The position numbers and the translations under genes were made by a program. 64,000 bases of DNA from Bergeyella sp. (GTDB lineage Bacteria > Bacteroidota > Bacteroidia > Flavobacteriales > Weeksellaceae). How positions within the stretch are numbered: the stretch's first letter is position 1; each line of letters opens with the position of its first letter. The notes under the pieces were generated by a model. That model saw only the letters and a list, made by a program, of their open reading frames with translations, searched no databases and was not told the DNA's origin. Below, in pieces: positions 1-64,000 of the stretch. The stretch spans positions 62,001 through 126,000 of the forward strand of contig SZYB01000003.1 in the NCBI GenBank assembly GCA_030263285.1, in the 5' to 3' direction.

Positions 1-616
<616 letters not shown>

Positions 617-636
617 GGGTAAGTAATCGCTTTATC

Positions 637-689
637 ACCAAGACTTAGGATCTGAAAAAAATAAGTGAATATTTACCCCAAGTCTTAGT
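637..689 (+). repeat. imperfect hairpin between rpoC and the DUF3467 gene
   Basis: Bases 637-649 (ACCAAGACTTAGG) pair with 677-689 in inverted orientation over 13 positions with two mismatches, around an A-rich loop of about 27 nt. No T-run follows, so it is not a clear intrinsic terminator. It could be a processing or attenuation hairpin in a transcript that continues from rpoC into the next gene. The evidence is sequence symmetry only. Confidence 0.3.
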
Positions 690-717
690 GACGGCTAAAA
701 TTTTTTATAAAACAAAA

Positions 718-1026
718 ATGGAAAATAACAGTCAGAATCCGGATCCCAATAACATTAATATAGAACTTAACGAGGAAGTGGCTTCGGGAGTGTACTCAAA
801 TCTTGCGTTGGTTAATCATTCTCCTTCAGAATTTGTTTTGGATTTTATACAGTTGATGCCTGGAGTCCAGCAGGCGAAGGTGAGGAGCCGGGTGATTTTG
901 GCTCCCTTGCATGCCAAGAGGATTTTAGCCGCTTTGGAACAGAATATCTCAAATTATGAGCAACAGTATGGAGAGATAAAAGAGCTGGAGCCTTTTATTT
1001 TAGGATCTAGTAATGTACAGGCCTAG
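718..1026 (+). CDS. DUF3467 domain protein
   Basis: Small 102-residue protein of the DUF3467 family, which in Bacteroidota sits directly after rpoC; its function is not established. The middle part (about residues 15-60) reads ASGVYSNLALVNHSPSEFVL then DFIQLMPGVQQAKVRSRVIL, the family core, followed by LAPLHAKRILAALEQNISNYE. There is no signal peptide or membrane segment, so it is probably cytoplasmic. I place the start at the ATG at 718, where MENNSQNP begins, rather than at the in-frame GTG at 688, which lies inside the upstream hairpin and would add ten residues unlike the family. Its place after rpoC suggests co-transcription with the rpoBC genes. Confidence 0.88.
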   Translation: MENNSQNPDPNNINIELNEEVASGVYSNLALVNHSPSEFVLDFIQLMPGVQQAKVRSRVILAPLHAKRILAALEQNISNYEQQYGEIKELEPFILGSSNVQA

Positions 1027-1060
1027 GGCAAAGGTTCTTTTTAGTATAATTAGGAATAAG

Positions 1061-1085
1061 TCCCAGTTTTCCGGGATTTATTTTT
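1061..1085 (+). terminator. candidate intrinsic terminator after the DUF3467 gene
   Basis: TCCC at 1061 pairs with GGGA ending at 1076, with one more G-C pair and a TTTT loop inside, and the hairpin is followed by TTTATTTTT. The stem is short and has a mismatch, so this is only a moderate candidate for ending the rpoC-DUF3467 transcript. Confidence 0.35.
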
Positions 1086-1514
1086 ATGGAATAGCGCAAA
1101 AATATAACCTATGTAGACTAAAAGCGCAGGCGATAAGTATATTTCTGCGGCTGGTCTTGTCTTTGCGAACGAACAGAAATTTCCTCCCCCGGAAGACACG
1201 CCCCCTATTAAAAATAAACAAGCATCTCCCAAAAATAGTTTCTGCAAAAGAAATGAGAAAAGGTGGATATAGGAGGATTTCAGGCTCAGCTTTTGTAGAA
1301 AGTAATAGAACTCATCTTCTGTCCTGTGTGTGAGAGCAGAAAAAAAATGAAAAACCCTGGAGAGAAAAATAGCGAGGTTAGAAAATAATTCTGAAAAAAA
1401 CGTTCGTTAGGAATTAAGAGGCTTAGGAATAAGCTGGAGGCATTTCCCAGTGGCAAATAAATTGCTGTATTCGGGAGATTCTTTTTTTGTGCAATGTAAA
1501 AAATCTGATCTTTC
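1086..1514. other. gene-poor interval
   Basis: About 430 bp without a convincing gene. An open frame covers part of it (1013-1333, plus strand), but its composition is non-coding: basic, low complexity, no recognisable motif and no sensible start. I see no clear promoter box; a T-rich run just before the lipoprotein gene at 1515 may be part of its promoter. Confidence 0.5.
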
Positions 1515-2333
1515 ATGAAAAATATCTTTGCAAAAATTTTGTTTTTCGCTTTGGTTGTCTGTACGATATCTTGTAAAAAAACAGCTGCCAAAGAAGAGAA
1601 AAACAAAATTTTTCAAAACTCGAAAGAAAACTTTGTCTTTATAGATTCTTTAAGGGTGAGAGACTCTGTACAGATAAATAAAAACCTGAGGGCACTATAT
1701 GATGAGGGTCTGCTGGTTTTTCCCAATCTTAGAGATAAAAGGCTTTTAGACAGTTTGTATTTTTTTGCGGGAAACAAAATAAAGGATTATTCTTACGGAG
1801 GACTTAAAAGTTATCTGGAACAGGATAAAAAAGAGTATTTCGAGGGTATAGAAAAAACAGAAAAAGAATGGAGGGATGACCTGACGTCTGGGCAGGAGTG
1901 GTTTCAGAATTTTAGGATGAAAAAGAAACTTCTTACTCGGAATTTTCTGCATATCGAGTATTATACTTATTCCTATGAAGGGGGAGCCCACGGAAATTAT
2001 GCGTTTTATGACAGGGTCTTTGATCTTAAAAATAAAAAACGTATCGGTTTGGACGAAATTACTTCTCTCCCAAAGAGGGACTTGCAAAAATTACTTAAGA
2101 AAAACGTAATAAAGGCAAGTAATGGTAAGGGATCCGAAATACGAGACGCTCTTCTGGTAGAAGAAATTCCCACAACTCAGAATTTTTTCTTTGATAAAGA
2201 AAATCTGTACTTTCATTATAGCCCTTACGAGATTGCAGCCTATGCTGTAGGAGATGTCGTCATCCCAATTTCTTGGGATGAATTGGGAAATAGCCTGGAT
2301 CCGGATTTTGCAAAAAAATTAAAAAATTTCTAA
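1515..2333 (+). CDS. lipoprotein with DUF3298 (RsiV-like) domain
   Basis: A 272-residue predicted lipoprotein. The first ~20 residues are a signal peptide with a lipobox ending in Cys20 (VVCTISCKK), so the mature protein should be anchored in the inner or outer membrane. The C-terminal half carries the DUF3298/DUF4163 pattern: HIEYYTYSYEGGAHGNYAFY around residue 155, then FDLKNKKRIGLDEI, and FHYSPYEIAAYAVGDVVIPI near the end. That arrangement is shared with the extracellular part of the anti-sigma factor RsiV and with many stand-alone Bacteroidota lipoproteins of unknown role. It lies 16 bp before the lipid kinase gene and is probably co-transcribed with it. A specific ligand cannot be inferred. 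Confidence 0.85.
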   Translation: MKNIFAKILFFALVVCTISCKKTAAKEEKNKIFQNSKENFVFIDSLRVRDSVQINKNLRALYDEGLLVFPNLRDKRLLDSLYFFAGNKIKDYSYGGLKSYLEQDKKEYFEGIEKTEKEWRDDLTSGQEWFQNFRMKKKLLTRNFLHIEYYTYSYEGGAHGNYAFYDRVFDLKNKKRIGLDEITSLPKRDLQKLLKKNVIKASNGKGSEIRDALLVEEIPTTQNFFFDKENLYFHYSPYEIAAYAVGDVVIPISWDELGNSLDPDFAKKLKNF

Positions 2334-2349
2334 AGGGAGCTCGTTTTTT

Positions 2350-3201
2350 ATGGAAAGAGTCGCCTTCATTATTAATCCTTTTTCTGCCAAGAAAAATTCT
2401 GCCTCCTTCATAAAAAAACTGGAAAGGCATATAAAAGATCCGTTATATCATCTTTCGGAATCCAAAGAAAGTACAGAAATTTTCATTAAAGAAAATTTTT
2501 CTAAAGTAGATGTCTTTGTTGCAGTGGGGGGAGATGGCACCATATCTTCCGTAGCAAAAATACTGGTAAATACAGATAAAGTTCTTGCGGTATATCCCAT
2601 GGGTTCGGGGAATGGATTTGCCAGGGAGGTAGTGCCTATCTGGGGCATCAAAGGTTTTGTAAAGAAACTTAACAGAAAAGAGGTAAAAGAAATAGACACC
2701 TTTTTCGTAAATGGACATCTTTCTATTAATGTTTCCGGCGTAGGTTTGGACAGCGCAGTAATAAAAGATTTTGAAAAGACGAGGAGAGGTTTTTTTAATT
2801 ACATAAAAACAACGGTAAAGGTGTTTTTTGAGTTTTGTTCGGTGAATATAAAATTTAGGGAAGAAGATTTTAGCATGCATGATGGTCGTTACCTCATGTT
2901 ATGCATTGCCAACACGAGGCAGTTTGGGAATAATGCTTTTATTGCCCCCGAGGCTTTTCCTGATGATGGACTCCTGGATCTTGTATTGATAAAAAGACCC
3001 CCTGTTTTTTATGTCCCCATTTTTTTATATAGGCTCTTTACAAAAAAGCTAAAGCCTGATAGGTACCTCACATTTATAAAATTGGATAAAGTCTGTCTGA
3101 ACGCCGATCTTTTATACTGGCAGATAGACGGAGAGTTGTGTAGAATAGAAAGCCCCGCAGAAATACGGATAAACAAAAAAAGTCTCAATGTATTGGTTTA
3201 G
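2350..3201 (+). CDS. diacylglycerol/lipid kinase family protein (YegS/DagK type)
   Basis: A 283-residue soluble lipid kinase of the DAGK catalytic-domain family, which phosphorylates diacylglycerol or a related lipid using ATP. It starts with the strand-and-loop IINPFSAKKNS, has the nucleotide-binding motif VAVGGDGTISSVAK (about residues 56-69), and the glycine-rich PMGSGNGFAREV at about 87-98. The second half has the family features NVSGVGLDSAVIKDF and the C-terminal beta-sandwich with DGLLDLVLIKRP and WQIDGELCRIE. Length matches the family (280-310). It follows the lipoprotein gene closely. The exact lipid substrate is unknown; undecaprenol or sphingoid lipids are possible in this phylum. 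Confidence 0.9.
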   Translation: MERVAFIINPFSAKKNSASFIKKLERHIKDPLYHLSESKESTEIFIKENFSKVDVFVAVGGDGTISSVAKILVNTDKVLAVYPMGSGNGFAREVVPIWGIKGFVKKLNRKEVKEIDTFFVNGHLSINVSGVGLDSAVIKDFEKTRRGFFNYIKTTVKVFFEFCSVNIKFREEDFSMHDGRYLMLCIANTRQFGNNAFIAPEAFPDDGLLDLVLIKRPPVFYVPIFLYRLFTKKLKPDRYLTFIKLDKVCLNADLLYWQIDGELCRIESPAEIRINKKSLNVLV

Positions 3202-3229
3202 TTAAAAAGTTAGAGCAACAAAAACCAGA

Positions 3230-4006
3230 TCAGTTTTTTACAAGAATCCCTGCAAATTTGTCGTCAAATCCTATAATGGTTGGAATAAGATTGAGAGTCG
3301 TACAGAACTCCATAAAGGCGGCATTGTCCCCTATATCGTCGCTGATGAGTATTCCTTGTTTTTCCAGATGTTTCCAAAGAAGCGGATAGGCCCACAGCCT
3401 TCCGTTATAGGATTTATCACTGTCGTAATGGATCAGCTGAAAGGTGTTTTGTTCCCTGAATATCCTGGGCAGAGATTCTTTGTCTGCATAACGAAAGAGT
3501 TTCCAGTTTTTCCTTAGTTCTTGCGGGAGTACACAACCTACAAAGGTGTCATTTTTTTTTCCTAGGTAGGGCATATCCGAACTGTATAGGATACCGTTTC
3601 TATTCTTAAGAGAAAGAAGAGCCGCAAGGGAAGACCATCCATATGCCACGCCCGTTTCCAAAACGAATTCTGCCCGGGTATATTCGCAGAGGTAATAGAT
3701 AATTTCCAGTGCTCCGGCACCTCCCATTTTTACGGGACACATATCTTTGGCATTTTTTGCATAAGACATCTCTGCCGGGAAGAGATTTTCCAGTGTTTGA
3801 ATATTTTGAGTTTGGGTAAGATTTCTTATAGCTTGGTTTTGTGAGACTGCCATTTTTTTGCACCAGACCGCTGCCTCTTCTTTTCCTTTAAAAGAAGATT
3901 CTCTGAGAAAGACATTTTTATAGATTTTTCTCCTGAGTTCCCGATAAAACTTCGGTCTTGAGAGGTAAGCAAAAAAGGTTTTGATGAGGTCAGAAATTTC
4001 TTTCAT
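3230..4006 (-). CDS. class I SAM-dependent methyltransferase
   Basis: About 258 residues, with a Rossmann-type methyltransferase domain in the second half. The SAM-binding motif I is FVLETGVAYGWSSLAALLSL, motif II lies in GILYSSDMPYLG, and the segment IHYDSDKSYNGRLWAYPLLW followed by GILISDDIGDN resembles the Methyltransf_24 group of small-molecule or sugar O-methyltransferases. The N-terminal ~80 residues are helical and basic. Reading can begin at a GTG at 4048 or ATGs at 4012 and 4006; I chose 4006 (MKEISDLIK) because the longer versions add an unlikely Cys-rich tail. It converges on the lipid kinase gene. Acceptor unknown; surface glycan methylation would fit the family. Confidence 0.8.
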   Translation of the reverse strand: MKEISDLIKTFFAYLSRPKFYRELRRKIYKNVFLRESSFKGKEEAAVWCKKMAVSQNQAIRNLTQTQNIQTLENLFPAEMSYAKNAKDMCPVKMGGAGALEIIYYLCEYTRAEFVLETGVAYGWSSLAALLSLKNRNGILYSSDMPYLGKKNDTFVGCVLPQELRKNWKLFRYADKESLPRIFREQNTFQLIHYDSDKSYNGRLWAYPLLWKHLEKQGILISDDIGDNAAFMEFCTTLNLIPTIIGFDDKFAGILVKN

Positions 4007-4076
4007 AAACATTTTACAACAACCGTACAAAGCGAGTCCCTTCTTCACGAAAGATGAGATGATGGGTTGTCTTCAT

Positions 4077-4349
4077 TTATTGGTTTTTGTCTTTAATGAA
4101 AGAAGAAGGAGATTTTATAAATTCGTTTTTACAGCTTTCGCTGCAGAACCTGTAAATAGAATTTTTGTAGATGGCGGAATATTTTGCATTTTCATCAACC
4201 TCCATTTTACAGACGGGATCTATATTCAGAGATATTTCGGGTTTATTTTTAGCACTTGTTTTTTCTTGTGAGAAATCTTTGGGTGCTTTTTGACAAGATG
4301 AAAGAGAAAAGACACTCAAAACCAGCGAGGAAAACATTTTGCAGACCAT
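4077..4349 (-). CDS. small YHS-domain lipoprotein
   Basis: About 90 residues. An N-terminal hydrophobic segment ends in a lipobox-like SLSSC, predicting a lipid-anchored periplasmic protein. The C-terminal half is a YHS domain: IDPVCKMEVDENAKYSAIYK followed by YRFCSESCKNEFIKSPSSFI, with the conserved Cys residues expected to bind a metal such as copper. Similar small YHS lipoproteins accompany copper handling in other bacteria, but no copper transporter is next to it here. The start at 4349 (MVCKM) is preferred over an upstream ATG at 4382 because a -7-like promoter box sits at 4380-4387; 4337 is also possible. Confidence 0.8.
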   Translation of the reverse strand: MVCKMFSSLVLSVFSLSSCQKAPKDFSQEKTSAKNKPEISLNIDPVCKMEVDENAKYSAIYKNSIYRFCSESCKNEFIKSPSSFIKDKNQ

Positions 4350-4379
4350 TTGATGAATATTTGTAGGATAAACGACATG

Positions 4380-4387
4380 CAAATATA
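4380..4387 (-). promoter_or_regulatory. -7 box for the YHS lipoprotein gene
   Basis: Reads TATATTTG on the minus strand, matching the Bacteroidota consensus TAnnTTTG, 30 nt upstream of the chosen start codon. It excludes the longer reading frame starting at 4382. I see no good -33 TTTG at the usual 19-21 nt spacing. Confidence 0.5.
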
Positions 4388-5170
4388 AAGATAAAAGACA
4401 ATAATAAATAAGGAAATTATACCGAGCTAAGCATAAGAAAGACGGAAGTTGTTATTTTTTTACAATAAACTAACCTTTCCTTATGTAGAAAAACACAACG
4501 CTTCTGCAATCGTTTTTAACCAAAAATTACTTTTTGTTATAGTTATAACCTGAGTGGAAATTTGGAAAGTACGGTCACATAATCCACTTATTTTACCTAT
4601 CTCAATAATTTTCTTATCAATTATCAGAATAAAAAACTCAGGATATCTCAGAAAAATAAATTAGGGGGAAAGTCAAAAAAGAAAGAACGATAGCAAATTC
4701 GGATCTCAACAGAGAGAACTTCCCTTTTGGGAAATAACACGAGCAAAATGACGATGAAAGAGCTCGGAGCAGATCATTCTTGTAATATAATAAGCCCGCA
4801 ATTCAAACTTATCCTCATACCGTTTCAGACAGAAATGTTATGGAAAGTGATAACAAAACCCTTAACTAAGTTTACAGTGCGATTCTTCTGCTCAGATAGA
4901 TTCACCTTGCCATTATCCTTGGGCAACAGTTACCACGGGTTTTAAATTGGCAGATTGTACAAGTAAAACCGACGCCCAACTACTAGTCTGGTAAAAATTC
5001 TTATGGGTTTGTCCTCGGTAACGGCAGTATTTTCAAATTTTTTGAGAAAAATGCGGCTGCATATCTGGGGTTTGAAAAAATAAACGATGAAAAAGTGGTC
5101 TGCAAAATATAGAATGTAGGTATGAACTTTCTAAGGTAGATGCTCAAGAACCCGAAAAAAAAATTATACA
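4388..5170. other. decayed, apparently non-coding stretch
   Basis: About 780 bp in which all six frames are interrupted. Short open pieces on the plus strand (for example 4727-4945) start on rare codons and have no recognisable motif. Because the stretch runs directly into a recognisable outer-membrane-protein wreck, part of it may be the unrecognisable 5' portion of the same dead gene. That is inference; no specific residues identify it. Confidence 0.4.
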
Positions 5171-5794
5171 AAATACGACTACGACAATTTTTTTCCTTTT
5201 TTATTTTACTTGTAGCCTGATAAGGATAGTTTATTTTAACTTACGATGAACTGATTATAAGCTCTGGCTTCGGATCACCTGATATAAAAAATCTACGGTG
5301 ATGGGATTCCTATTTCTTCCTGCCTATGCCGATCATCTGTATTTTATGTTTTCTTATGTAAATACAAAATTTCTGTGAATGTGTTGGGAAAAAGTAATAA
5401 ACGGGGTAGGTCAGGTAGTAAATTTTACCGATGGAGTACAAGTCCTATTTATAAAGGCTATATGGATTATGTTAATGTAGGAGGTACTGCCATCGGAAGA
5501 TATTTTATTATGCCGTGTTGGGAAAATGAGATAAGCACCTCGTTAATCTATTCGGAGTCAAAAGCGTTAGAAAAAGTAAAACTGCTTTTTTAGATTAGAA
5601 ACTAAAAGTAGACACCCCGGACGGTTACGGATCTTTTCAGAGGTTAATATATAGGGACGAAAGAACTGTATAAAGCTTTTAATATTAGTATATATAACAC
5701 TTCCCATAGGGACAGCAGAGGGCTTGGTCTCAGAATTAGTTATAATTTTGGTAATGATAAAGTAAAGGCAGTTAAAAAACAAAACGAGTTTTAA
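5171..5794 (+). pseudogene. remnant of an outer-membrane beta-barrel / TonB-receptor-type gene (C-terminal part)
   Basis: Several fragments in shifting plus-strand frames read like the C-terminal barrel of Bacteroidota TonB-dependent receptors of the OMP_b-brl_3 type. At 5171 a piece reads KYDYDNFFPFLFYL then a stop, like the family's strand with F-P-S-L-F. Around 5420 comes FYRWSTSPIYK and DYVNVGGTAIGRYFI, like the family's 'YRxTTNPI...NVG...YGVEL'. At about 5603 is LKVDTPDGYGSFQRLIYRDERT; a frame change then joins YKAFNISIYNTS, HRDSRGLGLRISYNFG and the ending NDKVKAVKKQNEF with a stop at 5792-5794. That last stretch is the classic terminal strand (RGLGLxxSYxFGNxKVK). At least three frame breaks show the gene is dead. 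Confidence 0.7.
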
Positions 5795-5836
5795 GGATTT
5801 ACAAAGAAACGATTAGAGGAGAGTTTTTTTAATTTT

Positions 5837-6406
5837 ATGGAAGCGGTAGTGCGATGCCCTTGGTGTGAGAAAGATGATTTGTACAGGAATTACCATGACA
5901 AGGAATGGGGGAAGCCTGTGCATGAAGACAAAATACTTTTTGAGTTTCTGGTGCTGGAAATTTTTCAAGCAGGTCTTAGCTGGCATACGGTACTTAAAAA
6001 GAGAGCGCATTTCAGAAATGCATTGGATGGATTTGATTACAAAAGAATTGCGCAGTATCAGGAGGAAAAAATTCAGGAACTATTAAAAAACAAAGATATT
6101 ATAAGGAACAGATTAAAGATAGAATCCATTATCCGGAATGCGGGAGCATTTTTGGTTACCCAAAGGGAATTTGGTAGTTTCTCTGATTATGTATGGAGCT
6201 TTGTGGGAGGATGCCCTGTCGATATCCATCCCAAAACTCTGGGTGAAATTCCTGCCAAAACAGAGTGCTCCACTATCCTTTCAAAAGATCTCAAAAAAAG
6301 AGGATTCATGTTTATGGGACCTACAGTGGTGTATGCTTTCATGCAGGCGATTGGGATGGTAAACGATCATCTGGAGGGTTGCTGGACAAGAAGTAAAAAC
6401 AGATAA
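5837..6406 (+). CDS. tag: DNA-3-methyladenine glycosylase I
   Basis: 189 residues, the usual Tag length. It removes 3-methyladenine from alkylated DNA to start base excision repair. The zinc-binding residues of the Escherichia coli enzyme are all present: Cys7 and His20 in the N-terminal RCPWCEKDDLYRNYHDKEWG, and His178 and Cys182 in MVNDHLEGCW at the end. The conserved LEIFQAGLSWHTVLKKR (about 40-56) carries the glutamate that recognises the base, and the SFVGG segment contributes to the pocket. It stands alone, just downstream of a dead outer-membrane gene and converging on hutH with a 16-bp gap. Confidence 0.96.
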   Translation: MEAVVRCPWCEKDDLYRNYHDKEWGKPVHEDKILFEFLVLEIFQAGLSWHTVLKKRAHFRNALDGFDYKRIAQYQEEKIQELLKNKDIIRNRLKIESIIRNAGAFLVTQREFGSFSDYVWSFVGGCPVDIHPKTLGEIPAKTECSTILSKDLKKRGFMFMGPTVVYAFMQAIGMVNDHLEGCWTRSKNR

Positions 6407-6422
6407 AGTAATTTTTCAGAGC

Positions 6423-7925
6423 CTATTGGAGGGAAGGAGACACATCAAAAGCTCTGTTTCTGATCATCTCGCTTATGGTATGAATGTCATTTCCTATCAG
6501 TCTGTCCTGTGATAGTTTTGGTACTTTGCTCCTCAGAATTTCACGGTTTTTTTCTATAATCTTGGAACATTTTTTCGGTCTTCTAAATTCTAATCCTTGT
6601 GTGGCAAGCATAAGTTCAATGGCTAAGATATTTTCTAAATTGTCCAGTATTCTGTTAAATTTTCTTCCGGAGATACTTCCCATGGATACGTGGTCTTCTT
6701 GTCCTAGACTGGTAGGTATAGAATCTGCAGAGGCAGGGAAGCAAAGGCTTTTATTTTCGGAAACCAGAGCGGCGGAAGTGTATTGTGGGATCATAAATCC
6801 GGAGTCTAGACCGGAATTTTGGGTAAGGAGTCTGGGAAGTCCATATTTTCCTTCCAGAAGTAGGTAGCTTCTCCGGTCAGAAATGTTACCCAGCTCGCTT
6901 ACCGCAAGAGAAGCATAATCGAGAGGAAGAGCGAGGGGTTGACCATGAAAGTTGCCTCCGGAAACCGCTTCTCTGTCGTTTAATACAATAGGGTTATCGG
7001 TTACGGAATTAAGTTCTGTTTCGGTGAGTTGCAGGAGATGGTAAAAGGCATTCCTGCTGGCACCATGCACTTGTGGTACGCATCTTATAGAATAGGGATC
7101 TTGCACTCTGTCACAGTTTTCATGTGCTTTGAGATTTTCTGAGTTTTCCAAAAATTTTCTCATTCTTTGTGCTACCTTTATACTTCCTTCGTAGGGTCTT
7201 ATATCATGAAGTTCTTTCCTGAAGGGACTTACAGAACCTTGATAGGCTTCCAGGCTCATAGCGGCAATCAGGTCTGCCAGATCAAGAAGATAGCTCCATC
7301 TCCATATACCTTTTATGGCATGGGCGAGTATAAACTGTGTTCCATTGATCAGGCCTAATCCTTCTTTTGGGCCTAATTTTAGAGGGGGTATTTTGTGTTT
7401 TTCAAAGACAGGGGCGGCATCGGTTACTTTTCCGTTTTCCCACACTTTTCCCAACCCTATAAGGGGAAGCACAAGATGAGAGAGCGGGGCAAGATCTCCC
7501 GAAGCCCCTACGGATCCTTGTGAGGGTACTACGGGAATAATGTCTTTGCCAAGCATCAGGATGAGCCTTTCTATGAGAGCAAGAGATATCCCGGAAAAAC
7601 CTTTAGAGAGCGCGTGTATCTTTGCAATCATCATGATTTTCGACAGGTCTTTTTCTATGGGATCCCCTACACCTACGGCGTGAGATACGAGAAGATTATG
7701 CTGTAGTTTTTCTGTTTCTGCTTTAGAGATCTTTGTGTCGCAAAGAGGTCCGAATCCGGTATTGATCCCATAGACTACTTTAGACGCGGAGGCTATGGTT
7801 TTTGCCGCATTTTCGGATTTCAATATCTGTTCCCTCACAGAAGGAGACAAGGTGAGAAAAGCGGGCTTTTCTGCTGTGTCTATGATGTCTTTTATGGTGA
7901 GAGTATCTTTGCCGTACGTTTTCAT
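6423..7925 (-). CDS. hutH: histidine ammonia-lyase
   Basis: 500 residues, the standard length. It deaminates L-histidine to urocanate, the first step of histidine degradation. The Ala-Ser-Gly triad that self-cyclises into the MIO electrophile is at 141-143 in SQGSVGASGDLAPLSH. The selectivity dipeptide is Ser81-His82 (NLLVSHAVGVGDP), the form found in histidine lyases; tyrosine lyases have His-Leu and phenylalanine lyases Phe-Leu there. Other family blocks are GLINGTQF, QDPYSIRCVPQVHG, DNPIV and GGNFHGQPLALPLD. No hutU, hutI or hutG is adjacent, so the rest of the pathway must be elsewhere or absent. The start is the ATG at 7925. Confidence 0.95.
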   Translation of the reverse strand: MKTYGKDTLTIKDIIDTAEKPAFLTLSPSVREQILKSENAAKTIASASKVVYGINTGFGPLCDTKISKAETEKLQHNLLVSHAVGVGDPIEKDLSKIMMIAKIHALSKGFSGISLALIERLILMLGKDIIPVVPSQGSVGASGDLAPLSHLVLPLIGLGKVWENGKVTDAAPVFEKHKIPPLKLGPKEGLGLINGTQFILAHAIKGIWRWSYLLDLADLIAAMSLEAYQGSVSPFRKELHDIRPYEGSIKVAQRMRKFLENSENLKAHENCDRVQDPYSIRCVPQVHGASRNAFYHLLQLTETELNSVTDNPIVLNDREAVSGGNFHGQPLALPLDYASLAVSELGNISDRRSYLLLEGKYGLPRLLTQNSGLDSGFMIPQYTSAALVSENKSLCFPASADSIPTSLGQEDHVSMGSISGRKFNRILDNLENILAIELMLATQGLEFRRPKKCSKIIEKNREILRSKVPKLSQDRLIGNDIHTISEMIRNRAFDVSPSLQ

Positions 7926-8309
7926 CGGTTTTTTTGGATCTACACTTTTTGATTTTTATTCTGCGAAGAAGATACACTTTTTTATATTTTAAACAAAAGA
8001 GTTAAAAATTTTTCCTGTTTCTTTATGCAGAATATACTCTTCTTCGTAGAAAAGCGTAGGGTGATGTTTTTTACCGTGTTTTTATCATAAGATTTTTCTG
8101 TAAGTATTCTTGCCTCTTCCTGCAGTTTTCTTAGTCTTTCGAGTAAAATATCCCTCCCCTTCTGCGTAGGTCAAGTGCATGTATTTTTATATTGCTTTTG
8201 CCTCTATTGAGTCTTATTGTTACATATGTTGATTGCTCTATTGCGGGGGAGGGCAATCCCCCCCTGCACACACACATGCATTGCAGATTGTTCTCTTAGT
8301 AATTAATCT
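7926..8309. other. intergenic stretch with an ORF-like minus-strand remnant
   Basis: Between hutH and the palindrome there is no complete gene. On the minus strand, 8170 down to 7982 is open for about 62 codons without an ATG and contains a helix-like, coding-looking piece (KGRDILLERLRKLQEEA, then RILTEKSYDKNTVKNIT). It may be the tail of a decayed gene; I do not recognise the family. Further on, around 8246-8264, there is a G-rich/C-rich inverted pair (GGGGGA ... TCCCCC) that could form a small hairpin. Confidence 0.4.
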
Positions 8310-8357
8310 TGATACGCCTGGGAGCAGCAGTATATACTGCTGCTCCCAGGCGTATCA
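8310..8357. repeat. 48-bp perfect palindrome without a loop
   Basis: Bases 8310-8333 are the exact reverse complement of 8334-8357: each arm is 24 nt, beginning TGATACGCCTGGGAGCAG on the left, and the two arms meet with no spacer. The arms are more GC-rich than the surroundings. It lies about 110 bp upstream of the uvrC promoter. As RNA it would fold into a very stable hairpin; as DNA it could extrude a cruciform. It is too long and too perfect for a normal terminator and is not flanked by any transposase gene. Confidence 0.85.
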
Positions 8358-8441
8358 TTTTTTGAATCTATGTCTTTATGGCATTGGTGCCTTGGTCATA
8401 AACAGCAGAGTTATAAGGTGTACATAAAGAAAACATGATTG

Positions 8442-8473
8442 TTGTATGAAAAAAATAGTATTCCTTACTTTTG
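8442..8473 (+). promoter_or_regulatory. uvrC promoter
   Basis: TTG at 8442-8444, a 21-nt spacer, then TACTTTTG at 8466-8473, matching the Bacteroidota -33/-7 promoter (TTTG, 19-21 nt, TAnnTTTG). The box ends only 4 nt before the ATG at 8478, so transcription should start at or next to the start codon, giving a leaderless message. It also rules out an upstream TTG start at 8439. Confidence 0.65.
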
Positions 8474-8477
8474 TACC

Positions 8478-10283
8478 ATGGATTCATCACTGGAGCTACA
8501 GCTAAAAAGTCTACCATCCGATCCGGGGGTATACAGATATTACGATAAGGATGATCGGCTGCTCTATGTAGGAAAGGCAAAAAATCTGAGGAAAAGGGTT
8601 CTTGCTTATTTTAATAAAAATCTTACGAATGGCAAAACGAAAACACTCGTTTCTAAAATCAGGCGACTGGAGACTACTGTTGTCAACAGCGAATATGACG
8701 CGTTGCTTCTTGAGAGCAATCTCATAAAGGAATATCAGCCATTTTACAATATATTGCTTAAAGATGACAAGAGTTTCCCTTACATCTGCATAAAAAAAGA
8801 AAATTTTCCCAGGATATTTCTTACCAGAAAAGTAACAAGAGATGGCTCCGAATATTTTGGACCTTATACAAAAATACAGCCTGCAAGGGTACTTTTGGAA
8901 ACCATAAAAAATATTTATAAAATAAGAACCTGTAACTTGGGTCTACCGGGAAGGGTAGGGGGGGGGAAGTACAGAGTATGCTTAGAATATCATATCAAAA
9001 ATTGTGAAGGACCTTGTGAAGGACCGGAATCCAAGGAAGATTATGACAAAAAAATAGGAATAATAAGGGGAATTCTCAAAGGGGATTTCAAGCTCGCCAA
9101 AGGGTATCTTACAGAAGAAATGATGGCTCATGCCAAAAATCTGGAATACGAGAAGGCACAAATCACCAAAGAAAAGATAGAGAGTATAGAAGAGTACCAA
9201 TCTACCTATACGGTAGCCAATCCCGGTATAGATGAGGTGGATGTATTTGGCATGGTGAGTGACGATACTGCAGCGTACATAAATTTTTTTAAGATTAGGA
9301 AAGGAAATATCATACAGAGTTTTACTACGGAGGTAAAAAAAATACTGGAGGAATCGGACGAGGAGATTTTAGAAAGGGCTCTCATAGAGATTCGGGAAAA
9401 GTTTGGTTCTCGTTCCAAGACCGTTTTTCTTCCTTTTTATTTGGGGGTAGAAATTCCGGAATTAAAAATATTTGTCCCTAAAATAGGGGACAAAAGGAGG
9501 ATAGTAGAACTCTCCGAAAAAAACGCAAAAGAGTATAGAATAGAAAAACTCAGGCAAATACAGATACAGGATCCGGATAGGCATATTCACAGGGTGATGT
9601 CTGAGATGAGAAATCTTTTGAGAATGCCTGTAGAGCCCAGATATATCGAGGGTTTTGATAATTCAAACCTACAGGGAGCTCATCCCGTTTCTGCATGTGT
9701 GGTTTTCAGAGACGGAAAACCTAGCAAGCCGGATTACCGGATTTTTTATCCCAAAACTGTGGAGGGATCTAATGATTTTGCTACGATGGAGGAAGTGATT
9801 TTTAGAAGGTACAAGAGACTGCTGGAAGAAAAAAAACCTTTGCCTCAGCTTATTCTTATTGATGGAGGGAAAGGGCAATTGTCTTCTGCTGTTAAGAGCC
9901 TGAAAGAATTGGGTATTTACGGGAAAATTACGGTGATTGGTATTGCCAAGCGGCTGGAAGAGATATTTTTTCCGGAAGATACAGTCCCTCTCTACTTGGA
10001 TAAAAGATCCGAAACTTTAAAAATTCTCCAGCAGGTGAGGGATGAGGCGCACAGGTTTGGGGTAAAACACCACAGGGGGAGAAGAAAGAGGTCCACAATA
10101 GCTTCAGAACTCGATAGTATAGAGGGGATAGGCCCAAAAACCGTAGCACAGCTTCTTCTAAGGCTAAAATCGGTAAAAAGGATAAAAGAAGCCCAGGAAG
10201 AGCATCTGGAAGAGATTGTAGGAAAATCCAAGGCAAAACAAATATGGGCCTATTTTCACGAAAGAGATGGGAAAGTGAATTGA
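8478..10283 (+). CDS. uvrC: UvrABC excinuclease subunit C
   Basis: 601 residues. UvrC makes both incisions around a DNA lesion in nucleotide excision repair, with UvrA and UvrB. The N-terminal GIY-YIG nuclease domain is clear (PGVYRYYDKDDRLLYVGKAKNLRKRV, residues 14-39), followed by the conserved SEYDALLLESNLIKEYQP. A UVR/UvrB-interaction segment is near 200-240, the RNase H-like C-terminal nuclease has the motifs IEGFDNSNLQGAHPV and LILIDGGKGQLSSA, and the end has the helix-hairpin-helix DNA-binding motif DSIEGIGPKTVAQLLLRL. The start at 8478 (MDSSLELQLKSL) follows directly from the promoter box. uvrA and uvrB are not in the window. Confidence 0.97.
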   Translation: MDSSLELQLKSLPSDPGVYRYYDKDDRLLYVGKAKNLRKRVLAYFNKNLTNGKTKTLVSKIRRLETTVVNSEYDALLLESNLIKEYQPFYNILLKDDKSFPYICIKKENFPRIFLTRKVTRDGSEYFGPYTKIQPARVLLETIKNIYKIRTCNLGLPGRVGGGKYRVCLEYHIKNCEGPCEGPESKEDYDKKIGIIRGILKGDFKLAKGYLTEEMMAHAKNLEYEKAQITKEKIESIEEYQSTYTVANPGIDEVDVFGMVSDDTAAYINFFKIRKGNIIQSFTTEVKKILEESDEEILERALIEIREKFGSRSKTVFLPFYLGVEIPELKIFVPKIGDKRRIVELSEKNAKEYRIEKLRQIQIQDPDRHIHRVMSEMRNLLRMPVEPRYIEGFDNSNLQGAHPVSACVVFRDGKPSKPDYRIFYPKTVEGSNDFATMEEVIFRRYKRLLEEKKPLPQLILIDGGKGQLSSAVKSLKELGIYGKITVIGIAKRLEEIFFPEDTVPLYLDKRSETLKILQQVRDEAHRFGVKHHRGRRKRSTIASELDSIEGIGPKTVAQLLLRLKSVKRIKEAQEEHLEEIVGKSKAKQIWAYFHERDGKVN

Positions 10284-10314
10284 TTCTCAAAGTCTGTCTT
10301 GCCTTATCTTGTTT

Positions 10315-11205
10315 TCATACCTTAGGTATTATTTTTTTAGATTTTTTTCTTGTTTTTATGTAGGTATTGGTAAGAATAGAAAGTACCATGACCAGAGAGG
10401 AAATATAAAAAACAGGGGTCATATGTTCTGAGGCACCGAAAATAAAATGAGCAAGTATGATTCCGTAAACGGGTTCTAGATTTATGGTAAGGGTGAGGGT
10501 GAAGGGCGAGATGTATTTCATAAGTCTCACGGACTCCAACATAGGATAGGCGGTAAGCAGGCTTGCAAGTAAAGCGATTAGGGAAAAGTCGGTTCCCTTT
10601 ACTTCTTTTAGTACGCTGACCTTTCCCGTTATAATAAGGGTCAGGGAGAGAAAAATGGTTCCTCCCAACATTTCGTAAAAAATAATATTGGTGGAAGAGG
10701 TTTTGCCAAACATTTTGCCGTTGAGTACGGAAAACAGACTTCCTAAGAAAGCACAGATGATACCGGCAATAATACCCTTTTTGTATTGGAATTCGGCGCC
10801 GAATATAAAGGAAATGCACAACGCCACTATTACGCCTATAATCACTTCGGTGAAATCCACTCTTTTTCGAAAAATGATAGGTTCTAAAAAGGCGCTGAAA
10901 AGCGTAGCGAGAGAAAGACAGGAGAGTGCAATAGAAACGTTGGCGGTCTTGATAGAATAAAAAAAAGAGCACCAATGGACGGCGATGATTAAACCAATTC
11001 CCGAGAGCTGAAAAAGAAGAGTTTTCGGTATTTTTAGATTTTCTCCGGCAAAGAAAAATTGAAATAAGAATAAAATAATACTGGCAAAAAACATTCTGTA
11101 GAAAACCAGCGAATAAGCATCTGATGATATAAGTTTACCAATAATGGCGGTAAAGCCCCATAAAAAAACGATGAAATGAAGTCTGAAAATGGAGGATCGA
11201 ATCAT
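10315..11205 (-). CDS. EamA-family (DMT superfamily) transporter
   Basis: 296-residue inner-membrane protein with about ten hydrophobic helices arranged as two EamA repeats, as in the drug/metabolite transporter superfamily. The first repeat starts FRLHFIVFLWGFTAIIGKLI and has the FYRMFFAS segment; the second begins GIIAGIICAFLGSLFSVLNG and has the glutamate-containing NLEPVYGIILAHFIFG typical of the eighth helix. Such carriers export amino acids or other small metabolites; substrate unknown. It converges on uvrC across 31 bp. A -7-like box at 11222-11229 lies 16 nt upstream of its ATG. Confidence 0.88.
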   Translation of the reverse strand: MIRSSIFRLHFIVFLWGFTAIIGKLISSDAYSLVFYRMFFASIILFLFQFFFAGENLKIPKTLLFQLSGIGLIIAVHWCSFFYSIKTANVSIALSCLSLATLFSAFLEPIIFRKRVDFTEVIIGVIVALCISFIFGAEFQYKKGIIAGIICAFLGSLFSVLNGKMFGKTSSTNIIFYEMLGGTIFLSLTLIITGKVSVLKEVKGTDFSLIALLASLLTAYPMLESVRLMKYISPFTLTLTINLEPVYGIILAHFIFGASEHMTPVFYISSLVMVLSILTNTYIKTRKKSKKIIPKV

Positions 11206-11221
11206 GTTTCTCGTCGAACCG

Positions 11222-11229
11222 CAAAGATA
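11222..11229 (-). promoter_or_regulatory. -7 box for the EamA transporter gene
   Basis: Reads TATCTTTG on the minus strand (TAnnTTTG consensus), 16 nt before the start codon. No matching -33 element is visible at normal spacing. Confidence 0.45.
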
Positions 11230-11316
11230 TGCATAGTTAAGCTTTTTTTGTTGAGTGAAATGAGTTAATCAATCCTTAGATTTTGAAATAAGAACGAATT
11301 CTCAGGAAGCAAAAAG

Positions 11317-11829
11317 TCAAGAGAGAAGAGTCAGGACAAGTGCAAAAATTACTCCAAAAATCAATACTAATATTCCACGTTTGAAAGGCTTAGATTTTGG
11401 GTTGAACATCCAAAAACTGGAAATGACAAAGAAAAAGAGTGCCCCCCCAAAAATGATTACCAGGGGAGACCATGGATCTGCAGATTTTGTGGTGTGCAGA
11501 CGGGCTATCTTATTCAGTACAAGTGGCAATTCCATTTTTGTGTATACGGTTTGCCCGGTTTTTGTGTTATAGTATCCTTGTTTAAAGTATAAGATATCCT
11601 TTTTGTTTTTTGTGATTTCGAATCCCTTTATTTTTAGAGATCTTGCCAATTTTTTTTCTGTCAAGTTTTTATCAATGAAAGTATTGTAATGTTTTTCTCT
11701 TTTGAATAGATCAGTGTCTCTATAGAGAAGAATGATACCGCTTAGTGCATAGAGGGTCATAATGCCTGCCATAAAATATCCGAGATAGCGGTGGGATAGT
11801 CTCATGAATGTTCGGGTTGTATTTGCCAT
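11317..11829 (-). CDS. PepSY-associated membrane protein
   Basis: About 170 residues, membrane-bound. A first helix follows MRLSHRYLGYFMAGIMTLYALSGIILLYRDTDLFKR, the pattern of PepSY-associated transmembrane proteins (the LHRYLG...SG.LL motif). A soluble PepSY-like middle follows, with GYYNTKTGQTVYTKME, and then two more helices near the end. Larger relatives are linked to siderophore or iron reduction, but for this short form the role is unknown. I use the ATG at 11829 (MANTTRTFMRLSHR) because a promoter box lies at 11853-11860, inside the longer alternative that starts at 11886. Confidence 0.8.
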   Translation of the reverse strand: MANTTRTFMRLSHRYLGYFMAGIMTLYALSGIILLYRDTDLFKREKHYNTFIDKNLTEKKLARSLKIKGFEITKNKKDILYFKQGYYNTKTGQTVYTKMELPLVLNKIARLHTTKSADPWSPLVIIFGGALFFFVISSFWMFNPKSKPFKRGILVLIFGVIFALVLTLLS

Positions 11830-11852
11830 GTTTTTTTGTTTTTTCCCGGGAA

Positions 11853-11860
11853 CAAAAGTA
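11853..11860 (-). promoter_or_regulatory. -7 box for the PepSY protein gene
   Basis: Reads TACTTTTG on the minus strand, 23 nt upstream of the ATG at 11829. It supports the shorter reading frame. No clear -33 element. Confidence 0.5.
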
Positions 11861-12017
11861 AAGAATATCCGAAAAGAATTTACCATTTATTTAGATTAAA
11901 TAAGAATTATTTTTTATAACTCTCCGGTTGTCTTAGTAGAATGAGAGACTCAAAATCATCTTAATCAAAGATTATTTATATACAAAGGTTTTTTTATTTT
12001 TATAAAAAAAATAATGG

Positions 12018-12917
12018 ATGGCATATATAGATTATTATAAAGTCTTGGGTTTAGCCAAGAATGCGACTGAGGATGACGTAAAAAAGGCGTACAGAAGGCT
12101 GGCGCGGAGGTATCATCCCGACCTGAATCCCAACGATAAGGAAGCGGAGAAAAAATTTAAAGAAATAAATGAGGCAAATGAAGTTTTAGGGAACCCAGAG
12201 AACAGAAAAAAATACGATAAGTATGGGGAACACTGGAGACACGGAGAAGAGTACGAAAAGGCGCAGAGTCGGCAAGAATCCTATTGGGATGCATCTCGTG
12301 GAGGGTTTGCAGGCGGGGAATTCGGGAGTGGGGAGGATTTCTCAGACTTTTTTCAAAGTATGTTTGGAGGCTCTACTGGAGGATTCTCTGCGGGAAGTTC
12401 TTCGGGAAAGTTTAGAGGGCAGGATATCTATGCAGAACTCAATCTAAATTTGCGGGATGCTTATTATAGTCACAAGCAGGTTTTTGAGATCAACGGAAAA
12501 AAGGTAAGAATTACGGTACCGGCAGGGATACAGGATGGACAGCAAATCAGGCTTAAATCTCACGGAGGAGAGGGATATAATGGTGGACCCAACGGGGATT
12601 TGTATATTACTTTTCATATTGCAGAAGATCCGGAATTTCAGCGTGTGGGAGATCATCTGAAAAAAAATGTATCTCTGGATCTTTATACTGCGGTTCTGGG
12701 AGGGGAAATAAAAATAAAAACTTTGGGAGGAGAGATAAAGCTCAAAGTAAAGCCGGAAACACAGAACGGCACTACGGTAAGACTTAAAGGGAAGGGATTT
12801 CCTGCGTACAAAAAAGAGGGTAGCTTTGGAGATTTGTTGGTGACCTATACGATAAAGATCCCGACGGGCCTTACCGAAAAACAAAAAGAACTTTTTCAGC
12901 AACTAAAAAATTTATAA
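12018..12917 (+). CDS. cbpA: DnaJ-type co-chaperone CbpA
   Basis: 299 residues. Co-chaperone that stimulates DnaK ATPase and delivers substrates. The N-terminal J domain ([34 protein letters not shown], residues 4-38) has the essential His-Pro-Asp. A Gly/Phe-rich linker (about 95-135: [25 protein letters not shown]) follows, then two DnaJ C-terminal beta domains ([20 protein letters not shown] onward; [22 protein letters not shown]). There is no CxxCxGxG zinc finger, so it is CbpA rather than DnaJ. It is followed after 3 bp by cbpM, its dedicated modulator, confirming the assignment. Confidence 0.95.
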
Positions 12918-12920
12918 AAA

Positions 12921-13235
12921 ATGCAGGCGATCATATCAAAAGAAGAGCTGATAAAATTGTACGAAGTAGAAGTATCGTTTTTGGACGCGTTAGAGGAGTC
13001 TGGTCTTGTGGAAATATTGGTTTTAGAGAATAAAGAATATCTTCATTACGACCATCTTCCCGCATTCGAGAAACTGGTAAACTGGCATTATGATTTGGAT
13101 ATCAATATCCCGGGTCTGGAGGTTATCTCACATCTTACAAGAAAAATAGAAGAACTGCAAAAAACACAAAGATCGGCGACGCAATCATCAAAAGAAACGA
13201 ATGATTTTTTTTGTGAGGAGGCAGAATATGTTTAA
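12921..13235 (+). CDS. cbpM: chaperone modulator CbpM
   Basis: 104 residues. CbpM binds the J domain of CbpA and restrains its co-chaperone activity. The N-terminal MerR-like helical part is visible (ISKEELIKLYEVEVSFLDALEESGLVEI), then HYDHLPAFEKLVNWHYDLDINIPGLEVISHLTRKIEELQ, ending in a short coiled coil and a polar tail. Its position 3 bp behind cbpA is the normal pairing. Its last codons overlap possible early starts of the next large gene, so the three may share a transcript. Confidence 0.88.
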   Translation: MQAIISKEELIKLYEVEVSFLDALEESGLVEILVLENKEYLHYDHLPAFEKLVNWHYDLDINIPGLEVISHLTRKIEELQKTQRSATQSSKETNDFFCEEAEYV

Positions 13236-13293
13236 AATCAAGGCGGAGAGTGGTTTTTTTGCTAAATTCGCTCCAAGTATTCAAGGGAGTTTT

Positions 13294-16200
13294 ATGCGGT
13301 TACTCGTTTTTAGGTTACTTGTCTTTGTTTGTGTTCATTTTTCGTTATTCTCTTTTTTTGATGCCCAATCGGGTAGTCCCGCTCCTTTTATCGCTACAGA
13401 CAGCGATGGGAATAAGGAGGCAAATATAGACTGTAAGGCGGTAAATGAGGGAAGAAATTGCTTGTCGTTACAGGTGAACAATCTCCCTGAGTTATATCTT
13501 ACTTCTCAGTACAAAATAGAGTCGATAGCTGATTTTACTGGGGATTCGCCTTATTTACCCTATGATCAGGGGACTACAATAGAAAGCAGGGATAATGACG
13601 ATTATTTTACCAAATCGGTACGCCTTCCTTTTAATTTCTGTTTTTTTAACCAGTCATTTACTTCTATCATAATCAGCCCGAACGGAGTAGTTTCTTTTGA
13701 GGCTTCCCTGGCAGAAAAATTTAATGAGGCAAAGGTAAATCTACAGAATCCCAATCCTAAATTACCAAAGAATTCAATTTTTGGTATTTATCATGACCTG
13801 ATTTTCAATAAGAATAAAGCAGGCAGAATCAAATACCAGGTGGTAGGCAGTGTGCCCAATAGAAAAATGGTGATTAATTTTTATAAGGGAATTTTTGTTG
13901 GTTGTCCTGCAGATACCTCCACTTCACAAATTGTTCTGCACGAAGGGACCAACATTATAGAGATTTTTGTAAAAAATAAGGCAGCGATTTGTAGCACGGC
14001 GAAACATCCCAATAGTCTTCTGGGGATAATGAATGGTAACGGCAGAATAGGGTATACGCCCATGGGGAGGAATACAGGGATATGGGATGCTGGTCCGGAA
14101 GCGTGGAGGTTTTCTCCCACAGGATCTACAGCGGTACGCCCTATGGTAAAATGGACCAGCGATAAAGGAACTGTTCTTTGGGGAGAAAAAGTAAAGGTAT
14201 GTCCTACAAAAACGACTGCTTATACGGCAGAGGTATCCTATGATATATGTGGAATCTATAATTTGGGGAAGGATGAGGTAAAAATTAATGTCCCTTCTCC
14301 GGATCTAAAACTAAAGAAATATTCACAAGAACTATGCGCCGGAGATACAAAAGTAAATTTGGATGACTATAAAAAATGGCTCACGGAAAGAGATCCCAAT
14401 GAATTAGTTTTTTCTTATTTCTTGAGCAAAAGAGAGGCCAAGGCGGGAAGTAATCCGCAGGTTGCTGATCAAATTATAACGGATAATACCATCTGGTATG
14501 TGAGAGTTGCAGAGTCCAAAAATCCTGAATGCTTCAAGATTATTACCCTGGAGTTTAAGATTGTGTCTTTTAGTCTAAAATCAAGTAGTGTAAAGGTCTG
14601 TGCTCCCGTAAAAGGCTCAGTAATTAAGGGTTTTGCTCTTTCACGGTTCAATAACCGGTTTGTAAATAGTGAGGAGATACGTTATTTTCTTACGCTGGAG
14701 GATGCAAATTCGAATATAAATGAAAAGACCAATGCGGATCTCACGGAAAATATGGAGCTATGGGTAAGGGTGAAATCAAAAAACTGCTATTTGGTAAAAG
14801 GTCCGGTAAAAATAATATTCGACAGATCTCCCGAACTTAAGAACAAGGTGGCGGGACTCTGTGCTCCTATCAATGGGAATGTTATAGAAAAATACAAAAC
14901 GCAAGACTTAAATGATCAGTGGGTTAGTGGTTCGGATAAAATAAGATATTTTCTATCTGAGAAAAGCGCCAGGGAAGGAAAAAACGAAATCACAGAAGTA
15001 GATATCACGGAGGAGACACAGCTGTGGGTAAGAGTGCTCACTCCCACTTGCGAGTTTGTAGATGGTCCCGTGACGGTAAAGTTTACGAGATACGAAGTGG
15101 ATGAGAAAGATATCAAAATATGCCGTCCATTGAATTCTGACATTTCCGGTAATTATGCGGTGAAAAATTTTAATTATCGGATAGAAAAAAATGCAACGAG
15201 CATAAAATACTATCGATCAGAAAAAGACGCCAGGGAAGGAGTAAACGAAGTGGAAACGGTGGATCTGGATGTGGTAGATGGGCTTTGGGTAAGAGTTAAT
15301 AACGGAAAATGCGAATATGTAGATGGTCCCATTAAGATAGATATGGTGGATGTGGTTCCGGATTTGAAAACGAAAGAGCCTGCGGTATGTAAACCTTTGA
15401 AAGGAAATACAATTAAAGATTTTGTCCTTGACATTCTAACCCCTCAATTGGTAAAGAGAAACAAAATTGTTTCCTATTATTTGAAAAAAAATGATGCGGT
15501 AAAGGAAATCAATGAGGTTAAAATAATAGAACTTTCAGAAAACACGGAGTTGTGGGTAAGAGTGAAATCGAAAGAAAAAGAATGCGAATATGTGGAGGGA
15601 CCTATTAAGGTGAAATTTGAGGATCCAAAAAAATCTGTGAATAAAGAGTTTAAAATTTGTGTTCCGGTAAACGGAGTAGAGTACAAAGATTATAGACTAA
15701 GTTTGCTCGACGCCCAATTGGGGATTTTTTATGATAAGGTGAGATATTATGCTTCTCAATCCGATGCTGTAGATGATATAAATGAGCTGAAAATAACCAA
15801 TTTATCAGAAAGTACACTGCTCTGGATACGAGTGAAAGAAAGTACCTATTGTGAATATGTAGATGGTCCCATCAAAATAAGATTTACAAATAATAGTCTT
15901 GTTGGTAAATTTGACGTTATCGTATGTGGACCTCGTTCCGGAGATACGGTGAAGGATTACGTATTACGGAATCTGGATATACAACTTGTTTCCGGACAAA
16001 ATCTTAGCTACTATCTCAGTGAGTCTGATGCTCGGATGGGAAAAGATGAGGTACTAAAGGCAGATCTCACAGAAAAAACAAAGCTGTGGGTAAGGTCGAA
16101 ATCCGGAGGGTGTGATTATGTAGATGGGCCCATATCGGTGAAGTTTACTTACGAAAAACTTTATGAAGATAAATTATTAGAGAAAGAACTCTGTGATAAC

Positions 16201-18312
16201 TACAGAACAGGAAAGGTAGGTGTAAACTTGTCGGGTTATAATGCGGAAATTAAAAAACGGCAAGATAATACAGTAAAAAACATTAGTTATCATGAGTCAT
16301 TGGAGGATGCCCAAGCCAATATCAATCCTCAGAATAGTTTGGAAGTAAGTAATGGGCAGACCTTCGTTGTTCGTCTGGAACCTTATGTAGGATGCGCAGG
16401 ATTTATGAGGATTAGGTTCAACCTAAAAGCTCCCCCCAAAATAAAGGAGAAAGTAGAGGCAAATTATGATAGAGTATGTAACAATAACAACACCGGTGTC
16501 GGGGAGGTAGATCTTACGGTGTATGAAAAGGAAATCTATACGGGGGTAGAGAAGGTAACTTTTGAGTATTTCGCTAGATATTCGGAATCCGGAAATAGTT
16601 TTTCCTATCCTGTTAGGAATCCCAAAAATTATTCTACCCGGGGTAACGAGACGGTATATGTAAGAGTTAGGGGAGCATCAGGTTGTGCGGATAAAAGTGA
16701 GTTAAGTATTAACCTTAGCTTCTATCCGGGTATATTCCTCAACAAGGGTATTTTAGAAAAATGTGACAGGAATTTTAATTTTACCCAAGAGTTTTTCTTG
16801 GATGATGTGATTCCTCAGATGTATGATAAAAAAGAAAATAAAAACCCTTTATCTGGCATAGAGGTCACTTATCATAACACGTATCGTGATGCTATTAATA
16901 ACAAAAATGCGATTAAAGACAAGAAAGTAATAGGCTCAGCGGCCAAGATGGTGCTGTGGGCGAGATTTACTCTGAAAGAAAAAGGATGTTATACCGTACA
17001 GTCTGTGGAATTATATTCTTATTTTCCGCCCAAGGCGATTCTCTCTACTATCCCTCTATGTGACGATTCTTTCCGGTATTATTATACCGTAAATCTGCTG
17101 GATTATACTGATAATATGGTGCCGATAGCTAATCCTAAATACAAGTTTTATTTTTATTATACAGAGGAAGATGCTAAGGAAGATAAAAACAGAATCCTCA
17201 CCCCGGAAAAGTTTATTATAAAAAAGAGTGATAAAATTCCCAGGATTTATGTAAGGATAGAGATCATTGGCAATTGTTATGATGTAAACGCGGTAAACAT
17301 TGAGTATAGAGACAGAATAAAACTCAACAGTTCGGGACCGTTTTTGATAGATGATATTTGTGATGAGGGAAATGATGGGAAAGAGATTATTGATATTACC
17401 AGGTTTGAGAAGATTTTGGTCAGCGAGGGAGTTTTTACATACTATACCAGTTTCACGGACCTTCAGGAAAATAAAAATGCAATAGATACCCCGAAGGCTT
17501 TTCTATATGATGAAAATACAATGGATATGCTCTATGTTAGAGTCTCTAAGACAGGTTTTTGTGATAATTATGCAAAATTTAGGGTGAAGCTCAAAGAGTC
17601 TCCGATGTTTGCATTGCCGGATTATTATTTCTGTCCTTACAATGATGGAAGCGTAGAGATAGCTCCCGATCTATCTGCGGTAAAAATTGCTTCTTACGTA
17701 TGGAGGAGTCCTGCCGGTGAAATCATATCTACCGATTCTTATGTGAAACACATTAACAAGGCAGGCGTCTATAGTGTGGAAGTGGTAGGGGAAAATGGAT
17801 GTCCATTTAAAACTACATTTAATGTTCTGCCTTACGAAGTTCCCGTGATAGAACAGTTGATCCCGAACGGGAACTCATTTACGGTAGTCGCTACGGGGAG
17901 TAAGCCGATTGTCTATTCCGTAGACAAAATAAACTGGCAAAAGTCTGGTGTGTTCCCAAATGTTACGGATGAGATTACGACCTTCTATGTTAAATTTGAC
18001 GGGGCTTCTTGTCTGGGTCTTCCGAGGAGGGGTCTTCTCCCCAAGATTTATAATGTTATCACCCCTAATGGGGATGGAGTTAATGATGTATGGCGTCTCA
18101 AAAATCTGGATGTTTTTATGGGGTATAAATCCAGCGTACAGATCTTTGATCGATACTATAAACTGGTTTTCGAAGAGACTTCTGATACCGAGATAGTATG
18201 GGACGGCACGAGTAACAGAAGACCCGTAAATACAGGGACTTATTGGTATATTATTGGTCTTCCGGATGGAAGAAAATACCAGGGGTGGATTTTGGTAAAA
18301 AACAGAAATTAA
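13294..18312 (+). CDS. giant secreted repeat protein with T9SS type B sorting domain
   Basis: About 1,672 residues. A signal peptide (RLLVFRLLVFVCVHFSLFSF, then Asp-Ala-Gln-Ser) sends it through Sec. The C-terminus is a gliding-motility-associated/type B sorting domain: IYNVITPNGDGVNDVWRLKN, QIFDRYYKLVF, then IVWDGTSNRRPVNTGTYWYI and a final Lys-Arg-rich tail, so it should be exported and displayed by the type IX system. After a ~330-residue N-terminal domain with beta-rich character (SIIISPNGVVSFEA), the middle is a long series of Cys-initiated ~80-90-residue modules, six of them strongly alike. Starts at 13201 and 13228 are also open; 13294 puts the signal peptide at the N-terminus. Likely an adhesin or surface filament. 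Confidence 0.88.
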   Translation: MRLLVFRLLVFVCVHFSLFSFFDAQSGSPAPFIATDSDGNKEANIDCKAVNEGRNCLSLQVNNLPELYLTSQYKIESIADFTGDSPYLPYDQGTTIESRDNDDYFTKSVRLPFNFCFFNQSFTSIIISPNGVVSFEASLAEKFNEAKVNLQNPNPKLPKNSIFGIYHDLIFNKNKAGRIKYQVVGSVPNRKMVINFYKGIFVGCPADTSTSQIVLHEGTNIIEIFVKNKAAICSTAKHPNSLLGIMNGNGRIGYTPMGRNTGIWDAGPEAWRFSPTGSTAVRPMVKWTSDKGTVLWGEKVKVCPTKTTAYTAEVSYDICGIYNLGKDEVKINVPSPDLKLKKYSQELCAGDTKVNLDDYKKWLTERDPNELVFSYFLSKREAKAGSNPQVADQIITDNTIWYVRVAESKNPECFKIITLEFKIVSFSLKSSSVKVCAPVKGSVIKGFALSRFNNRFVNSEEIRYFLTLEDANSNINEKTNADLTENMELWVRVKSKNCYLVKGPVKIIFDRSPELKNKVAGLCAPINGNVIEKYKTQDLNDQWVSGSDKIRYFLSEKSAREGKNEITEVDITEETQLWVRVLTPTCEFVDGPVTVKFTRYEVDEKDIKICRPLNSDISGNYAVKNFNYRIEKNATSIKYYRSEKDAREGVNEVETVDLDVVDGLWVRVNNGKCEYVDGPIKIDMVDVVPDLKTKEPAVCKPLKGNTIKDFVLDILTPQLVKRNKIVSYYLKKNDAVKEINEVKIIELSENTELWVRVKSKEKECEYVEGPIKVKFEDPKKSVNKEFKICVPVNGVEYKDYRLSLLDAQLGIFYDKVRYYASQSDAVDDINELKITNLSESTLLWIRVKESTYCEYVDGPIKIRFTNNSLVGKFDVIVCGPRSGDTVKDYVLRNLDIQLVSGQNLSYYLSESDARMGKDEVLKADLTEKTKLWVRSKSGGCDYVDGPISVKFTYEKLYEDKLLEKELCDNYRTGKVGVNLSGYNAEIKKRQDNTVKNISYHESLEDAQANINPQNSLEVSNGQTFVVRLEPYVGCAGFMRIRFNLKAPPKIKEKVEANYDRVCNNNNTGVGEVDLTVYEKEIYTGVEKVTFEYFARYSESGNSFSYPVRNPKNYSTRGNETVYVRVRGASGCADKSELSINLSFYPGIFLNKGILEKCDRNFNFTQEFFLDDVIPQMYDKKENKNPLSGIEVTYHNTYRDAINNKNAIKDKKVIGSAAKMVLWARFTLKEKGCYTVQSVELYSYFPPKAILSTIPLCDDSFRYYYTVNLLDYTDNMVPIANPKYKFYFYYTEEDAKEDKNRILTPEKFIIKKSDKIPRIYVRIEIIGNCYDVNAVNIEYRDRIKLNSSGPFLIDDICDEGNDGKEIIDITRFEKILVSEGVFTYYTSFTDLQENKNAIDTPKAFLYDENTMDMLYVRVSKTGFCDNYAKFRVKLKESPMFALPDYYFCPYNDGSVEIAPDLSAVKIASYVWRSPAGEIISTDSYVKHINKAGVYSVEVVGENGCPFKTTFNVLPYEVPVIEQLIPNGNSFTVVATGSKPIVYSVDKINWQKSGVFPNVTDEITTFYVKFDGASCLGLPRRGLLPKIYNVITPNGDGVNDVWRLKNLDVFMGYKSSVQIFDRYYKLVFEETSDTEIVWDGTSNRRPVNTGTYWYIIGLPDGRKYQGWILVKNRN
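14593..16185 (+). repeat. six tandem ~88-codon modules inside the T9SS protein gene
   Basis: Module starts are at 14593, 14854, 15115, 15382, 15652 and 15919, spaced 261, 261, 267, 270 and 267 nt; the next, diverged module begins at 16186. Each runs from a Cys-x-Pro motif (CAPVKG, CAPING, CRPLNS, CKPLKG, CVPVNG, CGPRSG), through a [Y/F]-[Y/F]-containing strand and a D-A-[R/V/N] element, to E-LWVRV, a second Cys and a [V/I]-[D/E/K]-GP-[I/V]-[K/T/S] ending. Two Cys per module suggest one disulfide each in an Ig-like fold. At least five further, more divergent modules follow. Confidence 0.85.
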
Positions 18313-18340
18313 GATATTTTTCGGGTACGTAATAGAAAAG

Positions 18341-19540
18341 TCAGCGGTCTTTTATAATCTGGCGGATGAGATAAAACATAAGAATCCCGATGCCTATAAG
18401 GATAAGACCAGTGGAAAGCCAGAGAGCAGAAAACCCATATTCTTGAGCCACCAGGCTTCCTGCATAGGGAGTGATGATAAAAGACAGAGAAAAAGAAATT
18501 CCCAGAAGTCCCATATAGGCTCCTTTATTTTCGGAATCCGATCGCTTCGCAGTTACCGTTGCCATAAAGGGAAGTACCCATATTTCTCCGATAGAAAGAA
18601 TAGTAATGGAGAGGCAAAGCCACCAGAATGATGAGCAGAAAAGGAGCATGAGGTAAGAAAGTCCGCACAAAAAAATCCCAAAAAACAGGGTGAAAGCCGT
18701 GCTCCATTTCTTTTCTACAATTTGTACAAAATACATTTCCAGCAGTACGATAATGGCGCCGCCTAATCCCAGTAAATAGCCTATTTTAGCTTGGGATAAA
18801 TGCAATTCTTCCTTGTAGAAAAGAGGGAGCGTATTAAAAAACTGGAAAAAAAATACCGAAAATAAAAAGCAGATAAAACAAAAAATAAGAAAGTAAGAAT
18901 CTTTGTAAGGAGATCTTGTTGCAGAGCGGGCATTATTTTTTATAATCTCGTTTCTGGCTTTTCTTTTTCTGAAAAACCATACAAAAGTGATCCCTGCCAA
19001 CAAGGGAGCAAAGGAATTGATAATAAATAAAAAATTATAGGAAATTGCAGAGAGGATCCCACCCAGTGCAGGTCCTATAGAAAAACCAAGGTTGAGTGCC
19101 ATACGGTTAAGAGAAAAGGCACGGGTCATGTTTTGGGGCTTTGCATAGCGGGTGATGGCGACAGAGTTGGCAGGCTGAAAGGCACCCGTAATAATGCTCT
19201 GGAAAAATATGAGTCCTGCGAGTCCCCATTGTGTGGTAAAAACAGGGATCAGCAAATAAAGCGGAACGCTCAAAAACAGACTAAAGCTCTGTACGGCATA
19301 TTCTCCTACCGTATCGGTAAGTTTTCCCCCTATCCAGGAGCCTATTACAGATCCTATCCCGAAAAAACTCAAAACAAACCCCGATTCTTCAATAGAAAAA
19401 TGAAGTTTTTGTGTCATATAAACCCCCAGAAAGGGAATCACCATACTGCCGGTTCGGTTGATAAGCATAACTACCGCCAGCATCCAACTTTCGGACGAAA
19501 GTCCCTTGAAAGACGATGTATAGGATTTAATAAAATTCAT
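18341..19540 (-). CDS. MFS transporter
   Basis: 399 residues, about twelve hydrophobic helices, major facilitator superfamily. The N-half has the loop 2-3 signature (GSVIGSWIGGKLTDTVGEYAVQ, about 62-83) of drug-efflux type antiporters, and the FQSIITGAFQPANSVAITRYA segment in helix 4-5. The loop between helices 6 and 7 is basic (RKRKARNEIIKNNARSATR). It follows glnS after 27 bp on the same strand, so the two are likely co-transcribed with menC upstream, a spatial rather than functional grouping. Substrate unknown. Confidence 0.88.
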   Translation of the reverse strand: MNFIKSYTSSFKGLSSESWMLAVVMLINRTGSMVIPFLGVYMTQKLHFSIEESGFVLSFFGIGSVIGSWIGGKLTDTVGEYAVQSFSLFLSVPLYLLIPVFTTQWGLAGLIFFQSIITGAFQPANSVAITRYAKPQNMTRAFSLNRMALNLGFSIGPALGGILSAISYNFLFIINSFAPLLAGITFVWFFRKRKARNEIIKNNARSATRSPYKDSYFLIFCFICFLFSVFFFQFFNTLPLFYKEELHLSQAKIGYLLGLGGAIIVLLEMYFVQIVEKKWSTAFTLFFGIFLCGLSYLMLLFCSSFWWLCLSITILSIGEIWVLPFMATVTAKRSDSENKGAYMGLLGISFSLSFIITPYAGSLVAQEYGFSALWLSTGLILIGIGILMFYLIRQIIKDR

Positions 19541-19567
19541 AACAGGAAAACTTGATATAAACGAGTT

Positions 19568-21244
19568 TTATGCATTGGGTTTGTAAGAATCTTTTAGGGT
19601 TACGGTACGGTTGAAAATGAGTTGATTCACGGCAGAATCTCGGTCTTTGGTAAAATACCCTATTCTCTGGAACTGTACGGGAGTACCTATCTCCAGACGG
19701 TTGATTTCAGGTTCTGCATAGGCTTCTGTCTCCTGAAGAGAATTGGGATTTATAAAATCCATAAAATCTTTCTCTTTTTCGGCATCGGGTTGGGCAACGG
19801 TAAAAAGTTTGTCATATTCACGTACTCTGATAGCAACCGCATGAGGGGCAGAAACCCAGTGCAGGGTGCCTTTTACTTTTCTAAGACTTTCTTCGGTTCC
19901 GCTTCCCGACTTGCTTTTCTCGTCATAAGTGGCATAAATGACCGTAACATCTCCTTGAGCATTTTTCTCTATACGTTCTGCTTTTATGATGTAGGCAGAT
20001 TTTAGACGCACTTCACCTCCCAATTTTAGCCTAAAAAATTTTTTATCGGCTTCTTCTCGAAAGTCTTCTTTCTCTATATACAGTTCTCGGGAAAAAGGGA
20101 TTTTTCTGTTGCCCGCCTTTTCGTCCTCGGGATTGTTTTCTGTTTCTAACCATTCTTCTTTATCTTCCGGGTAGTTTTCTATGATTATTTTTATCGGCTG
20201 CATGACCACCATCATCCGTGTGGAAATTTTGTTGAGGTCTTCACGCACAAAAAACTCTAACAATTGTATATCAATAAGGTTTTCTCTTTTGGAGACGCCC
20301 ACACGATTGATAAAGTTGATAAGAGCATTAGGCGTATAGCCTTTCCTTCTCATTCCGGAAATGGTGGGCATCCTGGGATCATCCCACCCCGTAACTATAC
20401 CCTCAGAAACCAGACGTTGCAGCTTTCTCTTGGAGGTAATAAGATAAGAGACGTTCATTCTGGCGAATTCTCTCTGTTTGGGCAGGTTTCTTTTTGGATT
20501 CGAGATTTGCTCCAGATACCAGTTGTACAGCGGTCTGTGGTTTTCAAATTCCAGAGAACACAGCGAATGGGAGACTTGTTCTACATAATCACTTTCCCCA
20601 TGAGCCCAATCGTACATGGGATATATTTTCCAGGTGTTGCCTGTCCTATGGTGCGGAGTTTTTATGATCCTGTACATGACAGGATCTCTCATATTCATAT
20701 TCGGAGAGGTCATATCGATTTTTGCACGAAGAGACATACTCCCTTCCGGAAACGCTCCGTTTTTCATTTTTTCAAACAAAGCAAGAGACTCTTCTATCGG
20801 ACGGTTTCTGTAGGGAGATTCAATGCCGTTTTCTGTCGGATTTTTTCTCTGTTCCGTAATAAGTTCGGAGGACTGTTCGTCTACATAGGCTTTCCCTTGT
20901 TTTATCATTTCTATTGCCCAAAGGTAGAGCTGCTGAAAATAATCCGAAGTGTAGCACTCCTTATCCCATGAAAATCCGAGCCATTCTATGTCTTTTTTAA
21001 TGGAATTTACAAATTCTTGCTCCTCTTTCTCGGGATTGGTATCGTCAAACCGGAGGTTGACCGGGGCATTATATTTTTTTCCAAGTCCAAAGTTTATGCA
21101 TATCGCCTTTGCATGCCCTATATGGAGATAACCGTTGGGTTCCGGAGGAAACCTAAAGCGCAGGTTCTCTCTTTTAAGCCCTTTTTTAAGGTCTTCCTCT
21201 ATAATTTGTTCTATAAAATTTTGTGATTTCTTTTCCTCTTCCAT
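19568..21244 (-). CDS. glnS: glutamine--tRNA ligase
   Basis: 558 residues, class I aminoacyl-tRNA synthetase charging tRNA-Gln. The HIGH-type motif is in RFPPEPNGYLHIGHAKAICI (about 25-44). RFDDTNPEKEEQEFV and YDWAHGESDYVEQVSHSLCSLEF are typical of the Glu/Gln group; the KMSKS equivalent is LITSKRKLQRLV followed by GWDDPRMPTISGMRRKGYTP. The C-terminal third carries the anticodon-binding beta-barrels with GGEVRLKSAYIIKAE. Having GlnRS means Gln-tRNA is made directly. It lies 43 bp after menC, with a -7-like box in the gap. Confidence 0.97.
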   Translation of the reverse strand: MEEEKKSQNFIEQIIEEDLKKGLKRENLRFRFPPEPNGYLHIGHAKAICINFGLGKKYNAPVNLRFDDTNPEKEEQEFVNSIKKDIEWLGFSWDKECYTSDYFQQLYLWAIEMIKQGKAYVDEQSSELITEQRKNPTENGIESPYRNRPIEESLALFEKMKNGAFPEGSMSLRAKIDMTSPNMNMRDPVMYRIIKTPHHRTGNTWKIYPMYDWAHGESDYVEQVSHSLCSLEFENHRPLYNWYLEQISNPKRNLPKQREFARMNVSYLITSKRKLQRLVSEGIVTGWDDPRMPTISGMRRKGYTPNALINFINRVGVSKRENLIDIQLLEFFVREDLNKISTRMMVVMQPIKIIIENYPEDKEEWLETENNPEDEKAGNRKIPFSRELYIEKEDFREEADKKFFRLKLGGEVRLKSAYIIKAERIEKNAQGDVTVIYATYDEKSKSGSGTEESLRKVKGTLHWVSAPHAVAIRVREYDKLFTVAQPDAEKEKDFMDFINPNSLQETEAYAEPEINRLEIGTPVQFQRIGYFTKDRDSAVNQLIFNRTVTLKDSYKPNA

Positions 21245-21264
21245 GGCTTACTTAATACGGCGGA

Positions 21265-21272
21265 CAAAGGTA
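21265..21272 (-). promoter_or_regulatory. -7 box for glnS
   Basis: Reads TACCTTTG on the minus strand, 20 nt before the glnS ATG, inside the short gap behind menC. It suggests glnS can be transcribed on its own as well as with menC. The nearest TTTG is 28 nt away, longer than usual. Confidence 0.4.
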
Positions 21273-21287
21273 GCAAAAAAACAGAGG

Positions 21288-22292
21288 TCAGCGGGTGTAC
21301 CAAAGGCGATCGTTCTTAAGCAAAAGAGGAGTCCTAAAATTATTGGAAAACAAAGCGCCGGTTCCTAGTCCTTGAGGTAGTGTGTTTTTTTTGGTGTATG
21401 TGTATTGACTGAGGGCGTTGAGTCCTATGTTGCTTTCCAGCGCAGAGGTAATCCACCAACCGATATTCATTTTTTCCGCAAGCGCAATCCATTCATTACA
21501 TCCAGAAAACCCGCCTATTAAAGAAGGTTTTAGGATAATATATTGAGGTCGTATGTACTCCAGTACCGCTTTTTTCTCCTTCGGGTAAAACCGACCGATA
21601 AGTTCTTCATCCAGTGCGATGGGAAGAGGAGAATTTTTGCACAGTTTTTTCATTTCGTACTCTCGTTTTGGTTTTATGGGCTGCTCTATAGAGTGGATGT
21701 TGAGTCGAGCAAGTTCTTCCAGAATTTTAGGAGCCTCTTCTATACCGAATGCCCCATTGGCATCCACGCGTATCTCCAGTTGTTCTACAGAATATTTTCT
21801 TCTTATGTGACGGAGTAAGTCTCTTTCTTTATCCCAAAATGCGCCTATTTTCAGTTTTATACAAGTATAGTTTTCTGCTATTTTTTCTTGAATTTGGTTT
21901 TTCATAAAGTCGGGTTCCCCCATCCAGATCAGCCCGTTTATTTTTATGGAATCTTTCGTTTCTGTAAATGCGCTGGGGAAATACAGGTCTTGTCCGTACT
22001 TCATGTTTCTTATTGCTTGCTCATACCCCGTCCAGAGAGAGGGATAAGACCTGAGTTCGTCAGAAATAACGGAGGGGTCAAGAGATATATTTTCGCAAAG
22101 CCAGTCTAATTTTTTTTTGTATTGTACAGGGTCCTCTGCACTTAAGCCTCTGAATAGGGCGCATTCGCCTACCCCTTTTTTCCCTTCGTGTTGGAGGGTC
22201 AGGATAAAGGTTTCTTTTGAGGTGAGAATCTCCCGGGAAGTTTGCGCGGGTTTATAGAAAACTAATCGGTATGGTGTATAATGTGCTTTCAC
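21288..22292 (-). CDS. menC: o-succinylbenzoate synthase
   Basis: 334 residues of the enolase superfamily (muconate-lactonizing subgroup). It dehydrates SHCHC to o-succinylbenzoate in menaquinone synthesis. The metal-binding and acid-base features are visible: CIKLKIGAFWD, the VDANGAFGIEEAPKILEELA segment with the first Asp, IEQPIKP, ALDEELIG, and YIILKPSLIGGFSGCNEW with the second catalytic Lys. The end has WWITSALESNIGLNALSQ. Start is a GTG at 22292, 8 nt behind a promoter. menF and menI lie 29 kb away; other men genes are not in the window. Confidence 0.9.
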   Translation of the reverse strand: MKAHYTPYRLVFYKPAQTSREILTSKETFILTLQHEGKKGVGECALFRGLSAEDPVQYKKKLDWLCENISLDPSVISDELRSYPSLWTGYEQAIRNMKYGQDLYFPSAFTETKDSIKINGLIWMGEPDFMKNQIQEKIAENYTCIKLKIGAFWDKERDLLRHIRRKYSVEQLEIRVDANGAFGIEEAPKILEELARLNIHSIEQPIKPKREYEMKKLCKNSPLPIALDEELIGRFYPKEKKAVLEYIRPQYIILKPSLIGGFSGCNEWIALAEKMNIGWWITSALESNIGLNALSQYTYTKKNTLPQGLGTGALFSNNFRTPLLLKNDRLWYTR

Positions 22293-22300
22293 TTGAAGTG

Positions 22301-22333
22301 CAAAGGTAGAAAATTACGTTTTTTTGAGCCAAA
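22301..22333 (-). promoter_or_regulatory. menC promoter
   Basis: On the minus strand TTTTG (22334-22330 side), a 21-nt spacer, then TACCTTTG at 22308-22301. This is a good match to the Bacteroidota promoter. The -7 box ends 8 nt before the GTG start, so the untranslated leader must be only a few bases. Confidence 0.65.
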
Positions 22334-22375
22334 ATAATAAACCCCGAAAGCCACAGGAACAAAGGGATTTAATTG

Positions 22376-22383
22376 TATATTTG
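22376..22383 (+). promoter_or_regulatory. -7 box for the glycosyltransferase gene/cassette
   Basis: TATATTTG, 34 nt before the ATG at 22418. It probably drives the glycosyltransferase and possibly the downstream acyl cassette. No clear -33 element at normal spacing. Confidence 0.5.
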
Positions 22384-22417
22384 GAAGGTTTGTAAAAAAA
22401 TGAATAGCATCTCTTAA

Positions 22418-23566
22418 ATGTCGCATAAGAAAATATTATTTGTTTATTATCAGAATATAAAACAAAATGGAGTCTCCAAAAGTATTGCTAACATTACCAA
22501 GGAGCTGGTAGAGAAAGATTATGAGGTGACTCTTCTCTTTTTGATGGCAGAACATGCAGATTATTTTCCGATAGACAGCAGAGTAAAAAAAATATATATC
22601 AATTCATTTGATACCCGATATTTCCGGTTTGCAGGAAAGTTAAAGGAAAAATCTATACTCAAAGGAAAATGGAATTCGGCTACCTATTATTTGTACGATT
22701 TGGGGTGTTTTTTCACGTTAAAAAATTGGATCAATGAGAATTACAAAAATTATGATAAAATTATCGCCTGTTGGTATAAGCTTTCCATTTTTCTTTCTTT
22801 TACTCGAGCAGCCTCCAGAACCATAGCTTGGGAGCATACTATTCATAAAACGGGTGGTTTTTTATATTTTGGTTTGTTGAGAAAAAGATATAAGAAATTA
22901 AAAAAAGTGGTTTGTTTGACAGGCGAATCTTTGGCTTTTTATCAATCGAAACAGGTAAAGGCATGCAGAATATCCAATATCATTGGGGATCAGTACGAAA
23001 ATGTTCCCTTTGATTTTGAAAAAAAAGAGGACATTATACTTTTGGTAAGCAGATTGGATCCGGAAAAAAATGTTAAGGAATTTTTAGAAATTGTACATGA
23101 AGCCGGCATCCCCCATAATTGGACTGTAATAATAGCAGGAACGGGGAGCGAGGAAGATCAACTAAAGACCTATGCAAAAGAAGCCGGTCTCTCCGGCGTA
23201 AAATTTTTTGGGGCGGGTACGCAGGAGCAAATGCTGGATTTGTACAAAAAATCCAAAATTTTTTGCATGACTCCTTTGTTGGAGGGTTTGCCCACCACTC
23301 TTATAGAGGCGATGTTTTGCGGAAATGTCCTGATTAGCTATGATTGTCCTACAGGACCGTCTGAAATTGTGAACCCAAAAAACGGATTTCTTATCCCTTT
23401 ACATGATAAAAAAATATTTATAGAAAAACTTACCGGTTTGCTTTCGGATAAAGAATATTTAAAAAAAATGGCAATGGATTCTTACAAGGAGTCTTCCAAA
23501 TGGAAAAAAGATACTATTCTCCCTAAATGGGAAGCTCTCTTAGAAAACGAAGATGAGGGATTATAA
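22418..23566 (+). CDS. glycosyltransferase family 4 protein
   Basis: 382 residues, GT-B fold, retaining-type sugar transferase. The C-terminal donor-binding domain is diagnostic: LVSRLDPEKNVKEFLEIVHE (about 209-228), VIIAGTGSEEDQLKTYA, then VKFFGAGTQEQMLDLYKKS, IFCMTPLLEGLPTTLIEAMF with the EGLP/E-A-M motif, and SYDCPTGPSEIVNPKNGFLI. The N-terminus (KKILFVYYQNIKQNGVSKSI) is the acceptor-side Rossmann strand. No membrane segment. It is 261 bp upstream of the carrier-protein cassette on the same strand. It probably adds a sugar to a lipopolysaccharide or capsule unit; the exact sugar is unknown. Confidence 0.9.
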   Translation: MSHKKILFVYYQNIKQNGVSKSIANITKELVEKDYEVTLLFLMAEHADYFPIDSRVKKIYINSFDTRYFRFAGKLKEKSILKGKWNSATYYLYDLGCFFTLKNWINENYKNYDKIIACWYKLSIFLSFTRAASRTIAWEHTIHKTGGFLYFGLLRKRYKKLKKVVCLTGESLAFYQSKQVKACRISNIIGDQYENVPFDFEKKEDIILLVSRLDPEKNVKEFLEIVHEAGIPHNWTVIIAGTGSEEDQLKTYAKEAGLSGVKFFGAGTQEQMLDLYKKSKIFCMTPLLEGLPTTLIEAMFCGNVLISYDCPTGPSEIVNPKNGFLIPLHDKKIFIEKLTGLLSDKEYLKKMAMDSYKESSKWKKDTILPKWEALLENEDEGL

Positions 23567-23827
23567 AGGGGCCAATATCAAAAAAATAATAAACGGACCC
23601 TTCTGTTGCTCTTCCCCTGTATTTTAAGGCACTGGGAAATGAGAGTTGTTTACCCAAAATGATATTGTACAGCTTGATATAGGTTGCTCGTTTGTAAAAG
23701 ATTGTAATTCAGATTCAAAGGAGTTTTATCCTGCTTTGGAATCGGTGGGTCGCTCTATGTCCGGTTGGGAAAAATTTAATCGGATTATCTTTATTGTTAT
23801 CTTTGCGGGGATATCAAAAAAATATTG

Positions 23828-24130
23828 ATGATAACTAAGGAGAAGATTCAGGGAATTGTGGTTGCCACTCTAAAAGATTTCTTGGACATTAACGGGATTG
23901 AGTTTGAGGGGGATATTACCCCGCAAACGAGACTGATCGGGAGCGGTGGAGTGTTTGATTCTATGGAACTTGTCAATTTTGTGGTGGATCTTGAAGAGAT
24001 TTTGGAGGAGGAATTTGACCAGGAGTTTAGTCTTCAGGACGAAAGAGCCATGTCCAGGAGGCGGAGCCCTTTTATGAATGTCGAAGAGCTCACCTCATTT
24101 ATTTTGGAGTTGAATGAGGAAGGAGAATAA
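23828..24130 (+). CDS. acyl carrier protein-like (phosphopantetheine attachment) protein
   Basis: 100 residues, acidic and helical. The attachment motif is GVFDSMELVNFVVDLEE, with Ser45 in the Asp-Ser-Met/Leu context that accepts a 4'-phosphopantetheine arm. It differs from a fatty-acid ACP: the DITPQTRLIGSGG run before the site and a basic insert (RAMSRRRSPF) after it resemble stand-alone carrier proteins in polysaccharide and secondary-metabolite clusters. Start is ATG 23828, with a TTG just before it. Its last codons overlap the SDR gene by 17 bp, so the two are translationally coupled. It should carry the acyl group handled by the next three enzymes. Confidence 0.85.
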   Translation: MITKEKIQGIVVATLKDFLDINGIEFEGDITPQTRLIGSGGVFDSMELVNFVVDLEEILEEEFDQEFSLQDERAMSRRRSPFMNVEELTSFILELNEEGE

Positions 24131-24818
24131 AAAATATATTTTCATTACGGGTAACCGAAAAGGCATAGGACGTCATCTCACAGAATATTATCTTGGGCAC
24201 GGGCACGGGGTTTTGGGATGCAGTCGCAAAGAGTCTGATTTTGTGCATGAAAACTACCATCATTTCGTTTGTGATATTACCGATGAGAAAGGTGTAAAGC
24301 AAGTCATCCGAAGCGTAAGGAGTGATTTTGGTAAGGTAGATGTCCTTATTAACAATGCGGGGGTCGCCTCTCTTAACCATTCTTTACTCACACCGGGTTC
24401 TACGGTAAAGAAGGTTTTTGAAACCAATTTTTACGGAAGTTTTTATTTTGCGAGAGAGTGCGCAAAGATGATGAGAAACACGGGGGGGAGGATTGTGAAT
24501 TTTTCTACTGTGGCTGTGCCCATGAATTTGGAGGGAGAAATGGTGTATGCTTCCTCAAAAGCGGCTGTTGAAAAAATGACCAAGATTCTGGCCAAAGAAC
24601 TTGCGCCTTTCGATATAACGGTAAATGCGATAGCACCTTCCCCGGTTTATACAGATCTTATAAAAACCGTTCCGGAGGATAAAATACGGGGGTTATTGCA
24701 TAAACAGGCGATCCGGAGGTTGGGTACGTTTGAGGATATTGAAAATGTTTTGGACTTTTTTATCTCAGAAAAAAGCAGTTTTATTACGGGACAGATTATT
24801 TATTTGGGCGGGCTATGA
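24114..24818 (+). CDS. SDR-family oxidoreductase (3-oxoacyl reductase-like)
   Basis: 234 residues, classical short-chain dehydrogenase. The NAD(P)-binding TGNRKGIGRHL is at about 12-22, NNAG is in VDVLINNAGVASLNH, the catalytic Ser is in IVNFSTVAV, and the Tyr-x3-Lys motif is YASSKAAVEK. The C-terminus has the usual NAIAPSPVYTDLI and ITGQIIYLGG. It resembles FabG-type reductases that act on carrier-bound 3-oxoacyl groups, which fits its overlap with a carrier-protein gene. It overlaps the next gene by 4 bp. Reduction of a ketone on the carrier-bound acyl chain is inferred, not shown. Confidence 0.88.
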   Translation: MRKENKKYIFITGNRKGIGRHLTEYYLGHGHGVLGCSRKESDFVHENYHHFVCDITDEKGVKQVIRSVRSDFGKVDVLINNAGVASLNHSLLTPGSTVKKVFETNFYGSFYFARECAKMMRNTGGRIVNFSTVAVPMNLEGEMVYASSKAAVEKMTKILAKELAPFDITVNAIAPSPVYTDLIKTVPEDKIRGLLHKQAIRRLGTFEDIENVLDFFISEKSSFITGQIIYLGGL

Positions 24819-26143
24819 CCATAGAGCAACTGAAAAAATACGAGGGTATTGCGATCATTGAGAAAGATAGGCACTATACCTACGGGGATTTAGGAAAAGA
24901 AATAGATCGTTTTGCAAGGGAGCTTGAAGAAAAAATATTTGATGGTGATGTCGTTTGTATTTATTCGGATTATAGCTTTAAAAGCATTGCACTTTTTCTT
25001 GCATTATCCCAAAATAATAGTAGTATTATTGTTCCTATCGTTCCCACTACAGAAGTCGAATTTACTTCAAAAATAAAAGCCTCTTCCGTAAACAAAATAC
25101 TTTATTTCGAAGGGGAAATGTTATGCATTACTCACCGGCAAAAAGGGGACAGCAAAGCAGAATATCTGAAGATCATCCGAAAAAATCAGTCGGGGCTAGT
25201 CTTTTTTTCAAGCGGAACTACAGGAGAACCCAAAGTGATGGTACACAATTTCAGCAAGTTGCTGAAGGGTTTTTCTATTCCTAAAAAAACGAGAAATTTG
25301 AGATTTTTACTTTTTCTGTTGTTTGACCATATCGGGGGGATTAACACCCTCTTGAGCTGTTTGAATAACGGATCGGCAATTGTGATCCCGGAAAATCGTA
25401 ATCCCGAATATATTTTACAGCTCATAGAGGCAAAAGAAATCCAGATTTTACCCACAAGTCCCACATTTTTGAATCTGATGTTGATGACAGAGCATTTTGG
25501 TAAATATGATTTATCTTCCTTGAAAATGATTACGTATGGAACCGAAAGGATGCCTCAGGCTTTACTCGAAAAATTGAGACTGAAAATTCCGAAAGTAAAA
25601 TTTTTGCAGACTTTCGGAACAAGCGAAACGGGAATTTTGAAAACAGAGAGTAAATCCTCTACTAGTTTATTTTTCAAGATAGTGGATCCCCATTATGAAT
25701 ACAGGATAGAAGAGGGACAACTGTTTTTGAGATCAAACAATCAGGTAAGCGGTTATTTAAATCAAGAAAGTAATCAGTTTACGGCAGAGGGTTGGTTTGC
25801 AACAGGGGATTTGGTAGAAACAGATGATGAGGGATACCTGAAAATAATCGGGAGGATAAACAAAGTGATTAATGTGGGAGGGCAAAAGGTCCTGCCAAAA
25901 GAGATAGAAGACGTAATCAATAAGATTCCCGGGGTCATAGATACTACCGTTTTTTCGAAAGTCAATGCCGTTACGGGACAGATGGTGTGTGCGGAGGTTA
26001 CGGTAACGGGGAGAACAGACAAGAATGAAATAAAAAAAGAAATATGGATGGCTTGTCGTAAAGAATTGGACAAATATAAAGTTCCGAGTAAAATCATCAT
26101 TAAGAATACAATATCCTTTTCCAACCGTTTTAAAAAGCGATAG
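24815..26143 (+). CDS. AMP-binding acyl-CoA/acyl-ACP ligase
   Basis: 442 residues, ANL superfamily adenylating enzyme, somewhat shorter than typical acyl-CoA ligases (about 500). The P-loop is GLVFFSSGTTGEPKVMVHNF, followed by DHIGGINTLLSCLNNGS, LQTFGTSETG (the A5-type motif), WFATGDLVETDDEGYLKIIG and RINKVINVGGQKVLPKEIEDVI (A7/A8). The final catalytic Lys is in the terminal NRFKKR. It would activate a carboxylic acid as the adenylate and load it on CoA or, by context, on the adjacent carrier protein. It starts in the stop codon of the SDR gene (ATGA overlap). Confidence 0.9.
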   Translation: MTIEQLKKYEGIAIIEKDRHYTYGDLGKEIDRFARELEEKIFDGDVVCIYSDYSFKSIALFLALSQNNSSIIVPIVPTTEVEFTSKIKASSVNKILYFEGEMLCITHRQKGDSKAEYLKIIRKNQSGLVFFSSGTTGEPKVMVHNFSKLLKGFSIPKKTRNLRFLLFLLFDHIGGINTLLSCLNNGSAIVIPENRNPEYILQLIEAKEIQILPTSPTFLNLMLMTEHFGKYDLSSLKMITYGTERMPQALLEKLRLKIPKVKFLQTFGTSETGILKTESKSSTSLFFKIVDPHYEYRIEEGQLFLRSNNQVSGYLNQESNQFTAEGWFATGDLVETDDEGYLKIIGRINKVINVGGQKVLPKEIEDVINKIPGVIDTTVFSKVNAVTGQMVCAEVTVTGRTDKNEIKKEIWMACRKELDKYKVPSKIIIKNTISFSNRFKKR

Positions 26144-26145
26144 AG

Positions 26146-26727
26146 ATGAGTTTTTTCTACAGAATACTGCTGAAATTGATGACATTTTGGGATCGCCTTT
26201 ATATGAGAGTATACATAGACGTCTGTAAAAATGAGGGGTTAAAACTAGGGAAAAAGGTAAAGATTTTTGGGCAGGTCGATTTTGGTTCAGAACCCTATTT
26301 AATTGAGATTGGGGACAAAACCCAAATTGCTTCCGGAACCCGTTTTGTAAATCATGGAGGCACTACGATGACCCTAAGAAGGCTAAAGGGTTTTTCCGAT
26401 GTCAGAATTTTCGGAAGGATAAGGATAGGCAAAAACTGTACTATAGGTTCCAACTGTATTATTCAACAGAATGTGGAGGTAGGGAATAATTGTATATTGG
26501 GAGCAGGTTCAGTACTTACACATTCTATGCCGGACAACTCCGTGTTTTCTGGAAATCCGGCGCGTTTTGTTTGTTCTGTGGAACAATATGCAGAGTCCAT
26601 TTCAGAAAAAAACACCGAGTATCCGAGAGCATTGGAGAAAGATAGAAGGCTGCTGAAAAAATGGCTGAAAGAAAATCTTCCTCATGAATATAAAGCGACA
26701 AAATCATACAGGCGGAAGCAAGAGTAA
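26146..26727 (+). CDS. hexapeptide-repeat (LbH) acyltransferase
   Basis: 193 residues with a left-handed beta-helix: repeated [I/L/V]-G-x4 turns in LIEIGDKTQIASGTRFV, RIRIGKNCTIGSNCIIQQNV and VEVGNNCILGAGSVLTHSMP, ending in the SVFSGNPARFV signature of maltose/galactoside O-acetyltransferase relatives. The catalytic His is likely in FVNHGGTT. A charged C-terminal tail follows. It is 2 bp behind the ligase and is the natural final enzyme of the cassette, moving an acyl group from the carrier protein or CoA onto a sugar. The acceptor is unknown. Confidence 0.88.
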   Translation: MSFFYRILLKLMTFWDRLYMRVYIDVCKNEGLKLGKKVKIFGQVDFGSEPYLIEIGDKTQIASGTRFVNHGGTTMTLRRLKGFSDVRIFGRIRIGKNCTIGSNCIIQQNVEVGNNCILGAGSVLTHSMPDNSVFSGNPARFVCSVEQYAESISEKNTEYPRALEKDRRLLKKWLKENLPHEYKATKSYRRKQE

Positions 26728-27079
26728 TCTTCTGCGTTTGGAGGAGTAATAAAAGTCTTGTACTTAGAAATGTGAAGCTACTACTGGATATTGTGTTTTC
26801 TGTTTTTGCATGTGCTTTATTTTATGCGGTCTTTCCACAAGAAAGGAGATGGCATTTTTGCTCATTATTTTTTATACTTCGGTTTTCAAGCCAGTATACA
26901 TTTTAAGAGAAAAGGTAAATCTTTTTAAGGCAGATTATACGGATCCGAGGGGGACCTGTACACTAAGGAGAGTTCCGATGCAGTTAATCCTGATTTTTTA
27001 GACGCGGTATTTAGGACTTTACTTGTAAGAATATTTTATTGGCAAAGCAAAAAATATTGTGAGGCAAGGTGAAAAATCA
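26728..27079. other. intergenic stretch with an ORF-like remnant
   Basis: About 350 bp between two convergent genes. On the plus strand around 26935-27070 a frame without a start codon reads GSEGDLYTKESSDAVNPDF, then LDAVFRTLLVRIFY and a stop. It is compositionally protein-like, but I do not recognise it. No promoter box or strong hairpin stands out. It may be a decayed gene or chance. Confidence 0.3.
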
Positions 27080-28102
27080 TCAAAGGATTTGTCTTTGGGC
27101 TTCTCTTATAAATTGTTCTGCTTTTTTCACCATAGAGTAGCTGCCGCAGAAGAAAGGTACCCTCTGGTGTAGCGCTGAGGGTGTTATTTCCATAATTCTC
27201 TTTTCTCCATCACTGCATTTCCCGCCTGCCTGCTCTGCCAAAAATGCCATAGGATTGCATTCGTAGAGGAGCCTTAGTTTACCATTGGGAGACTGGGAGG
27301 TGGAGGGATAGATGTAGATGCCTCCCTTTATCATATTTCTGTGAAAATCCGAAACAAGAGAACCAATATACCGGGACGTATAAGGTCTGTCCTCCTCTTC
27401 TTTCTGGCAATGCTTGATATAATCTTTTACCCCCTGGGGAAATTTTATATAATTACCCTCATTTATAGAGTATATTTTTCCGGTCTTAGGAAAGGTAATA
27501 TTGGGATGGGAAAGGTAATAGGTGCCGAGACTTGGGTCCAGAGTAAATCCATTAACACCGTGTCCTGTGGTATACACGAGCATGGTAGAGGAACCGTACA
27601 CAACGTATCCGGCGGCTACCTGACAGATTCCTTTTTGTAGAAAGTCTTGTATTTTCACGGGAGAGCCGGGCGGTGATATTCTTCTGTAAATAGAAAAAAT
27701 AGTACCTACTGAGACATTTACATCAATATTAGAAGATCCGTCAAGTGGGTCAATCAGCACGATATATTTACTGAGGTGTCCGTTTTTACTGGGTTGAATT
27801 TCTATAAAATCATCACTTTCTTCCGAGGCAATTCCACACACCACTTCCCTCTGCGAAAGGGCTTCTATAAAGATGTTATGCGCCAGAATATCAAGTTTCT
27901 GCTGATCTTCTCCCTGAATGTTGGTCTTTCCTGCATGGCCTGTGATATTGGCAATGCCCGCCTTGTTTACTTCTCTATTTACCATCTTTGAGGCAAGTTT
28001 TATCGCGCTCAACAGCCTGGAAAGCTCTCCGGAAGTATATTTAAAGTCGTTCTGTTTTTCTATGGTGAATTCACCCAGAGTCTGCAAGTTGTAGTCTTCC
28101 AT
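27080..28102 (-). CDS. fbp: class 1 fructose-1,6-bisphosphatase
   Basis: 340 residues, the usual class I length. It hydrolyses fructose 1,6-bisphosphate to fructose 6-phosphate in gluconeogenesis, using Mg2+. Metal-site motifs are present: [12 protein letters not shown] (about 97-108) with the Glu residues, and [26 protein letters not shown] with the Asp-x-Leu-Asp-Gly-Ser signature. The substrate-binding part includes [23 protein letters not shown] and [16 protein letters not shown]. It stands alone, converging with the acyl cassette and divergent from lysC. No allosteric residues can be judged by eye. Confidence 0.96.
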
Positions 28103-28248
28103 AACACATGTAGTCTTCCGTAATAAATTTAGTCAAGGAGTATTTCCGTGATCAGAACCCGAATTTCGTAATTTCATTCCTAAAAACAAAATGTATATCC
28201 CTCGGGGTGTACTTGTGAGGCAGAGATATTTTTGTGGGGTAAATTTTC

Positions 28249-28256
28249 TATTTTTG
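28249..28256 (+). promoter_or_regulatory. -7 box for the aspartate kinase gene
   Basis: TATTTTTG, 22 nt before the ATG. A second copy of the same octamer lies at 28227-28234, so two start sites are possible. Confidence 0.5.
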
Positions 28257-28278
28257 CGAGTCTTTTTAATATAAAGCT

Positions 28279-29529
28279 ATGAGGGTATACAAGTTTGGGG
28301 GAGCATCAATATCTGATGCTTCGGGGGTTATAAATCTAGCCGAAATAGTAAAAACGCAGTTTTTTTTTACAGGAATATTGGTCATTTCAGCAATGGGAAA
28401 GACCACTAATGCTCTGGAAGAGATAGTCTCGGAGTATTGTGGAGGAAGAGATTATGTACCCGGATTGGAAAAAATAAAGCAAAATCATTTGTCGGTGGCT
28501 GGGGAGTTGTTTCCGGAAAATAAAAATGGAATGAGGAGAATTTCCCGTTTTTTTGAGGAGTTGAAAGAGTTCTTGGCAGAAGAGCACAAAAACAGAGACT
28601 ATAATTTTCTTTACGATCAGGTGGTTTCGGTGGGAGAGCGAGTTTCTTCTTCTATGGTTTCCATATACCTGGAAGAGGAGGGGTATAAAAATAAGTGGTT
28701 AGACGTGAGGAATTTTATAAAGACAGACAGTACTTATAGAGAAGGGGTTGTAGACTGGAGTAGGACAGAGGAGGAAATCAAAAAATTAGCCGGAGATACT
28801 CTTTATGTAACACAGGGGTTTTTGGGGTCTGATAAAAATGATTTTACGGTCACCCTAGGGAGAGAGGGCTCGGATTACACCGCAGCTATTTTTTCTTCCG
28901 TCCTCAATGCAAAAGAAGCGACTATATGGAAAGATGTACCCGGAGTAATGACGGGAGATCCCAAAAAGTTTTCGGACCCAGAGGTATTGCCTTACATTTC
29001 TTATGAAGAAGCCTTAGAAATGGCATACTATGGAGCGAGTGTAATTCATGAAAAGACACTCCAGCCCCTTAAGCAAAAAAACATTCCGCTGTATGTAAAG
29101 TCGTTTTCGGAGCCAGAAAAGCAGGGAACCAAGATTAGTGATTCGGATAAAAGTAAGAAAAAAACGATGTACATTCTGAAAGAGAATCAGATATTGCTAC
29201 GGCTGAAAACAAGAGATTTCTCTTTCGTTACAGAAGAGAGTATAAATACTTTATTTTCTGTCTTAGCAAGGGAAAAAATGAGGGTTCATCTTATGCAGAG
29301 CTCGGCGATTTCCTTCGTAGTTTGTATTGAGGACAAGTACGGGAACATAGAGAATACAATAAATATTCTTGAGAAGATTTTCAGCGTGGAGGTTATAAAA
29401 AGCGTATCTTTATTGACGGTGAGAGACGGAGCAACAAAAGATGTGGGAAATCTTTTCCCAGGGGGGAGGGTACTTCTTGAGCAGGTCTTTCGGGATGTTC
29501 GTCAGATAGTGTACAGAAACTTTGTTTAG
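28279..29529 (+). CDS. lysC: aspartate kinase
   Basis: 416 residues, monofunctional. It phosphorylates L-aspartate, the first step to lysine, threonine, methionine and diaminopimelate. The N-terminal kinase domain begins VYKFGGASISDASG (the conserved Lys-Phe-Gly-Gly-x-Ser), and contains FSSVLNAKEATIWKDVPGVMTGDPK and the LEMAYYGASVIHEKTLQPLK helix. After VKSFSEPEKQGTKIS come ~130 residues that should form the ACT-type regulatory region, somewhat short. A homoserine dehydrogenase domain is absent. It is followed after 14 bp by the aminolipid synthase gene, probably in the same transcript. Confidence 0.92.
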   Translation: MRVYKFGGASISDASGVINLAEIVKTQFFFTGILVISAMGKTTNALEEIVSEYCGGRDYVPGLEKIKQNHLSVAGELFPENKNGMRRISRFFEELKEFLAEEHKNRDYNFLYDQVVSVGERVSSSMVSIYLEEEGYKNKWLDVRNFIKTDSTYREGVVDWSRTEEEIKKLAGDTLYVTQGFLGSDKNDFTVTLGREGSDYTAAIFSSVLNAKEATIWKDVPGVMTGDPKKFSDPEVLPYISYEEALEMAYYGASVIHEKTLQPLKQKNIPLYVKSFSEPEKQGTKISDSDKSKKKTMYILKENQILLRLKTRDFSFVTEESINTLFSVLAREKMRVHLMQSSAISFVVCIEDKYGNIENTINILEKIFSVEVIKSVSLLTVRDGATKDVGNLFPGGRVLLEQVFRDVRQIVYRNFV

Positions 29530-29543
29530 CATATACAGTAAAC

Positions 29544-31418
29544 ATGAGTCTTTTTTCCAAGCAAGATATTATAGATGTGGCGGGTCTGTCTGAGTGGGGT
29601 TTTTTGAGGGGGATTGTTGCCTCTGCCGTGATGAGGCTTTTGGGACTGGAGAAGGTAAACTTGCTCTACGATAAGCTAAAAGACAAGAAAGGAAAGTCAT
29701 TTTTTGATTCCTTTGTGAGGGAAAGGTCAATCGGGTATGTTATTTTTGAGGAGGATATAAAAAAAATCCCGAGGTCGGGTCCCTTTATTTTGGTGTCGAA
29801 TCACCCACTGGGTGCAATAGACGGAATTTTAATGTGTAAAATCCTCACGGAGGTGCGTCCGGATTTTAAGATTATGGGCAATTTTTTGCTGGAAAAAATA
29901 AAACCTATGGAGCCTTATGTTTTATCGGTAAATCCCTTTGAAGGAAAACGAAAAAACGTCAGACCTAGTGCTAGAGGGGTGCTTGAGACCCTCAGGCATC
30001 TGGAGAAGGGGGGGGGTGTGGGTATTTTTCCGTCGGGGGAGGTTTCCAATAAAAACAATGCAGAGGGAGAGATACGGGACAAAACCTGGGAAGTTCCTAT
30101 TCTTAAGCTTATAAGAAAGTCCAGGGTGCCGGTAGTCCCCATGTACATTCATGCGAAAAACAGTTCGTTTTTTTATCAGATGGCAAGGCTCCATCCCGAT
30201 TTACAAACGTTGCTTCTTCCCTCCGAGATGATGAGAACGCGTCACTCTCCTATAAAAATAAGAATTGGAAGAGCGCTGAGTGTAAAGCAGATGGATGAAC
30301 AGGAAAGTGTGGAAGATTTGGGGACTTTTCTCCAGAATAAGGTCTATATGCTAAAATCATATTACGAAAAAAGAAAGTCGCTTGCCAAAATACTCAATCT
30401 TAGAGACCTAAAGCAAAATTTTTCTATTGCAAAGGAGGAGAATATTGTGACCAATATCATAGAAGAAACTCCTAAGGAGGATCTGAAAAAGGATGTTGCT
30501 CGGTTGAGAAGTATGGATAAGTTATTGTTTTCCAATGGAAATTATGAGGTATATTTTTCTACTTATGATGAGATTCCCTCCGTGATGAGGGAGATTGGGA
30601 GGCAAAGAGAGCTTACCTTCCGGGCGGTGGGAGAGGGGAGTAATCTGCCTTTTGATCTGGATCGGTATGATAAACATTATCACCATCTTTTTCTCTGGGA
30701 TAATGAAGGAGAGAATCTGGTGGGAGCCTACAGAATGGCGTTGGGTAAAGAGGTGATGAAACGCCACGGGATAGAGGGGTTTTATACTGCTTCTCTTTTT
30801 GATTTTGATGTTGAGCTTCGCCCTTTTTTCAGGAAGGTGATAGAGATGGGGAGAGCTTACATCACAGAAGAATACCAACAAAAACCTTTGCCTCTGTTTC
30901 TACTTTGGAGAGGGATTGTGCACGTGTGTCTGAGGAATCCGGATCATAAGTTTTTAATGGGAGGGGTAAGTATCAGTAATAAGTTTTCCGATTTTTCAAA
31001 ATCGCTTATGATAGAGTTTATGCGTTCAAATTATTATGACGCCGCCGTAGCCCAGTACGTACATCCCAAAAATGAGTTTAAGGTAAGGTTGAGCGACAGA
31101 GATAAGAGTTTGTTTTTTGATCAGGTAGAATCCGATGTGAACAAATTAGATAAGATAATAGATGACCTGGAGCCGGATATGAGAATGCCGGTACTAATTA
31201 AAAAATATATAAAGCAAAATGCAAAGGTTATTTCCTTTAACGTGGATCCCAGTTTTAACGATGCTATAGACGGGCTTATGTATATTCGTATTAGCGAGCT
31301 TCCGGAGGGCACGATAAAGCCTGTCCTGGATGAGATAAGCGATCAGATACAGAGAGAACAGGCGACAGAAACGAAACAAGGGTCAGACAAAAAAATACGG
31401 CAGAAAAAACTTGCATAG
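29544..31418 (+). CDS. OlsF-like bifunctional aminolipid acyltransferase (PlsC-like + GNAT fusion)
   Basis: 624 residues with two catalytic parts. The N-terminal ~280 residues are a lysophospholipid-acyltransferase (PlsC-like) domain with His87 and Asp93 in ILVSNHPLGAIDGIL and the glycine-rich VGIFPSGEVSNKN motif. The C-terminal part, from about 325 to 550, is a GNAT/OlsB-like N-acyltransferase (EVYFSTYDEIPSVMREIGRQ, NLVGAYRMALG, FFRKVIEMGRAYI). This is the arrangement of OlsF from Serratia and Flavobacterium, where one protein N-acylates and O-acylates ornithine; separate GlsB and GlsA do the same for glycine lipids in Bacteroides. The amino acid used here cannot be read from sequence. Confidence 0.85.
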   Translation: MSLFSKQDIIDVAGLSEWGFLRGIVASAVMRLLGLEKVNLLYDKLKDKKGKSFFDSFVRERSIGYVIFEEDIKKIPRSGPFILVSNHPLGAIDGILMCKILTEVRPDFKIMGNFLLEKIKPMEPYVLSVNPFEGKRKNVRPSARGVLETLRHLEKGGGVGIFPSGEVSNKNNAEGEIRDKTWEVPILKLIRKSRVPVVPMYIHAKNSSFFYQMARLHPDLQTLLLPSEMMRTRHSPIKIRIGRALSVKQMDEQESVEDLGTFLQNKVYMLKSYYEKRKSLAKILNLRDLKQNFSIAKEENIVTNIIEETPKEDLKKDVARLRSMDKLLFSNGNYEVYFSTYDEIPSVMREIGRQRELTFRAVGEGSNLPFDLDRYDKHYHHLFLWDNEGENLVGAYRMALGKEVMKRHGIEGFYTASLFDFDVELRPFFRKVIEMGRAYITEEYQQKPLPLFLLWRGIVHVCLRNPDHKFLMGGVSISNKFSDFSKSLMIEFMRSNYYDAAVAQYVHPKNEFKVRLSDRDKSLFFDQVESDVNKLDKIIDDLEPDMRMPVLIKKYIKQNAKVISFNVDPSFNDAIDGLMYIRISELPEGTIKPVLDEISDQIQREQATETKQGSDKKIRQKKLA

Positions 31419-31454
31419 CAAAATCTAAGATTATATATTTGCACTACCTGAGAG

Positions 31455-31527
<73 letters not shown>

Positions 31528-31640
31528 CGAAATATCTGGCGCCATTATGTGTCGGAGTTTTTATTATCCCCCGTGGTCGGTGGGAGATTTACACTTATAC
31601 TTTACACTCGTTAAAGTTTATTTTTAAAGTTTTTATTTCT

Positions 31641-32840
31641 ATGATATTCAATTTTGTTGACCGTCTGTTTTTTTTTATTCTTTTTTTGTTCTCAATTACA
31701 ATATTTTCTCAGAAAGGAATACGCTTTGAGAATGCGTCATTTGACGAAATTTTAAAAAAAGCTGGGAATGAAGAAAAACTCGTTTTTGTGGATGCTTATG
31801 CTTCATGGTGTGGCCCTTGTATACAGATGAAAAAAAACGTCTTCTCCCTGGAGAGTGTGGGTAACTACTACAATGAGAATTTTATCAACGCACGCTTTGA
31901 TGTAGAAAAAGGAGAGGGAAAAGAAATGGCAAAAAGATATAATATAAGAGCGTTTCCTACTTATTTGTTTTTTGATAGTTCCGGGGATATTCTGTTGAGA
32001 TCGACAGGATACACGGAAAAAGAAGAATTTATAGAACTGGGTAAGCAGGCTGCGGAAACCAAGAAAACCTATGTTTCACAAAGAGAGAGATTTGTCGAGG
32101 GAGATAAAGATCCTAAGTTTTTGATCAATCTTTTTTTTCAGGTTGCTGAGGGTAATCCTTCCTTTGCAAAGGAGGTTTCGGAAAGGTATTTCAAGGTGAG
32201 GGAGGAAAAAATAACAGACCCTAAAGAACTTTCTATGCTGTTGTATCATCTGAGGTCTTCTCAGGATCCGGGTTATAAGATTTTTGAAAAAAATAAGGAA
32301 ACTATTTCGGGTATTGTTTCATTTTCTGAGTATGAAAAACTGGACTTGGGTTTTAAGCTCAATCCTGTTTTGGAGAAACTTATGGACGGGGAAAAAGAAC
32401 TCAACGAGGAGAAATTTATGAATCAAGCAAAGAAAATAGTCCCCAAGGAAAAAGCAGAGGAATTTCTCAACAGGTACAGAGTTCTTTATTATCCTTCGCA
32501 GAGAAAGTACAAGGCGTATGCCAAAGCAGCCATAAAATATTATAAAGATGGAAGTGTGGTACCTCAAAAAGAACTTTTGCTGGCGGCTTTTATTTTTTCT
32601 GAGTATGTAAAAGATCCTCATGCCCTGAAACAGGCATTGGAGTGGGCAGAAAAGTTGCACATGAAGTCGGAAGATCCTGAAACTTCTTATGTTTTGGCAA
32701 AATTATATTTTCTGAATGGAAAAGATACTCAGGCAAAAATGTTTGCGGAGAAATCTATAGATCTTTTAAACAAAAGAGGAGCTGATATTTCTTTTCCTCA
32801 AAAATTACTTGATGAAATCAACAGGAAGAAAAAAAAGTAG
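31641..32840 (+). CDS. secreted thioredoxin-domain protein
   Basis: 399 residues. The signal peptide (VDRLFFFILFLFSITIFSQK) predicts export to the periplasm. A thioredoxin fold follows: FVDAYASWCGPCIQMKKNVF with the redox pair Cys-Gly-Pro-Cys at about 56-59, then YNIRAFPTYLFFDSSGDIL with the cis-proline. The remaining ~270 residues are helical and TPR-like (AFIFSEYVKDPHALKQALEW and KLYFLNGKDTQAKMFAEKSI near the end). Such proteins reduce or isomerise disulfides in the envelope. The frame is open back into the tRNA gene, but the only plausible start is the ATG at 31641. Confidence 0.9.
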   Translation: MIFNFVDRLFFFILFLFSITIFSQKGIRFENASFDEILKKAGNEEKLVFVDAYASWCGPCIQMKKNVFSLESVGNYYNENFINARFDVEKGEGKEMAKRYNIRAFPTYLFFDSSGDILLRSTGYTEKEEFIELGKQAAETKKTYVSQRERFVEGDKDPKFLINLFFQVAEGNPSFAKEVSERYFKVREEKITDPKELSMLLYHLRSSQDPGYKIFEKNKETISGIVSFSEYEKLDLGFKLNPVLEKLMDGEKELNEEKFMNQAKKIVPKEKAEEFLNRYRVLYYPSQRKYKAYAKAAIKYYKDGSVVPQKELLLAAFIFSEYVKDPHALKQALEWAEKLHMKSEDPETSYVLAKLYFLNGKDTQAKMFAEKSIDLLNKRGADISFPQKLLDEINRKKKK

Positions 32841-32877
32841 AGCACGTGGGGGGATACATTTTAATAATCTAAATTTT

Positions 32878-32885
32878 TACTTTTG
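32878..32885 (+). promoter_or_regulatory. -7 box for the FtsX-type permease gene
   Basis: TACTTTTG, 21 nt upstream of the TTG start at 32907. It supports a start in that region. Confidence 0.5.
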
Positions 32886-32906
32886 GGGAATCAAACAATC
32901 TGAATT

Positions 32907-34139
32907 TTGAAGTTCCCTATATACTTTGTCCTCAAGATCGCTTCTTTCAAAGGAAAGAAGAACAGTCTTTCCCAGATCATTGTATTCATAGGTAGGATGT
33001 CGGTGGCTCTGGGGATTACTATTTCTCTCATTACCGTGGCTACGGGTTTAGGTTCAAAAAATGCAATAAAAAATAGTTTGGGAGATTTTGGCGGCGAGAT
33101 AGTCATAAAATCATTTCGGTCGAATTCTTCCTATGATTCTTCTGTTTTGGATACCTCGTCGCTCGGTGTAAAAAAAATAAAGGAAATTCCGGGAGTGGCA
33201 TGCGTACAGAAATTCATTACGTCCAATGGGATAATACGTACGGAAGATAGTTTTTCGGGAATTATTTTTAAGGGGATATCAGAAGATTTTAACAGAAAAC
33301 GATTCAGCAGATTTATATTAGAGGGTGAGATACCCAGGTTCAGTGAGAACACTTTGTCGAATGATATTTTGCTCTCAAAAAAAATAGCTACTGCCATTAA
33401 CAAAAAACTCAACGACAGTGTAGTGGTTCTTTTTTCCAAGGAAGAGAAAGGAAAAGTACTGTATAGAAAATTTAAGATTTCGGGGATTTACAAAACCGAT
33501 ATCAAGATGATAGACGATCTCTATGTTTTGGGAGATATAAAGCATGCGAGAAAGATTCTCGGACTCAAAAATCATGAGATAGGAGGGATAGAAATCTACC
33601 TGGACGAGATAGGAAAGGTAGACACGGTATATCTCAAAGTACAGGATTATATCGGATATAAGAATTATGCCCAAAAAATTTCTGATTTGTTTCCACAAAT
33701 TTTGGATTGGATTGAGATTTTTGATACCAATATTACTCTTATCATTGGTATAATGCTGTTGGTAGTGGTTATCAATATTGTTATGGTATTACTTATTCTC
33801 ATTATAGAGAGAACCCATTCTATAGGAGTATTAAAAACCTTGGGGGCTACCAATAAGGAAATAAGAAAAATTTTTATAGGCTATACTTTGGTCATTATGA
33901 TTCCTGGGCTGGTGATAGGGAATATGGTGGGATTGGGGTTGCTTATTTTCCAAAAATTTTTTGGGATTATAAAATTAGATCCTGAGAATTATTATGTGAG
34001 TGTAGTTCCGGTGGATCTGGATCCTTTTTTTATTGTTCTTATTTCTTTTGGGATGTTGTTTTTTTCTGCTCTTGCGTTGGTACTTCCCAGTTGTCTAATC
34101 AGTAAAATTTCTCCTATAAAGGCCATTAAATATGATTAG
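32907..34139 (+). CDS. FtsX-family ABC transporter permease (LolC/E-like)
   Basis: 410 residues. One transmembrane helix near the N-terminus (IIVFIGRMSVALGITISLIT), a ~230-residue periplasmic domain of MacB/LolE type, then three helices typical of the FtsX family (TLIIGIMLLVVVINIVMVLL, the RTHSIGVLKTLGATNKEIRK cytoplasmic coupling segment, and a C-terminal helix pair). Such permeases work with an ATPase subunit, often LolD, to move lipoproteins out of the inner membrane. No ATPase gene is adjacent. The start is TTG 32907: the MKFPIYFVLKIA beginning matches the family and no ATG precedes the first helix. Confidence 0.87.
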   Translation: MKFPIYFVLKIASFKGKKNSLSQIIVFIGRMSVALGITISLITVATGLGSKNAIKNSLGDFGGEIVIKSFRSNSSYDSSVLDTSSLGVKKIKEIPGVACVQKFITSNGIIRTEDSFSGIIFKGISEDFNRKRFSRFILEGEIPRFSENTLSNDILLSKKIATAINKKLNDSVVVLFSKEEKGKVLYRKFKISGIYKTDIKMIDDLYVLGDIKHARKILGLKNHEIGGIEIYLDEIGKVDTVYLKVQDYIGYKNYAQKISDLFPQILDWIEIFDTNITLIIGIMLLVVVINIVMVLLILIIERTHSIGVLKTLGATNKEIRKIFIGYTLVIMIPGLVIGNMVGLGLLIFQKFFGIIKLDPENYYVSVVPVDLDPFFIVLISFGMLFFSALALVLPSCLISKISPIKAIKYD

Positions 34140-34160
34140 TCTTTATTTAGCACCTAAAAA

Positions 34161-34168
34161 TATATTTG
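34161..34168 (+). promoter_or_regulatory. -7 box for the cystathionine beta-synthase-like gene
   Basis: TATATTTG, 16 nt before the ATG at 34185. No convincing -33 element. Confidence 0.5.
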
Positions 34169-34184
34169 TAATAATAATGAATTT

Positions 34185-35165
34185 ATGGGGTATGCAAACA
34201 CTATTCTAGATACCATAGGCGATACCCCTTTGGTGAGGCTTAACAAGGTGTTGGGTGGAGATTTCCCGGCTTTGGTTTTGGCTAAGGTGGAGTTTTTCAA
34301 TCCCGGAAATTCTGTAAAAGACAGGATGGCTGTAAAAATGGTGGAAGATGCAGAAAAGGACGGAAGACTCAAGCCTGGAGGAACTATCATAGAAGGAACT
34401 TCTGGGAATACGGGGATGGGTTTAGCTTTGGTCTCTATTGTAAAGGGATATCGGTGCATTTTTGTAACGAACGATAAGCAGTCTAAAGAAAAATGTGATA
34501 TGCTGAGGGCGGTAGGCGCAGAAGTGGTTGTTTGCCCTACAGATGTAAAACCTACTGATCCGCGGTCATATTATTCCGTATCTAAAAGATTAGCAAAAGA
34601 AACACCCAACAGCTGGTACGTAAACCAATACGATAATCTCTCCAACAGACAGGCACATTATGAGCATACGGCTCCGGAGATTTGGAAACAGACTCGCGGA
34701 AAACTCACTCACTTTGTGGTAGGGGCGGGTACAGGAGGCACTATTACGGGATGTGCTCGGTTTTTTAAAGAAAAAAACACTTCTATTCAGATAATAGGCG
34801 TAGATACCTACGGATCTATTCTCAAGGAATTTCATGAGACGGGGAGGCTGTATTATGATCATGCTTACCCCTATATTACAGAAGGAATAGGAGAGGACAT
34901 CATTCCTGAGAATTATGATATGTCGGTAATTGATCATTTTGAGAAGGTAACCGATAAGGACGGGGCAATATATGCGAGAAAGCTGGCTAGAGAGGAGGGC
35001 ATTTTTTGTGGATATTCTGCGGGGAGCGCAATTTCGGCACTGGTACAGATGAAAGACAGGTTTTCCGAAAAAGATATTATCGTTGTGCTTCTTCATGATC
35101 ACGGCTCCAGGTATATTGCGAAAATCTACAATGACGACTGGATGAGGGCACAGGGTTGGCTATAA
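34185..35165 (+). CDS. PLP-dependent cysteine synthase / cystathionine beta-synthase family enzyme
   Basis: 326 residues, fold type II PLP enzyme. The PLP lysine is Lys45 in FFNPGNSVKDRMAVKMV, the phosphate loop is GTSGNTGMGLALV, and the second glycine-rich loop is VVGAGTGGTITG. The RAVGAEVVVCPTDVKPTDPR segment and the VNQYDNLSNRQAHYEHTAPE block are nearer to cystathionine beta-synthase than to CysK. There is no C-terminal CBS regulatory pair. It could make cystathionine from serine and homocysteine or cysteine from an activated serine; sequence alone does not decide. Confidence 0.88.
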   Translation: MGYANTILDTIGDTPLVRLNKVLGGDFPALVLAKVEFFNPGNSVKDRMAVKMVEDAEKDGRLKPGGTIIEGTSGNTGMGLALVSIVKGYRCIFVTNDKQSKEKCDMLRAVGAEVVVCPTDVKPTDPRSYYSVSKRLAKETPNSWYVNQYDNLSNRQAHYEHTAPEIWKQTRGKLTHFVVGAGTGGTITGCARFFKEKNTSIQIIGVDTYGSILKEFHETGRLYYDHAYPYITEGIGEDIIPENYDMSVIDHFEKVTDKDGAIYARKLAREEGIFCGYSAGSAISALVQMKDRFSEKDIIVVLLHDHGSRYIAKIYNDDWMRAQGWL

Positions 35166-35182
35166 TCAGGATCACGGTTTTC

Positions 35183-36484
35183 CTAGTTTTCTGGAAGTGT
35201 AGAGAGGAGTTCCGAGAGTTTTTGAGTTAAGTTTTTTCTGGAATATATCTCTATATTTTTTGTGGGAGAGGGGGGGATATGCTGTTTCCACTGTAAGTAC
35301 TGGGAGATAATGTATTCTTTCATCGCGTCCCCTTGAGTATCGTCAAAATGCTTTCCCGCCCCGGAGGCTTCAAGTATCTTCTCTACATCGGCTCCTTTGG
35401 GTCCGTAAGAGAGTATTTTTTTGCCTGAGGCCATATACTCAAATAATTTTCCGGGGATTATTCCTCTGGAAGAAGGTTGAGAGAAATTGGTAATAATTAG
35501 AAGATCAGAGTTTTGCATTTCTTTTAAGGAGTCTTCGTGGGAAAGGTATCCTAAAGATTCTGTTACTCTGGATAGGTGATATTTTTCTATATCTCTTTGG
35601 ATTGCATCATCTATTTTTCCTACCCACTTGAGTCTAAACTCTTCTCTAAAGTCATCATAGTGCCGGAGGAGAGTTTCTAAAGTGTGCCAGAGGATTTTTG
35701 GGTTACGTAGTTGCTCCAGTATCCCGATATAGCTCAGGGTAAATTTATCCGTAGTGCTGAGGGAGGAGGAGTACACAGGATGATCAAATCCGTTGGTTAT
35801 ACAAAAAGCACGGGCTCCTTTGGCCTTATAATTCTCGCAGTCCGTAAAACTCGTGGCAAGGGTAATGTCGGCATTTTTTAGTACTTCAGATTCCAATTGT
35901 TTGTGTTTTTTATCGGATCTGGAAGAGAGTTTCAGGTGCTTATAATAAGAGATGTCTGTCCAGGGATCTCTAAAGTCGGCAAGCCATTTTAGGTGAGGGT
36001 TTTTTCTTTTCAGCTCAAGCCCTATGAGGTGGAGTGAATGGGGAGGTCCTGTGGTTATCACCGCTTTTACAGGATTTTTTTTCAGGTATTGGGAGAGGTA
36101 GTGTACAGAGGGTTTTACCCAAAAAATTCTCGCATCGGGAATAAAGAAATTACCGCGAATCCAGAGAGATAATTTGGATCTCCAGTTTTGTTCACTCCCA
36201 ATATCAAATTGCCCAGCCTTAAATTTTTTATTTTTTGGGTTGAGTTTTTCGGCAATCCTGTAGGGTTCCCAAATTTTGGTTTTGATTATTTCGATCGGGG
36301 TGGGGAAGTCTTTTTTTAGACTGTTATCTGTTAGAGGATAATTGGGGTTTTCGGGAGTATAGATTACAGGTTTCCACCCAAATTCTGGAAGATATTTTGC
36401 GAATTTTACCCACCGCTGTACCCCTGGTCCTCCAGCGGGAGGCCAGTAATAGGTAATGATGAGTATTTTTTTTAACTCATTCAA
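35183..36484 (-). CDS. glycosyltransferase (GT4-type)
   Basis: 433 residues, predicted cytoplasmic GT-B enzyme. The N-terminus KKILIITYYWPPAGGPGVQR and FAKYLPEFGWKPVIYTPE is the usual acceptor-domain opening of this Bacteroidota group; VKAVITTGPPHSLHLIGLEL and WLADFRDPWTDISYY follow. The donor domain includes LSYIGILEQLRNP and SLGYLSHEDSLKEMQNSDLL, then RGIIPGKLFEYMASGKKILS with the nucleotide-binding Glu. It lies 16 bp behind the YfhO gene in the same direction, so both probably serve the same glycan pathway. Confidence 0.9.
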   Translation of the reverse strand: MNELKKILIITYYWPPAGGPGVQRWVKFAKYLPEFGWKPVIYTPENPNYPLTDNSLKKDFPTPIEIIKTKIWEPYRIAEKLNPKNKKFKAGQFDIGSEQNWRSKLSLWIRGNFFIPDARIFWVKPSVHYLSQYLKKNPVKAVITTGPPHSLHLIGLELKRKNPHLKWLADFRDPWTDISYYKHLKLSSRSDKKHKQLESEVLKNADITLATSFTDCENYKAKGARAFCITNGFDHPVYSSSLSTTDKFTLSYIGILEQLRNPKILWHTLETLLRHYDDFREEFRLKWVGKIDDAIQRDIEKYHLSRVTESLGYLSHEDSLKEMQNSDLLIITNFSQPSSRGIIPGKLFEYMASGKKILSYGPKGADVEKILEASGAGKHFDDTQGDAMKEYIISQYLQWKQHIPPSPTKNIEIYSRKNLTQKLSELLSTLPEN

Positions 36485-36500
36485 AGTGGGGTAATTTTTG

Positions 36501-39062
36501 TCAATGGGTACGCCTTCGGTAAAAATGCAGATAAAAGATTCCTCCCGTACTTAGAATAATAAAAAGACCAAAAGCGAGCAGGGAGAATATTTTTCCTTTC
36601 TGTATTACTTCGGGGTTAAAAAACATTCGTATTCTGTGTTTCCCTTTTGGAACATAAACGGCTCGCAAAAGATAATTCGCCTTGATATAGGGAACCTCTA
36701 CATCGTCGATAAACAACTTCCAGCCTTTACTGTAATATATTTCAGAAAATACGGCAAGTTGGGAGGTAAGGCTTTCACTATTATACTCCAGCTCATCTGC
36801 GCTGTATTTTTTTAGTGTTATTGTGGCGGTTGTATCTGCGGCTAATGGCTTATTTATAAAGTATTTTTTGTCTTCTTCTGCCACTACAGCCATCCTTTTG
36901 GTAACCGTTTTTCCTATGGATTCTAATTCTTCATCAGGAGACGAGACAAAGTTCACCCGAGAGACAAACCAGGCATTTCCGTTGGCCAAAGGATTGATTT
37001 GTACTTTAGGTTCAAAGTAAGGACCTCCTATAATGTATTTGGTGTTGAGCATATTGAGTACTTCCGGAATTTGCATCTGTTTGATATTGTTCGAGGTATA
37101 AAAATAAGTATTGATAAGGTCGTCATACCGTCGTAGTTTGACCGCGTGGTATCCTCCAATGGAGGAAGAAAAATGTGAGGTGTTGGTCTCGTTAAAAGTT
37201 CCCAGAGTTTGGTTAAATATCCGGTAATAAGAAGGGTCTTTTTCGGATAGCATTTGAAGTGTCTTGTTCACGGGAATGGCACTCACTATAGACTGTAGGG
37301 CAGGGTTCTCTGTTGCTTTTGTGAGAAGATATTCAGAACTTTCTGTCTGGAAGGGTTCTTCGGCAAAAATTTTATCTACAAAATTATCCGAGTTGAGGTA
37401 TCGTCTGTTGACACCCCATAGATCAAAGAGACTGAGCAATCCCACTGTCAAGATGGCTGTGTTTTTTGTCACTATCTTATTAAGGAACATAAAAAGTATT
37501 AGAAATACAGAGACTACATAGAAAATCGCCTTTATAGCGTCTTTCCTGAAAAGATGATAGCGTTCATTTTTGAGATAGTCTAGGATGTAGGTGGGAAGAT
37601 AAGCATTTTCGGGTTCAGTAGAGAAGGCTAACAGCGATCTTCCAAAAATCAACAGTAGGAATGTGATCCCTGTGATTCCAATACTGCATCCCAACAAAAT
37701 AATCTTATGAGAACGGACAGAATGCTCATTTTCGCCGGAATAAAAGAAACGGTGCAGTCCCATAATGGCCACCAGAGGGAACAATAATTCTATCACCACC
37801 AAAATAGAAGAAGGGGCGCGGAATTTATTGTATAAAGGAATGTAGTTGATAAAAAAATCTGAAAGGGGTAAAAAATGGTTTCCCCATGCGAGTCCTATAA
37901 CAAGAACCGCTGAAAACAGCATCCAGTAACGGTGTCTTTTAGCGATCAGAAAAAAGCCCATTATTGCCAGGAAAATAACAACGGCACCTTGGTAAGCAGG
38001 TCCTGAAGTCATAGGCTGATCCCCCCAATAGGTAAGACTGGAGACATTCTCAGAAATTTTCCTTATAGCATGGTCATACTGCTCTTCTGTAGAGATGTTT
38101 TCGTCCAAAACTTTTTGCAGGCCTTCGGATATGTTTTCGGATTCTTTTTCTTGACTTCCTCCTCCCATAAGATGGGGAATAAACAGATTCAGGGTTTCAA
38201 GTTTGCCATAACTCCACATAAGAAGGTTCTTTTTATCCATTCCGGATGTTTGAGAATTATGGTTGTCGGTATCTTTACCAGAAAGTATTTTCCCCCCCCG
38301 TACGGTTTCTTTTACATAGTCTGCATTGGCCATAATTCTCTGAGAATTCATTCCTGCTCCAAGCACACAGGATGAGATAAAAATCCCTGTAGATAAGAAA
38401 AAATGACGTGCGGATGTTTTTTTAAAAAACATCCGAAGAGCTTCTGAAAAGATGAGTACTCCTACGGCGATAAAAAGGTAATAGGTCATCTGGGGATGGT
38501 TGGCAGAAATTTGTAACCCTATAAAAAGACTGGTCAATATAAATCCCCACAGGTAGCTTTTCCTAAAATAAATGAGAAAAATGCCCGATAAGACCGGTGC
38601 AAAATAGGAAATAGTATGTACCTTTCCGTTGTGTCCCACGGCAATTATGATATAGAAATAGGTAGAAAGACCGAAGAAAGTAGCTCCTAAAAGAGCAAGC
38701 TTCCAGTTCTTTACTACTATCATACCCAGAAGAAAAAAACCGGCATAGAGAAGAAAAAAATAATTTACGGGCTTGGGTAGGCTGAGAAGGATATTGTCTA
38801 TTTTTTTGATAAGATCTCCTCTAAATTGGGCTCCCATCTGATAGGTGGGCATTCCGCTAAACATGGAATTTGTCCAGTAGGTTTCTTTTCCGTTTTTTTC
38901 TCTGTAGTCAAGTAATTCTCTCGCACCTCCTTTGTATTGTACTATATCATGCTGAAAAAGTTTTTTTCCTTGAAGTACGGGATAGCAATAAGCAAAGGCA
39001 AGTAGCAAGAATAAAACACCGCTACCTGTTATAAATGGCAAAGAGGAGTTTTTTTTTAGCAT
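36501..39062 (-). CDS. YfhO-family membrane protein
   Basis: About 853 residues, polytopic. It has around a dozen hydrophobic segments, most in the first 530 residues, and a C-terminal soluble part before a last helix (IFSLLAFGLFIILSTGGIFY). The family block VLQGKKLFQHDIVQYKGGAR and the WTNSMFSGMPTYQMGA loop with Asp/Tyr are seen near the start; these GT-C-like proteins are thought to be lipid-linked sugar transferases, and YfhO in Bacillus acts in teichoic-acid glycosylation. I use the ATG at 39062 (MLKKNSSLPFI); starts further upstream to 39125 would overlap the DUF4834 gene. Confidence 0.9.
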   Translation of the reverse strand: MLKKNSSLPFITGSGVLFLLLAFAYCYPVLQGKKLFQHDIVQYKGGARELLDYREKNGKETYWTNSMFSGMPTYQMGAQFRGDLIKKIDNILLSLPKPVNYFFLLYAGFFLLGMIVVKNWKLALLGATFFGLSTYFYIIIAVGHNGKVHTISYFAPVLSGIFLIYFRKSYLWGFILTSLFIGLQISANHPQMTYYLFIAVGVLIFSEALRMFFKKTSARHFFLSTGIFISSCVLGAGMNSQRIMANADYVKETVRGGKILSGKDTDNHNSQTSGMDKKNLLMWSYGKLETLNLFIPHLMGGGSQEKESENISEGLQKVLDENISTEEQYDHAIRKISENVSSLTYWGDQPMTSGPAYQGAVVIFLAIMGFFLIAKRHRYWMLFSAVLVIGLAWGNHFLPLSDFFINYIPLYNKFRAPSSILVVIELLFPLVAIMGLHRFFYSGENEHSVRSHKIILLGCSIGITGITFLLLIFGRSLLAFSTEPENAYLPTYILDYLKNERYHLFRKDAIKAIFYVVSVFLILFMFLNKIVTKNTAILTVGLLSLFDLWGVNRRYLNSDNFVDKIFAEEPFQTESSEYLLTKATENPALQSIVSAIPVNKTLQMLSEKDPSYYRIFNQTLGTFNETNTSHFSSSIGGYHAVKLRRYDDLINTYFYTSNNIKQMQIPEVLNMLNTKYIIGGPYFEPKVQINPLANGNAWFVSRVNFVSSPDEELESIGKTVTKRMAVVAEEDKKYFINKPLAADTTATITLKKYSADELEYNSESLTSQLAVFSEIYYSKGWKLFIDDVEVPYIKANYLLRAVYVPKGKHRIRMFFNPEVIQKGKIFSLLAFGLFIILSTGGIFYLHFYRRRTH

Positions 39063-39102
39063 AAAATGAAAGGATGAATAGGGATGCCGTTCCAAAAATA
39101 CT

Positions 39103-39318
39103 TTAACGAGGAGGATTTTCTTCATTTACTTCTTCATAATCCACAGTCTCCGCATCCCAATGGATTTTTTTTTCCTTACTAGAACGATGAGTAGGGTTTT
39201 TATCCGATGAAACATCTCTCCGAAAGAAAAAAAACTTCTTTATAATTTTCTTTTTTATGATATTCCAGATATAGTAGAAAAGGATACAGAAAAATAAAAA
39301 TTCTAGAAAATATGTCAT
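39103..39318 (-). CDS. DUF4834-like small membrane protein
   Basis: 71 residues: one hydrophobic helix at the N-terminus (FLEFLFFCILFYYIWNII) then a very basic stretch (KKKIIKKFFFFRRD) and an acidic tail ending VDYEEVNEENPP, the layout of the DUF4834 family of Bacteroidota. The function is unknown. It is in a run of closely spaced minus-strand genes between the DUF6263 lipoprotein and YfhO genes. The basic segment suggests the C-terminus is cytoplasmic. Confidence 0.75.
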   Translation of the reverse strand: MTYFLEFLFFCILFYYIWNIIKKKIIKKFFFFRRDVSSDKNPTHRSSKEKKIHWDAETVDYEEVNEENPPR

Positions 39319-39336
39319 TTTTTCTGGATATATTCT

Positions 39337-40377
39337 TTACGGGTTTATGATCAGTCTGGTTTGTGTGTTGGAGATCATGCTTTGGGTTTTCTTGCCGTCG
39401 GTCATGCTTTCTTTCTGAACAGTTTTTATCAAGATATTTTGTGAGTCAATCCACCCGGACGTCTGGAGGAACCTTAATGTTCCCGATTGACTCATTTCGG
39501 AACTTACAGTATATGTTATTCCATTTTGTTTTTGCTTTTGAGACTGTCTGGGGATGCCTCCCTTCACAGAAATTTCTACCATACCGTTTTCCACCTTTTT
39601 TAGAATATAGGTGGTATGCAGTTTTACCTTACCATCGGGAGTAAGATCTTCTGTTCGTTTCCATTCTTCTCCTATTTTGGCTCCCTTTGTTGGGAGGATC
39701 AAAATATTCTTTGAGAACTGATCTATCAGTGAAGGTTCATTGAAGCGTTGCTTTGTTTCCTCCAAAAGTTGTTCTTTTATTTTATGGTCTTTCACAATTT
39801 TATTAAGTGCATCGGAAACTTTCGTATATATAAGCTGAAAGCCTTCTATGGAGAGTATCTTTCCACTTACTTCCATTTTCATCTTAAGAGTGTTTCCGGT
39901 AAGCGCCTTGTCTGTCATCCATTTTTTCTTCAGATTTTCATCCTTAGGGGCGGCATGTTTTGTGTCTATCAATACGGTCTTACCTTCGCTTGTTTGGGAG
40001 GTTTTTTTACGATTGAAATGAATGTTCATGTTATAAATATTGTCAACAATGTCTTCGACAGTAAAAGTTATTTCATCAAGACTTTCGCTCAACAGCTTTT
40101 GAGATTCTCCCGTGGGAGCGGTAAGGGTAATGATTTCTTTTTGTAAAGTGGTAAAAGGATAGGTCTTTCCTTTTTCCAGAATGAAAGATTGCGTATACAC
40201 TCCGGCAGAATCCGATATAGCCGGTTTTTTTCTTTCTTTTGTTTTTTGTTTCTCCGCATTTTGGAACGGGACGGAATTTTCTATCTTCCCCTTTTGTTGG
40301 GAGACAGAAGTGTTTTTTTTACAGGCAGCAAAAAGAGTTATTAGCAGAGAAACCGAGTAGATAATTTTTTTTCTCAT
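39337..40377 (-). CDS. DUF6263-like lipoprotein
   Basis: 346 residues. Signal peptide and lipobox (SLLITLFAACKK, Cys at about 19) predict a lipid-anchored envelope protein. The mature part matches the pattern of the DUF6263 group: SFILEKGKTYPFTTLQKEII, MKMEVSGKILSIEGF, LPTKGAKIGEEWKRTEDL, then VEISVKGGIPRQ and a last TSGWIDSQNILIKT. It looks like a beta-rich periplasmic protein; no catalytic residues are evident. It follows rlmB after 44 bp. Function unknown. Confidence 0.75.
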   Translation of the reverse strand: MRKKIIYSVSLLITLFAACKKNTSVSQQKGKIENSVPFQNAEKQKTKERKKPAISDSAGVYTQSFILEKGKTYPFTTLQKEIITLTAPTGESQKLLSESLDEITFTVEDIVDNIYNMNIHFNRKKTSQTSEGKTVLIDTKHAAPKDENLKKKWMTDKALTGNTLKMKMEVSGKILSIEGFQLIYTKVSDALNKIVKDHKIKEQLLEETKQRFNEPSLIDQFSKNILILPTKGAKIGEEWKRTEDLTPDGKVKLHTTYILKKVENGMVEISVKGGIPRQSQKQKQNGITYTVSSEMSQSGTLRFLQTSGWIDSQNILIKTVQKESMTDGKKTQSMISNTQTRLIINP

Positions 40378-40421
40378 TTATTTTATACAAGGCGAATTAT
40401 ACGAATAATAGACTCACAAAT

Positions 40422-41159
40422 TTAAGAATTTAAACGTTGCCTCAAAGCCTCATACAAAATAGCTCCCCCGGCCACCGAAACATTAAGAGATTGGGTTTTT
40501 CCATAAATGGGAAGTTTTATTTTTTCGTCACTATGATGTAGGAGTTCTTTTGAGATACCGGTTTCTTCATTTCCCAAAACCAAGGCACAGGGCTCAGAGA
40601 AATCTACCTGATATACCAGTTTCTGCGCCTTTTCTGTACAAGAATATACAAGGATGCCGGATTGTTGCAAGAAATCCAGTGTGTGGGCAAGATTTTTCTC
40701 CTTGCATATTTTAATGTTAAATAATGCACCGGCGGAGGTTTTTATAGAGTCAGAACCAATGGGTGCAGCTCCCCTTTCCGGTATTATAATGGCAGATACT
40801 CCTGCACACTCTGCGGTTCTGCAAAGTGCGCCAAAATTTCTTACGTCTGTCAGTCTGTCGAGAATGAGAAAAATGGGGTTCTTTTGTTCCTCCAATATTT
40901 TAGGCAATAGCTTTTCTATGTCATTAAACACAATTGGAGACAGAAAGGCAACAACGCCTTGATGATTCTTTCGGGTCAGACGGTTAAGTTTTTCCTGAGG
41001 GACATAATTAATCCGGAGTTTTGCCCGGGCTAATTTTTGTTTCAGTTCCAAAATATTTTCTCCCTGCAGACCACTTTGTACAAATATTTTGTCGAGGGTC
41101 TCCCCTGCCTTTAATGCTTCCAAAACAGGTCTTATCCCAAATATATATTCTTCTTTCAT
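40422..41159 (-). CDS. rlmB: 23S rRNA (guanosine-2'-O-)-methyltransferase RlmB
   Basis: 245 residues, SpoU/TrmH family. It methylates the 2'-OH of G2251 in the P-loop of 23S rRNA. The N-terminal substrate-binding domain starts EEYIFGIRPVLEALKAGETL. The SPOUT catalytic domain has its three motifs: motif 1 LDRLTDVRNFGALCRTAECA with the catalytic Arg, motif 2 ALVLGNEETGISKELL, and motif 3 IKLPIYGKTQSLNVSVAGGA, which form the SAM knot. Its start codon overlaps the dinB stop by 4 bp. Confidence 0.94.
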   Translation of the reverse strand: MKEEYIFGIRPVLEALKAGETLDKIFVQSGLQGENILELKQKLARAKLRINYVPQEKLNRLTRKNHQGVVAFLSPIVFNDIEKLLPKILEEQKNPIFLILDRLTDVRNFGALCRTAECAGVSAIIIPERGAAPIGSDSIKTSAGALFNIKICKEKNLAHTLDFLQQSGILVYSCTEKAQKLVYQVDFSEPCALVLGNEETGISKELLHHSDEKIKLPIYGKTQSLNVSVAGGAILYEALRQRLNS

Positions 41160-41635
41160 CGGGTAATATTTTGTGCTTTCTGCACAGCCCTTTTTTGTGC
41201 CATTATATAGCCATAATGCAGGCTTTCATGCATGTTATTAAACACAATAGCTTCATTTATATTTCTGATTTCCAAACCAAAGCTAGTGTGATAACTCTCG
41301 TACTGGTTCATGAGTCCCGATTGATAATCTGCCCGAAGGATCTTTGCAGACTCCTCCAGAAGATAGGCAAGATATTCCATTTTGGCTTTTTCTATTTCAG
41401 GTGGCGGCAGTGTTCCTTTTTTAAAGGTATTAATCCAGTAGGCATCTGTTCGGAAAGGGTTGCCGCTCAGATAATAATGCAAAAGCTGCTGGGTAGCGAG
41501 ACAGTGTGCGATATTCCAAAAAATAGTATTGCTATATCCCTCTGCAACTGCACATAATTCCTCAGGAGATGTGTCTCTTAAATTGTCTATGAGGTTTTGC
41601 CTTGTCTTTTTGTGGATGAGAAAGTGATATTCCAT
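41156..41635 (-). CDS. DinB-family protein
   Basis: About 159 residues, four-helix-bundle DinB/YfiT-like superfamily. It has the metal-site histidines at expected places: WNIAHCLATQQLLHYYLSG near residue 40 and NMHESLHYGYIMAQKRAVQ near the end. Relatives are thiol-dependent transferases or unknown. The start is set at ATG 41635 (MEYHFLIHKKTRQN), the usual N-terminus of the Bacteroidota group, instead of a TTG at 41668. It leads an apparent minus-strand operon: dinB-rlmB-DUF6263-DUF4834-yfhO-glycosyltransferase. Confidence 0.85.
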   Translation of the reverse strand: MEYHFLIHKKTRQNLIDNLRDTSPEELCAVAEGYSNTIFWNIAHCLATQQLLHYYLSGNPFRTDAYWINTFKKGTLPPPEIEKAKMEYLAYLLEESAKILRADYQSGLMNQYESYHTSFGLEIRNINEAIVFNNMHESLHYGYIMAQKRAVQKAQNITR

Positions 41636-41692
41636 AGCTTGTTTCCGGATCTCCCGAGCTGAGACCAAAATTAGAGTTATTTATTGTAAATG

Positions 41693-41700
41693 CAAATGTA
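41693..41700 (-). promoter_or_regulatory. -7 box upstream of dinB
   Basis: Reads TACATTTG on the minus strand, 57 nt before the chosen dinB start. It would drive the dinB-rlmB run. The rest of the ~400-bp gap to the moxR ATG is AT-rich with no recognisable gene; a CAATTTTG near 42008 resembles a -7 box with one mismatch and could serve the Bat operon. Confidence 0.4.
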
Positions 41701-42041
41701 GGCAGACTAATGAAATAAGACCATAATGTCAAAGAGTATAATAACCCATAATGAAGTGTGTGCTATTTTTGACAATTTTTAATGGACATAAATAACAGAC
41801 GTAAATAAATTATAACGAGCTAATAATGAATTTGTTTATGGAATGTTTATCCTTATGTAGACTAAGTTGATATAAACATAATTTTCATCTTTTTTGATGT
41901 TTATTTTGCCATTTATCAAAGTAATTAAGTGATCAAAAAGGCATTATATTTAACAAATTTTAACTTGTGTTTTTCTTGGGTACGTTTTATTTCTGGACTA
42001 ATTATTGCAATTTTGCCCTCTCATATTTTCACCAGAAAGAA

Positions 42042-43049
42042 ATGGATAAGTCAGACCAACAATCGGAAGATATTCGCTTGATTAACGAAAATGTAAAGGA
42101 GCGGAACAGAAAATTTTCAAAACTTAGGGAGGAGATAAACAAGGTAATCATAGGGCAGCGTTATATGGTGGATACCCTTCTTACCGGATTGCTGGGTAAT
42201 GGACATATTCTCCTAGAGGGGGTTCCGGGGTTGGCAAAAACGTTGGCCATAAAGACGTTGGCAGATGCTGTGCAGGGGGATTTTTCCAGAATTCAGTTTA
42301 CGCCGGATCTCTTGCCTGCAGATGTGGTGGGGACTCTCATTTACAGTGTGAAAGACAGTAATTTTATAATAAAAAAAGGGCCTATCTTTGCCAATTTTGT
42401 TTTGGCTGACGAGATCAACAGAGCACCTTCCAAGGTACAGTCTGCTTTACTAGAGGCTATGCAGGAAAAACAAGTGACGATAGGAGAGGAGACTCTTTTT
42501 TTGCCCAGACCTTTTTTGGTTCTTGCAACTCAAAACCCCATAGACCAGGAAGGAACTTATCTTCTGCCGGAAGCTCAGAGTGACAGGTTTATGCTGAAAT
42601 GCAGGGTGGGATATCCGGATTTTGAAGACGAAAGAAAAATAATGAGAATGGTCTCCACTTCTCACCGGACTAAAATTTCCCATATCATCACTTTGGAGGA
42701 TATTAAAAACGCAAAGGGGCTTATTGGTCAGATTTATTTGGACGAAAAGTTGGAGAAATATATTCTCGATATTGTTTTTGCCACCCGTTATCCCGCCGAT
42801 TATGGTTTTACAGATATGAAAGGTTACATAAACTATGGGGCTTCTCCCAGGGCATCCATTAACCTGGCAATCGCTTCCAGGGTACGGGCTTTTTTACATG
42901 ACAGGGCTTTTGTGATTCCGGAAGATATAAAACACCTAGCAAAAGACGTTTTAAGACACAGGATAGGGCTTAGCTTTCAAGCAGAAGCCGAGGAGGTGCA
43001 TCCGGAAGAAATTGTGGATAGGATTATTACAAAAATTCAGGCACCATGA
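42042..43049 (+). CDS. MoxR-family AAA+ ATPase (Bat operon)
   Basis: About 335 residues. AAA+ ATPase of the MoxR group, which works with VWA proteins as a chaperone-like complex. Walker A is variant LLEGVPGLAKTLAIKTLA, Walker B FVLADEINRAPSKVQSAL, then sensor 1 FLVLATQNPIDQEGTYLLPE and the arginine-finger SPRASINLAIASRVRAFL. The true start is the ATG at 42042 (MDKSDQQSEDIR); 25 upstream in-frame codons are hydrophobic and unlike the family. It heads the Bat operon, whose products were linked to oxygen tolerance in Bacteroides fragilis. Confidence 0.93.
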   Translation: MDKSDQQSEDIRLINENVKERNRKFSKLREEINKVIIGQRYMVDTLLTGLLGNGHILLEGVPGLAKTLAIKTLADAVQGDFSRIQFTPDLLPADVVGTLIYSVKDSNFIIKKGPIFANFVLADEINRAPSKVQSALLEAMQEKQVTIGEETLFLPRPFLVLATQNPIDQEGTYLLPEAQSDRFMLKCRVGYPDFEDERKIMRMVSTSHRTKISHIITLEDIKNAKGLIGQIYLDEKLEKYILDIVFATRYPADYGFTDMKGYINYGASPRASINLAIASRVRAFLHDRAFVIPEDIKHLAKDVLRHRIGLSFQAEAEEVHPEEIVDRIITKIQAP

Positions 43050-43105
43050 ATTTTCTATAATGCTCGGATCTAGAGAGAGCAGGGGGGGATTTTAGCATAG
43101 CATGT

Positions 43106-43972
43106 ATGGATCTATCGGAGATCATAAAGAAAATAAGGAAAATACAGATAAAAACGAGGAGAAAGACCCATACTGCTCTTTTTGGGGAGTACAGGTCTGT
43201 ATTTAAGGGGCAGGGTATGACGTTTTCTGAGGTAAGACCTTATCAGCCGGGCGATGAAGTGAGAAGAATAGACTGGAACAAGACCGCTCATTTCAGAATG
43301 CCTTATGTAAAGGTAATGGAGGAGGAAAGAGAATGTAGTTTGTTCTTTTTAGTAGATGTTTCTGCCTCTATGCGTTATGGAACAAAAGAGACTTTAAAAA
43401 AAAATTATGCTGCTGAGATCTGTGCAAGTTTGGGTTTTTCTGCTGCAGAAAATAATGACAAAGTGGGGCTTGTCCTTTTTTCGGATGAGGTACATAAGAT
43501 TCTCCCTCCCAAAAAAGGGGCGAGGCAGATATTTCATATAATCTCACAGCTTTTGAGATCAGATCATTATCCCTGTATTTCAAGTCTAGACAAGGCATTA
43601 GAATTTGTCATGAAAAAGCTTTCCAGAAAGTCGTTTGTTGTGGTTATTTCGGATTTTGAAGATCCATTTTCAGCGACAAAACTGAGTGCCGTAGCAAAGA
43701 AACATGTTGTCCTGGGTATAAAAATATCAGATGAAAAGGAAAGAGAAATGCCGGATATAGGTCTCGTGTTATTCAGGGATATAGAGACGGGTAGAGATGT
43801 ATGGATCAACACCTCAAATGCAAGGTGGAGATACGAATACAGAGAGCAAAAAAAAGCAAAGAATAAAAACTTAAAATCCGTATTTGATAATTTTAATGCG
43901 GGCTTTATTGAGTTGTCTACGGGGGAAGAGTATACGAAACTTTTGCAAGAGTATTTTAGGGGAAAGGCATGA
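43106..43972 (+). CDS. DUF58 domain protein
   Basis: 288 residues, soluble. DUF58 proteins carry a degenerate von Willebrand A fold. The start is TRRKTHTALFGEYRSVFKGQ then FSEVRPYQPGDEVRRIDWN (the family signature RxYxxGDxxRxIDW), and the VWA MIDAS-like FFLVDVSASMRYG has Asp-x-Ser-x-Ser. Thr or Asp residues of the rest of the metal site (VVISDFEDPF) are also present. It is the standard second gene after moxR. Probably an adaptor between the ATPase and membrane VWA proteins. Confidence 0.9.
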   Translation: MDLSEIIKKIRKIQIKTRRKTHTALFGEYRSVFKGQGMTFSEVRPYQPGDEVRRIDWNKTAHFRMPYVKVMEEERECSLFFLVDVSASMRYGTKETLKKNYAAEICASLGFSAAENNDKVGLVLFSDEVHKILPPKKGARQIFHIISQLLRSDHYPCISSLDKALEFVMKKLSRKSFVVVISDFEDPFSATKLSAVAKKHVVLGIKISDEKEREMPDIGLVLFRDIETGRDVWINTSNARWRYEYREQKKAKNKNLKSVFDNFNAGFIELSTGEEYTKLLQEYFRGKA

Positions 43973-44015
43973 GCAGAAGCTCTTAATAATAAAGTTTGAG
44001 AAGAAAAAGATGAGA

Positions 44016-44924
44016 ATGAAGAGAAAACACAGAATACTGATATTTTTTTTGGTTTTTTTTATCAGTATTTCGAGTAGGGGGCAAATGCTGACTTCTCAGT
44101 TAAACAAAAAAACAGCCACCGTGGGCGAGCCGCTGGTCTATACCATAAAAATAGAAAATTTGCAGGGCAAAGATGTGATGGCAAGTCCTAAAAATGAGCT
44201 TTTGCCTTTTCATTTCCAGGTATTCAGGGATAGTATTATCAAGAAGAAGGAGAGCTATGTGAGGGAGATTACGTTTTCTATAGATGAAGAAGGACGCTTT
44301 GTAATTCCGGAATTACAAATCAAAATAGGGGACAGTGTAAAGAGTACAATTTCCTATGAAATTGAGGTGTCAAACCCTACCCAGGAAGGTGAAGAGCCTT
44401 ACGATATCATGAATAACAAAAAAATTAAATTGAGCCTTGCAGAGTATTGGGAATTGTATAAGTGGTATGTATTGTTCCTTTTTATCGTTGTAGCGCTCAT
44501 TATAACTTTATTTATGCTTGTGAGGTATGCCAGACACAGGGGTTCCCCTCCTCTGATTATAAAAAATCAAACATTAAAGAAGCTCCACCAACTAAAGAAG
44601 AAGAAATACATAGAAAAATTAGAGTCCAGAGCTTTTTATATAGAGCTTGTGGAGATTATAAGAGATTTTCTTTCGGATCAGTACGGAGTGTCGGCAAAAG
44701 TTTTACTTACCGAAGATCTTTTGCTTCAGTTGAAGGGAAACAGCAGAATATTACCTGAGAATGAAAGGGTGGTAGGGGAGGTATTTCGTCGGGCAGATGG
44801 GGTGAAATTTGCAAAAATGCGACCCGATGTTTTTATTATGAGGAGAGATCTAGAGGCAACCATTTCTTGGGTAAAACGTTCATTAGAGGAGGTAGATTTT
44901 GAAAAATTGAGAAAAGATGTTTGA
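44016..44924 (+). CDS. Bat-operon membrane protein (DUF4381-like)
   Basis: About 302 residues. The signal sequence (ILIFFLVFFISISSRGQ) leads to a ~120-residue periplasmic beta domain (NKKTATVGEPLVYTIKIENL, like BatD's Ig-like repeats), then one transmembrane helix (WYVLFLFIVVALIITLFMLV) and a ~130-residue cytoplasmic helical tail (FYIELVEIIRDFLSDQYGVS, VVGEVFRRADGVKFAKMRPD). This is the usual place of the DUF4381-like component. ATGs at 44010 and 44016 are both plausible. Its end overlaps batA by 8 bp. Likely a membrane partner of the VWA proteins. Confidence 0.8.
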   Translation: MKRKHRILIFFLVFFISISSRGQMLTSQLNKKTATVGEPLVYTIKIENLQGKDVMASPKNELLPFHFQVFRDSIIKKKESYVREITFSIDEEGRFVIPELQIKIGDSVKSTISYEIEVSNPTQEGEEPYDIMNNKKIKLSLAEYWELYKWYVLFLFIVVALIITLFMLVRYARHRGSPPLIIKNQTLKKLHQLKKKKYIEKLESRAFYIELVEIIRDFLSDQYGVSAKVLLTEDLLLQLKGNSRILPENERVVGEVFRRADGVKFAKMRPDVFIMRRDLEATISWVKRSLEEVDFEKLRKDV

Positions 44925-45912
44925 GAATTTTGAGTTTGGCAGCCCTTTTTTCTTTTTTCTTTTTTTTCTTTTTATTCCCCTTATAATAAAAGATTTGTAC
45001 AAAAAAAAACGAAAGGGAATTATTTTACCTTCGGTAGAAGGACTCAAAAAGGACAAGAGGAGTTCTGCTGTCCTTTTCCTTCTTAAGTTCTCAAAATATA
45101 TTCTCTTATCGGCTATTATCTTGGCTTTGGCAAGACCGAGAACTTCTACTGTAGTTCAGGACAGGGAAGATGCAAGGGGAGTGGATATTATCCTTACGAT
45201 AGATGTTTCGCTTTCTATGTTGGCAAAGGATTTGGAACCTGATAGACTGGAGGCGCTAAGGGACATTGCCAAAGAATTTGTAAAAAAAAGACCCGATGAC
45301 AGGATAGGGTTGGTCACTTATGCAGCAGAGGCAATTTCTAAGGTTCCTGTAACCTTTGATCACGAGGTTGTTTTGGAGGAGTTGGATCAGCTTGACCCCA
45401 TGGAGTTACAACCGGGAACCTCTATAGGAGACGGCTTGGCGGTAGCCGCTACCCACCTGAAAGAAAGCGAGGCAAAAAGCAAGATTATTATCCTGATGAC
45501 CGACGGGGTAAATACTGTGCAAAATGGAGTCCCGCCCATGGTGGCTGCAAGACTTGCAAAAGACTTAGGGATCAAGGTTTATACGATAGGGATAGGAACC
45601 AACGGATATGCCCTTATGCCGGTATCTCTGGATTTTTTTGGAGAATTGATGTTTCGAGAGGCAGAAGTAAGCATAGACGAGCCTACACTTCGGGAAATTG
45701 CTAAAATTACGGGAGGGCGGTATTACAGAGCCACTTCAAATAAGGATTTAAAAGAAGTTTATGCAGGGATTGACAAACTGGAAAAAACAGGATTGAAAAA
45801 AAACATGACCTACCATTACGAGGAGTGGTATAGAGTTTTTTTGTGGATTGCTATTTTAGTTTTGATTTTTGATGCCTTTGTGAGATGGATTTTTTATAAA
45901 ACTGTTTTGTAA
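44917..45912 (+). CDS. batA: BatA-type VWA membrane protein
   Basis: 331 residues. Short hydrophobic N-terminus (FFFFLFFLFIPLIIKDLY), a second helix (FLLKFSKYILLSAIILALAR), then the VWA domain with MIDAS: IILTIDVSLSMLAKDLEPDR (Asp-x-Ser-x-Ser), PGTSIGDGLAVAATHL (Thr) and IIILMTDGVNT (Asp). The final helix is YRVFLWIAILVLIFDAF. Bat proteins span the inner membrane with the VWA domain in the periplasm. It is followed 12 bp on by batB, another VWA protein. Confidence 0.93.
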   Translation: MFENFEFGSPFFFFLFFLFIPLIIKDLYKKKRKGIILPSVEGLKKDKRSSAVLFLLKFSKYILLSAIILALARPRTSTVVQDREDARGVDIILTIDVSLSMLAKDLEPDRLEALRDIAKEFVKKRPDDRIGLVTYAAEAISKVPVTFDHEVVLEELDQLDPMELQPGTSIGDGLAVAATHLKESEAKSKIIILMTDGVNTVQNGVPPMVAARLAKDLGIKVYTIGIGTNGYALMPVSLDFFGELMFREAEVSIDEPTLREIAKITGGRYYRATSNKDLKEVYAGIDKLEKTGLKKNMTYHYEEWYRVFLWIAILVLIFDAFVRWIFYKTVL

Positions 45913-45924
45913 ACGAGGACATAA

Positions 45925-46932
45925 ATGAGGTATACATTTGGAAATGTTTTTTATCTATTTTTATTTTTGTTTGTTGTTGCGTTGGGCGTAATATTATTTC
46001 GGTTTTTTTTCTGGAGAAGAAAGGCAAGACTTGATTTTGCGCAGGAGAAATTTCAAGGAGAGGTTTTGCCGGAGGTTTCTTTTTTTTCTCGCATAAGTCC
46101 TGTTTTGTATTTTTTAGGATGGTTTTTTTTGATTCTGTCTATGGTGGATGTATTAAAAGGAGAGGGGGTAATCCCCGTCAGACAAAAAGTTCAGAATATC
46201 TATTTTTTGCTGGACGTATCAAACTCTATGAATGCGCAGGATATCTCGCCAAGTAGGCTTGAGGGGGCAAAAGCGCTGATAAAAAAAATACTTCCGGATC
46301 TCCGGAATGATAGGTTAGGTCTGGCAGTATTTGCTGGGGAGGCATTTTCTATAATGCCGCTTACGACCGATTTTTCTGCTGTAGAAAATTATGTTGAGGC
46401 GATAGAAACTTCTGTAGTTAGGGTCCAGGGTACAGACTTTTTGAAGGCAATAGAAGTAGTGGCCAAAAAACTAAAAAACGTACCTAAAGAAGCACGTACT
46501 GTAGTCATAATATCGGATGGGGAAGAGAATGAGAGAAATGAGAATAAGGCTGTTGATCTGGCAAAAAAAGAAGGAATCACTCTCATTACTGTGGGCATAG
46601 GTACCGAAGCAGGAGCCCCAATTCCAGAATATATGTATGGTCAGTTGATGGGTTATAAATTAGATATGGACGGAGAAGTCGTGCAGACCAGAAGGGCTTC
46701 CCAGACTCTCAAAAACATGGCGAATTCTACGGGAGGGGTGTTTATAGATGGGAATGATATCCATCTTGCGAAAAATGAACTGGTAAAGTGGCTTAGAAAC
46801 AAAAAAACAAATACGCGTGTGATAATTGAATCCCGGGAGTCCGGACATTATTTTCAATATTTTTTGGTTCTTTCTTTTTTTCTTTTCTTTTCTCTTTGTC
46901 TTTTTAATCCTAAAAAAGATTTTAATCTTTAA
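45925..46932 (+). CDS. batB: BatB-type VWA membrane protein
   Basis: 335 residues, parallel in layout to BatA. Two N-terminal helices (VFYLFLFLFVVALGVILFRF and ISPVLYFLGWFFLILSMVDV), a VWA domain with the MIDAS motif NIYFLLDVSNSMNAQDISPS, GTDFLKAIEVVAKKL (Thr) and TVVIISDGEENERNENK (Asp), and a terminal helix (YFQYFLVLSFFLFFSLCLF). It is thought to pair with BatA. About 80 bp separates it from batC, with no box that clearly marks a new promoter. Confidence 0.93.
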   Translation: MRYTFGNVFYLFLFLFVVALGVILFRFFFWRRKARLDFAQEKFQGEVLPEVSFFSRISPVLYFLGWFFLILSMVDVLKGEGVIPVRQKVQNIYFLLDVSNSMNAQDISPSRLEGAKALIKKILPDLRNDRLGLAVFAGEAFSIMPLTTDFSAVENYVEAIETSVVRVQGTDFLKAIEVVAKKLKNVPKEARTVVIISDGEENERNENKAVDLAKKEGITLITVGIGTEAGAPIPEYMYGQLMGYKLDMDGEVVQTRRASQTLKNMANSTGGVFIDGNDIHLAKNELVKWLRNKKTNTRVIIESRESGHYFQYFLVLSFFLFFSLCLFNPKKDFNL

Positions 46933-47011
46933 ATTGGATTTGTTTTATCGGCATTGGTTATTATTTTTATCGGTATTGGGGAGAGGGAGCTTTTAACCGA
47001 ACTTTAACAAT

Positions 47012-47827
47012 ATGAATGCTATTTTATTAACGTTTATCCTGGTAACTTTGTTTTTGCCAAGTAGAACGGGTAGGTTATACGCGCTTTTTTTCTTGCTCTG
47101 TTCTTTTTGTGGTATTGCGCAGAGGAGCGGGTACAATGTGCGTGTACACAAAGGCAATGAGGCTTTCGATAAAAAGGAGTTGCCTGCAGCAATAGCGAAG
47201 TACAATGAGGCTCTGAAGTTTGATTCGCTGGACTTTGCTGCCCATTATAATCTGGGCAATGCGTTGTATAGAGAAAAAGAATATTCAGAGGCCCAGCGGG
47301 CTTATAAAAAGGCAGAATCGTTAGCAAAGAACAAAGAAGATAAAAAAGCGGTATTGTACAACAGGGGTAATGCTTATATGAAGTCTCTGGATTTTGATAA
47401 CGCTTCCGAGTTTTATAAGAAGGCGCTTACGCTGGATCCCTACAATGAAGAGATTCTGAAAAATTATCAAATTTCAAAATACCGAAGAAAAAATCAAGCA
47501 AAAAAAAATCGGGGAGTCAATCAAAAGAATTCCAAAAAAGAGGAAGGAAATAAGGGTACTAAAACAGATCAAGATCAGGAGCGGAATCAAGACCAAAAAA
47601 AGGATAGTCCAAAAGAAGGAGACAAGCCAAAAGAAATAGGTGATTTTCAAGGAGAAGGAGAACAAGACAAGGGAGAGCAAAAGGGAAATAAGCGCTCGGG
47701 AGGTCGAGAATCAGACCCTGATGGGAGGCTGCTGAAAGAAATACAGACCAGAGAAAGCAACACGGCAAAAAGAATACTGAATAGAAACGCTTATTTTACT
47801 CCGAGGAGCAAAGAAAAGGATTGGTAG
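47012..47827 (+). CDS. batC: BatC-type TPR protein
   Basis: 271 residues. An N-terminal signal segment (MNAILLTFILVTLFLP and a second hydrophobic patch) is followed by three TPR units: KGNEAFDKKELPAAIAKYNE, AHYNLGNALYREKEYSEAQR, LYNRGNAYMKSLDFDNASEF. The last ~100 residues are a highly charged, low-complexity tail of Lys, Glu, Asp and Gln (NQDQKKDSPKEGDKPKE). BatC in the Bat complex binds partner proteins through the TPRs. It ends directly against the batD start (TAG-ATG). Confidence 0.9.
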   Translation: MNAILLTFILVTLFLPSRTGRLYALFFLLCSFCGIAQRSGYNVRVHKGNEAFDKKELPAAIAKYNEALKFDSLDFAAHYNLGNALYREKEYSEAQRAYKKAESLAKNKEDKKAVLYNRGNAYMKSLDFDNASEFYKKALTLDPYNEEILKNYQISKYRRKNQAKKNRGVNQKNSKKEEGNKGTKTDQDQERNQDQKKDSPKEGDKPKEIGDFQGEGEQDKGEQKGNKRSGGRESDPDGRLLKEIQTRESNTAKRILNRNAYFTPRSKEKDW

Positions 47828-49513
47828 ATGAGCATTTTAAAGTTTTTTTTTAGTTTTTTTTCGTCTCTTATTTGTGCTCAGGTATCGCTTGATCTCAGTA
47901 GTGATAAGGCGAGGTATTTGCCGGGAGAAGGGGTAGATCTTATTTTGTCTCTGGAGATTAAGGGTAATGACCAGGAAAGAGAAACCCCCATTATGCTTCC
48001 CGATTTTTCAAATTTCAGTGTGAGAGGTTCGGGTGCGAGTAAAAATTTTTGTTTGGATTCCCAGACTCAGGAAAAAAAAATACGGATTATATCTCATTTT
48101 AGATTACAACCCAAGAAAAAAGGAAAAATAAAAATAGGTTCTGCATTGGTAAGGGTAAGCGGGAAAACATATAAGACGGAACCTTTTTATATTGTAGTTT
48201 CAGAGCGGCTGTCGCTCGGTTCCCCTCCTTCCCCCCAAAAAAATGCTCCCGAGATAATGGTTGATATAGAGGTAAAACCTACTGAGGTCTTTCTCGAGGA
48301 ACCCGTGATTGCTACGGTAAAGGCATACAGTAGAGATTTTAATCATTTGCTGAAAATATCGGATATAGATTTTTCTTCACAAGAAACGATGGAGGTTTAT
48401 CCCATAAGTTTAAAAAGGTCTGTGATAAAAGAAGACACGGCGACCGATCTGTCCTCACAGATTTTAGGGGTGTTTATGTTGGTGCCCAAATCCCTGGGAA
48501 CAGTTAGGATCCCGGAAGCGGTAGTGAGGCTAAATCGTTCTGGCATAAAGTTGAGAACGCAAAAAAAGTACCTAAAGGTAAAAAAGCTTCCAGATGAAAA
48601 GCCCGCGGGATACAAAAATGCAGTGGGAAATTTTGAAATTAAGCTAAAAAAAATAAAAACCAATAAACCCCTTCACATAAATGAACCCGTAGAGCTGAAG
48701 GTTTCTGTTCGTGGTAGCGGAAACTTAAATGCGTCTATTCTTCCGGATCTAAAGACCTCCTCTCCTTGTGATATCTATGCTCCCGATGTGAAGAAAAAAA
48801 TAGATACAGAAAATTCCAAAACCAAAGGTTATATAGAAGCCCATTATATTATCGTCCCAAAAACCAAGGGAAATCTAGTTATCAATACGTCGGATTTTTC
48901 TTTTTTTGACCCCGTAAAGGCTCGGTATGTGAGTTTAGGAAAAAAATATTTGGGTCTGAAAGTACAGGGAAATCTGCAAGGACTTCCGGTTTCTGGTGAT
49001 AAAGCAGGTTCTCAGGGGGTATTTTATGAAAAAAGTTATTCCCGAAAAAATACTTCTCAGAAGGGCTTCTTCTATTCACAACCGTTTTTTGTAGGTCTGT
49101 TTTTTGTGAGTCTCTTTTTTTTGGGGGGAGGGATTTTTTGGAAAAATAAGAGAAATAAGAGAAAAAATATTCCTGCAAATTATCCGAGTGAAAGCACAGA
49201 AGAAATAGAAAAACAGGTAAAAAAAGACCATTTTGTGGTGCAGAAAGCTTTGGAAAAGCTCGAGAAAAAGCTAAAATCCGGAGAGTATAAAGAATATTTT
49301 GAAGAGTTTGGAGAGTTTGTAACGAATTTCGAAAATCATTGCTCTTTGCTTTCTCCCAAGGAAAAATTATATAAGGGAGGGAGTGATTTCTCTGAGCGCT
49401 ATGAAAATTTGGTGAAGAAAATCAATCGGCAAAAATATGCTCCTTATCCAGAAAAAGAAAGGCTGGAAAACTATCAAAAGGAACTGAAGTTTCTTATTTT
49501 AGATAGTGTGTGA
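47828..49513 (+). CDS. batD: BatD-type protein
   Basis: 561 residues, BatD family. Signal peptide (ILKFFFSFFSSLICAQ) then repeated Ig-like beta domains in the periplasm: SSDKARYLPGEGVDLILSLE, VEVFLEEPVIATVKAYSRD region, and IKTNKPLHINEPVELKVSVR. A transmembrane helix (FFVGLFFVSLFFLGGGIFWK, about 420-440) precedes a basic and then helical cytoplasmic tail (VQKALEKLEKKLKSGEYKEY). It ends the Bat gene run; the next gene (marC) starts 64 bp on. Confidence 0.9.
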   Translation: MSILKFFFSFFSSLICAQVSLDLSSDKARYLPGEGVDLILSLEIKGNDQERETPIMLPDFSNFSVRGSGASKNFCLDSQTQEKKIRIISHFRLQPKKKGKIKIGSALVRVSGKTYKTEPFYIVVSERLSLGSPPSPQKNAPEIMVDIEVKPTEVFLEEPVIATVKAYSRDFNHLLKISDIDFSSQETMEVYPISLKRSVIKEDTATDLSSQILGVFMLVPKSLGTVRIPEAVVRLNRSGIKLRTQKKYLKVKKLPDEKPAGYKNAVGNFEIKLKKIKTNKPLHINEPVELKVSVRGSGNLNASILPDLKTSSPCDIYAPDVKKKIDTENSKTKGYIEAHYIIVPKTKGNLVINTSDFSFFDPVKARYVSLGKKYLGLKVQGNLQGLPVSGDKAGSQGVFYEKSYSRKNTSQKGFFYSQPFFVGLFFVSLFFLGGGIFWKNKRNKRKNIPANYPSESTEEIEKQVKKDHFVVQKALEKLEKKLKSGEYKEYFEEFGEFVTNFENHCSLLSPKEKLYKGGSDFSERYENLVKKINRQKYAPYPEKERLENYQKELKFLILDSV

Positions 49514-49577
49514 GTAGGTTATGATAAGAAAAAAATATACATTTGCCTGAACCATATATTTCTTGCGTTGCGTTGTG

Positions 49578-50171
49578 ATGATTTTTGAGCATTTTGATAT
49601 CAGAGAGATGTTTTCTGCCACGATGGTTTTGTTTGCAGTAATAGACATTATAGGCAGTATTCCTATAGTTGTGGATCTCAATAAAAAATTCGGAAAGATA
49701 GACGCTGCCAAAGCAGCTTTGGCAGCGGGAGTTCTTATGATTTCTTTTTTATTTATAGGAAATAAGATGCTCAGTTTTTTAGGAGTGGATATCAATTCCT
49801 TTGCCATTGCCGGTGCCTTTGTGATATTTATCATCGCGGTAGAAATGATTTTAGGTATTGAGATTCAAAAAAATGCAGAAGCCAATTCTGCCTCTATAGT
49901 ACCTATTGCCTTTCCGCTCGTAGCCGGAGCAGGGACTCTTACCACGACTTTATCCATAAGGGCAGAATACCATGATATAAATATTGCTATGGGGATTATA
50001 ATCAATATCGTTATTGTCTATCTTGTTCTAAGATCGGCGGCTTATATAGAAAGAAAGATGGGAGAAGGCACCATTCAAGTTTTCAAAAAGGTTTTCGGAA
50101 TTATATTGCTCACCATTTCTATTAAGCTTTTTACCGCAAATTTTGCCCAGCTTATTCATCTTTATTTTTGA
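49578..50171 (+). CDS. MarC-family integral membrane protein
   Basis: About 197 residues, six hydrophobic helices, MarC (UPF0056) family. Characteristic parts are FSATMVLFAVIDIIGSIPIV with its polar helix, AGAFVIFIIAVEMILGIEIQ, SIVPIAFPLVAGAGTLTTTL (the family Pro/Gly-rich helix) and FGIILLTISIKLFTANF. The function is unproven despite the 'multiple antibiotic resistance' name. The ATG at 49578 is the best start; upstream TTG/GTG codons are weaker. It follows the Bat operon but need not belong to it. Confidence 0.88.
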   Translation: MIFEHFDIREMFSATMVLFAVIDIIGSIPIVVDLNKKFGKIDAAKAALAAGVLMISFLFIGNKMLSFLGVDINSFAIAGAFVIFIIAVEMILGIEIQKNAEANSASIVPIAFPLVAGAGTLTTTLSIRAEYHDINIAMGIIINIVIVYLVLRSAAYIERKMGEGTIQVFKKVFGIILLTISIKLFTANFAQLIHLYF

Positions 50172-50191
50172 ACCTAAGTCAGCACTGTCCT

Positions 50192-50416
50192 ATGAGAAGG
50201 TTATACAAGTTATTTTTGGTTATCTTTATCCTGCTTATCGGGTATAATTTGTTGGTGATAGATTGGGATTTGGGGTTTTTTCATGAGGAGAATACCAAGT
50301 TTGTTTTTTCTTTGTCGGCTTCTGTTTTGGGTACTGTTCTTGTGATTGTGTTGGATACTTGGAGTCGGCTGGGACTTAAAACTAAGAAAAAACGAGAGAA
50401 CCAAGCAGTCCGTTAG
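50192..50416 (+). CDS. small two-helix membrane protein
   Basis: About 74 residues with two hydrophobic segments (LYKLFLVIFILLIGYNLLVI and FVFSLSASVLGTVLVIVLDT) joined by an acidic loop (DWDLGFFHEENTKF) and a basic tail. I do not recognise a family; the size and position behind marC fit small DUF-type membrane proteins of Flavobacteriia. Its last 35 bp overlap the 3' end of the convergent isochorismate synthase gene, which argues for weak but real coding. The ATG at 50192 is used; an earlier TTG is possible. Confidence 0.6.
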   Translation: MRRLYKLFLVIFILLIGYNLLVIDWDLGFFHEENTKFVFSLSASVLGTVLVIVLDTWSRLGLKTKKKRENQAVR

Positions 50417-51338
50417 CTTTTCTTTCTGTTTCCTGCCACTCTTTTTCCGGGTTGCTTAAGGGGGTAATACCTCCACCTAGGTACAGTACCAGAGAGTTTT
50501 TATAGATTTTTGCACAGCGCAGATTTACGAAATAATACAAATAGTCTGGAGTGTCTATTTGTGAATATCCGGCGTAGTATTCTCTGTCAAAATTTTCCAG
50601 AGTGTGGAGTCCCTTTAGGGAAATGTCTTTTGGGAATCCACATACAGCGGGGGTAGGGTGAAGTTTTTGGATAAGAGAAGGAATCTCCGGCAGTGATAAA
50701 TGGACAGAAAAGTCCGTACAAAGATGTTTTATGTTTCCAGAGAGGTGGTCATAGGGGGCGGATTTTTGTATATTTCCGGAAAATGCCTCAAGTGTATGAT
50801 GGATATATTTACTGACAGATTCTTGTTCCAGTATTTCTTTCTCACTCCATACTTCTTTCAGACCAATAGTTCCCGCAAGGCTCATGGTCATGAAGATTTG
50901 CGTTTTTTTATTATACTTCCCCAGAATTTCAGAAAAGGCACCTATCCAAAGATCACCTTGATAAGAAAACAGATAGACGAAGGCAGAGGGGTAGAGTTTA
51001 CAGAGATTCAAGAAGGTTTTTTTGATATCTAATTGTGGAGCAGAAACTATTTTTTTTCTGGCCAGGACAAGTTTTTCTAACTGATGTTTTTGGATATAAT
51101 TTTTCGTTTCTAAGACTCGGTTTAGATATTCTGTTTTTGTTTCTTTCAAAGTGTCCGAATACACGTTTTCTGTTGTCCATTTGGTTTCCATAAAATCTTT
51201 TGGGGAAAGAGGCGTGATAAGCCCGGAAAAACTAGCTTTAGCTTTCAGATCGAAAGAAAAAAAGCGGACAGAGCAGTGAGAAAAACAGTGATCTGTGGTA
51301 TAGAGTACTGTTTCATCCGGAAGCCGAAAAACGATCAT
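50382..51338 (-). CDS. menF: isochorismate synthase (chorismate-binding protein)
   Basis: 318 residues, shorter than stand-alone isochorismate synthases (about 380-430). It converts chorismate to isochorismate for menaquinone. Chorismate-family motifs: QLEKLVLARKKIV, AFVYLFSYQGDLWIGAFSEI, MSLAGTIG, HLCTDFSVHL region, LHPTPAVCGFPKD (the core HPTPAVCG) and REYYAGYSQI, then the final LYLGGGITPLSNPEKEWQET. The short N-terminal lobe (LPDETVLYTTD) is normal for this phylum. Its start overlaps menI by 4 bp. Confidence 0.92.
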   Translation of the reverse strand: MIVFRLPDETVLYTTDHCFSHCSVRFFSFDLKAKASFSGLITPLSPKDFMETKWTTENVYSDTLKETKTEYLNRVLETKNYIQKHQLEKLVLARKKIVSAPQLDIKKTFLNLCKLYPSAFVYLFSYQGDLWIGAFSEILGKYNKKTQIFMTMSLAGTIGLKEVWSEKEILEQESVSKYIHHTLEAFSGNIQKSAPYDHLSGNIKHLCTDFSVHLSLPEIPSLIQKLHPTPAVCGFPKDISLKGLHTLENFDREYYAGYSQIDTPDYLYYFVNLRCAKIYKNSLVLYLGGGITPLSNPEKEWQETERKANGLLGSLVFS

Positions 51339-51784
51339 AATACATTATTTTCTCCCTCATTTTTGTGAGGTAGAATGGCGTTGGTCATCGTGGTATAGTT
51401 GATTATCCTACCTTTATTGTCCAATATCTCTATCTGAGAGACATGCAAGTTGTTTCCTTTCCTTATAAAACAGGCTGTTCCCGTAATTATCCCGCTTTTT
51501 ACACTACGCAGATGATTTGAGTTAATATTTATGCCCACGGGATAAAATTTCTTTATGTCAATATGCAGAGCAGAGAGGGTAGACCCTAGTGTTTCCGCTA
51601 ATGCTACACTGGCTCCACCGTGTAGCATTCCGTAAGGTTGATGTATTTTAGGTGTTACAGGCATAGTGGCAGAAAGAAAATTCTGTGTCGCTTTCACAAA
51701 CCGAATCCCAAGAAGCCCAGACAGATTTCTCTCGCAGGTTTCGTTGAGATTTTTTAAAATCTCTGTACTTTCTGGATGGATCAT
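51335..51784 (-). CDS. menI: hotdog-fold thioesterase, probably DHNA-CoA thioesterase
   Basis: 149 residues, 4HBT/PaaI type. The catalytic Glu is in GMLHGGASVALAETLGS, and the strand pattern GININSNHLRSVKSGIITGT continues the hotdog fold. By itself it could be any acyl-CoA thioesterase of the PaaI group. Its 4-bp overlap with the isochorismate synthase gene makes 1,4-dihydroxy-2-naphthoyl-CoA hydrolysis the most likely job, so the menI symbol rests on context. Confidence 0.8.
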   Translation of the reverse strand: MIHPESTEILKNLNETCERNLSGLLGIRFVKATQNFLSATMPVTPKIHQPYGMLHGGASVALAETLGSTLSALHIDIKKFYPVGININSNHLRSVKSGIITGTACFIRKGNNLHVSQIEILDNKGRIINYTTMTNAILPHKNEGENNVL

Positions 51785-51808
51785 AGGATTTCCTTATTTA
51801 GGAAAAAT

Positions 51809-52381
51809 CTAAAATATTTTGGGATTCCAGTTTTCCGGTACTTTGGGTTGTATATCATTTTCTGTAAGATAATTTTGTATTTCCAGCATTGTTTCTTCGT
51901 AGGACTGGGAAACCAATTTTTCATAGGGTATTTTGTAACCGATCAATATGGTTTTTCTTTTGAAATCTCCCGAAGCAAGTACCAGCGGAACTTTTGCTTT
52001 CAGCGCCATATGGTAAAAGCCTTTTCTCCAACTGGAGACCCAATTTCTGGTTCCCTCCGGGGTGATGACCAGACTGAAATTCTCTTTATTAAATTTATTG
52101 ACCACAAACTCTACCAAATTGTTCTTTTGGCGACGGTTGATCCCAATACCTCCCAAAGCCTTTACAATTCCTCCGTACCAAGCCTTGGTATGGGTATCTT
52201 TTATTATGATTTTCAAGGGCTTTCCTAAGGACCAATAGGCAAGGTTCCCCAGAACATAATCCATATTGTGGGTGTGCGGGGCGACCACCAAAACACATCT
52301 GTCCAGATCATTTACGTCCCCCTGCAGCTTTATCTTCCAGCCCATTAGTCTAAGGATCAGTTTTCCGAGTATTTTTTTCAT
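51809..52381 (-). CDS. PlsC-like 1-acylglycerol-phosphate acyltransferase family protein
   Basis: About 190 residues, shorter than canonical PlsC (about 245). The acyltransferase motif His-x4-Asp is in VVAPHTHNMDYVLG, the second block is GGIGINRRQKNNLVEFVV, and the third LVITPEGTRNWVSSWRKGFYHMA with the Glu-Gly-Thr-Arg core. An N-terminal hydrophobic helix (ILGKLILRLMGW) may bind the membrane. The start at 52381 (MKKILGKLI) is decided by a promoter at 52412-52441 that lies inside a longer possible frame. It may acylate lysophosphatidate or a lysolipid. Confidence 0.87.
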   Translation of the reverse strand: MKKILGKLILRLMGWKIKLQGDVNDLDRCVLVVAPHTHNMDYVLGNLAYWSLGKPLKIIIKDTHTKAWYGGIVKALGGIGINRRQKNNLVEFVVNKFNKENFSLVITPEGTRNWVSSWRKGFYHMALKAKVPLVLASGDFKRKTILIGYKIPYEKLVSQSYEETMLEIQNYLTENDIQPKVPENWNPKIF

Positions 52382-52411
52382 TTTAATTGTAAAAGAATTG
52401 AACTTTGCGAA

Positions 52412-52441
52412 CAAAAATACTATTTCTATAAATGAATTCAA
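52412..52441 (-). promoter_or_regulatory. promoter of the PlsC-like gene
   Basis: On the minus strand TTG at 52441-52439, exactly 19 nt of spacer, then TATTTTTG at 52419-52412, a full Bacteroidota -33/-7 pair. The ATG follows 30 nt after the box. This rejects the in-frame start at 52441. Confidence 0.7.
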
Positions 52442-52477
52442 GAAAATAAATCGAAAATTCCGATGGAAGAAGAAAAT

Positions 52478-54115
52478 CTAAGGTTCATTAAAATACATTT
52501 TTCTTATGCTGTCCCATGTCATTTTTATTTTCTTTTTTAGGAGTAAATCCGCCTCAGTTTCGGAGTAGTTTTTTCCATTTATTTCAAGACTGTCCCCTAT
52601 CCTGCTGTCGTATTTTATTTTAAAACCATTGAGATTTATTTCTCGCTTTTCCAGCAAAATCCCAACGTGATGATTTGCTGTCGCAGTGTTTTTGTTATTG
52701 ACAATTAAGTCAGAATTGGGAGCAGTCGTGATTTTAGTTTTTTCAGGCACTATGAGTTCATAACTCACTTTATAATCTCTAAATCTGTCTTTGAAAGGGT
52801 ATTTTATAAAGTTGGGTATTCTGAGATTATTTTTTCTGATTTCAATGGGAGTCTGTAACCTTAGAGGAATATTATATCCTTTGGCTTCCTTTTTTATTTT
52901 CAGATAAGGTGTTTTTACTTCGTCATTTTTTTTGATTTCCAAAAAAATAGGATTTTTCTCGTACACCTCTTTTTTGTCTGAATAGATTTCGGGAGGATAA
53001 GCTGTAAACGAAGGCGGGATATTCACCGGCTTTACCCCTACAAATATGCTATCCGGCGCAGAATCTAGTGCGAGTTCTTCTGTTTCTGTTTTTTCGCCTG
53101 AGTAGTGTATGTAGTTACCAGATATTTTTATTCCCAAATAGGCAGAGACCAAGAGCAGCCCCCCCCCCAGTGTGCCCACTACATATTTTGTATTTCTCAT
53201 CTTGGTTTGGGGGCTGATAAGTTTGATACTTGCAATCCCAAAGAGTATGGCAGGGATAAATAAAACTAAGAATACGGCAAGACCACCGAGGTAACCGGTG
53301 AGGGCATCTTCCAAGTAAAATTGGAGATTTGCAAATCCAAAATAACTAAAAGCATTAACAGCGACAAAAGTGGCCAGTGAAGAAATAAGTAGGCAAAAAG
53401 AAATAAAACCCAAAAATACCCCAAAGACAATCCGAAAAAAATTGCCTAAACCTCTTGCGGTAGATTGCGCACGGTATTTGTTTTCTCCGTATACCCGGTT
53501 GATATCATTGTTTGAGTCTTTCGTAAACTCAATCATTTTGGCAGACTCTTCTTTTATGGTATCAAAGTTTACGGGCCTACCTTTCATTTTTAAAAAATCG
53601 GAGGTGTTTTTTGCATAGGGTACCACCACCCAAAGGATGATATAAAGGATAACTACAACAAACGGATTTCCGTGTAATGCAATTAGCAAAAAGAAAGCCG
53701 CTATCCATATGAGACGCATCCATGTAACCTCTATCCCAAGATAGTAGGCAAGACCGGAACAGACTCCTCCTATTTTAGTATTTTCGGGATCCCTAAATAA
53801 CTGTTTTTTTTGTTTGTCCGTCTGAATGGTGCGACGATCAGAGAGGTAGGTTTCTCCTTGTTCTTCTATGTCTTCCGGTTTGCCGAGCTGTAGAATAACT
53901 TTTTCTATGTCTTGGTTGTTAATGATCTCTCTCTGGTTCATGGAGTGCTTTAGTATTTCTACTATTCTTATTTCTATGTCATTCATTACCTCTTCTGCTT
54001 CGGAAGGTTCTAGCGCTTTTCTCAGTGCAGAGAGGTAGTCATTAAGTTTTATGTAGGCATGCTCATCTATAATAAAGGAGAATCCGGCAAGGCCTATAGA
54101 CAGAGTTTTATTCAT
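52478..54115 (-). CDS. PspC-domain membrane protein
   Basis: 545 residues. After a ~100-residue soluble start (with NDIEIRIVEILKHSMNQREI and a QLGKPEDIEEQGETYL helix), a PspC domain begins FRDPENTKIGGVCSGLAYYLG and continues IEVTWMRLIWIAAFFLLIAL and ILYIILWVVVPYAK. Four or five further transmembrane helices follow, then a long beta-rich C-terminal domain that ends in an acidic-basic tail (about 380-545). In Bacteroidota such fusions are always found with a PadR regulator, as here, and respond to envelope stress by inference. Precise role unknown. Confidence 0.87.
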   Translation of the reverse strand: MNKTLSIGLAGFSFIIDEHAYIKLNDYLSALRKALEPSEAEEVMNDIEIRIVEILKHSMNQREIINNQDIEKVILQLGKPEDIEEQGETYLSDRRTIQTDKQKKQLFRDPENTKIGGVCSGLAYYLGIEVTWMRLIWIAAFFLLIALHGNPFVVVILYIILWVVVPYAKNTSDFLKMKGRPVNFDTIKEESAKMIEFTKDSNNDINRVYGENKYRAQSTARGLGNFFRIVFGVFLGFISFCLLISSLATFVAVNAFSYFGFANLQFYLEDALTGYLGGLAVFLVLFIPAILFGIASIKLISPQTKMRNTKYVVGTLGGGLLLVSAYLGIKISGNYIHYSGEKTETEELALDSAPDSIFVGVKPVNIPPSFTAYPPEIYSDKKEVYEKNPIFLEIKKNDEVKTPYLKIKKEAKGYNIPLRLQTPIEIRKNNLRIPNFIKYPFKDRFRDYKVSYELIVPEKTKITTAPNSDLIVNNKNTATANHHVGILLEKREINLNGFKIKYDSRIGDSLEINGKNYSETEADLLLKKKIKMTWDSIRKMYFNEP

Positions 54116-54127
54116 AACAGTAAGGAT

Positions 54128-54460
54128 TTAATGAGAGTTTTGAGTTATTTTTTTTACGGATTGCGTAAGCTCATACCAAGTATTTTGCAGCTCGGTCAAA
54201 AAGAGTTTTCCTTCGTCCGTAATTTTATAGTATTTCCTGGGAGGACCACTGGCAGATTCTTCCCATCTGTAAGATAGAAATTTACTATTTTTCAGTCTGT
54301 TAAGAAGAGGGTAGAGCGTGCCTTCCACCACGTTAAGTTCTCCGTTTTTTAGTCCATCAATCAATTCTGAAACGTACATTTCTTTCTTGCATATAAGACT
54401 CAAAATACAGAATTCAAGAATTCCCTTACGCATTTGCGCTTTTATATTCTCGGTATTCAT
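54128..54460 (-). CDS. PadR-family transcriptional regulator
   Basis: 110 residues, winged helix. The recognition helix region is FCILSLICKKEMYVSELIDG (about 17-36), the wing segment VVEGTLYPLLNRLKNSKFLS YRWE is the PadR signature, and the C-terminal dimer helix is ITDEGKLFLTELQNTWYELT. It lies 12 bp before the PspC gene in the same direction. Expected to repress its own operon until an unknown signal arrives; an inverted repeat just upstream may be its operator. Confidence 0.92.
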   Translation of the reverse strand: MNTENIKAQMRKGILEFCILSLICKKEMYVSELIDGLKNGELNVVEGTLYPLLNRLKNSKFLSYRWEESASGPPRKYYKITDEGKLFLTELQNTWYELTQSVKKITQNSH

Positions 54461-54479
54461 TTTTTACTGTTTTTTTGCA

Positions 54480-54506
54480 CCAAAGCATAATGGTACTTTG
54501 CTTTGG
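54480..54506 (-). promoter_or_regulatory. inverted repeat, candidate PadR operator
   Basis: CCAAAGCA at 54480-54487 and its exact complement TGCTTTGG at 54499-54506 are separated by 11 nt, 19 bp upstream of the padR start. A second, looser pair (TACTTTG at 54494-54500 and CAAAGTA at 54540-54546) surrounds it. The placement fits autoregulation, but no binding data exist for this motif. Confidence 0.4.
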
Positions 54507-54668
54507 CGAATATATAAATAAAAACAGTAATATGCAATACAAAGTACTAAAATAAATCACCGAGGCGTGTTTCTTTAGAAATTATTTTTCCCTCAAAAGG
54601 AGTACGACACGAAAAAACAACCCTATTCCTCCAGCAAAGAGGAGCGGGTGTTTAGGGCAATAATTTTC

Positions 54669-55634
54669 CTACTCAAGGGGTCCTCCCAGTTTATAACTTT
54701 CGTTACCAAGAATTTCATTAACAATAAACCTCGGTCTATGGTATATACTTTTTCTTTTTATGGTCACCACCTTAAATTTTCCTTTACCAGTAATATCTTT
54801 TATCTTATCCTTGAATTTGTGATGGGTCACAAAAAAATAAACAGGCTCGTAGTCGGCGAGGCTCGGCTTTATGAAATTATTGTTGAGTATTTTCTCTTCT
54901 GTCCTAAACAGGCTGTCAAACAATTCTTCTCTTTTCTCGTCTCTGGGAACATCCCAAAGAAGCAAATCTTTGTGCTTGTTAACAAAATTTCTGGGAAAGA
55001 GGTAAGAGACAGGCTCATACGTTACGAGTTTGCTGAACCCCCTGCTGGCAAAAAATCTGGGGTCTACCTTAGGATAAAAAAGATACGCTTTGGTTGCCAA
55101 ATCCTCCATGTAGGTATAGGCCTTTACTGCAACAAGTGCGGAACTTCCGGTGGAAATAATCCGTACTTGCTCAGAACGTCTTCCTTCTCTGTTAAGGATG
55201 GATTTTATGATTTTGCTGTTTAATATTCTGGTTTCCGGGGAAAACTCCTGGATATTTTTGTTGTCGGATGCACGATGAGTCTTCCCAAATCCTATCCGGT
55301 CAATGGCTATAATATGAAACTTCTTGCTGATTTCCTCGTTAAGGAAATAGTCGATAAAATACCCCGAATTTCTTCCGCTATCGTGTAACAGTATTAAGTA
55401 TGGCTTACTAGACTTGGAGAGATGTATAGACGGGCTTTCGTTGGTAAGATAATAGACATGGAAACCCTCTAGCGTAATAGAATCCATCTTAGGTGCGAGA
55501 ACCCCAGCCCGGCTAAAAATTATATCCAGCTCTCTCTGGGAGTAGTTTTTGTTAAACAACAGGTTGCTCCCCCAAATATAGGCCAACCATAAAAGAAGAA
55601 CACCAAAGCCCACCATAAAACATCTCTTTCCCAT
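54669..55634 (-). CDS. alpha/beta-hydrolase-fold protein with altered nucleophile
   Basis: 321 residues with an N-terminal membrane anchor (FMVGFGVLLLWLAYIWGSNL). The fold is readable: PYLILLHDSGRNSGYFIDYF, HIIAIDRIGFGKTHRASD (the family's IDRPGFGKSD), IISTGSSALVAVKAYTY at the nucleophile elbow, then AYLFYPKVDPRFFASRGFSK and YLFPRNFVNKHKDLLLWD. At the elbow the family's Gly-x-Ser-x-Gly becomes Ser-Thr-Gly-Ser-Ser, so the nucleophilic Ser position seems to be Gly. The last His region (IKRKSIYHRPRFI) is only weakly kept. Probably a binding or scaffolding protein, or an enzyme with a different mechanism. Confidence 0.75.
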   Translation of the reverse strand: MGKRCFMVGFGVLLLWLAYIWGSNLLFNKNYSQRELDIIFSRAGVLAPKMDSITLEGFHVYYLTNESPSIHLSKSSKPYLILLHDSGRNSGYFIDYFLNEEISKKFHIIAIDRIGFGKTHRASDNKNIQEFSPETRILNSKIIKSILNREGRRSEQVRIISTGSSALVAVKAYTYMEDLATKAYLFYPKVDPRFFASRGFSKLVTYEPVSYLFPRNFVNKHKDLLLWDVPRDEKREELFDSLFRTEEKILNNNFIKPSLADYEPVYFFVTHHKFKDKIKDITGKGKFKVVTIKRKSIYHRPRFIVNEILGNESYKLGGPLE

Positions 55635-55699
55635 AACCGAATGTTTATATACTACAAGTTAAGAAAAAGTCCCATACCAAAAAATTATTTACTCCCCTT

Positions 55700-56479
55700 T
55701 TAGGCAAGTAAAAAAGAAAAAACCGCTGTCTTAAAATCTATGTAGTTATCTACCTGAACCCAGTGACCAGAATTTTTTACAGAAACGATTTCTGCTTTTG
55801 GAAACCGTTTTTTTATCTCGGGAAAATCCTCCGGGAGGATATAATGAGATCGTTCACCTTTCAAAAATAAAGTGGATCCTTCATAAATTCCTTCATAAAT
55901 TCCTTTTGAGATAAAATCGTTATATCTTTCTCGTAATATGTCCAGATTGAATCTCCAGTGAAGAATTTGATCCTCGTTTCTGTAAAGATTTTTACTGAGG
56001 AATTGTACCGTCCCTTTGTCGGAAATATAAAGAGATAACTTTTCTTTGATCTCTTTTCTTGATTTTGCCTTAGAGGGGTCTACTTTATCCAGTGCATAGA
56101 ATACTTCTTGATGATGAGGGGGATATCCTTTTGGGGCAATGTCTACGACAATGAGTTTGTTCACTTTTTTGCCAAAGTTCAAAGAAAACTGTATCCCGGC
56201 TTTTCCTCCCAGAGAATGTCCTAGAATATTAGCCTTTTCTATGTGGTGGCTTTCCATGTATTTGGCAATATCATTGGCCATGGAGAGATAGTCCATTTCG
56301 TTTGCCCGAAAACTTTTCCCGTGGTTTCTCAAGTCAATCAGATGTACGGGAAAAAAGTCTGAGGCTTCTTTCCCAAAGGTTCCCCAGTTATCGAGCATGC
56401 CAAAGAGACCATGGAACACAAGAAGAGGAATCCCTCCTTTCTCCTCACCGTATATTTTGGAATGTAAAATTTCTGTCAA
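55700..56479 (-). CDS. alpha/beta-hydrolase (YbfF-like)
   Basis: 259 residues, soluble hydrolase. Oxyanion part PLLVFHGLFGMLDNWGTFGK, VHLIDLRNHGKSFRANEMDY (the YbfF-like DLRNHG), the nucleophile in ILGHSLGGKAGIQFSLN, and the catalytic His in VKNSGHWVQVDNYIDF. It resembles YbfF, an esterase acting on acyl-CoA or similar esters. It lies 19 bp behind pdxJ, a pairing common in Flavobacteriia, although no link to vitamin B6 is known. Confidence 0.92.
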   Translation of the reverse strand: MTEILHSKIYGEEKGGIPLLVFHGLFGMLDNWGTFGKEASDFFPVHLIDLRNHGKSFRANEMDYLSMANDIAKYMESHHIEKANILGHSLGGKAGIQFSLNFGKKVNKLIVVDIAPKGYPPHHQEVFYALDKVDPSKAKSRKEIKEKLSLYISDKGTVQFLSKNLYRNEDQILHWRFNLDILRERYNDFISKGIYEGIYEGSTLFLKGERSHYILPEDFPEIKKRFPKAEIVSVKNSGHWVQVDNYIDFKTAVFSFLLA

Positions 56480-56498
56480 TTTTTAGTTTTTTAAACAA

Positions 56499-57218
56499 TT
56501 ATCTTTTTTCTAAACGCTTCAGATACGCCTGTATTGTATTTTCCAATCCCAGATACAAGGCTTCCGATATAAGTGCATGTCCTATGGACACTTCGCTTAG
56601 GTGAGGAATATGATCGGAAAAATATTTTATATTATCAAGACTAAGATCATGACCTGCATTGATTCCCAATCCATTTTCTATTGCTTTCACGGCAGTATTA
56701 TAGTAAGGAATAATAGCTTTATCGGGAGATAACGCATATTGATTTGCATAAGCTTCGGTATAGAGTTCTATCCTGTCGCAGCCTGTTTCTGCAGCATAGG
56801 GTACCATCTCTGGATTTGGATTCAAGAATATGGAAGTCCTTATCCCTGCCTGCTTAAACTCTCTTGTTACGGATTGTAGAAATTTGAGGTTCTTTTTGCA
56901 GTCCCAGCCTGCGGTAGAAGTAATGGCATTTTCCTCATCCGGTACCAGTGTAACCTGGTCGGGTTGTATGTCCAGAACCATTTCTATAAAAGCGGGATAC
57001 GGGTTACCTTCTATGTTAAATTCTGTGTTTATGAGGGGCTTTAGATCGTAGACATCTTTTTTCGTGATATGGCGTTCATCAGGTCTTGGATGAATGGTAA
57101 TACCTTGTGCACCAAAGTTCTGTATGTCTATGGCTGCTTGCGTTACGGAAGGCGTATCCCCTCCTCTAGCGTTACGCAGCGTGGCTATTTTGTTGATATT
57201 TACACTAAGTTTTGTCAT
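56499..57218 (-). CDS. pdxJ: pyridoxine 5'-phosphate synthase
   Basis: 239 residues, TIM barrel. It condenses 1-deoxy-D-xylulose 5-phosphate with 3-amino-2-oxopropyl phosphate to pyridoxine 5'-phosphate. The signatures are LSVNINKIATLRNARGGDTP, ITIHPRPDERHITKKDVYDL (with His and Arg of the active site), FNIEGNPYPAF, CDRIELYTEAYANQY and NAGHDLSLDNIKYF, SEVSIGHALISEAL. Other B6 genes are not in the window. It is upstream of the YbfF-like gene in one transcript. Confidence 0.96.
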   Translation of the reverse strand: MTKLSVNINKIATLRNARGGDTPSVTQAAIDIQNFGAQGITIHPRPDERHITKKDVYDLKPLINTEFNIEGNPYPAFIEMVLDIQPDQVTLVPDEENAITSTAGWDCKKNLKFLQSVTREFKQAGIRTSIFLNPNPEMVPYAAETGCDRIELYTEAYANQYALSPDKAIIPYYNTAVKAIENGLGINAGHDLSLDNIKYFSDHIPHLSEVSIGHALISEALYLGLENTIQAYLKRLEKR

Positions 57219-57261
57219 GGATTTTTTTATCTAAGATGACCTAAAAAGAAAAAAATAGAAA

Positions 57262-58491
57262 TTATAATTGCATGATTTCCAGCCCAAAATACCCTGAGCT
57301 TACAATAAGATGATCCATAATGTCTGCCTTAATTTGCTCATAAACTTCAATATTGGAAGTGGTAGCAAAACAGTAGATTTCTATGGGGATGCCTTGTGAG
57401 GTCATTTCCAACTCACGAACCATGATCGTTCCCTTGGAATCAACATATGGGTTTTGACTCAAATATCGCAAAACATAATAGCGGTAAACCTCTATATTGG
57501 TTATGGGACTGTCGTTTATAGGATTTTCGGGGAGGAGTGTTTCTTTTTTTACCTTACCTTTTATCCGCCCTTTTTTTTCTGTGAGGTATTCTTTAACAAG
57601 GTCTATGGAGAGAAGTTCTTCATAAGTTTCTTCAGAAAGGAATTTAAAAGATTTTACGCTTAAGATTATGGAGGTTTTTATTCTTTTTGTATTAGTTTCC
57701 GACATTACCTGAAGATTTTTCACCTCTGTGGAGAGAAGATCATAGGTGGGTATGGTAGAAATGGTTTTATCAAAACTTTGAATTCTTGTGGTAAGCAATT
57801 CTATTTTTAGGATTGTTCCTTCCAAGTTATATTTTGGGATTCCTATCCAGTCTCCTACTTTCAGGCTCTTTGATGTAGCCACATGCAGCCCTGTGACAAA
57901 CCCCAGTATGGTGTCTCGGAAAACCAAAACCAAAACGGCGGTGATCGCTCCCAGACTTCCCAGTATCAAACTCCCGCTGATACCGAAAATTACACACAGG
58001 CCTATAATAGAAAAAATGAGAATCCCAAAGATTTTTACTGTCTGAGAGATAGCAGAAAGTGCCATAATTTTATGAATATCTCTTTTTATTCCGTAATAGA
58101 ATTCCAGTGATTTTAGCGCACGAAAGGCCATGGCAGCTACGGTGAGTACGGTGATAAAACTGAGAATACGCGACAGGATATTTATCCCAGGGCTATCGTT
58201 GGAAAAAAAAGAAATCAAGACGACTTTTCCTGATATCAGGGCAGTGAACTGTGCGAGAGAATGACTGATACTAGACTGTTCTAGTGCTGAAACAGTGGGA
58301 TATTTTTCGGTGTCTTTGTAGAGTGTAAAGACGAACTGCAGAAGTATTCTAAAGAAAATATTCAACCCACAGATAATGGTCACTACGAGAGCGAGCTTTA
58401 TGAGATAAACGAGGAAGAAATTGTTTCCCACATATTTTCCGAGAAAGCTATTTATAAGGTTGGCACTCCCTTGTAAGTTTGTCGGATTCAT
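57262..58491 (-). CDS. mechanosensitive ion channel (MscS family, YbdG-like)
   Basis: 409 residues. Five hydrophobic helices in the first ~190 residues (for example LALVVTIICGLNIFFRILLQ, IFGILIFSIIGLCVIFGISG), then the pore-lining segment LILGSLGAITAVLVLVFRDT and the MscS beta domain GLHVATSKSLKVGDWIGIPK, then GTILKIELLTTRIQSFDKTI and TIPTYDLLSTEVKNL. The large C-terminal domain is that of the YbdG subgroup. It should release solutes upon hypo-osmotic shock. A -7-like box lies 28 nt upstream. Confidence 0.92.
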   Translation of the reverse strand: MNPTNLQGSANLINSFLGKYVGNNFFLVYLIKLALVVTIICGLNIFFRILLQFVFTLYKDTEKYPTVSALEQSSISHSLAQFTALISGKVVLISFFSNDSPGINILSRILSFITVLTVAAMAFRALKSLEFYYGIKRDIHKIMALSAISQTVKIFGILIFSIIGLCVIFGISGSLILGSLGAITAVLVLVFRDTILGFVTGLHVATSKSLKVGDWIGIPKYNLEGTILKIELLTTRIQSFDKTISTIPTYDLLSTEVKNLQVMSETNTKRIKTSIILSVKSFKFLSEETYEELLSIDLVKEYLTEKKGRIKGKVKKETLLPENPINDSPITNIEVYRYYVLRYLSQNPYVDSKGTIMVRELEMTSQGIPIEIYCFATTSNIEVYEQIKADIMDHLIVSSGYFGLEIMQL

Positions 58492-58519
58492 AAGATACGT
58501 TTATACTTGGATCCGGGGG

Positions 58520-58527
58520 CAAAGTTA
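58520..58527 (-). promoter_or_regulatory. -7 box for the mechanosensitive channel gene
   Basis: Reads TAACTTTG on the minus strand (TAnnTTTG), 28 nt before the ATG at 58491. No clear -33 element. Confidence 0.4.
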
Positions 58528-59092
58528 ATAAAAACACAGTCACATATTTTGTTTTTCTATAGATTCAGGTCTTAAGAATTTAGGACTGATAATAAACCAA
58601 AGATTTAAGGTAGGCATTTGGGTTGTGATTGGTATGTTAATTGCGGGTCGCCAGAACATAAATCGGGCACAGAATAACAGAATAAATAAAAGAAAAGCGG
58701 AGGCAAAATGAAAAAATTCGGCAGATATTGTCTACATAAAAGAGGGCGAATCACTGGTGCTCTTTCTGAGAGAAAAATATTCCTTTCGTTTAGAGATTTG
58801 ATGCCGGAAGCAAAATAAAACTACAAAATAAGCAAAACGGTGGAAGGAGATGAGAGCTATATAATAATTAAATTAATTAATATGGTGGGTGTACTGTCTG
58901 GACCTGTTTTGGTAAAACTTTCAATTCGAGAAAATAAGAACTCGGGAAAAAGTAAGTCTGTTGTCTACTAAAACAAAAGATAACTTTAGGTTAAACAATA
59001 GCCCCCAAAGGAAAAGAAAAAAGATTGTAGGTATACCCTTTGTTTTTTCTTTTTTTGTTTATGGGGAGTCCCGTTGTTTTCCCGTTGCTTTT
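58528..59092 (+). pseudogene. decayed coding remnants, family unknown
   Basis: About 565 bp without an intact gene. Two plus-strand pieces look like broken protein sequence: at 58712-58801 a frame reads SADIVYIKEGESLVLFLREK and ends at a stop; in another frame 58819-58971 reads KTVEGDESYIIIKLINMVG then VLSGPVLVKLSIRENKNSGK and a stop. Neither has a proper start, and they lie in the order expected of one gene with frame shifts. I cannot name the family. No strong hairpin or promoter box is evident elsewhere in the gap. Confidence 0.4.
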
Positions 59093-59737
59093 TCAGGACC
59101 AGTCAATCTCGTCTTTTCCGTGTTTTAATAAGTAGTTATTGATTTTGGAAAAAGGCCTGCTCCCTAAAAAACCTTTGTGCGCGGAGAGAGGAGAAGGATG
59201 GGCAGAGGTAATGATGCAGTGTTTTTCTGGGTTTATGAGTGTCGTTTTTTTTATGGCAAAACTTCCCCACAATACAAAGACCACATTTTCTTTTTGCTCA
59301 GAAACTCTCTCTATAACAAAGTCGGTAAACTTTTCCCACCCCAAGTCTTTATGAGAATTGGGCTGATGGGCTTCCACTGTAAGACTTGCATTGAGAAGCA
59401 AAACTCCCTGTTTGGCCCAGGATTCCAGTTCATTCGAAGTTTTTATTATGCCTACATCCTGTTCCAGTTCTTTAAATATATTCTTGAGGGAAGGCGGAGC
59501 GGAGACTTTATCCGAGACCGAAAAACAAAGCCCGTTTGCCTGTCCCTCATTGTGGTAAGGGTCCTGTCCCAAAATCACCACTTTTATCTCCTCAAAAGGG
59601 CAAGTCTCAATTGCCCTGAAAATCTGATTTAGGGGAGGAAAACATTTTTTCTCGGCGTATTCTCGTTTCACCCTTTTCCATAGATTCCAGAAATAAGGGG
59701 TATTTTTTATGGGGGCAAGCACGTCCTTCCAGGTCAT
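59093..59737 (-). CDS. ung: uracil-DNA glycosylase
   Basis: 214 residues, family 1 UDG. It removes uracil from DNA. The water-activating motif is VVILGQDPYHNEGQANGLCF, the base-binding LLNASLTVEAHQPNSHKDLG, and the Leu-intercalation loop ITSAHPSPLSAHKGFLGSRP. The N-terminus MTWKDVLAPIKNTPYFWNLW matches family members beginning T-W-x-D-V-L. I set the start at 59737; a promoter box at 59768-59775 overlaps the alternative start at 59770 and excludes it. It is divergent from mutS2. Confidence 0.96.
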   Translation of the reverse strand: MTWKDVLAPIKNTPYFWNLWKRVKREYAEKKCFPPLNQIFRAIETCPFEEIKVVILGQDPYHNEGQANGLCFSVSDKVSAPPSLKNIFKELEQDVGIIKTSNELESWAKQGVLLLNASLTVEAHQPNSHKDLGWEKFTDFVIERVSEQKENVVFVLWGSFAIKKTTLINPEKHCIITSAHPSPLSAHKGFLGSRPFSKINNYLLKHGKDEIDWS

Positions 59738-59767
59738 ACGGGTATGAATTAAGTGATGTCTTTTTTG

Positions 59768-59775
59768 CAAAAATA
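59768..59775 (-). promoter_or_regulatory. -7 box for ung
   Basis: TATTTTTG on the minus strand, 30 nt before the ATG at 59737. It fixes the start. It lies only 25 bp from the divergent mutS2 box, so the two promoters overlap in their upstream regions. Confidence 0.5.
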
Positions 59776-59800
59776 TAAAATCCGGTTGACCTAGTTTATG

Positions 59801-59808
59801 TATTTTTG
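59801..59808 (+). promoter_or_regulatory. -7 box for mutS2
   Basis: TATTTTTG ending 5 nt before the ATG at 59814, so transcription should start at or next to the start codon (leaderless message). The nearest TTG upstream is at 12 nt, closer than the normal spacing. Confidence 0.5.
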
Positions 59809-59813
59809 TCTGA

Positions 59814-61970
59814 ATGAAGATCAGCAGAGAAAGTCTGGAAGAATTGGAGTTTCCTCAGCTTCTGGAGGAGATTGTCCCGTATGCGTGTTCTAAGAAGACC
59901 ATTGAGACGATACAGAATTTGAGACCTTTGCCCGAGGCGACGGCGGTAGAGGCTCTAAAAAAAACATCCGAGTATCTTAAGAGCTACCAGAGTGAAAATT
60001 ATATCCCCTTTCACCCGTTTGAAGATATTGATCCGGAACTTAAAAGGCTGGAGATAGAAAACTTTAGGCTGGAGGCAGATTCTTTTATGAGAATCAAAAA
60101 TATCACAAAGCAGATAGGGGAACTGCAAAAGTTTTTTCGTGCATTTTGTGAGATTTTTCCCATATTGAGTCAAGGGATAAAATCCCTAACCTACAAGAAG
60201 GAAATTATCCAAAAGATAGAGGCGGTTTTTAATCGGTTCGGAGAGGTGAAAAATGATGCCTCACCAGATCTGAAAATCCTTAGAGAAAATCTCCAAAAAA
60301 ATAAAAAAGAACTTCTGGAGAATTTTGAACGTTCTTTGGGTTTTTGCCTACAACAAGATCTTTTGGACGAGATAAGAGAAAGTGTCATAGAGGATCAGCG
60401 GGTTCTGGCAGTGAAATCGGTCTTCAAAAAAAGAGTGGGAGGAAGGGTGTTGGGGATATCAAACACAGGCTCTATCACTTTCATACAACCAGAATCTGTG
60501 ATAACATCTCATAATGAACTAAGAGAATTACAAGAAAAGGAAAAAAATGAAGTGGATAAAATCCTAAGGAAACTGACGGCAGAGATCAGTGTATTTACTC
60601 CTTTTTTGGCTTCTTATCAGGGGTATATAGAAGATCTGGATGTAACGAGAGCCAAGGCAAAATTTGCAGAAAAAATTAATGGGGTTTTTCCTAAAATCAA
60701 TGCGCGGCAGACCCTAAAGCTTTATTCTGCCTTTCATCCGCTTTTATTTCTGAGAAATAAGGAGGAAAAAAAAGAAATTTTTCCTCAGGCCTTGAGTTTG
60801 TCTTCTCAGGAGAGAATACTTTGTATCTCCGGACCCAATGCGGGAGGTAAATCAGTTACCTTAAAAACCGTAGGATTATTACAGATCATGTTACAGAGCG
60901 GAATTTTGGTCCCTGTGCATCCAAAATCTGAAATGTTTTTCTATGGCAGAATAATGACCGATATCGGGGATAATCAATCGATAGAAAATCACTTATCTAC
61001 CTATTCTTCTAGACTCAAAAAAATGAGCAGGATGATAGAAGAGACAGATGAAAACACTTTACTTCTGATAGATGAATTCGGTACCGGATCTGATCCGGAG
61101 TTGGGTGGAGCATTGGCAGAGAGTTTTTTGGAGTTTTTTTATGAGAAAAAATGTTTTTCCATTATCACGACACATTATACCAATATCAAGCTGAGAATAG
61201 AACAGCTTTTGCATGCGGAAAATGCGGCCATGCTTTTTGATAAAAATACATTGGAGCCACTGTATAAACTGGAGGTGGGTCAGGCGGGGAGTTCATTTAC
61301 CTTTGAGGTGGCAGAGAAAAATAATATTCCGGAAGAGATTATTTCTGCGGCGAAAAAAAAGGTAGAAAGAAGAGAAGTGGTAGATCTGGATAGGACGATT
61401 GTAAAATTGCAACAGGAAAAATACGAGGTAGAAAAACTTAAATACACTCTTACAGAAAGCAAGGGTTCTGTGGAAAGCAAGAGAGAGAATTTAAAAAGGC
61501 TCGGTGAGCGGTTGGAAAACAAGCTCTACAACTTCCAAAGGCTCTATGATGCAGAACAAAAAAAACTTCAATGGGGAAGCAAGGTTGCGCTCCTCATAGA
61601 TCAGTATGCAGAGGGCAGACACAGAAGGGATGTTTTGGGAGAGTTTATAAAACTTCTGGAACAGGAGAAATATAAAAAGCGAGAGCAAATTAATAATCCG
61701 GATAAACAGAAAGAACTAAGGCTTGTAAAAAAGAAGATAGACAGACAGCTCAGAAAAGAAAATATCCGGGAAAAATTCAACGAAATACAGGATAAAAAAC
61801 TGGCAGCACAAAAGAAAGAAAGGCAATCATGGCTGAAGGTGGGTGCCAGAGTAAGAATAAAGGGGAGCGCTAGTGTGGGGACAATAGACAGAATCTCCAA
61901 AAATAAGGTGGTCATTAATTATGGTGCTTTTAAGACCACAATTTCTGAGAATGAACTTGAGCGTGTGTAA
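59814..61970 (+). CDS. mutS2: MutS2-family ATPase without Smr domain
   Basis: 718 residues. MutS2 proteins bind branched DNA or stalled ribosomes and are not mismatch-repair MutS. The core and lever domain includes SVIEDQRVLAVKSVFKKRVG (about 192-211). The ATPase has Walker A ISGPNAGGKSVTLKTVGLLQ (about 337-356), the ST motif DIGDNQSIENHLSTYSSRLK, Walker B TLLLIDEFGTGSDPELGGAL and the His switch SIITTHYTNIK. A long coiled coil (about 510-660) follows. The end is only a small KOW-like module (VGARVRIKGSASVGTIDRIS); the ~75-residue Smr nuclease domain of typical MutS2 is absent. No start other than 59814 is possible. Confidence 0.92.
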   Translation: MKISRESLEELEFPQLLEEIVPYACSKKTIETIQNLRPLPEATAVEALKKTSEYLKSYQSENYIPFHPFEDIDPELKRLEIENFRLEADSFMRIKNITKQIGELQKFFRAFCEIFPILSQGIKSLTYKKEIIQKIEAVFNRFGEVKNDASPDLKILRENLQKNKKELLENFERSLGFCLQQDLLDEIRESVIEDQRVLAVKSVFKKRVGGRVLGISNTGSITFIQPESVITSHNELRELQEKEKNEVDKILRKLTAEISVFTPFLASYQGYIEDLDVTRAKAKFAEKINGVFPKINARQTLKLYSAFHPLLFLRNKEEKKEIFPQALSLSSQERILCISGPNAGGKSVTLKTVGLLQIMLQSGILVPVHPKSEMFFYGRIMTDIGDNQSIENHLSTYSSRLKKMSRMIEETDENTLLLIDEFGTGSDPELGGALAESFLEFFYEKKCFSIITTHYTNIKLRIEQLLHAENAAMLFDKNTLEPLYKLEVGQAGSSFTFEVAEKNNIPEEIISAAKKKVERREVVDLDRTIVKLQQEKYEVEKLKYTLTESKGSVESKRENLKRLGERLENKLYNFQRLYDAEQKKLQWGSKVALLIDQYAEGRHRRDVLGEFIKLLEQEKYKKREQINNPDKQKELRLVKKKIDRQLRKENIREKFNEIQDKKLAAQKKERQSWLKVGARVRIKGSASVGTIDRISKNKVVINYGAFKTTISENELERV

Positions 61971-61999
61971 AGGGTATTTTTTTTAAATGTGCTTTTGAG

Positions 62000-62007
62000 T
62001 ATATTTG
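62000..62007 (+). promoter_or_regulatory. -7 box for the epimerase gene
   Basis: TATATTTG ending 5 nt before the ATG at 62013, giving a predicted leaderless transcript and excluding the TTG start at 61989. No clear -33 element. Confidence 0.5.
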
Positions 62008-62012
62008 TCCTC

Positions 62013-63032
62013 ATGGTTTTGGTTACAGGAGGTACAGGGATTTTGGGGAGAGTACTTGTTTTGGATTTGCTCAGGCGGGGTAAGAGCGTGAGGGCAACAA
62101 AAAGAGAGTCCAGTGACATAAACGAGGTGCTGAGGTCTTATCATTTTTACACGGACAATCCCAAATTTTGGTTTGACAAGGTAGACTGGGTAGATCTGGA
62201 TTTAGAAGACACAGATTCTATAGAGCATGCCATGGAGGGGGTAGAGGAGGTCTATCACAGTGCTGCGAAGGTGAGTTTTGATCCTGCAGAGAGAAAGGAG
62301 CTTTACAAAATAAATGTCGAAGGGACAAAAAATATCCTACAAGCAGCGATAGATGTCTCTGTGAAGAAGTTTTTGATGGTGAGTTCTATCGCGGTATTGG
62401 ATCCGCGGGCAGAGCAAACCGGCGCGGATGAGTCCTCTTATTATAATGCAGAACAAAGACACTCTGCTTATGCAGAGTCAAAGCATTTTTCCGAAATGGA
62501 GGCATGGCGTGCTTCTGCAGAGGGGATGAATGTGGTGATTATAAATCCCGGTATTATCATAGGGAGTGGAAATTGGCTGCAAAGCAGTGGACTGATTTTT
62601 GAGGCGGCTAGCCGTTCCAGATATACATTTTCCGGAGGTTCTTCCTATGTAGATGTGAGAGATGTGTCGAAAATAGCCATATCTCTTATGGAAAAGTCGA
62701 TATTCGGAGAGCGGTTCGTTCTGGTTTCGGAAGAAAAATCTTATAGAGAAGTTACACAGCAGATAAGGAAATTTATGGGAAAATCTGGGACAATTGTCAT
62801 TCCCAATCGGTTGCTTTATTTTTCCGTAGCACTAAAGGGACTGAGTTTTTTATTTCCCAGACTAAGACTTATCACCAAAACCAATATAGGGGCACTTACT
62901 CGTAGAACTGCCATATCCAATGAAAAAATAAAAAAACATGTAGAGGTAGAATTTATTCCTGTGAAGGATAGTATTGATTTCCACCTAAAAAATTATGTAA
63001 ATGACAAAACTATGTCTAAAACTATATCTTAG
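62013..63032 (+). CDS. NAD-dependent epimerase/dehydratase family protein
   Basis: About 339 residues, extended short-chain dehydrogenase fold. The nucleotide-binding motif LVTGGTGILGRVLVLDLLRR is at the very N-terminus, VDLDLEDTDSIEHAMEGVEE and VYHSAAKVSF follow, and the catalytic Tyr-x3-Lys is in SAYAESKHFSEMEAWRAS. The substrate part is VVIINPGIIIGSGNWLQSSG and YTFSGGSSYVDVRDVSKIAI. It belongs to the dihydroflavonol-reductase-like branch; in this phylum the substrate is unknown. It is followed by mvaD after about 46 bp and may be co-transcribed. Confidence 0.88.
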   Translation: MVLVTGGTGILGRVLVLDLLRRGKSVRATKRESSDINEVLRSYHFYTDNPKFWFDKVDWVDLDLEDTDSIEHAMEGVEEVYHSAAKVSFDPAERKELYKINVEGTKNILQAAIDVSVKKFLMVSSIAVLDPRAEQTGADESSYYNAEQRHSAYAESKHFSEMEAWRASAEGMNVVIINPGIIIGSGNWLQSSGLIFEAASRSRYTFSGGSSYVDVRDVSKIAISLMEKSIFGERFVLVSEEKSYREVTQQIRKFMGKSGTIVIPNRLLYFSVALKGLSFLFPRLRLITKTNIGALTRRTAISNEKIKKHVEVEFIPVKDSIDFHLKNYVNDKTMSKTIS

Positions 63033-63078
63033 TCATATGCATAAAAACATGCTTTTTTTAAACCCTAAAAAGCAGACA

Positions 63079-64000
63079 ATGGAGGAGGAATTTATAAGTT
63101 GCTCAAGTTATCATATAAAAAATCATCAGGTGTCTTCGGTGTGTTCTTCCAATATTGCTCTTATCAAATATTGGGGGAAATACAAAAATCAGATTCCCGC
63201 CAATCCGAGTATAAGCTATACTTTGGATCGTTGTAGAACACAAACAAATATTGAATTTACAAAAGGAGCACCTTTTTCCGTAAAAGTGTTTCTTTCTGGG
63301 AAAAGGGAGGTGTCATTTTCGGAGAAGATAGAAAAATATTTTCGGGGGGTTTCCAGGTATCTTCCATGGGTAGAGGAGGGGAGGTATGTGATTACGACAG
63401 AAAATACCTTTCCGCACAGTTCTGGTATTGCGAGCAGTGCCTCGGGTTTTGGTGCAATAGCAAAGTGTTTGGTGCAACTGGATACGTCTTTTGGTCAACC
63501 CCAAGAGCCTGCTTTTGAAACGAAGAAGGCCAGTTTTTTGGCAAGATTAGGCAGTGGGAGTGCTTGCAGAAGTCTGTATAAAGGATTAGTAGTCTGGGGA
63601 AAGACAGAAGGTTTGGCAGGGAGTTCGGATCTTTATGCCGTTGTCTATCCGCCCGATAAGGTGCATCCGGTTTTTAAGAATTTTAATGATTGGGTGCTTC
63701 TTATCCATAAGGGGCAGAAGATGGTTTCGTCTACTTTGGGACATAGCCTTATGGAAAATCATCCTTATGCAGAAATAAGATTTACCCAGGCTTGCAAAAA
63801 TTTTTCGGACTTACAGAAAATACTTTTGGAAGGTGATATAAAAGAATTTATCCGTTTGGTAGAGCATGAAGCGCTTACCCTTCATGCCCTGATGATGATG
63901 AGCCGTCCTGCCTTTATACTCATGAAGAGGGGGACTCTGGAGGTTATAGAAAGGATTTGGTCGTTTAGGAAAGAGACTGGCTTGGATTTGTTTTTCACCC
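63079..64000 (+). CDS. mvaD: diphosphomevalonate decarboxylase (5' part)
   Basis: 307 codons visible; the gene runs off the right edge, where a full enzyme would need about 40 more residues. It converts mevalonate diphosphate to isopentenyl diphosphate, the last mevalonate-pathway step. GHMP-kinase-fold signatures: VCSSNIALIKYWGKYKNQIP (near residue 20-40), ANPSISYTLD, the phosphate loop FPHSSGIASSASGFGAIAKC, and ARLGSGSACRSLYKGLVVWG with the catalytic Asp's neighbourhood. The start ATG 63079 (MEEEFISC) fits the family best; ATGs at 63037 and 63049 in frame are alternatives. Other mevalonate genes must lie further right or elsewhere. Confidence 0.93.
   Translation, partial: MEEEFISCSSYHIKNHQVSSVCSSNIALIKYWGKYKNQIPANPSISYTLDRCRTQTNIEFTKGAPFSVKVFLSGKREVSFSEKIEKYFRGVSRYLPWVEEGRYVITTENTFPHSSGIASSASGFGAIAKCLVQLDTSFGQPQEPAFETKKASFLARLGSGSACRSLYKGLVVWGKTEGLAGSSDLYAVVYPPDKVHPVFKNFNDWVLLIHKGQKMVSSTLGHSLMENHPYAEIRFTQACKNFSDLQKILLEGDIKEFIRLVEHEALTLHALMMMSRPAFILMKRGTLEVIERIWSFRKETGLDLFFT

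Follow-up and report, generated by a model that had tools for sequence, protein, structure and literature searches.

The described systems closest to the locus considered here come from polyketide antibiotics and from surface polysaccharides. In the mupirocin pathway, MupQ, MupS and MacpD convert malonyl-CoA to 3-hydroxypropionyl-ACP, while thiomarinol starts from a 4-hydroxybutanoyl unit (PMC10098928). The R-group specified by wfpC-G in Flavobacterium psychrophilum is 3,5-dihydroxyhexanoyl on Qui2NAc4N, and the R-group genes alter the antigenicity of LPS (PMC6519341). In Vibrio cholerae O1, RfbL loads 2,4-dihydroxybutanoate, putatively onto the carrier RfbK (PMC12208996, PMC3441752), and loss of the ligase WbeL alters the O antigen and sensitivity to phage ICP1 (PMC3441752). 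The antigenicity of bacterial glycans can hinge on such acyl decorations.

The window, a stretch of 64,000 nucleotides from Bergeyella sp., contains a cassette of four genes that shares features with these systems. The genes encode, in order, a predicted dedicated acyl carrier protein of 100 aa (23828..24130, with an ATG start), an SDR oxidoreductase of 234 aa (24114..24818), an ANL adenylate-forming ligase of 442 aa (24815..26143) and a left-handed beta-helix (hexapeptide) acyltransferase, LbH, of 193 aa (26146..26727). The carrier and SDR genes overlap by 17 bp and the SDR and ligase genes by 4 bp, and a gap of 2 bp separates the ligase from the LbH. A GT4 glycosyltransferase of 382 aa (22418..23566) is encoded 261 bp upstream of the carrier, and all five genes are intact ORFs on the + strand, spanning 22418-26727. 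Pfam and NCBIfam matched the GT4, the SDR, AMP-binding together with AMP-binding_C, and the hexapeptide repeats. With the carrier confirmed indirectly, as described below, every coordinate, overlap and gene identity given in the initial annotation was correct.

Of 321 genomes in the family, seven keep the order carrier-SDR-ligase-LbH, and they represent four genera. In the six other than the window genome the four genes are arranged alike at 54-79% identity, which is far more recurrence than chance would give. The initial annotation had proposed a search for shared gene order as a check, and this recurrence weighs against refutation. Five of these six relatives carry the cassette inside a conserved surface-glycan locus, together with GT2s, GT4s, a methyltransferase and a WcaB-like LbH, and because of this setting a role in glycan decoration is well supported. 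A GT4 homologue adjoins the cassette in all six cases with a readable flank; those in five other genomes are 42-44% identical and are oriented divergently there. The kept order, the glycosyltransferases around the cassette in those five relatives and the conserved GT4 neighbor bear out the earlier suggestion of a coherent system linked to a surface glycan. Two genomes, that of the window and that of Cruoricaptor, have the cassette outside the main glycan locus. In the window genome's own copy of that locus, the slot contains just 82 bp. We do not claim that the conserved locus is one for protein O-glycosylation (LFG-type); metG and wzx feature in the description of LFG loci (PMC12871550), and the part that we read starts beside a Kdo transferase and an ABC transporter. 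A literature search, made largely without subscription papers, returned no description of a carrier-SDR-ligase-LbH set, which is weak evidence of novelty.

If the product were a small molecule or a membrane lipid, such as a polyketide starter or a lipoamino acid, then the glycan neighbors would be incidental. Plasmids of Pseudoalteromonas, Bradyrhizobium and Burkholderia do encode relatives of the ligase that start polyketides, and an OlsF/Gls-like lipid enzyme is encoded 2.8 kb downstream in the window. However, no ketosynthase or PKS is present near the cassette in the window or in the six relatives (7/7 family members), the GT4 is conserved, and one slot of the glycan locus is occupied by this LbH family in most genomes sampled from the bacterial family. 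We consider such a product improbable.

The slot is flanked by two conserved GT4 genes, as seen with the KAS III-ACP-SDR modules of related genomes, and it takes interchangeable acyl-supply modules, of a load type (carrier-SDR-ligase), a build type (KAS III-ACP-SDR) or a ligase-GNAT-ACP type, or none. In the LbH tree, a full carrier module accompanies 43 of the 45 rows on one side of a branch with support of 100/97 and 0 of the 32 rows on the other side. The 43 modules consist of 7 load, 32 build and 4 ligase-GNAT-ACP modules, and the load-type LbHs form one clade (99/98). The window LbH matches the Pfam hexapeptide repeats with 45.7 bits (cut-off 27), its His70 is invariant in 16 sequences, and its motif NHGGTT (residues 69-74; 26350..26367, + strand) is, by alignment and tree, typical of LbHs that have a carrier module. 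To judge from the tree only, its donor would be an acyl-ACP rather than acetyl-CoA. The build modules resemble the cassette in the LbH family and in the presence of a carrier and an SDR; they differ in that a KAS III builds the chain where the cassette has a loading ligase, and in that their carriers and SDRs belong to other subfamilies. The fact that load and build modules have a carrier and an SDR in common argues for a reduced (hydroxy) acyl donor. These patterns also suggest a testable rule, namely that the acyl group of the glycan should follow from the kind of module beside the LbH slot (load, build, ligase-GNAT or none). Likewise, the LbH motif by itself (NHxGTT, THSG or NHDGAMY) should predict the use of a carrier.

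The wfp module of F. psychrophilum is another Bacteroidota example, in which an O-polysaccharide receives a hydroxyacyl group by way of a dedicated carrier, a reductase and a left-handed beta-helix acyltransferase (PMC6519341). However, that module has two ketosynthases (wfpC and wfpE) and a PglD-type N-acyltransferase (PMC6519341), whereas the cassette has a ligase and is without a ketosynthase. An aminosugar acceptor, as initially proposed for the cassette, finds no support here, as the cassette has no adjacent aminotransferase and its LbH does not belong to the PglD type.

The carrier by itself has no significant Pfam or NCBIfam family match and does not reach the PP-binding cut-off; five of its 15 relatives match PP-binding weakly (best E 0.037). 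The evidence that it is a phosphopantetheine carrier protein is indirect, and we take the assignment to be confirmed in that sense from sequence comparisons. Ser45, the predicted phosphopantetheine attachment site (codon at 23960..23962, + strand), is in a D-S-M motif and is unchanged in 15 of 15 homologues spanning the phylum. By the homologue alignment and profile matches, this D/N-S site is in register with those of known carriers. When a profile of the 15 homologues was compared with 5163 ORFs, the best matches outside the family were mostly known carriers (E 0.002-0.4), and the main weak NCBIfam matches of the homologues are carrier models (DltC in 11 of the 15). The pTML1 carrier, encoded with the thiomarinol starter-unit ligase, matches the cassette carrier at E 0.02 in a profile comparison; the latter is without the long C-terminal extension. 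A profile comparison with the build-type carriers gave a probability of 6.7%, too weak to count. AlphaFold models of the carrier and the ligase from two-row alignments had pLDDT values of 66 and 39, too poor to use, and a fold search with the low-quality carrier model gave no match. An ACPS-type phosphopantetheinyl transferase is encoded in the same genome.

The ligase offers a tie to a described pathway. It is 36% identical over 435 aa to the pTML1 ligase, which is nested within the single clade (SH-aLRT 95) that it forms with the cassette ligase and its relatives; membership in this MupQ/pTML1 clade was judged against the pTML1 ligase alone. Two signatures, DHIGG (residues 171-175; 25325..25339, + strand) and RFKK in place of the usual A10 GK motif (residues 438-441; 26126..26137, + strand), are both present in 17 of 17 clade members, including pTML1, and in none of 54 other ANL ligases. 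As in the mupirocin and thiomarinol sets (MupQ-MupS-MacpD and the pTML1 ligase-SDR-ACP), the ligase is encoded together with an SDR and a dedicated carrier, and a hydroxyacyl-carrier product would be expected. The differences are that the gene order is reversed, the carrier is divergent, the SDR is not orthologous, and the antibiotic sets feed a ketosynthase (MmpF/TmpF) and a polyketide whereas the cassette would feed an LbH and a glycan. The initial annotation held that the ligase would have to take up the acyl chain in finished form. However, because the ligase groups with the thiomarinol ligase and the mupirocin set starts from malonyl-CoA (PMC10098928), a dicarboxylyl-CoA is no less likely as the starting point. 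A short hydroxyacyl group made by reduction is therefore more probable than an imported acid.

The neighbor at 21288-22292 is menC, and the ligase has menE as one of its top matches in NCBIfam, which could suggest that the ligase is the o-succinylbenzoate-CoA ligase (MenE) of this genome. The match reaches 150 bits against a cut-off of 330, no men genes are beside the ligase in the relatives, and a separate short protein of 337 aa elsewhere in the genome has menE models as its best NCBIfam matches. We therefore reject this identity as extremely improbable.

The SDR has the residues N105-T132-Y145-K149 and is probably an NADPH enzyme. It was initially described as FabG-like, which does not hold in the specific sense: its best score with FabG models, 151 bits against a cut-off of 298 in NCBIfam, is outside the FabG equivalog, threonine is present at the position of the catalytic serine, and the window-type SDRs form their own group (support 98). 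The pTML1 SDR, with 27% identity, is elsewhere in the tree; therefore, homology does not allow the reductive step to be carried over, and the exact acid is unproven. FabG models are still the best-scoring ones, which would fit a ligase that loads a free 3-oxo acid, for example acetoacetate, and an SDR that reduces the keto group in FabG fashion to give a 3-hydroxybutyryl-carrier for the LbH. By standard KAS III chemistry, the sister build modules would give a 3-oxoacyl and then a 3-hydroxyacyl group at the same slot, and a Rhizobium relative pairs a carrier-SDR-ligase set with a chloramphenicol-type halogenase. For halogenases of this family, a beta-keto acyl group bound to a carrier has been suggested as the substrate. 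However, free 3-oxo acids are scarce and unstable, the SDRs of the load and build modules are only distantly related (25-28% identity), and the ligase clade includes the thiomarinol starter-unit ligase, whose mupirocin equivalent uses malonyl-CoA (PMC10098928), and a 3-oxo acid appears unlikely.

Another scheme would have the ligase load a ready-made acid or hydroxy acid from metabolism, with the SDR acting before loading or on a hydroxyl or keto group of the sugar. RfbK/RfbL (WbeL) of V. cholerae O1 provides the precedent, since by description a dedicated carrier and an ANL ligase deliver a hydroxy acid, 2,4-dihydroxybutanoate, to an O-antigen sugar (PMC12208996, PMC3441752), and SDRs that act on sugars are common. 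However, every triad of this type has the SDR gene between those of the carrier and the ligase, and the genes usually overlap; the SDR also recurs beside quite different acceptor enzymes (PglD-like and AAC(3)-like). A substrate bound to the carrier agrees with this better than a sugar does. The remaining tetronate genes of V. cholerae O1 encode different enzymes. We regard this scheme as quite doubtful.

We conclude that the cassette is probably a hydroxyacyl donor set dedicated to a glycan. The gene set, its kept order, the glycan-locus setting, the split of the LbHs by carrier module and the ligase clade are read from the sequences, and every catalytic step we infer. The ligase would adenylate a carboxylic acid and load it onto the phosphopantetheine arm at Ser45 of the carrier, where the SDR would reduce it to a short hydroxyacyl group. 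On the cytosolic side, the LbH would then transfer this group directly from the carrier to a sugar, either a nucleotide sugar or a lipid-linked glycan. The neighboring GT4 would most likely add, or extend with, the acylated sugar. As for the acid, the most likely chemistry, which we favor tentatively, is of the mupirocin/thiomarinol kind: the free carboxyl of malonyl- or succinyl-CoA would be linked to the carrier, and reduction of the CoA thioester end would give a 3-hydroxypropionyl- or 4-hydroxybutyryl-carrier. The cassette would then tie glycan decoration to the starter chemistry of the two antibiotics. A broader proposal, more speculative and on the unlikely side, is that this starter mechanism is a portable module across the Bacteroidota and some Proteobacteria, decorating surface glycans with omega-hydroxyacyl groups such as 3-hydroxypropionyl or 4-hydroxybutyryl. 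At a fixed slot of the locus, a ketosynthase-based module serving the same family of acyltransferases could take its place.

Composition gives no strong sign of foreign origin (GC 0.351 for the GT4 and 0.436 for the carrier, against 0.396 +/- 0.027 for the window genes). A candidate Bacteroidota -7 promoter element of the GT4, TATATTTG (22376..22383, + strand), is 34 bp ahead of its ATG, and comparison of TAnnTTTG sites points to TATCTTTG (23798..23805, + strand) as the candidate -7 element of the four-gene operon. TAnnTTTG is found 13-22 bp ahead of the carrier start in all six loci compared, and the motif by itself occurs in the window about as often as chance predicts (81 sites against 72 expected). 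An in-frame TTG is present at 23825, just ahead of the carrier ATG at 23828.

All five genes picked out in the initial annotation are intact and have the positions and overlaps that it reported. They lie on the forward strand of the window, a GT4 glycosyltransferase (22418-23566) being followed by a four-gene cassette that consists of a carrier protein (23828-24130), an SDR (24114-24818), an ANL ligase (24815-26143) and a left-handed beta-helix (hexapeptide) acyltransferase, or LbH (26146-26727). The GT4, SDR, ligase and LbH assignments are backed by Pfam and NCBIfam searches; only the carrier lacks a family match in these two databases. Three findings identify it as a carrier: Ser45 is unchanged in an alignment of 15 homologues spanning the phylum, a profile of these 15 homologues run against 5163 ORFs finds, after its own family, mostly known carrier proteins (with weak E-values), and the main weak NCBIfam matches of the family are carrier models.

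The initial annotation suggested looking for the same gene order in relatives, and the order carrier-SDR-ligase-LbH was indeed found again: the four genes occur in identical order in seven of 321 Weeksellaceae genomes, representing four genera, with identities of 54-64% (carrier), 75-79% (SDR), 65-68% (ligase) and 70-75% (LbH). A GT4 homologous to the window GT4 (42-44%) adjoins the cassette wherever the flank is readable; it is codirectional with the carrier in the window and divergent from it in the other genomes. Each of the six compared loci has a TAnnTTTG element 13-22 bp upstream of the carrier start; by itself this motif occurs at chance frequency. In five of six relatives the cassette is inside a conserved glycan locus that also encodes GT2 and GT4 enzymes, a methyltransferase and a WcaB-like LbH, plus an MBOAT O-acyltransferase in one of the five. 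Cruoricaptor ignavus DSM 25479 has its cassette at a second site, adjoining two further glycosyltransferases. In the window genome the cassette forms an island flanked by menC and fbp. The glycan locus is present in this genome too, next to genes for a Kdo transferase and an ABC transporter, and at the slot that holds the LbH in the relatives it contains just 82 bp.

This slot, the position between two conserved GT4 genes, accommodates different acyl modules. Of the 321 genomes, 215 encode a member of the LbH family, and 77 LbH loci were read, 60 of them fetched for the purpose as a non-random set (the best 20 matches and 40 lower-ranked ones). The LbH is accompanied by carrier-SDR-ligase (the load module) in seven loci, by KAS III-ACP-SDR (the build module) in 32, by a 480-aa ANL ligase, a GNAT and an ACP in four, by KAS alone or KAS and ACP without an SDR in five, and by nothing recognisable in 29. 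The four ligase-GNAT loci (L043, L214, L215 and L216) represent a third kind of acyl module for this slot, with a 76-aa carrier; its acyl group is perhaps an (N-acetylated) amino acid.

In the LbH tree, a branch with 100/97 support divides the rows into a side of 45, where 43 come with a full carrier module, and a side of 32, where none does (Fisher p 1e-19; this value ignores shared descent, and the tree describes the split better). The seven load-type LbHs form a single clade (99/98), and the window-type GT4 is confined to the carrier side. The motif at the conserved His is NHxGT(T/A) in all 39 load and build loci, THSG instead of NHxG in all four ligase-GNAT loci, and mostly NHDGAMY or NHGGDxR elsewhere. 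We infer from this split that LbHs on the carrier side would take their acyl group from the carrier, and those on the other side probably use acetyl-CoA as the donor.

Carrier-based glycan acylation is established for Flavobacterium psychrophilum wfpC-G (PMC6519341) and for Vibrio cholerae O1 RfbK/RfbL (PMC12208996, PMC3441752), and so the cassette is a variant of an already known process. A second glycan locus in the window genome (L118; contig 23, 378-396 kb) encodes two FdtA/WxcM-like cupins, an FdtB-like aminotransferase, a PglD-type LbH, a 75-aa carrier and a KAS III. Its module is of the build type, as in F. psychrophilum, and therefore this 1.68 Mb genome seems to have two acyl-decoration systems.

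The same carrier type was found in 21 of 394 other genomes of the class and six of 394 other genomes of the phylum. Six of those loci that were read keep the carrier-SDR-ligase order (SDR 39-60%, ligase 38-49% identity), and the triad predates the Weeksellaceae. The acceptor enzymes beside these six triads differ and include a PglD-type LbH at one locus and, at another, an AAC(3)-type acyltransferase. On Rhizobium plasmid pT136b (L226) this carrier, SDR and ligase are accompanied by a different LbH, a CmlS-type flavin halogenase and GNAT-like proteins, and the acyl group is possibly halogenated. The triad is therefore a portable supply unit without a fixed transferase partner. A second, more distant set, arranged carrier-ligase-SDR and sometimes with an LbH, was seen in glycan loci of related genomes within the same taxonomic order (L003-L008); in the ligase tree this set is sister to the triad clade, and in the SDR tree to the SDR of the thiomarinol plasmid pTML1.

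That plasmid is among the best plasmid matches of the window ligase, and on it a ligase, an SDR and an ACP precede a 750-aa ketosynthase protein. Also among these matches are Burkholderia and Bradyrhizobium plasmids (L228, L229) with ligase-SDR-carrier followed by a large PKS-like protein, polyketide clusters with a probable hydroxyacyl starter; the Bradyrhizobium cassette additionally has a phosphopantetheinyl transferase. In the ligase tree, the triad and PKS-priming ligases group together in a single clade (SH-aLRT 95) that includes the pTML1 ligase. DHIGG at A4 together with a C-terminal R(F/Y/L)K, at the position of the usual GK of other ANL enzymes, is present in all 17 of them and in none of 54 other ANL ligases compared. 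For the starter-unit chemistry, Walker et al. reportedly described a bis-thioester intermediate in 2020. The window's cassette is not classed with the mupirocin cassette family, because tests for SDR orthology and for a neighbouring ketosynthase found neither.

Given the link of the ligase to antibiotic starter units, the most economical chemistry for the cassette would be the reductive formation of a short omega-hydroxyacyl-carrier. This reading removes the need for the ready-made acid that the initial annotation had invoked. The window-type SDRs form a group of their own, apart from the pTML1 SDR, and so the starter-unit reaction does not carry over by homology; the conversion of acetoacetate to 3-hydroxybutyryl is a live rival. 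The sequences show the genes, their order and conservation, the glycan setting, the LbH split and the ligase clade. Loading, reduction and transfer are predicted steps, and predictions likewise cover the role of the GT4 and which acyl group and sugar are involved.

Two other proteins of the window deserve mention. In a 1703-aa protein (13201-18312) the imperfect repeat CxP..G...KDY.L..L..QLV....YYLS..DA..G.NEV occurs many times, and the C-terminus is of the gliding type. A 624-aa protein (29544-31418) resembles the bifunctional ornithine-lipid synthase OlsF and the glycine-lipid enzymes GlsB-GlsA, with a score of 399 bits, under the OlsF cut-off of 620.
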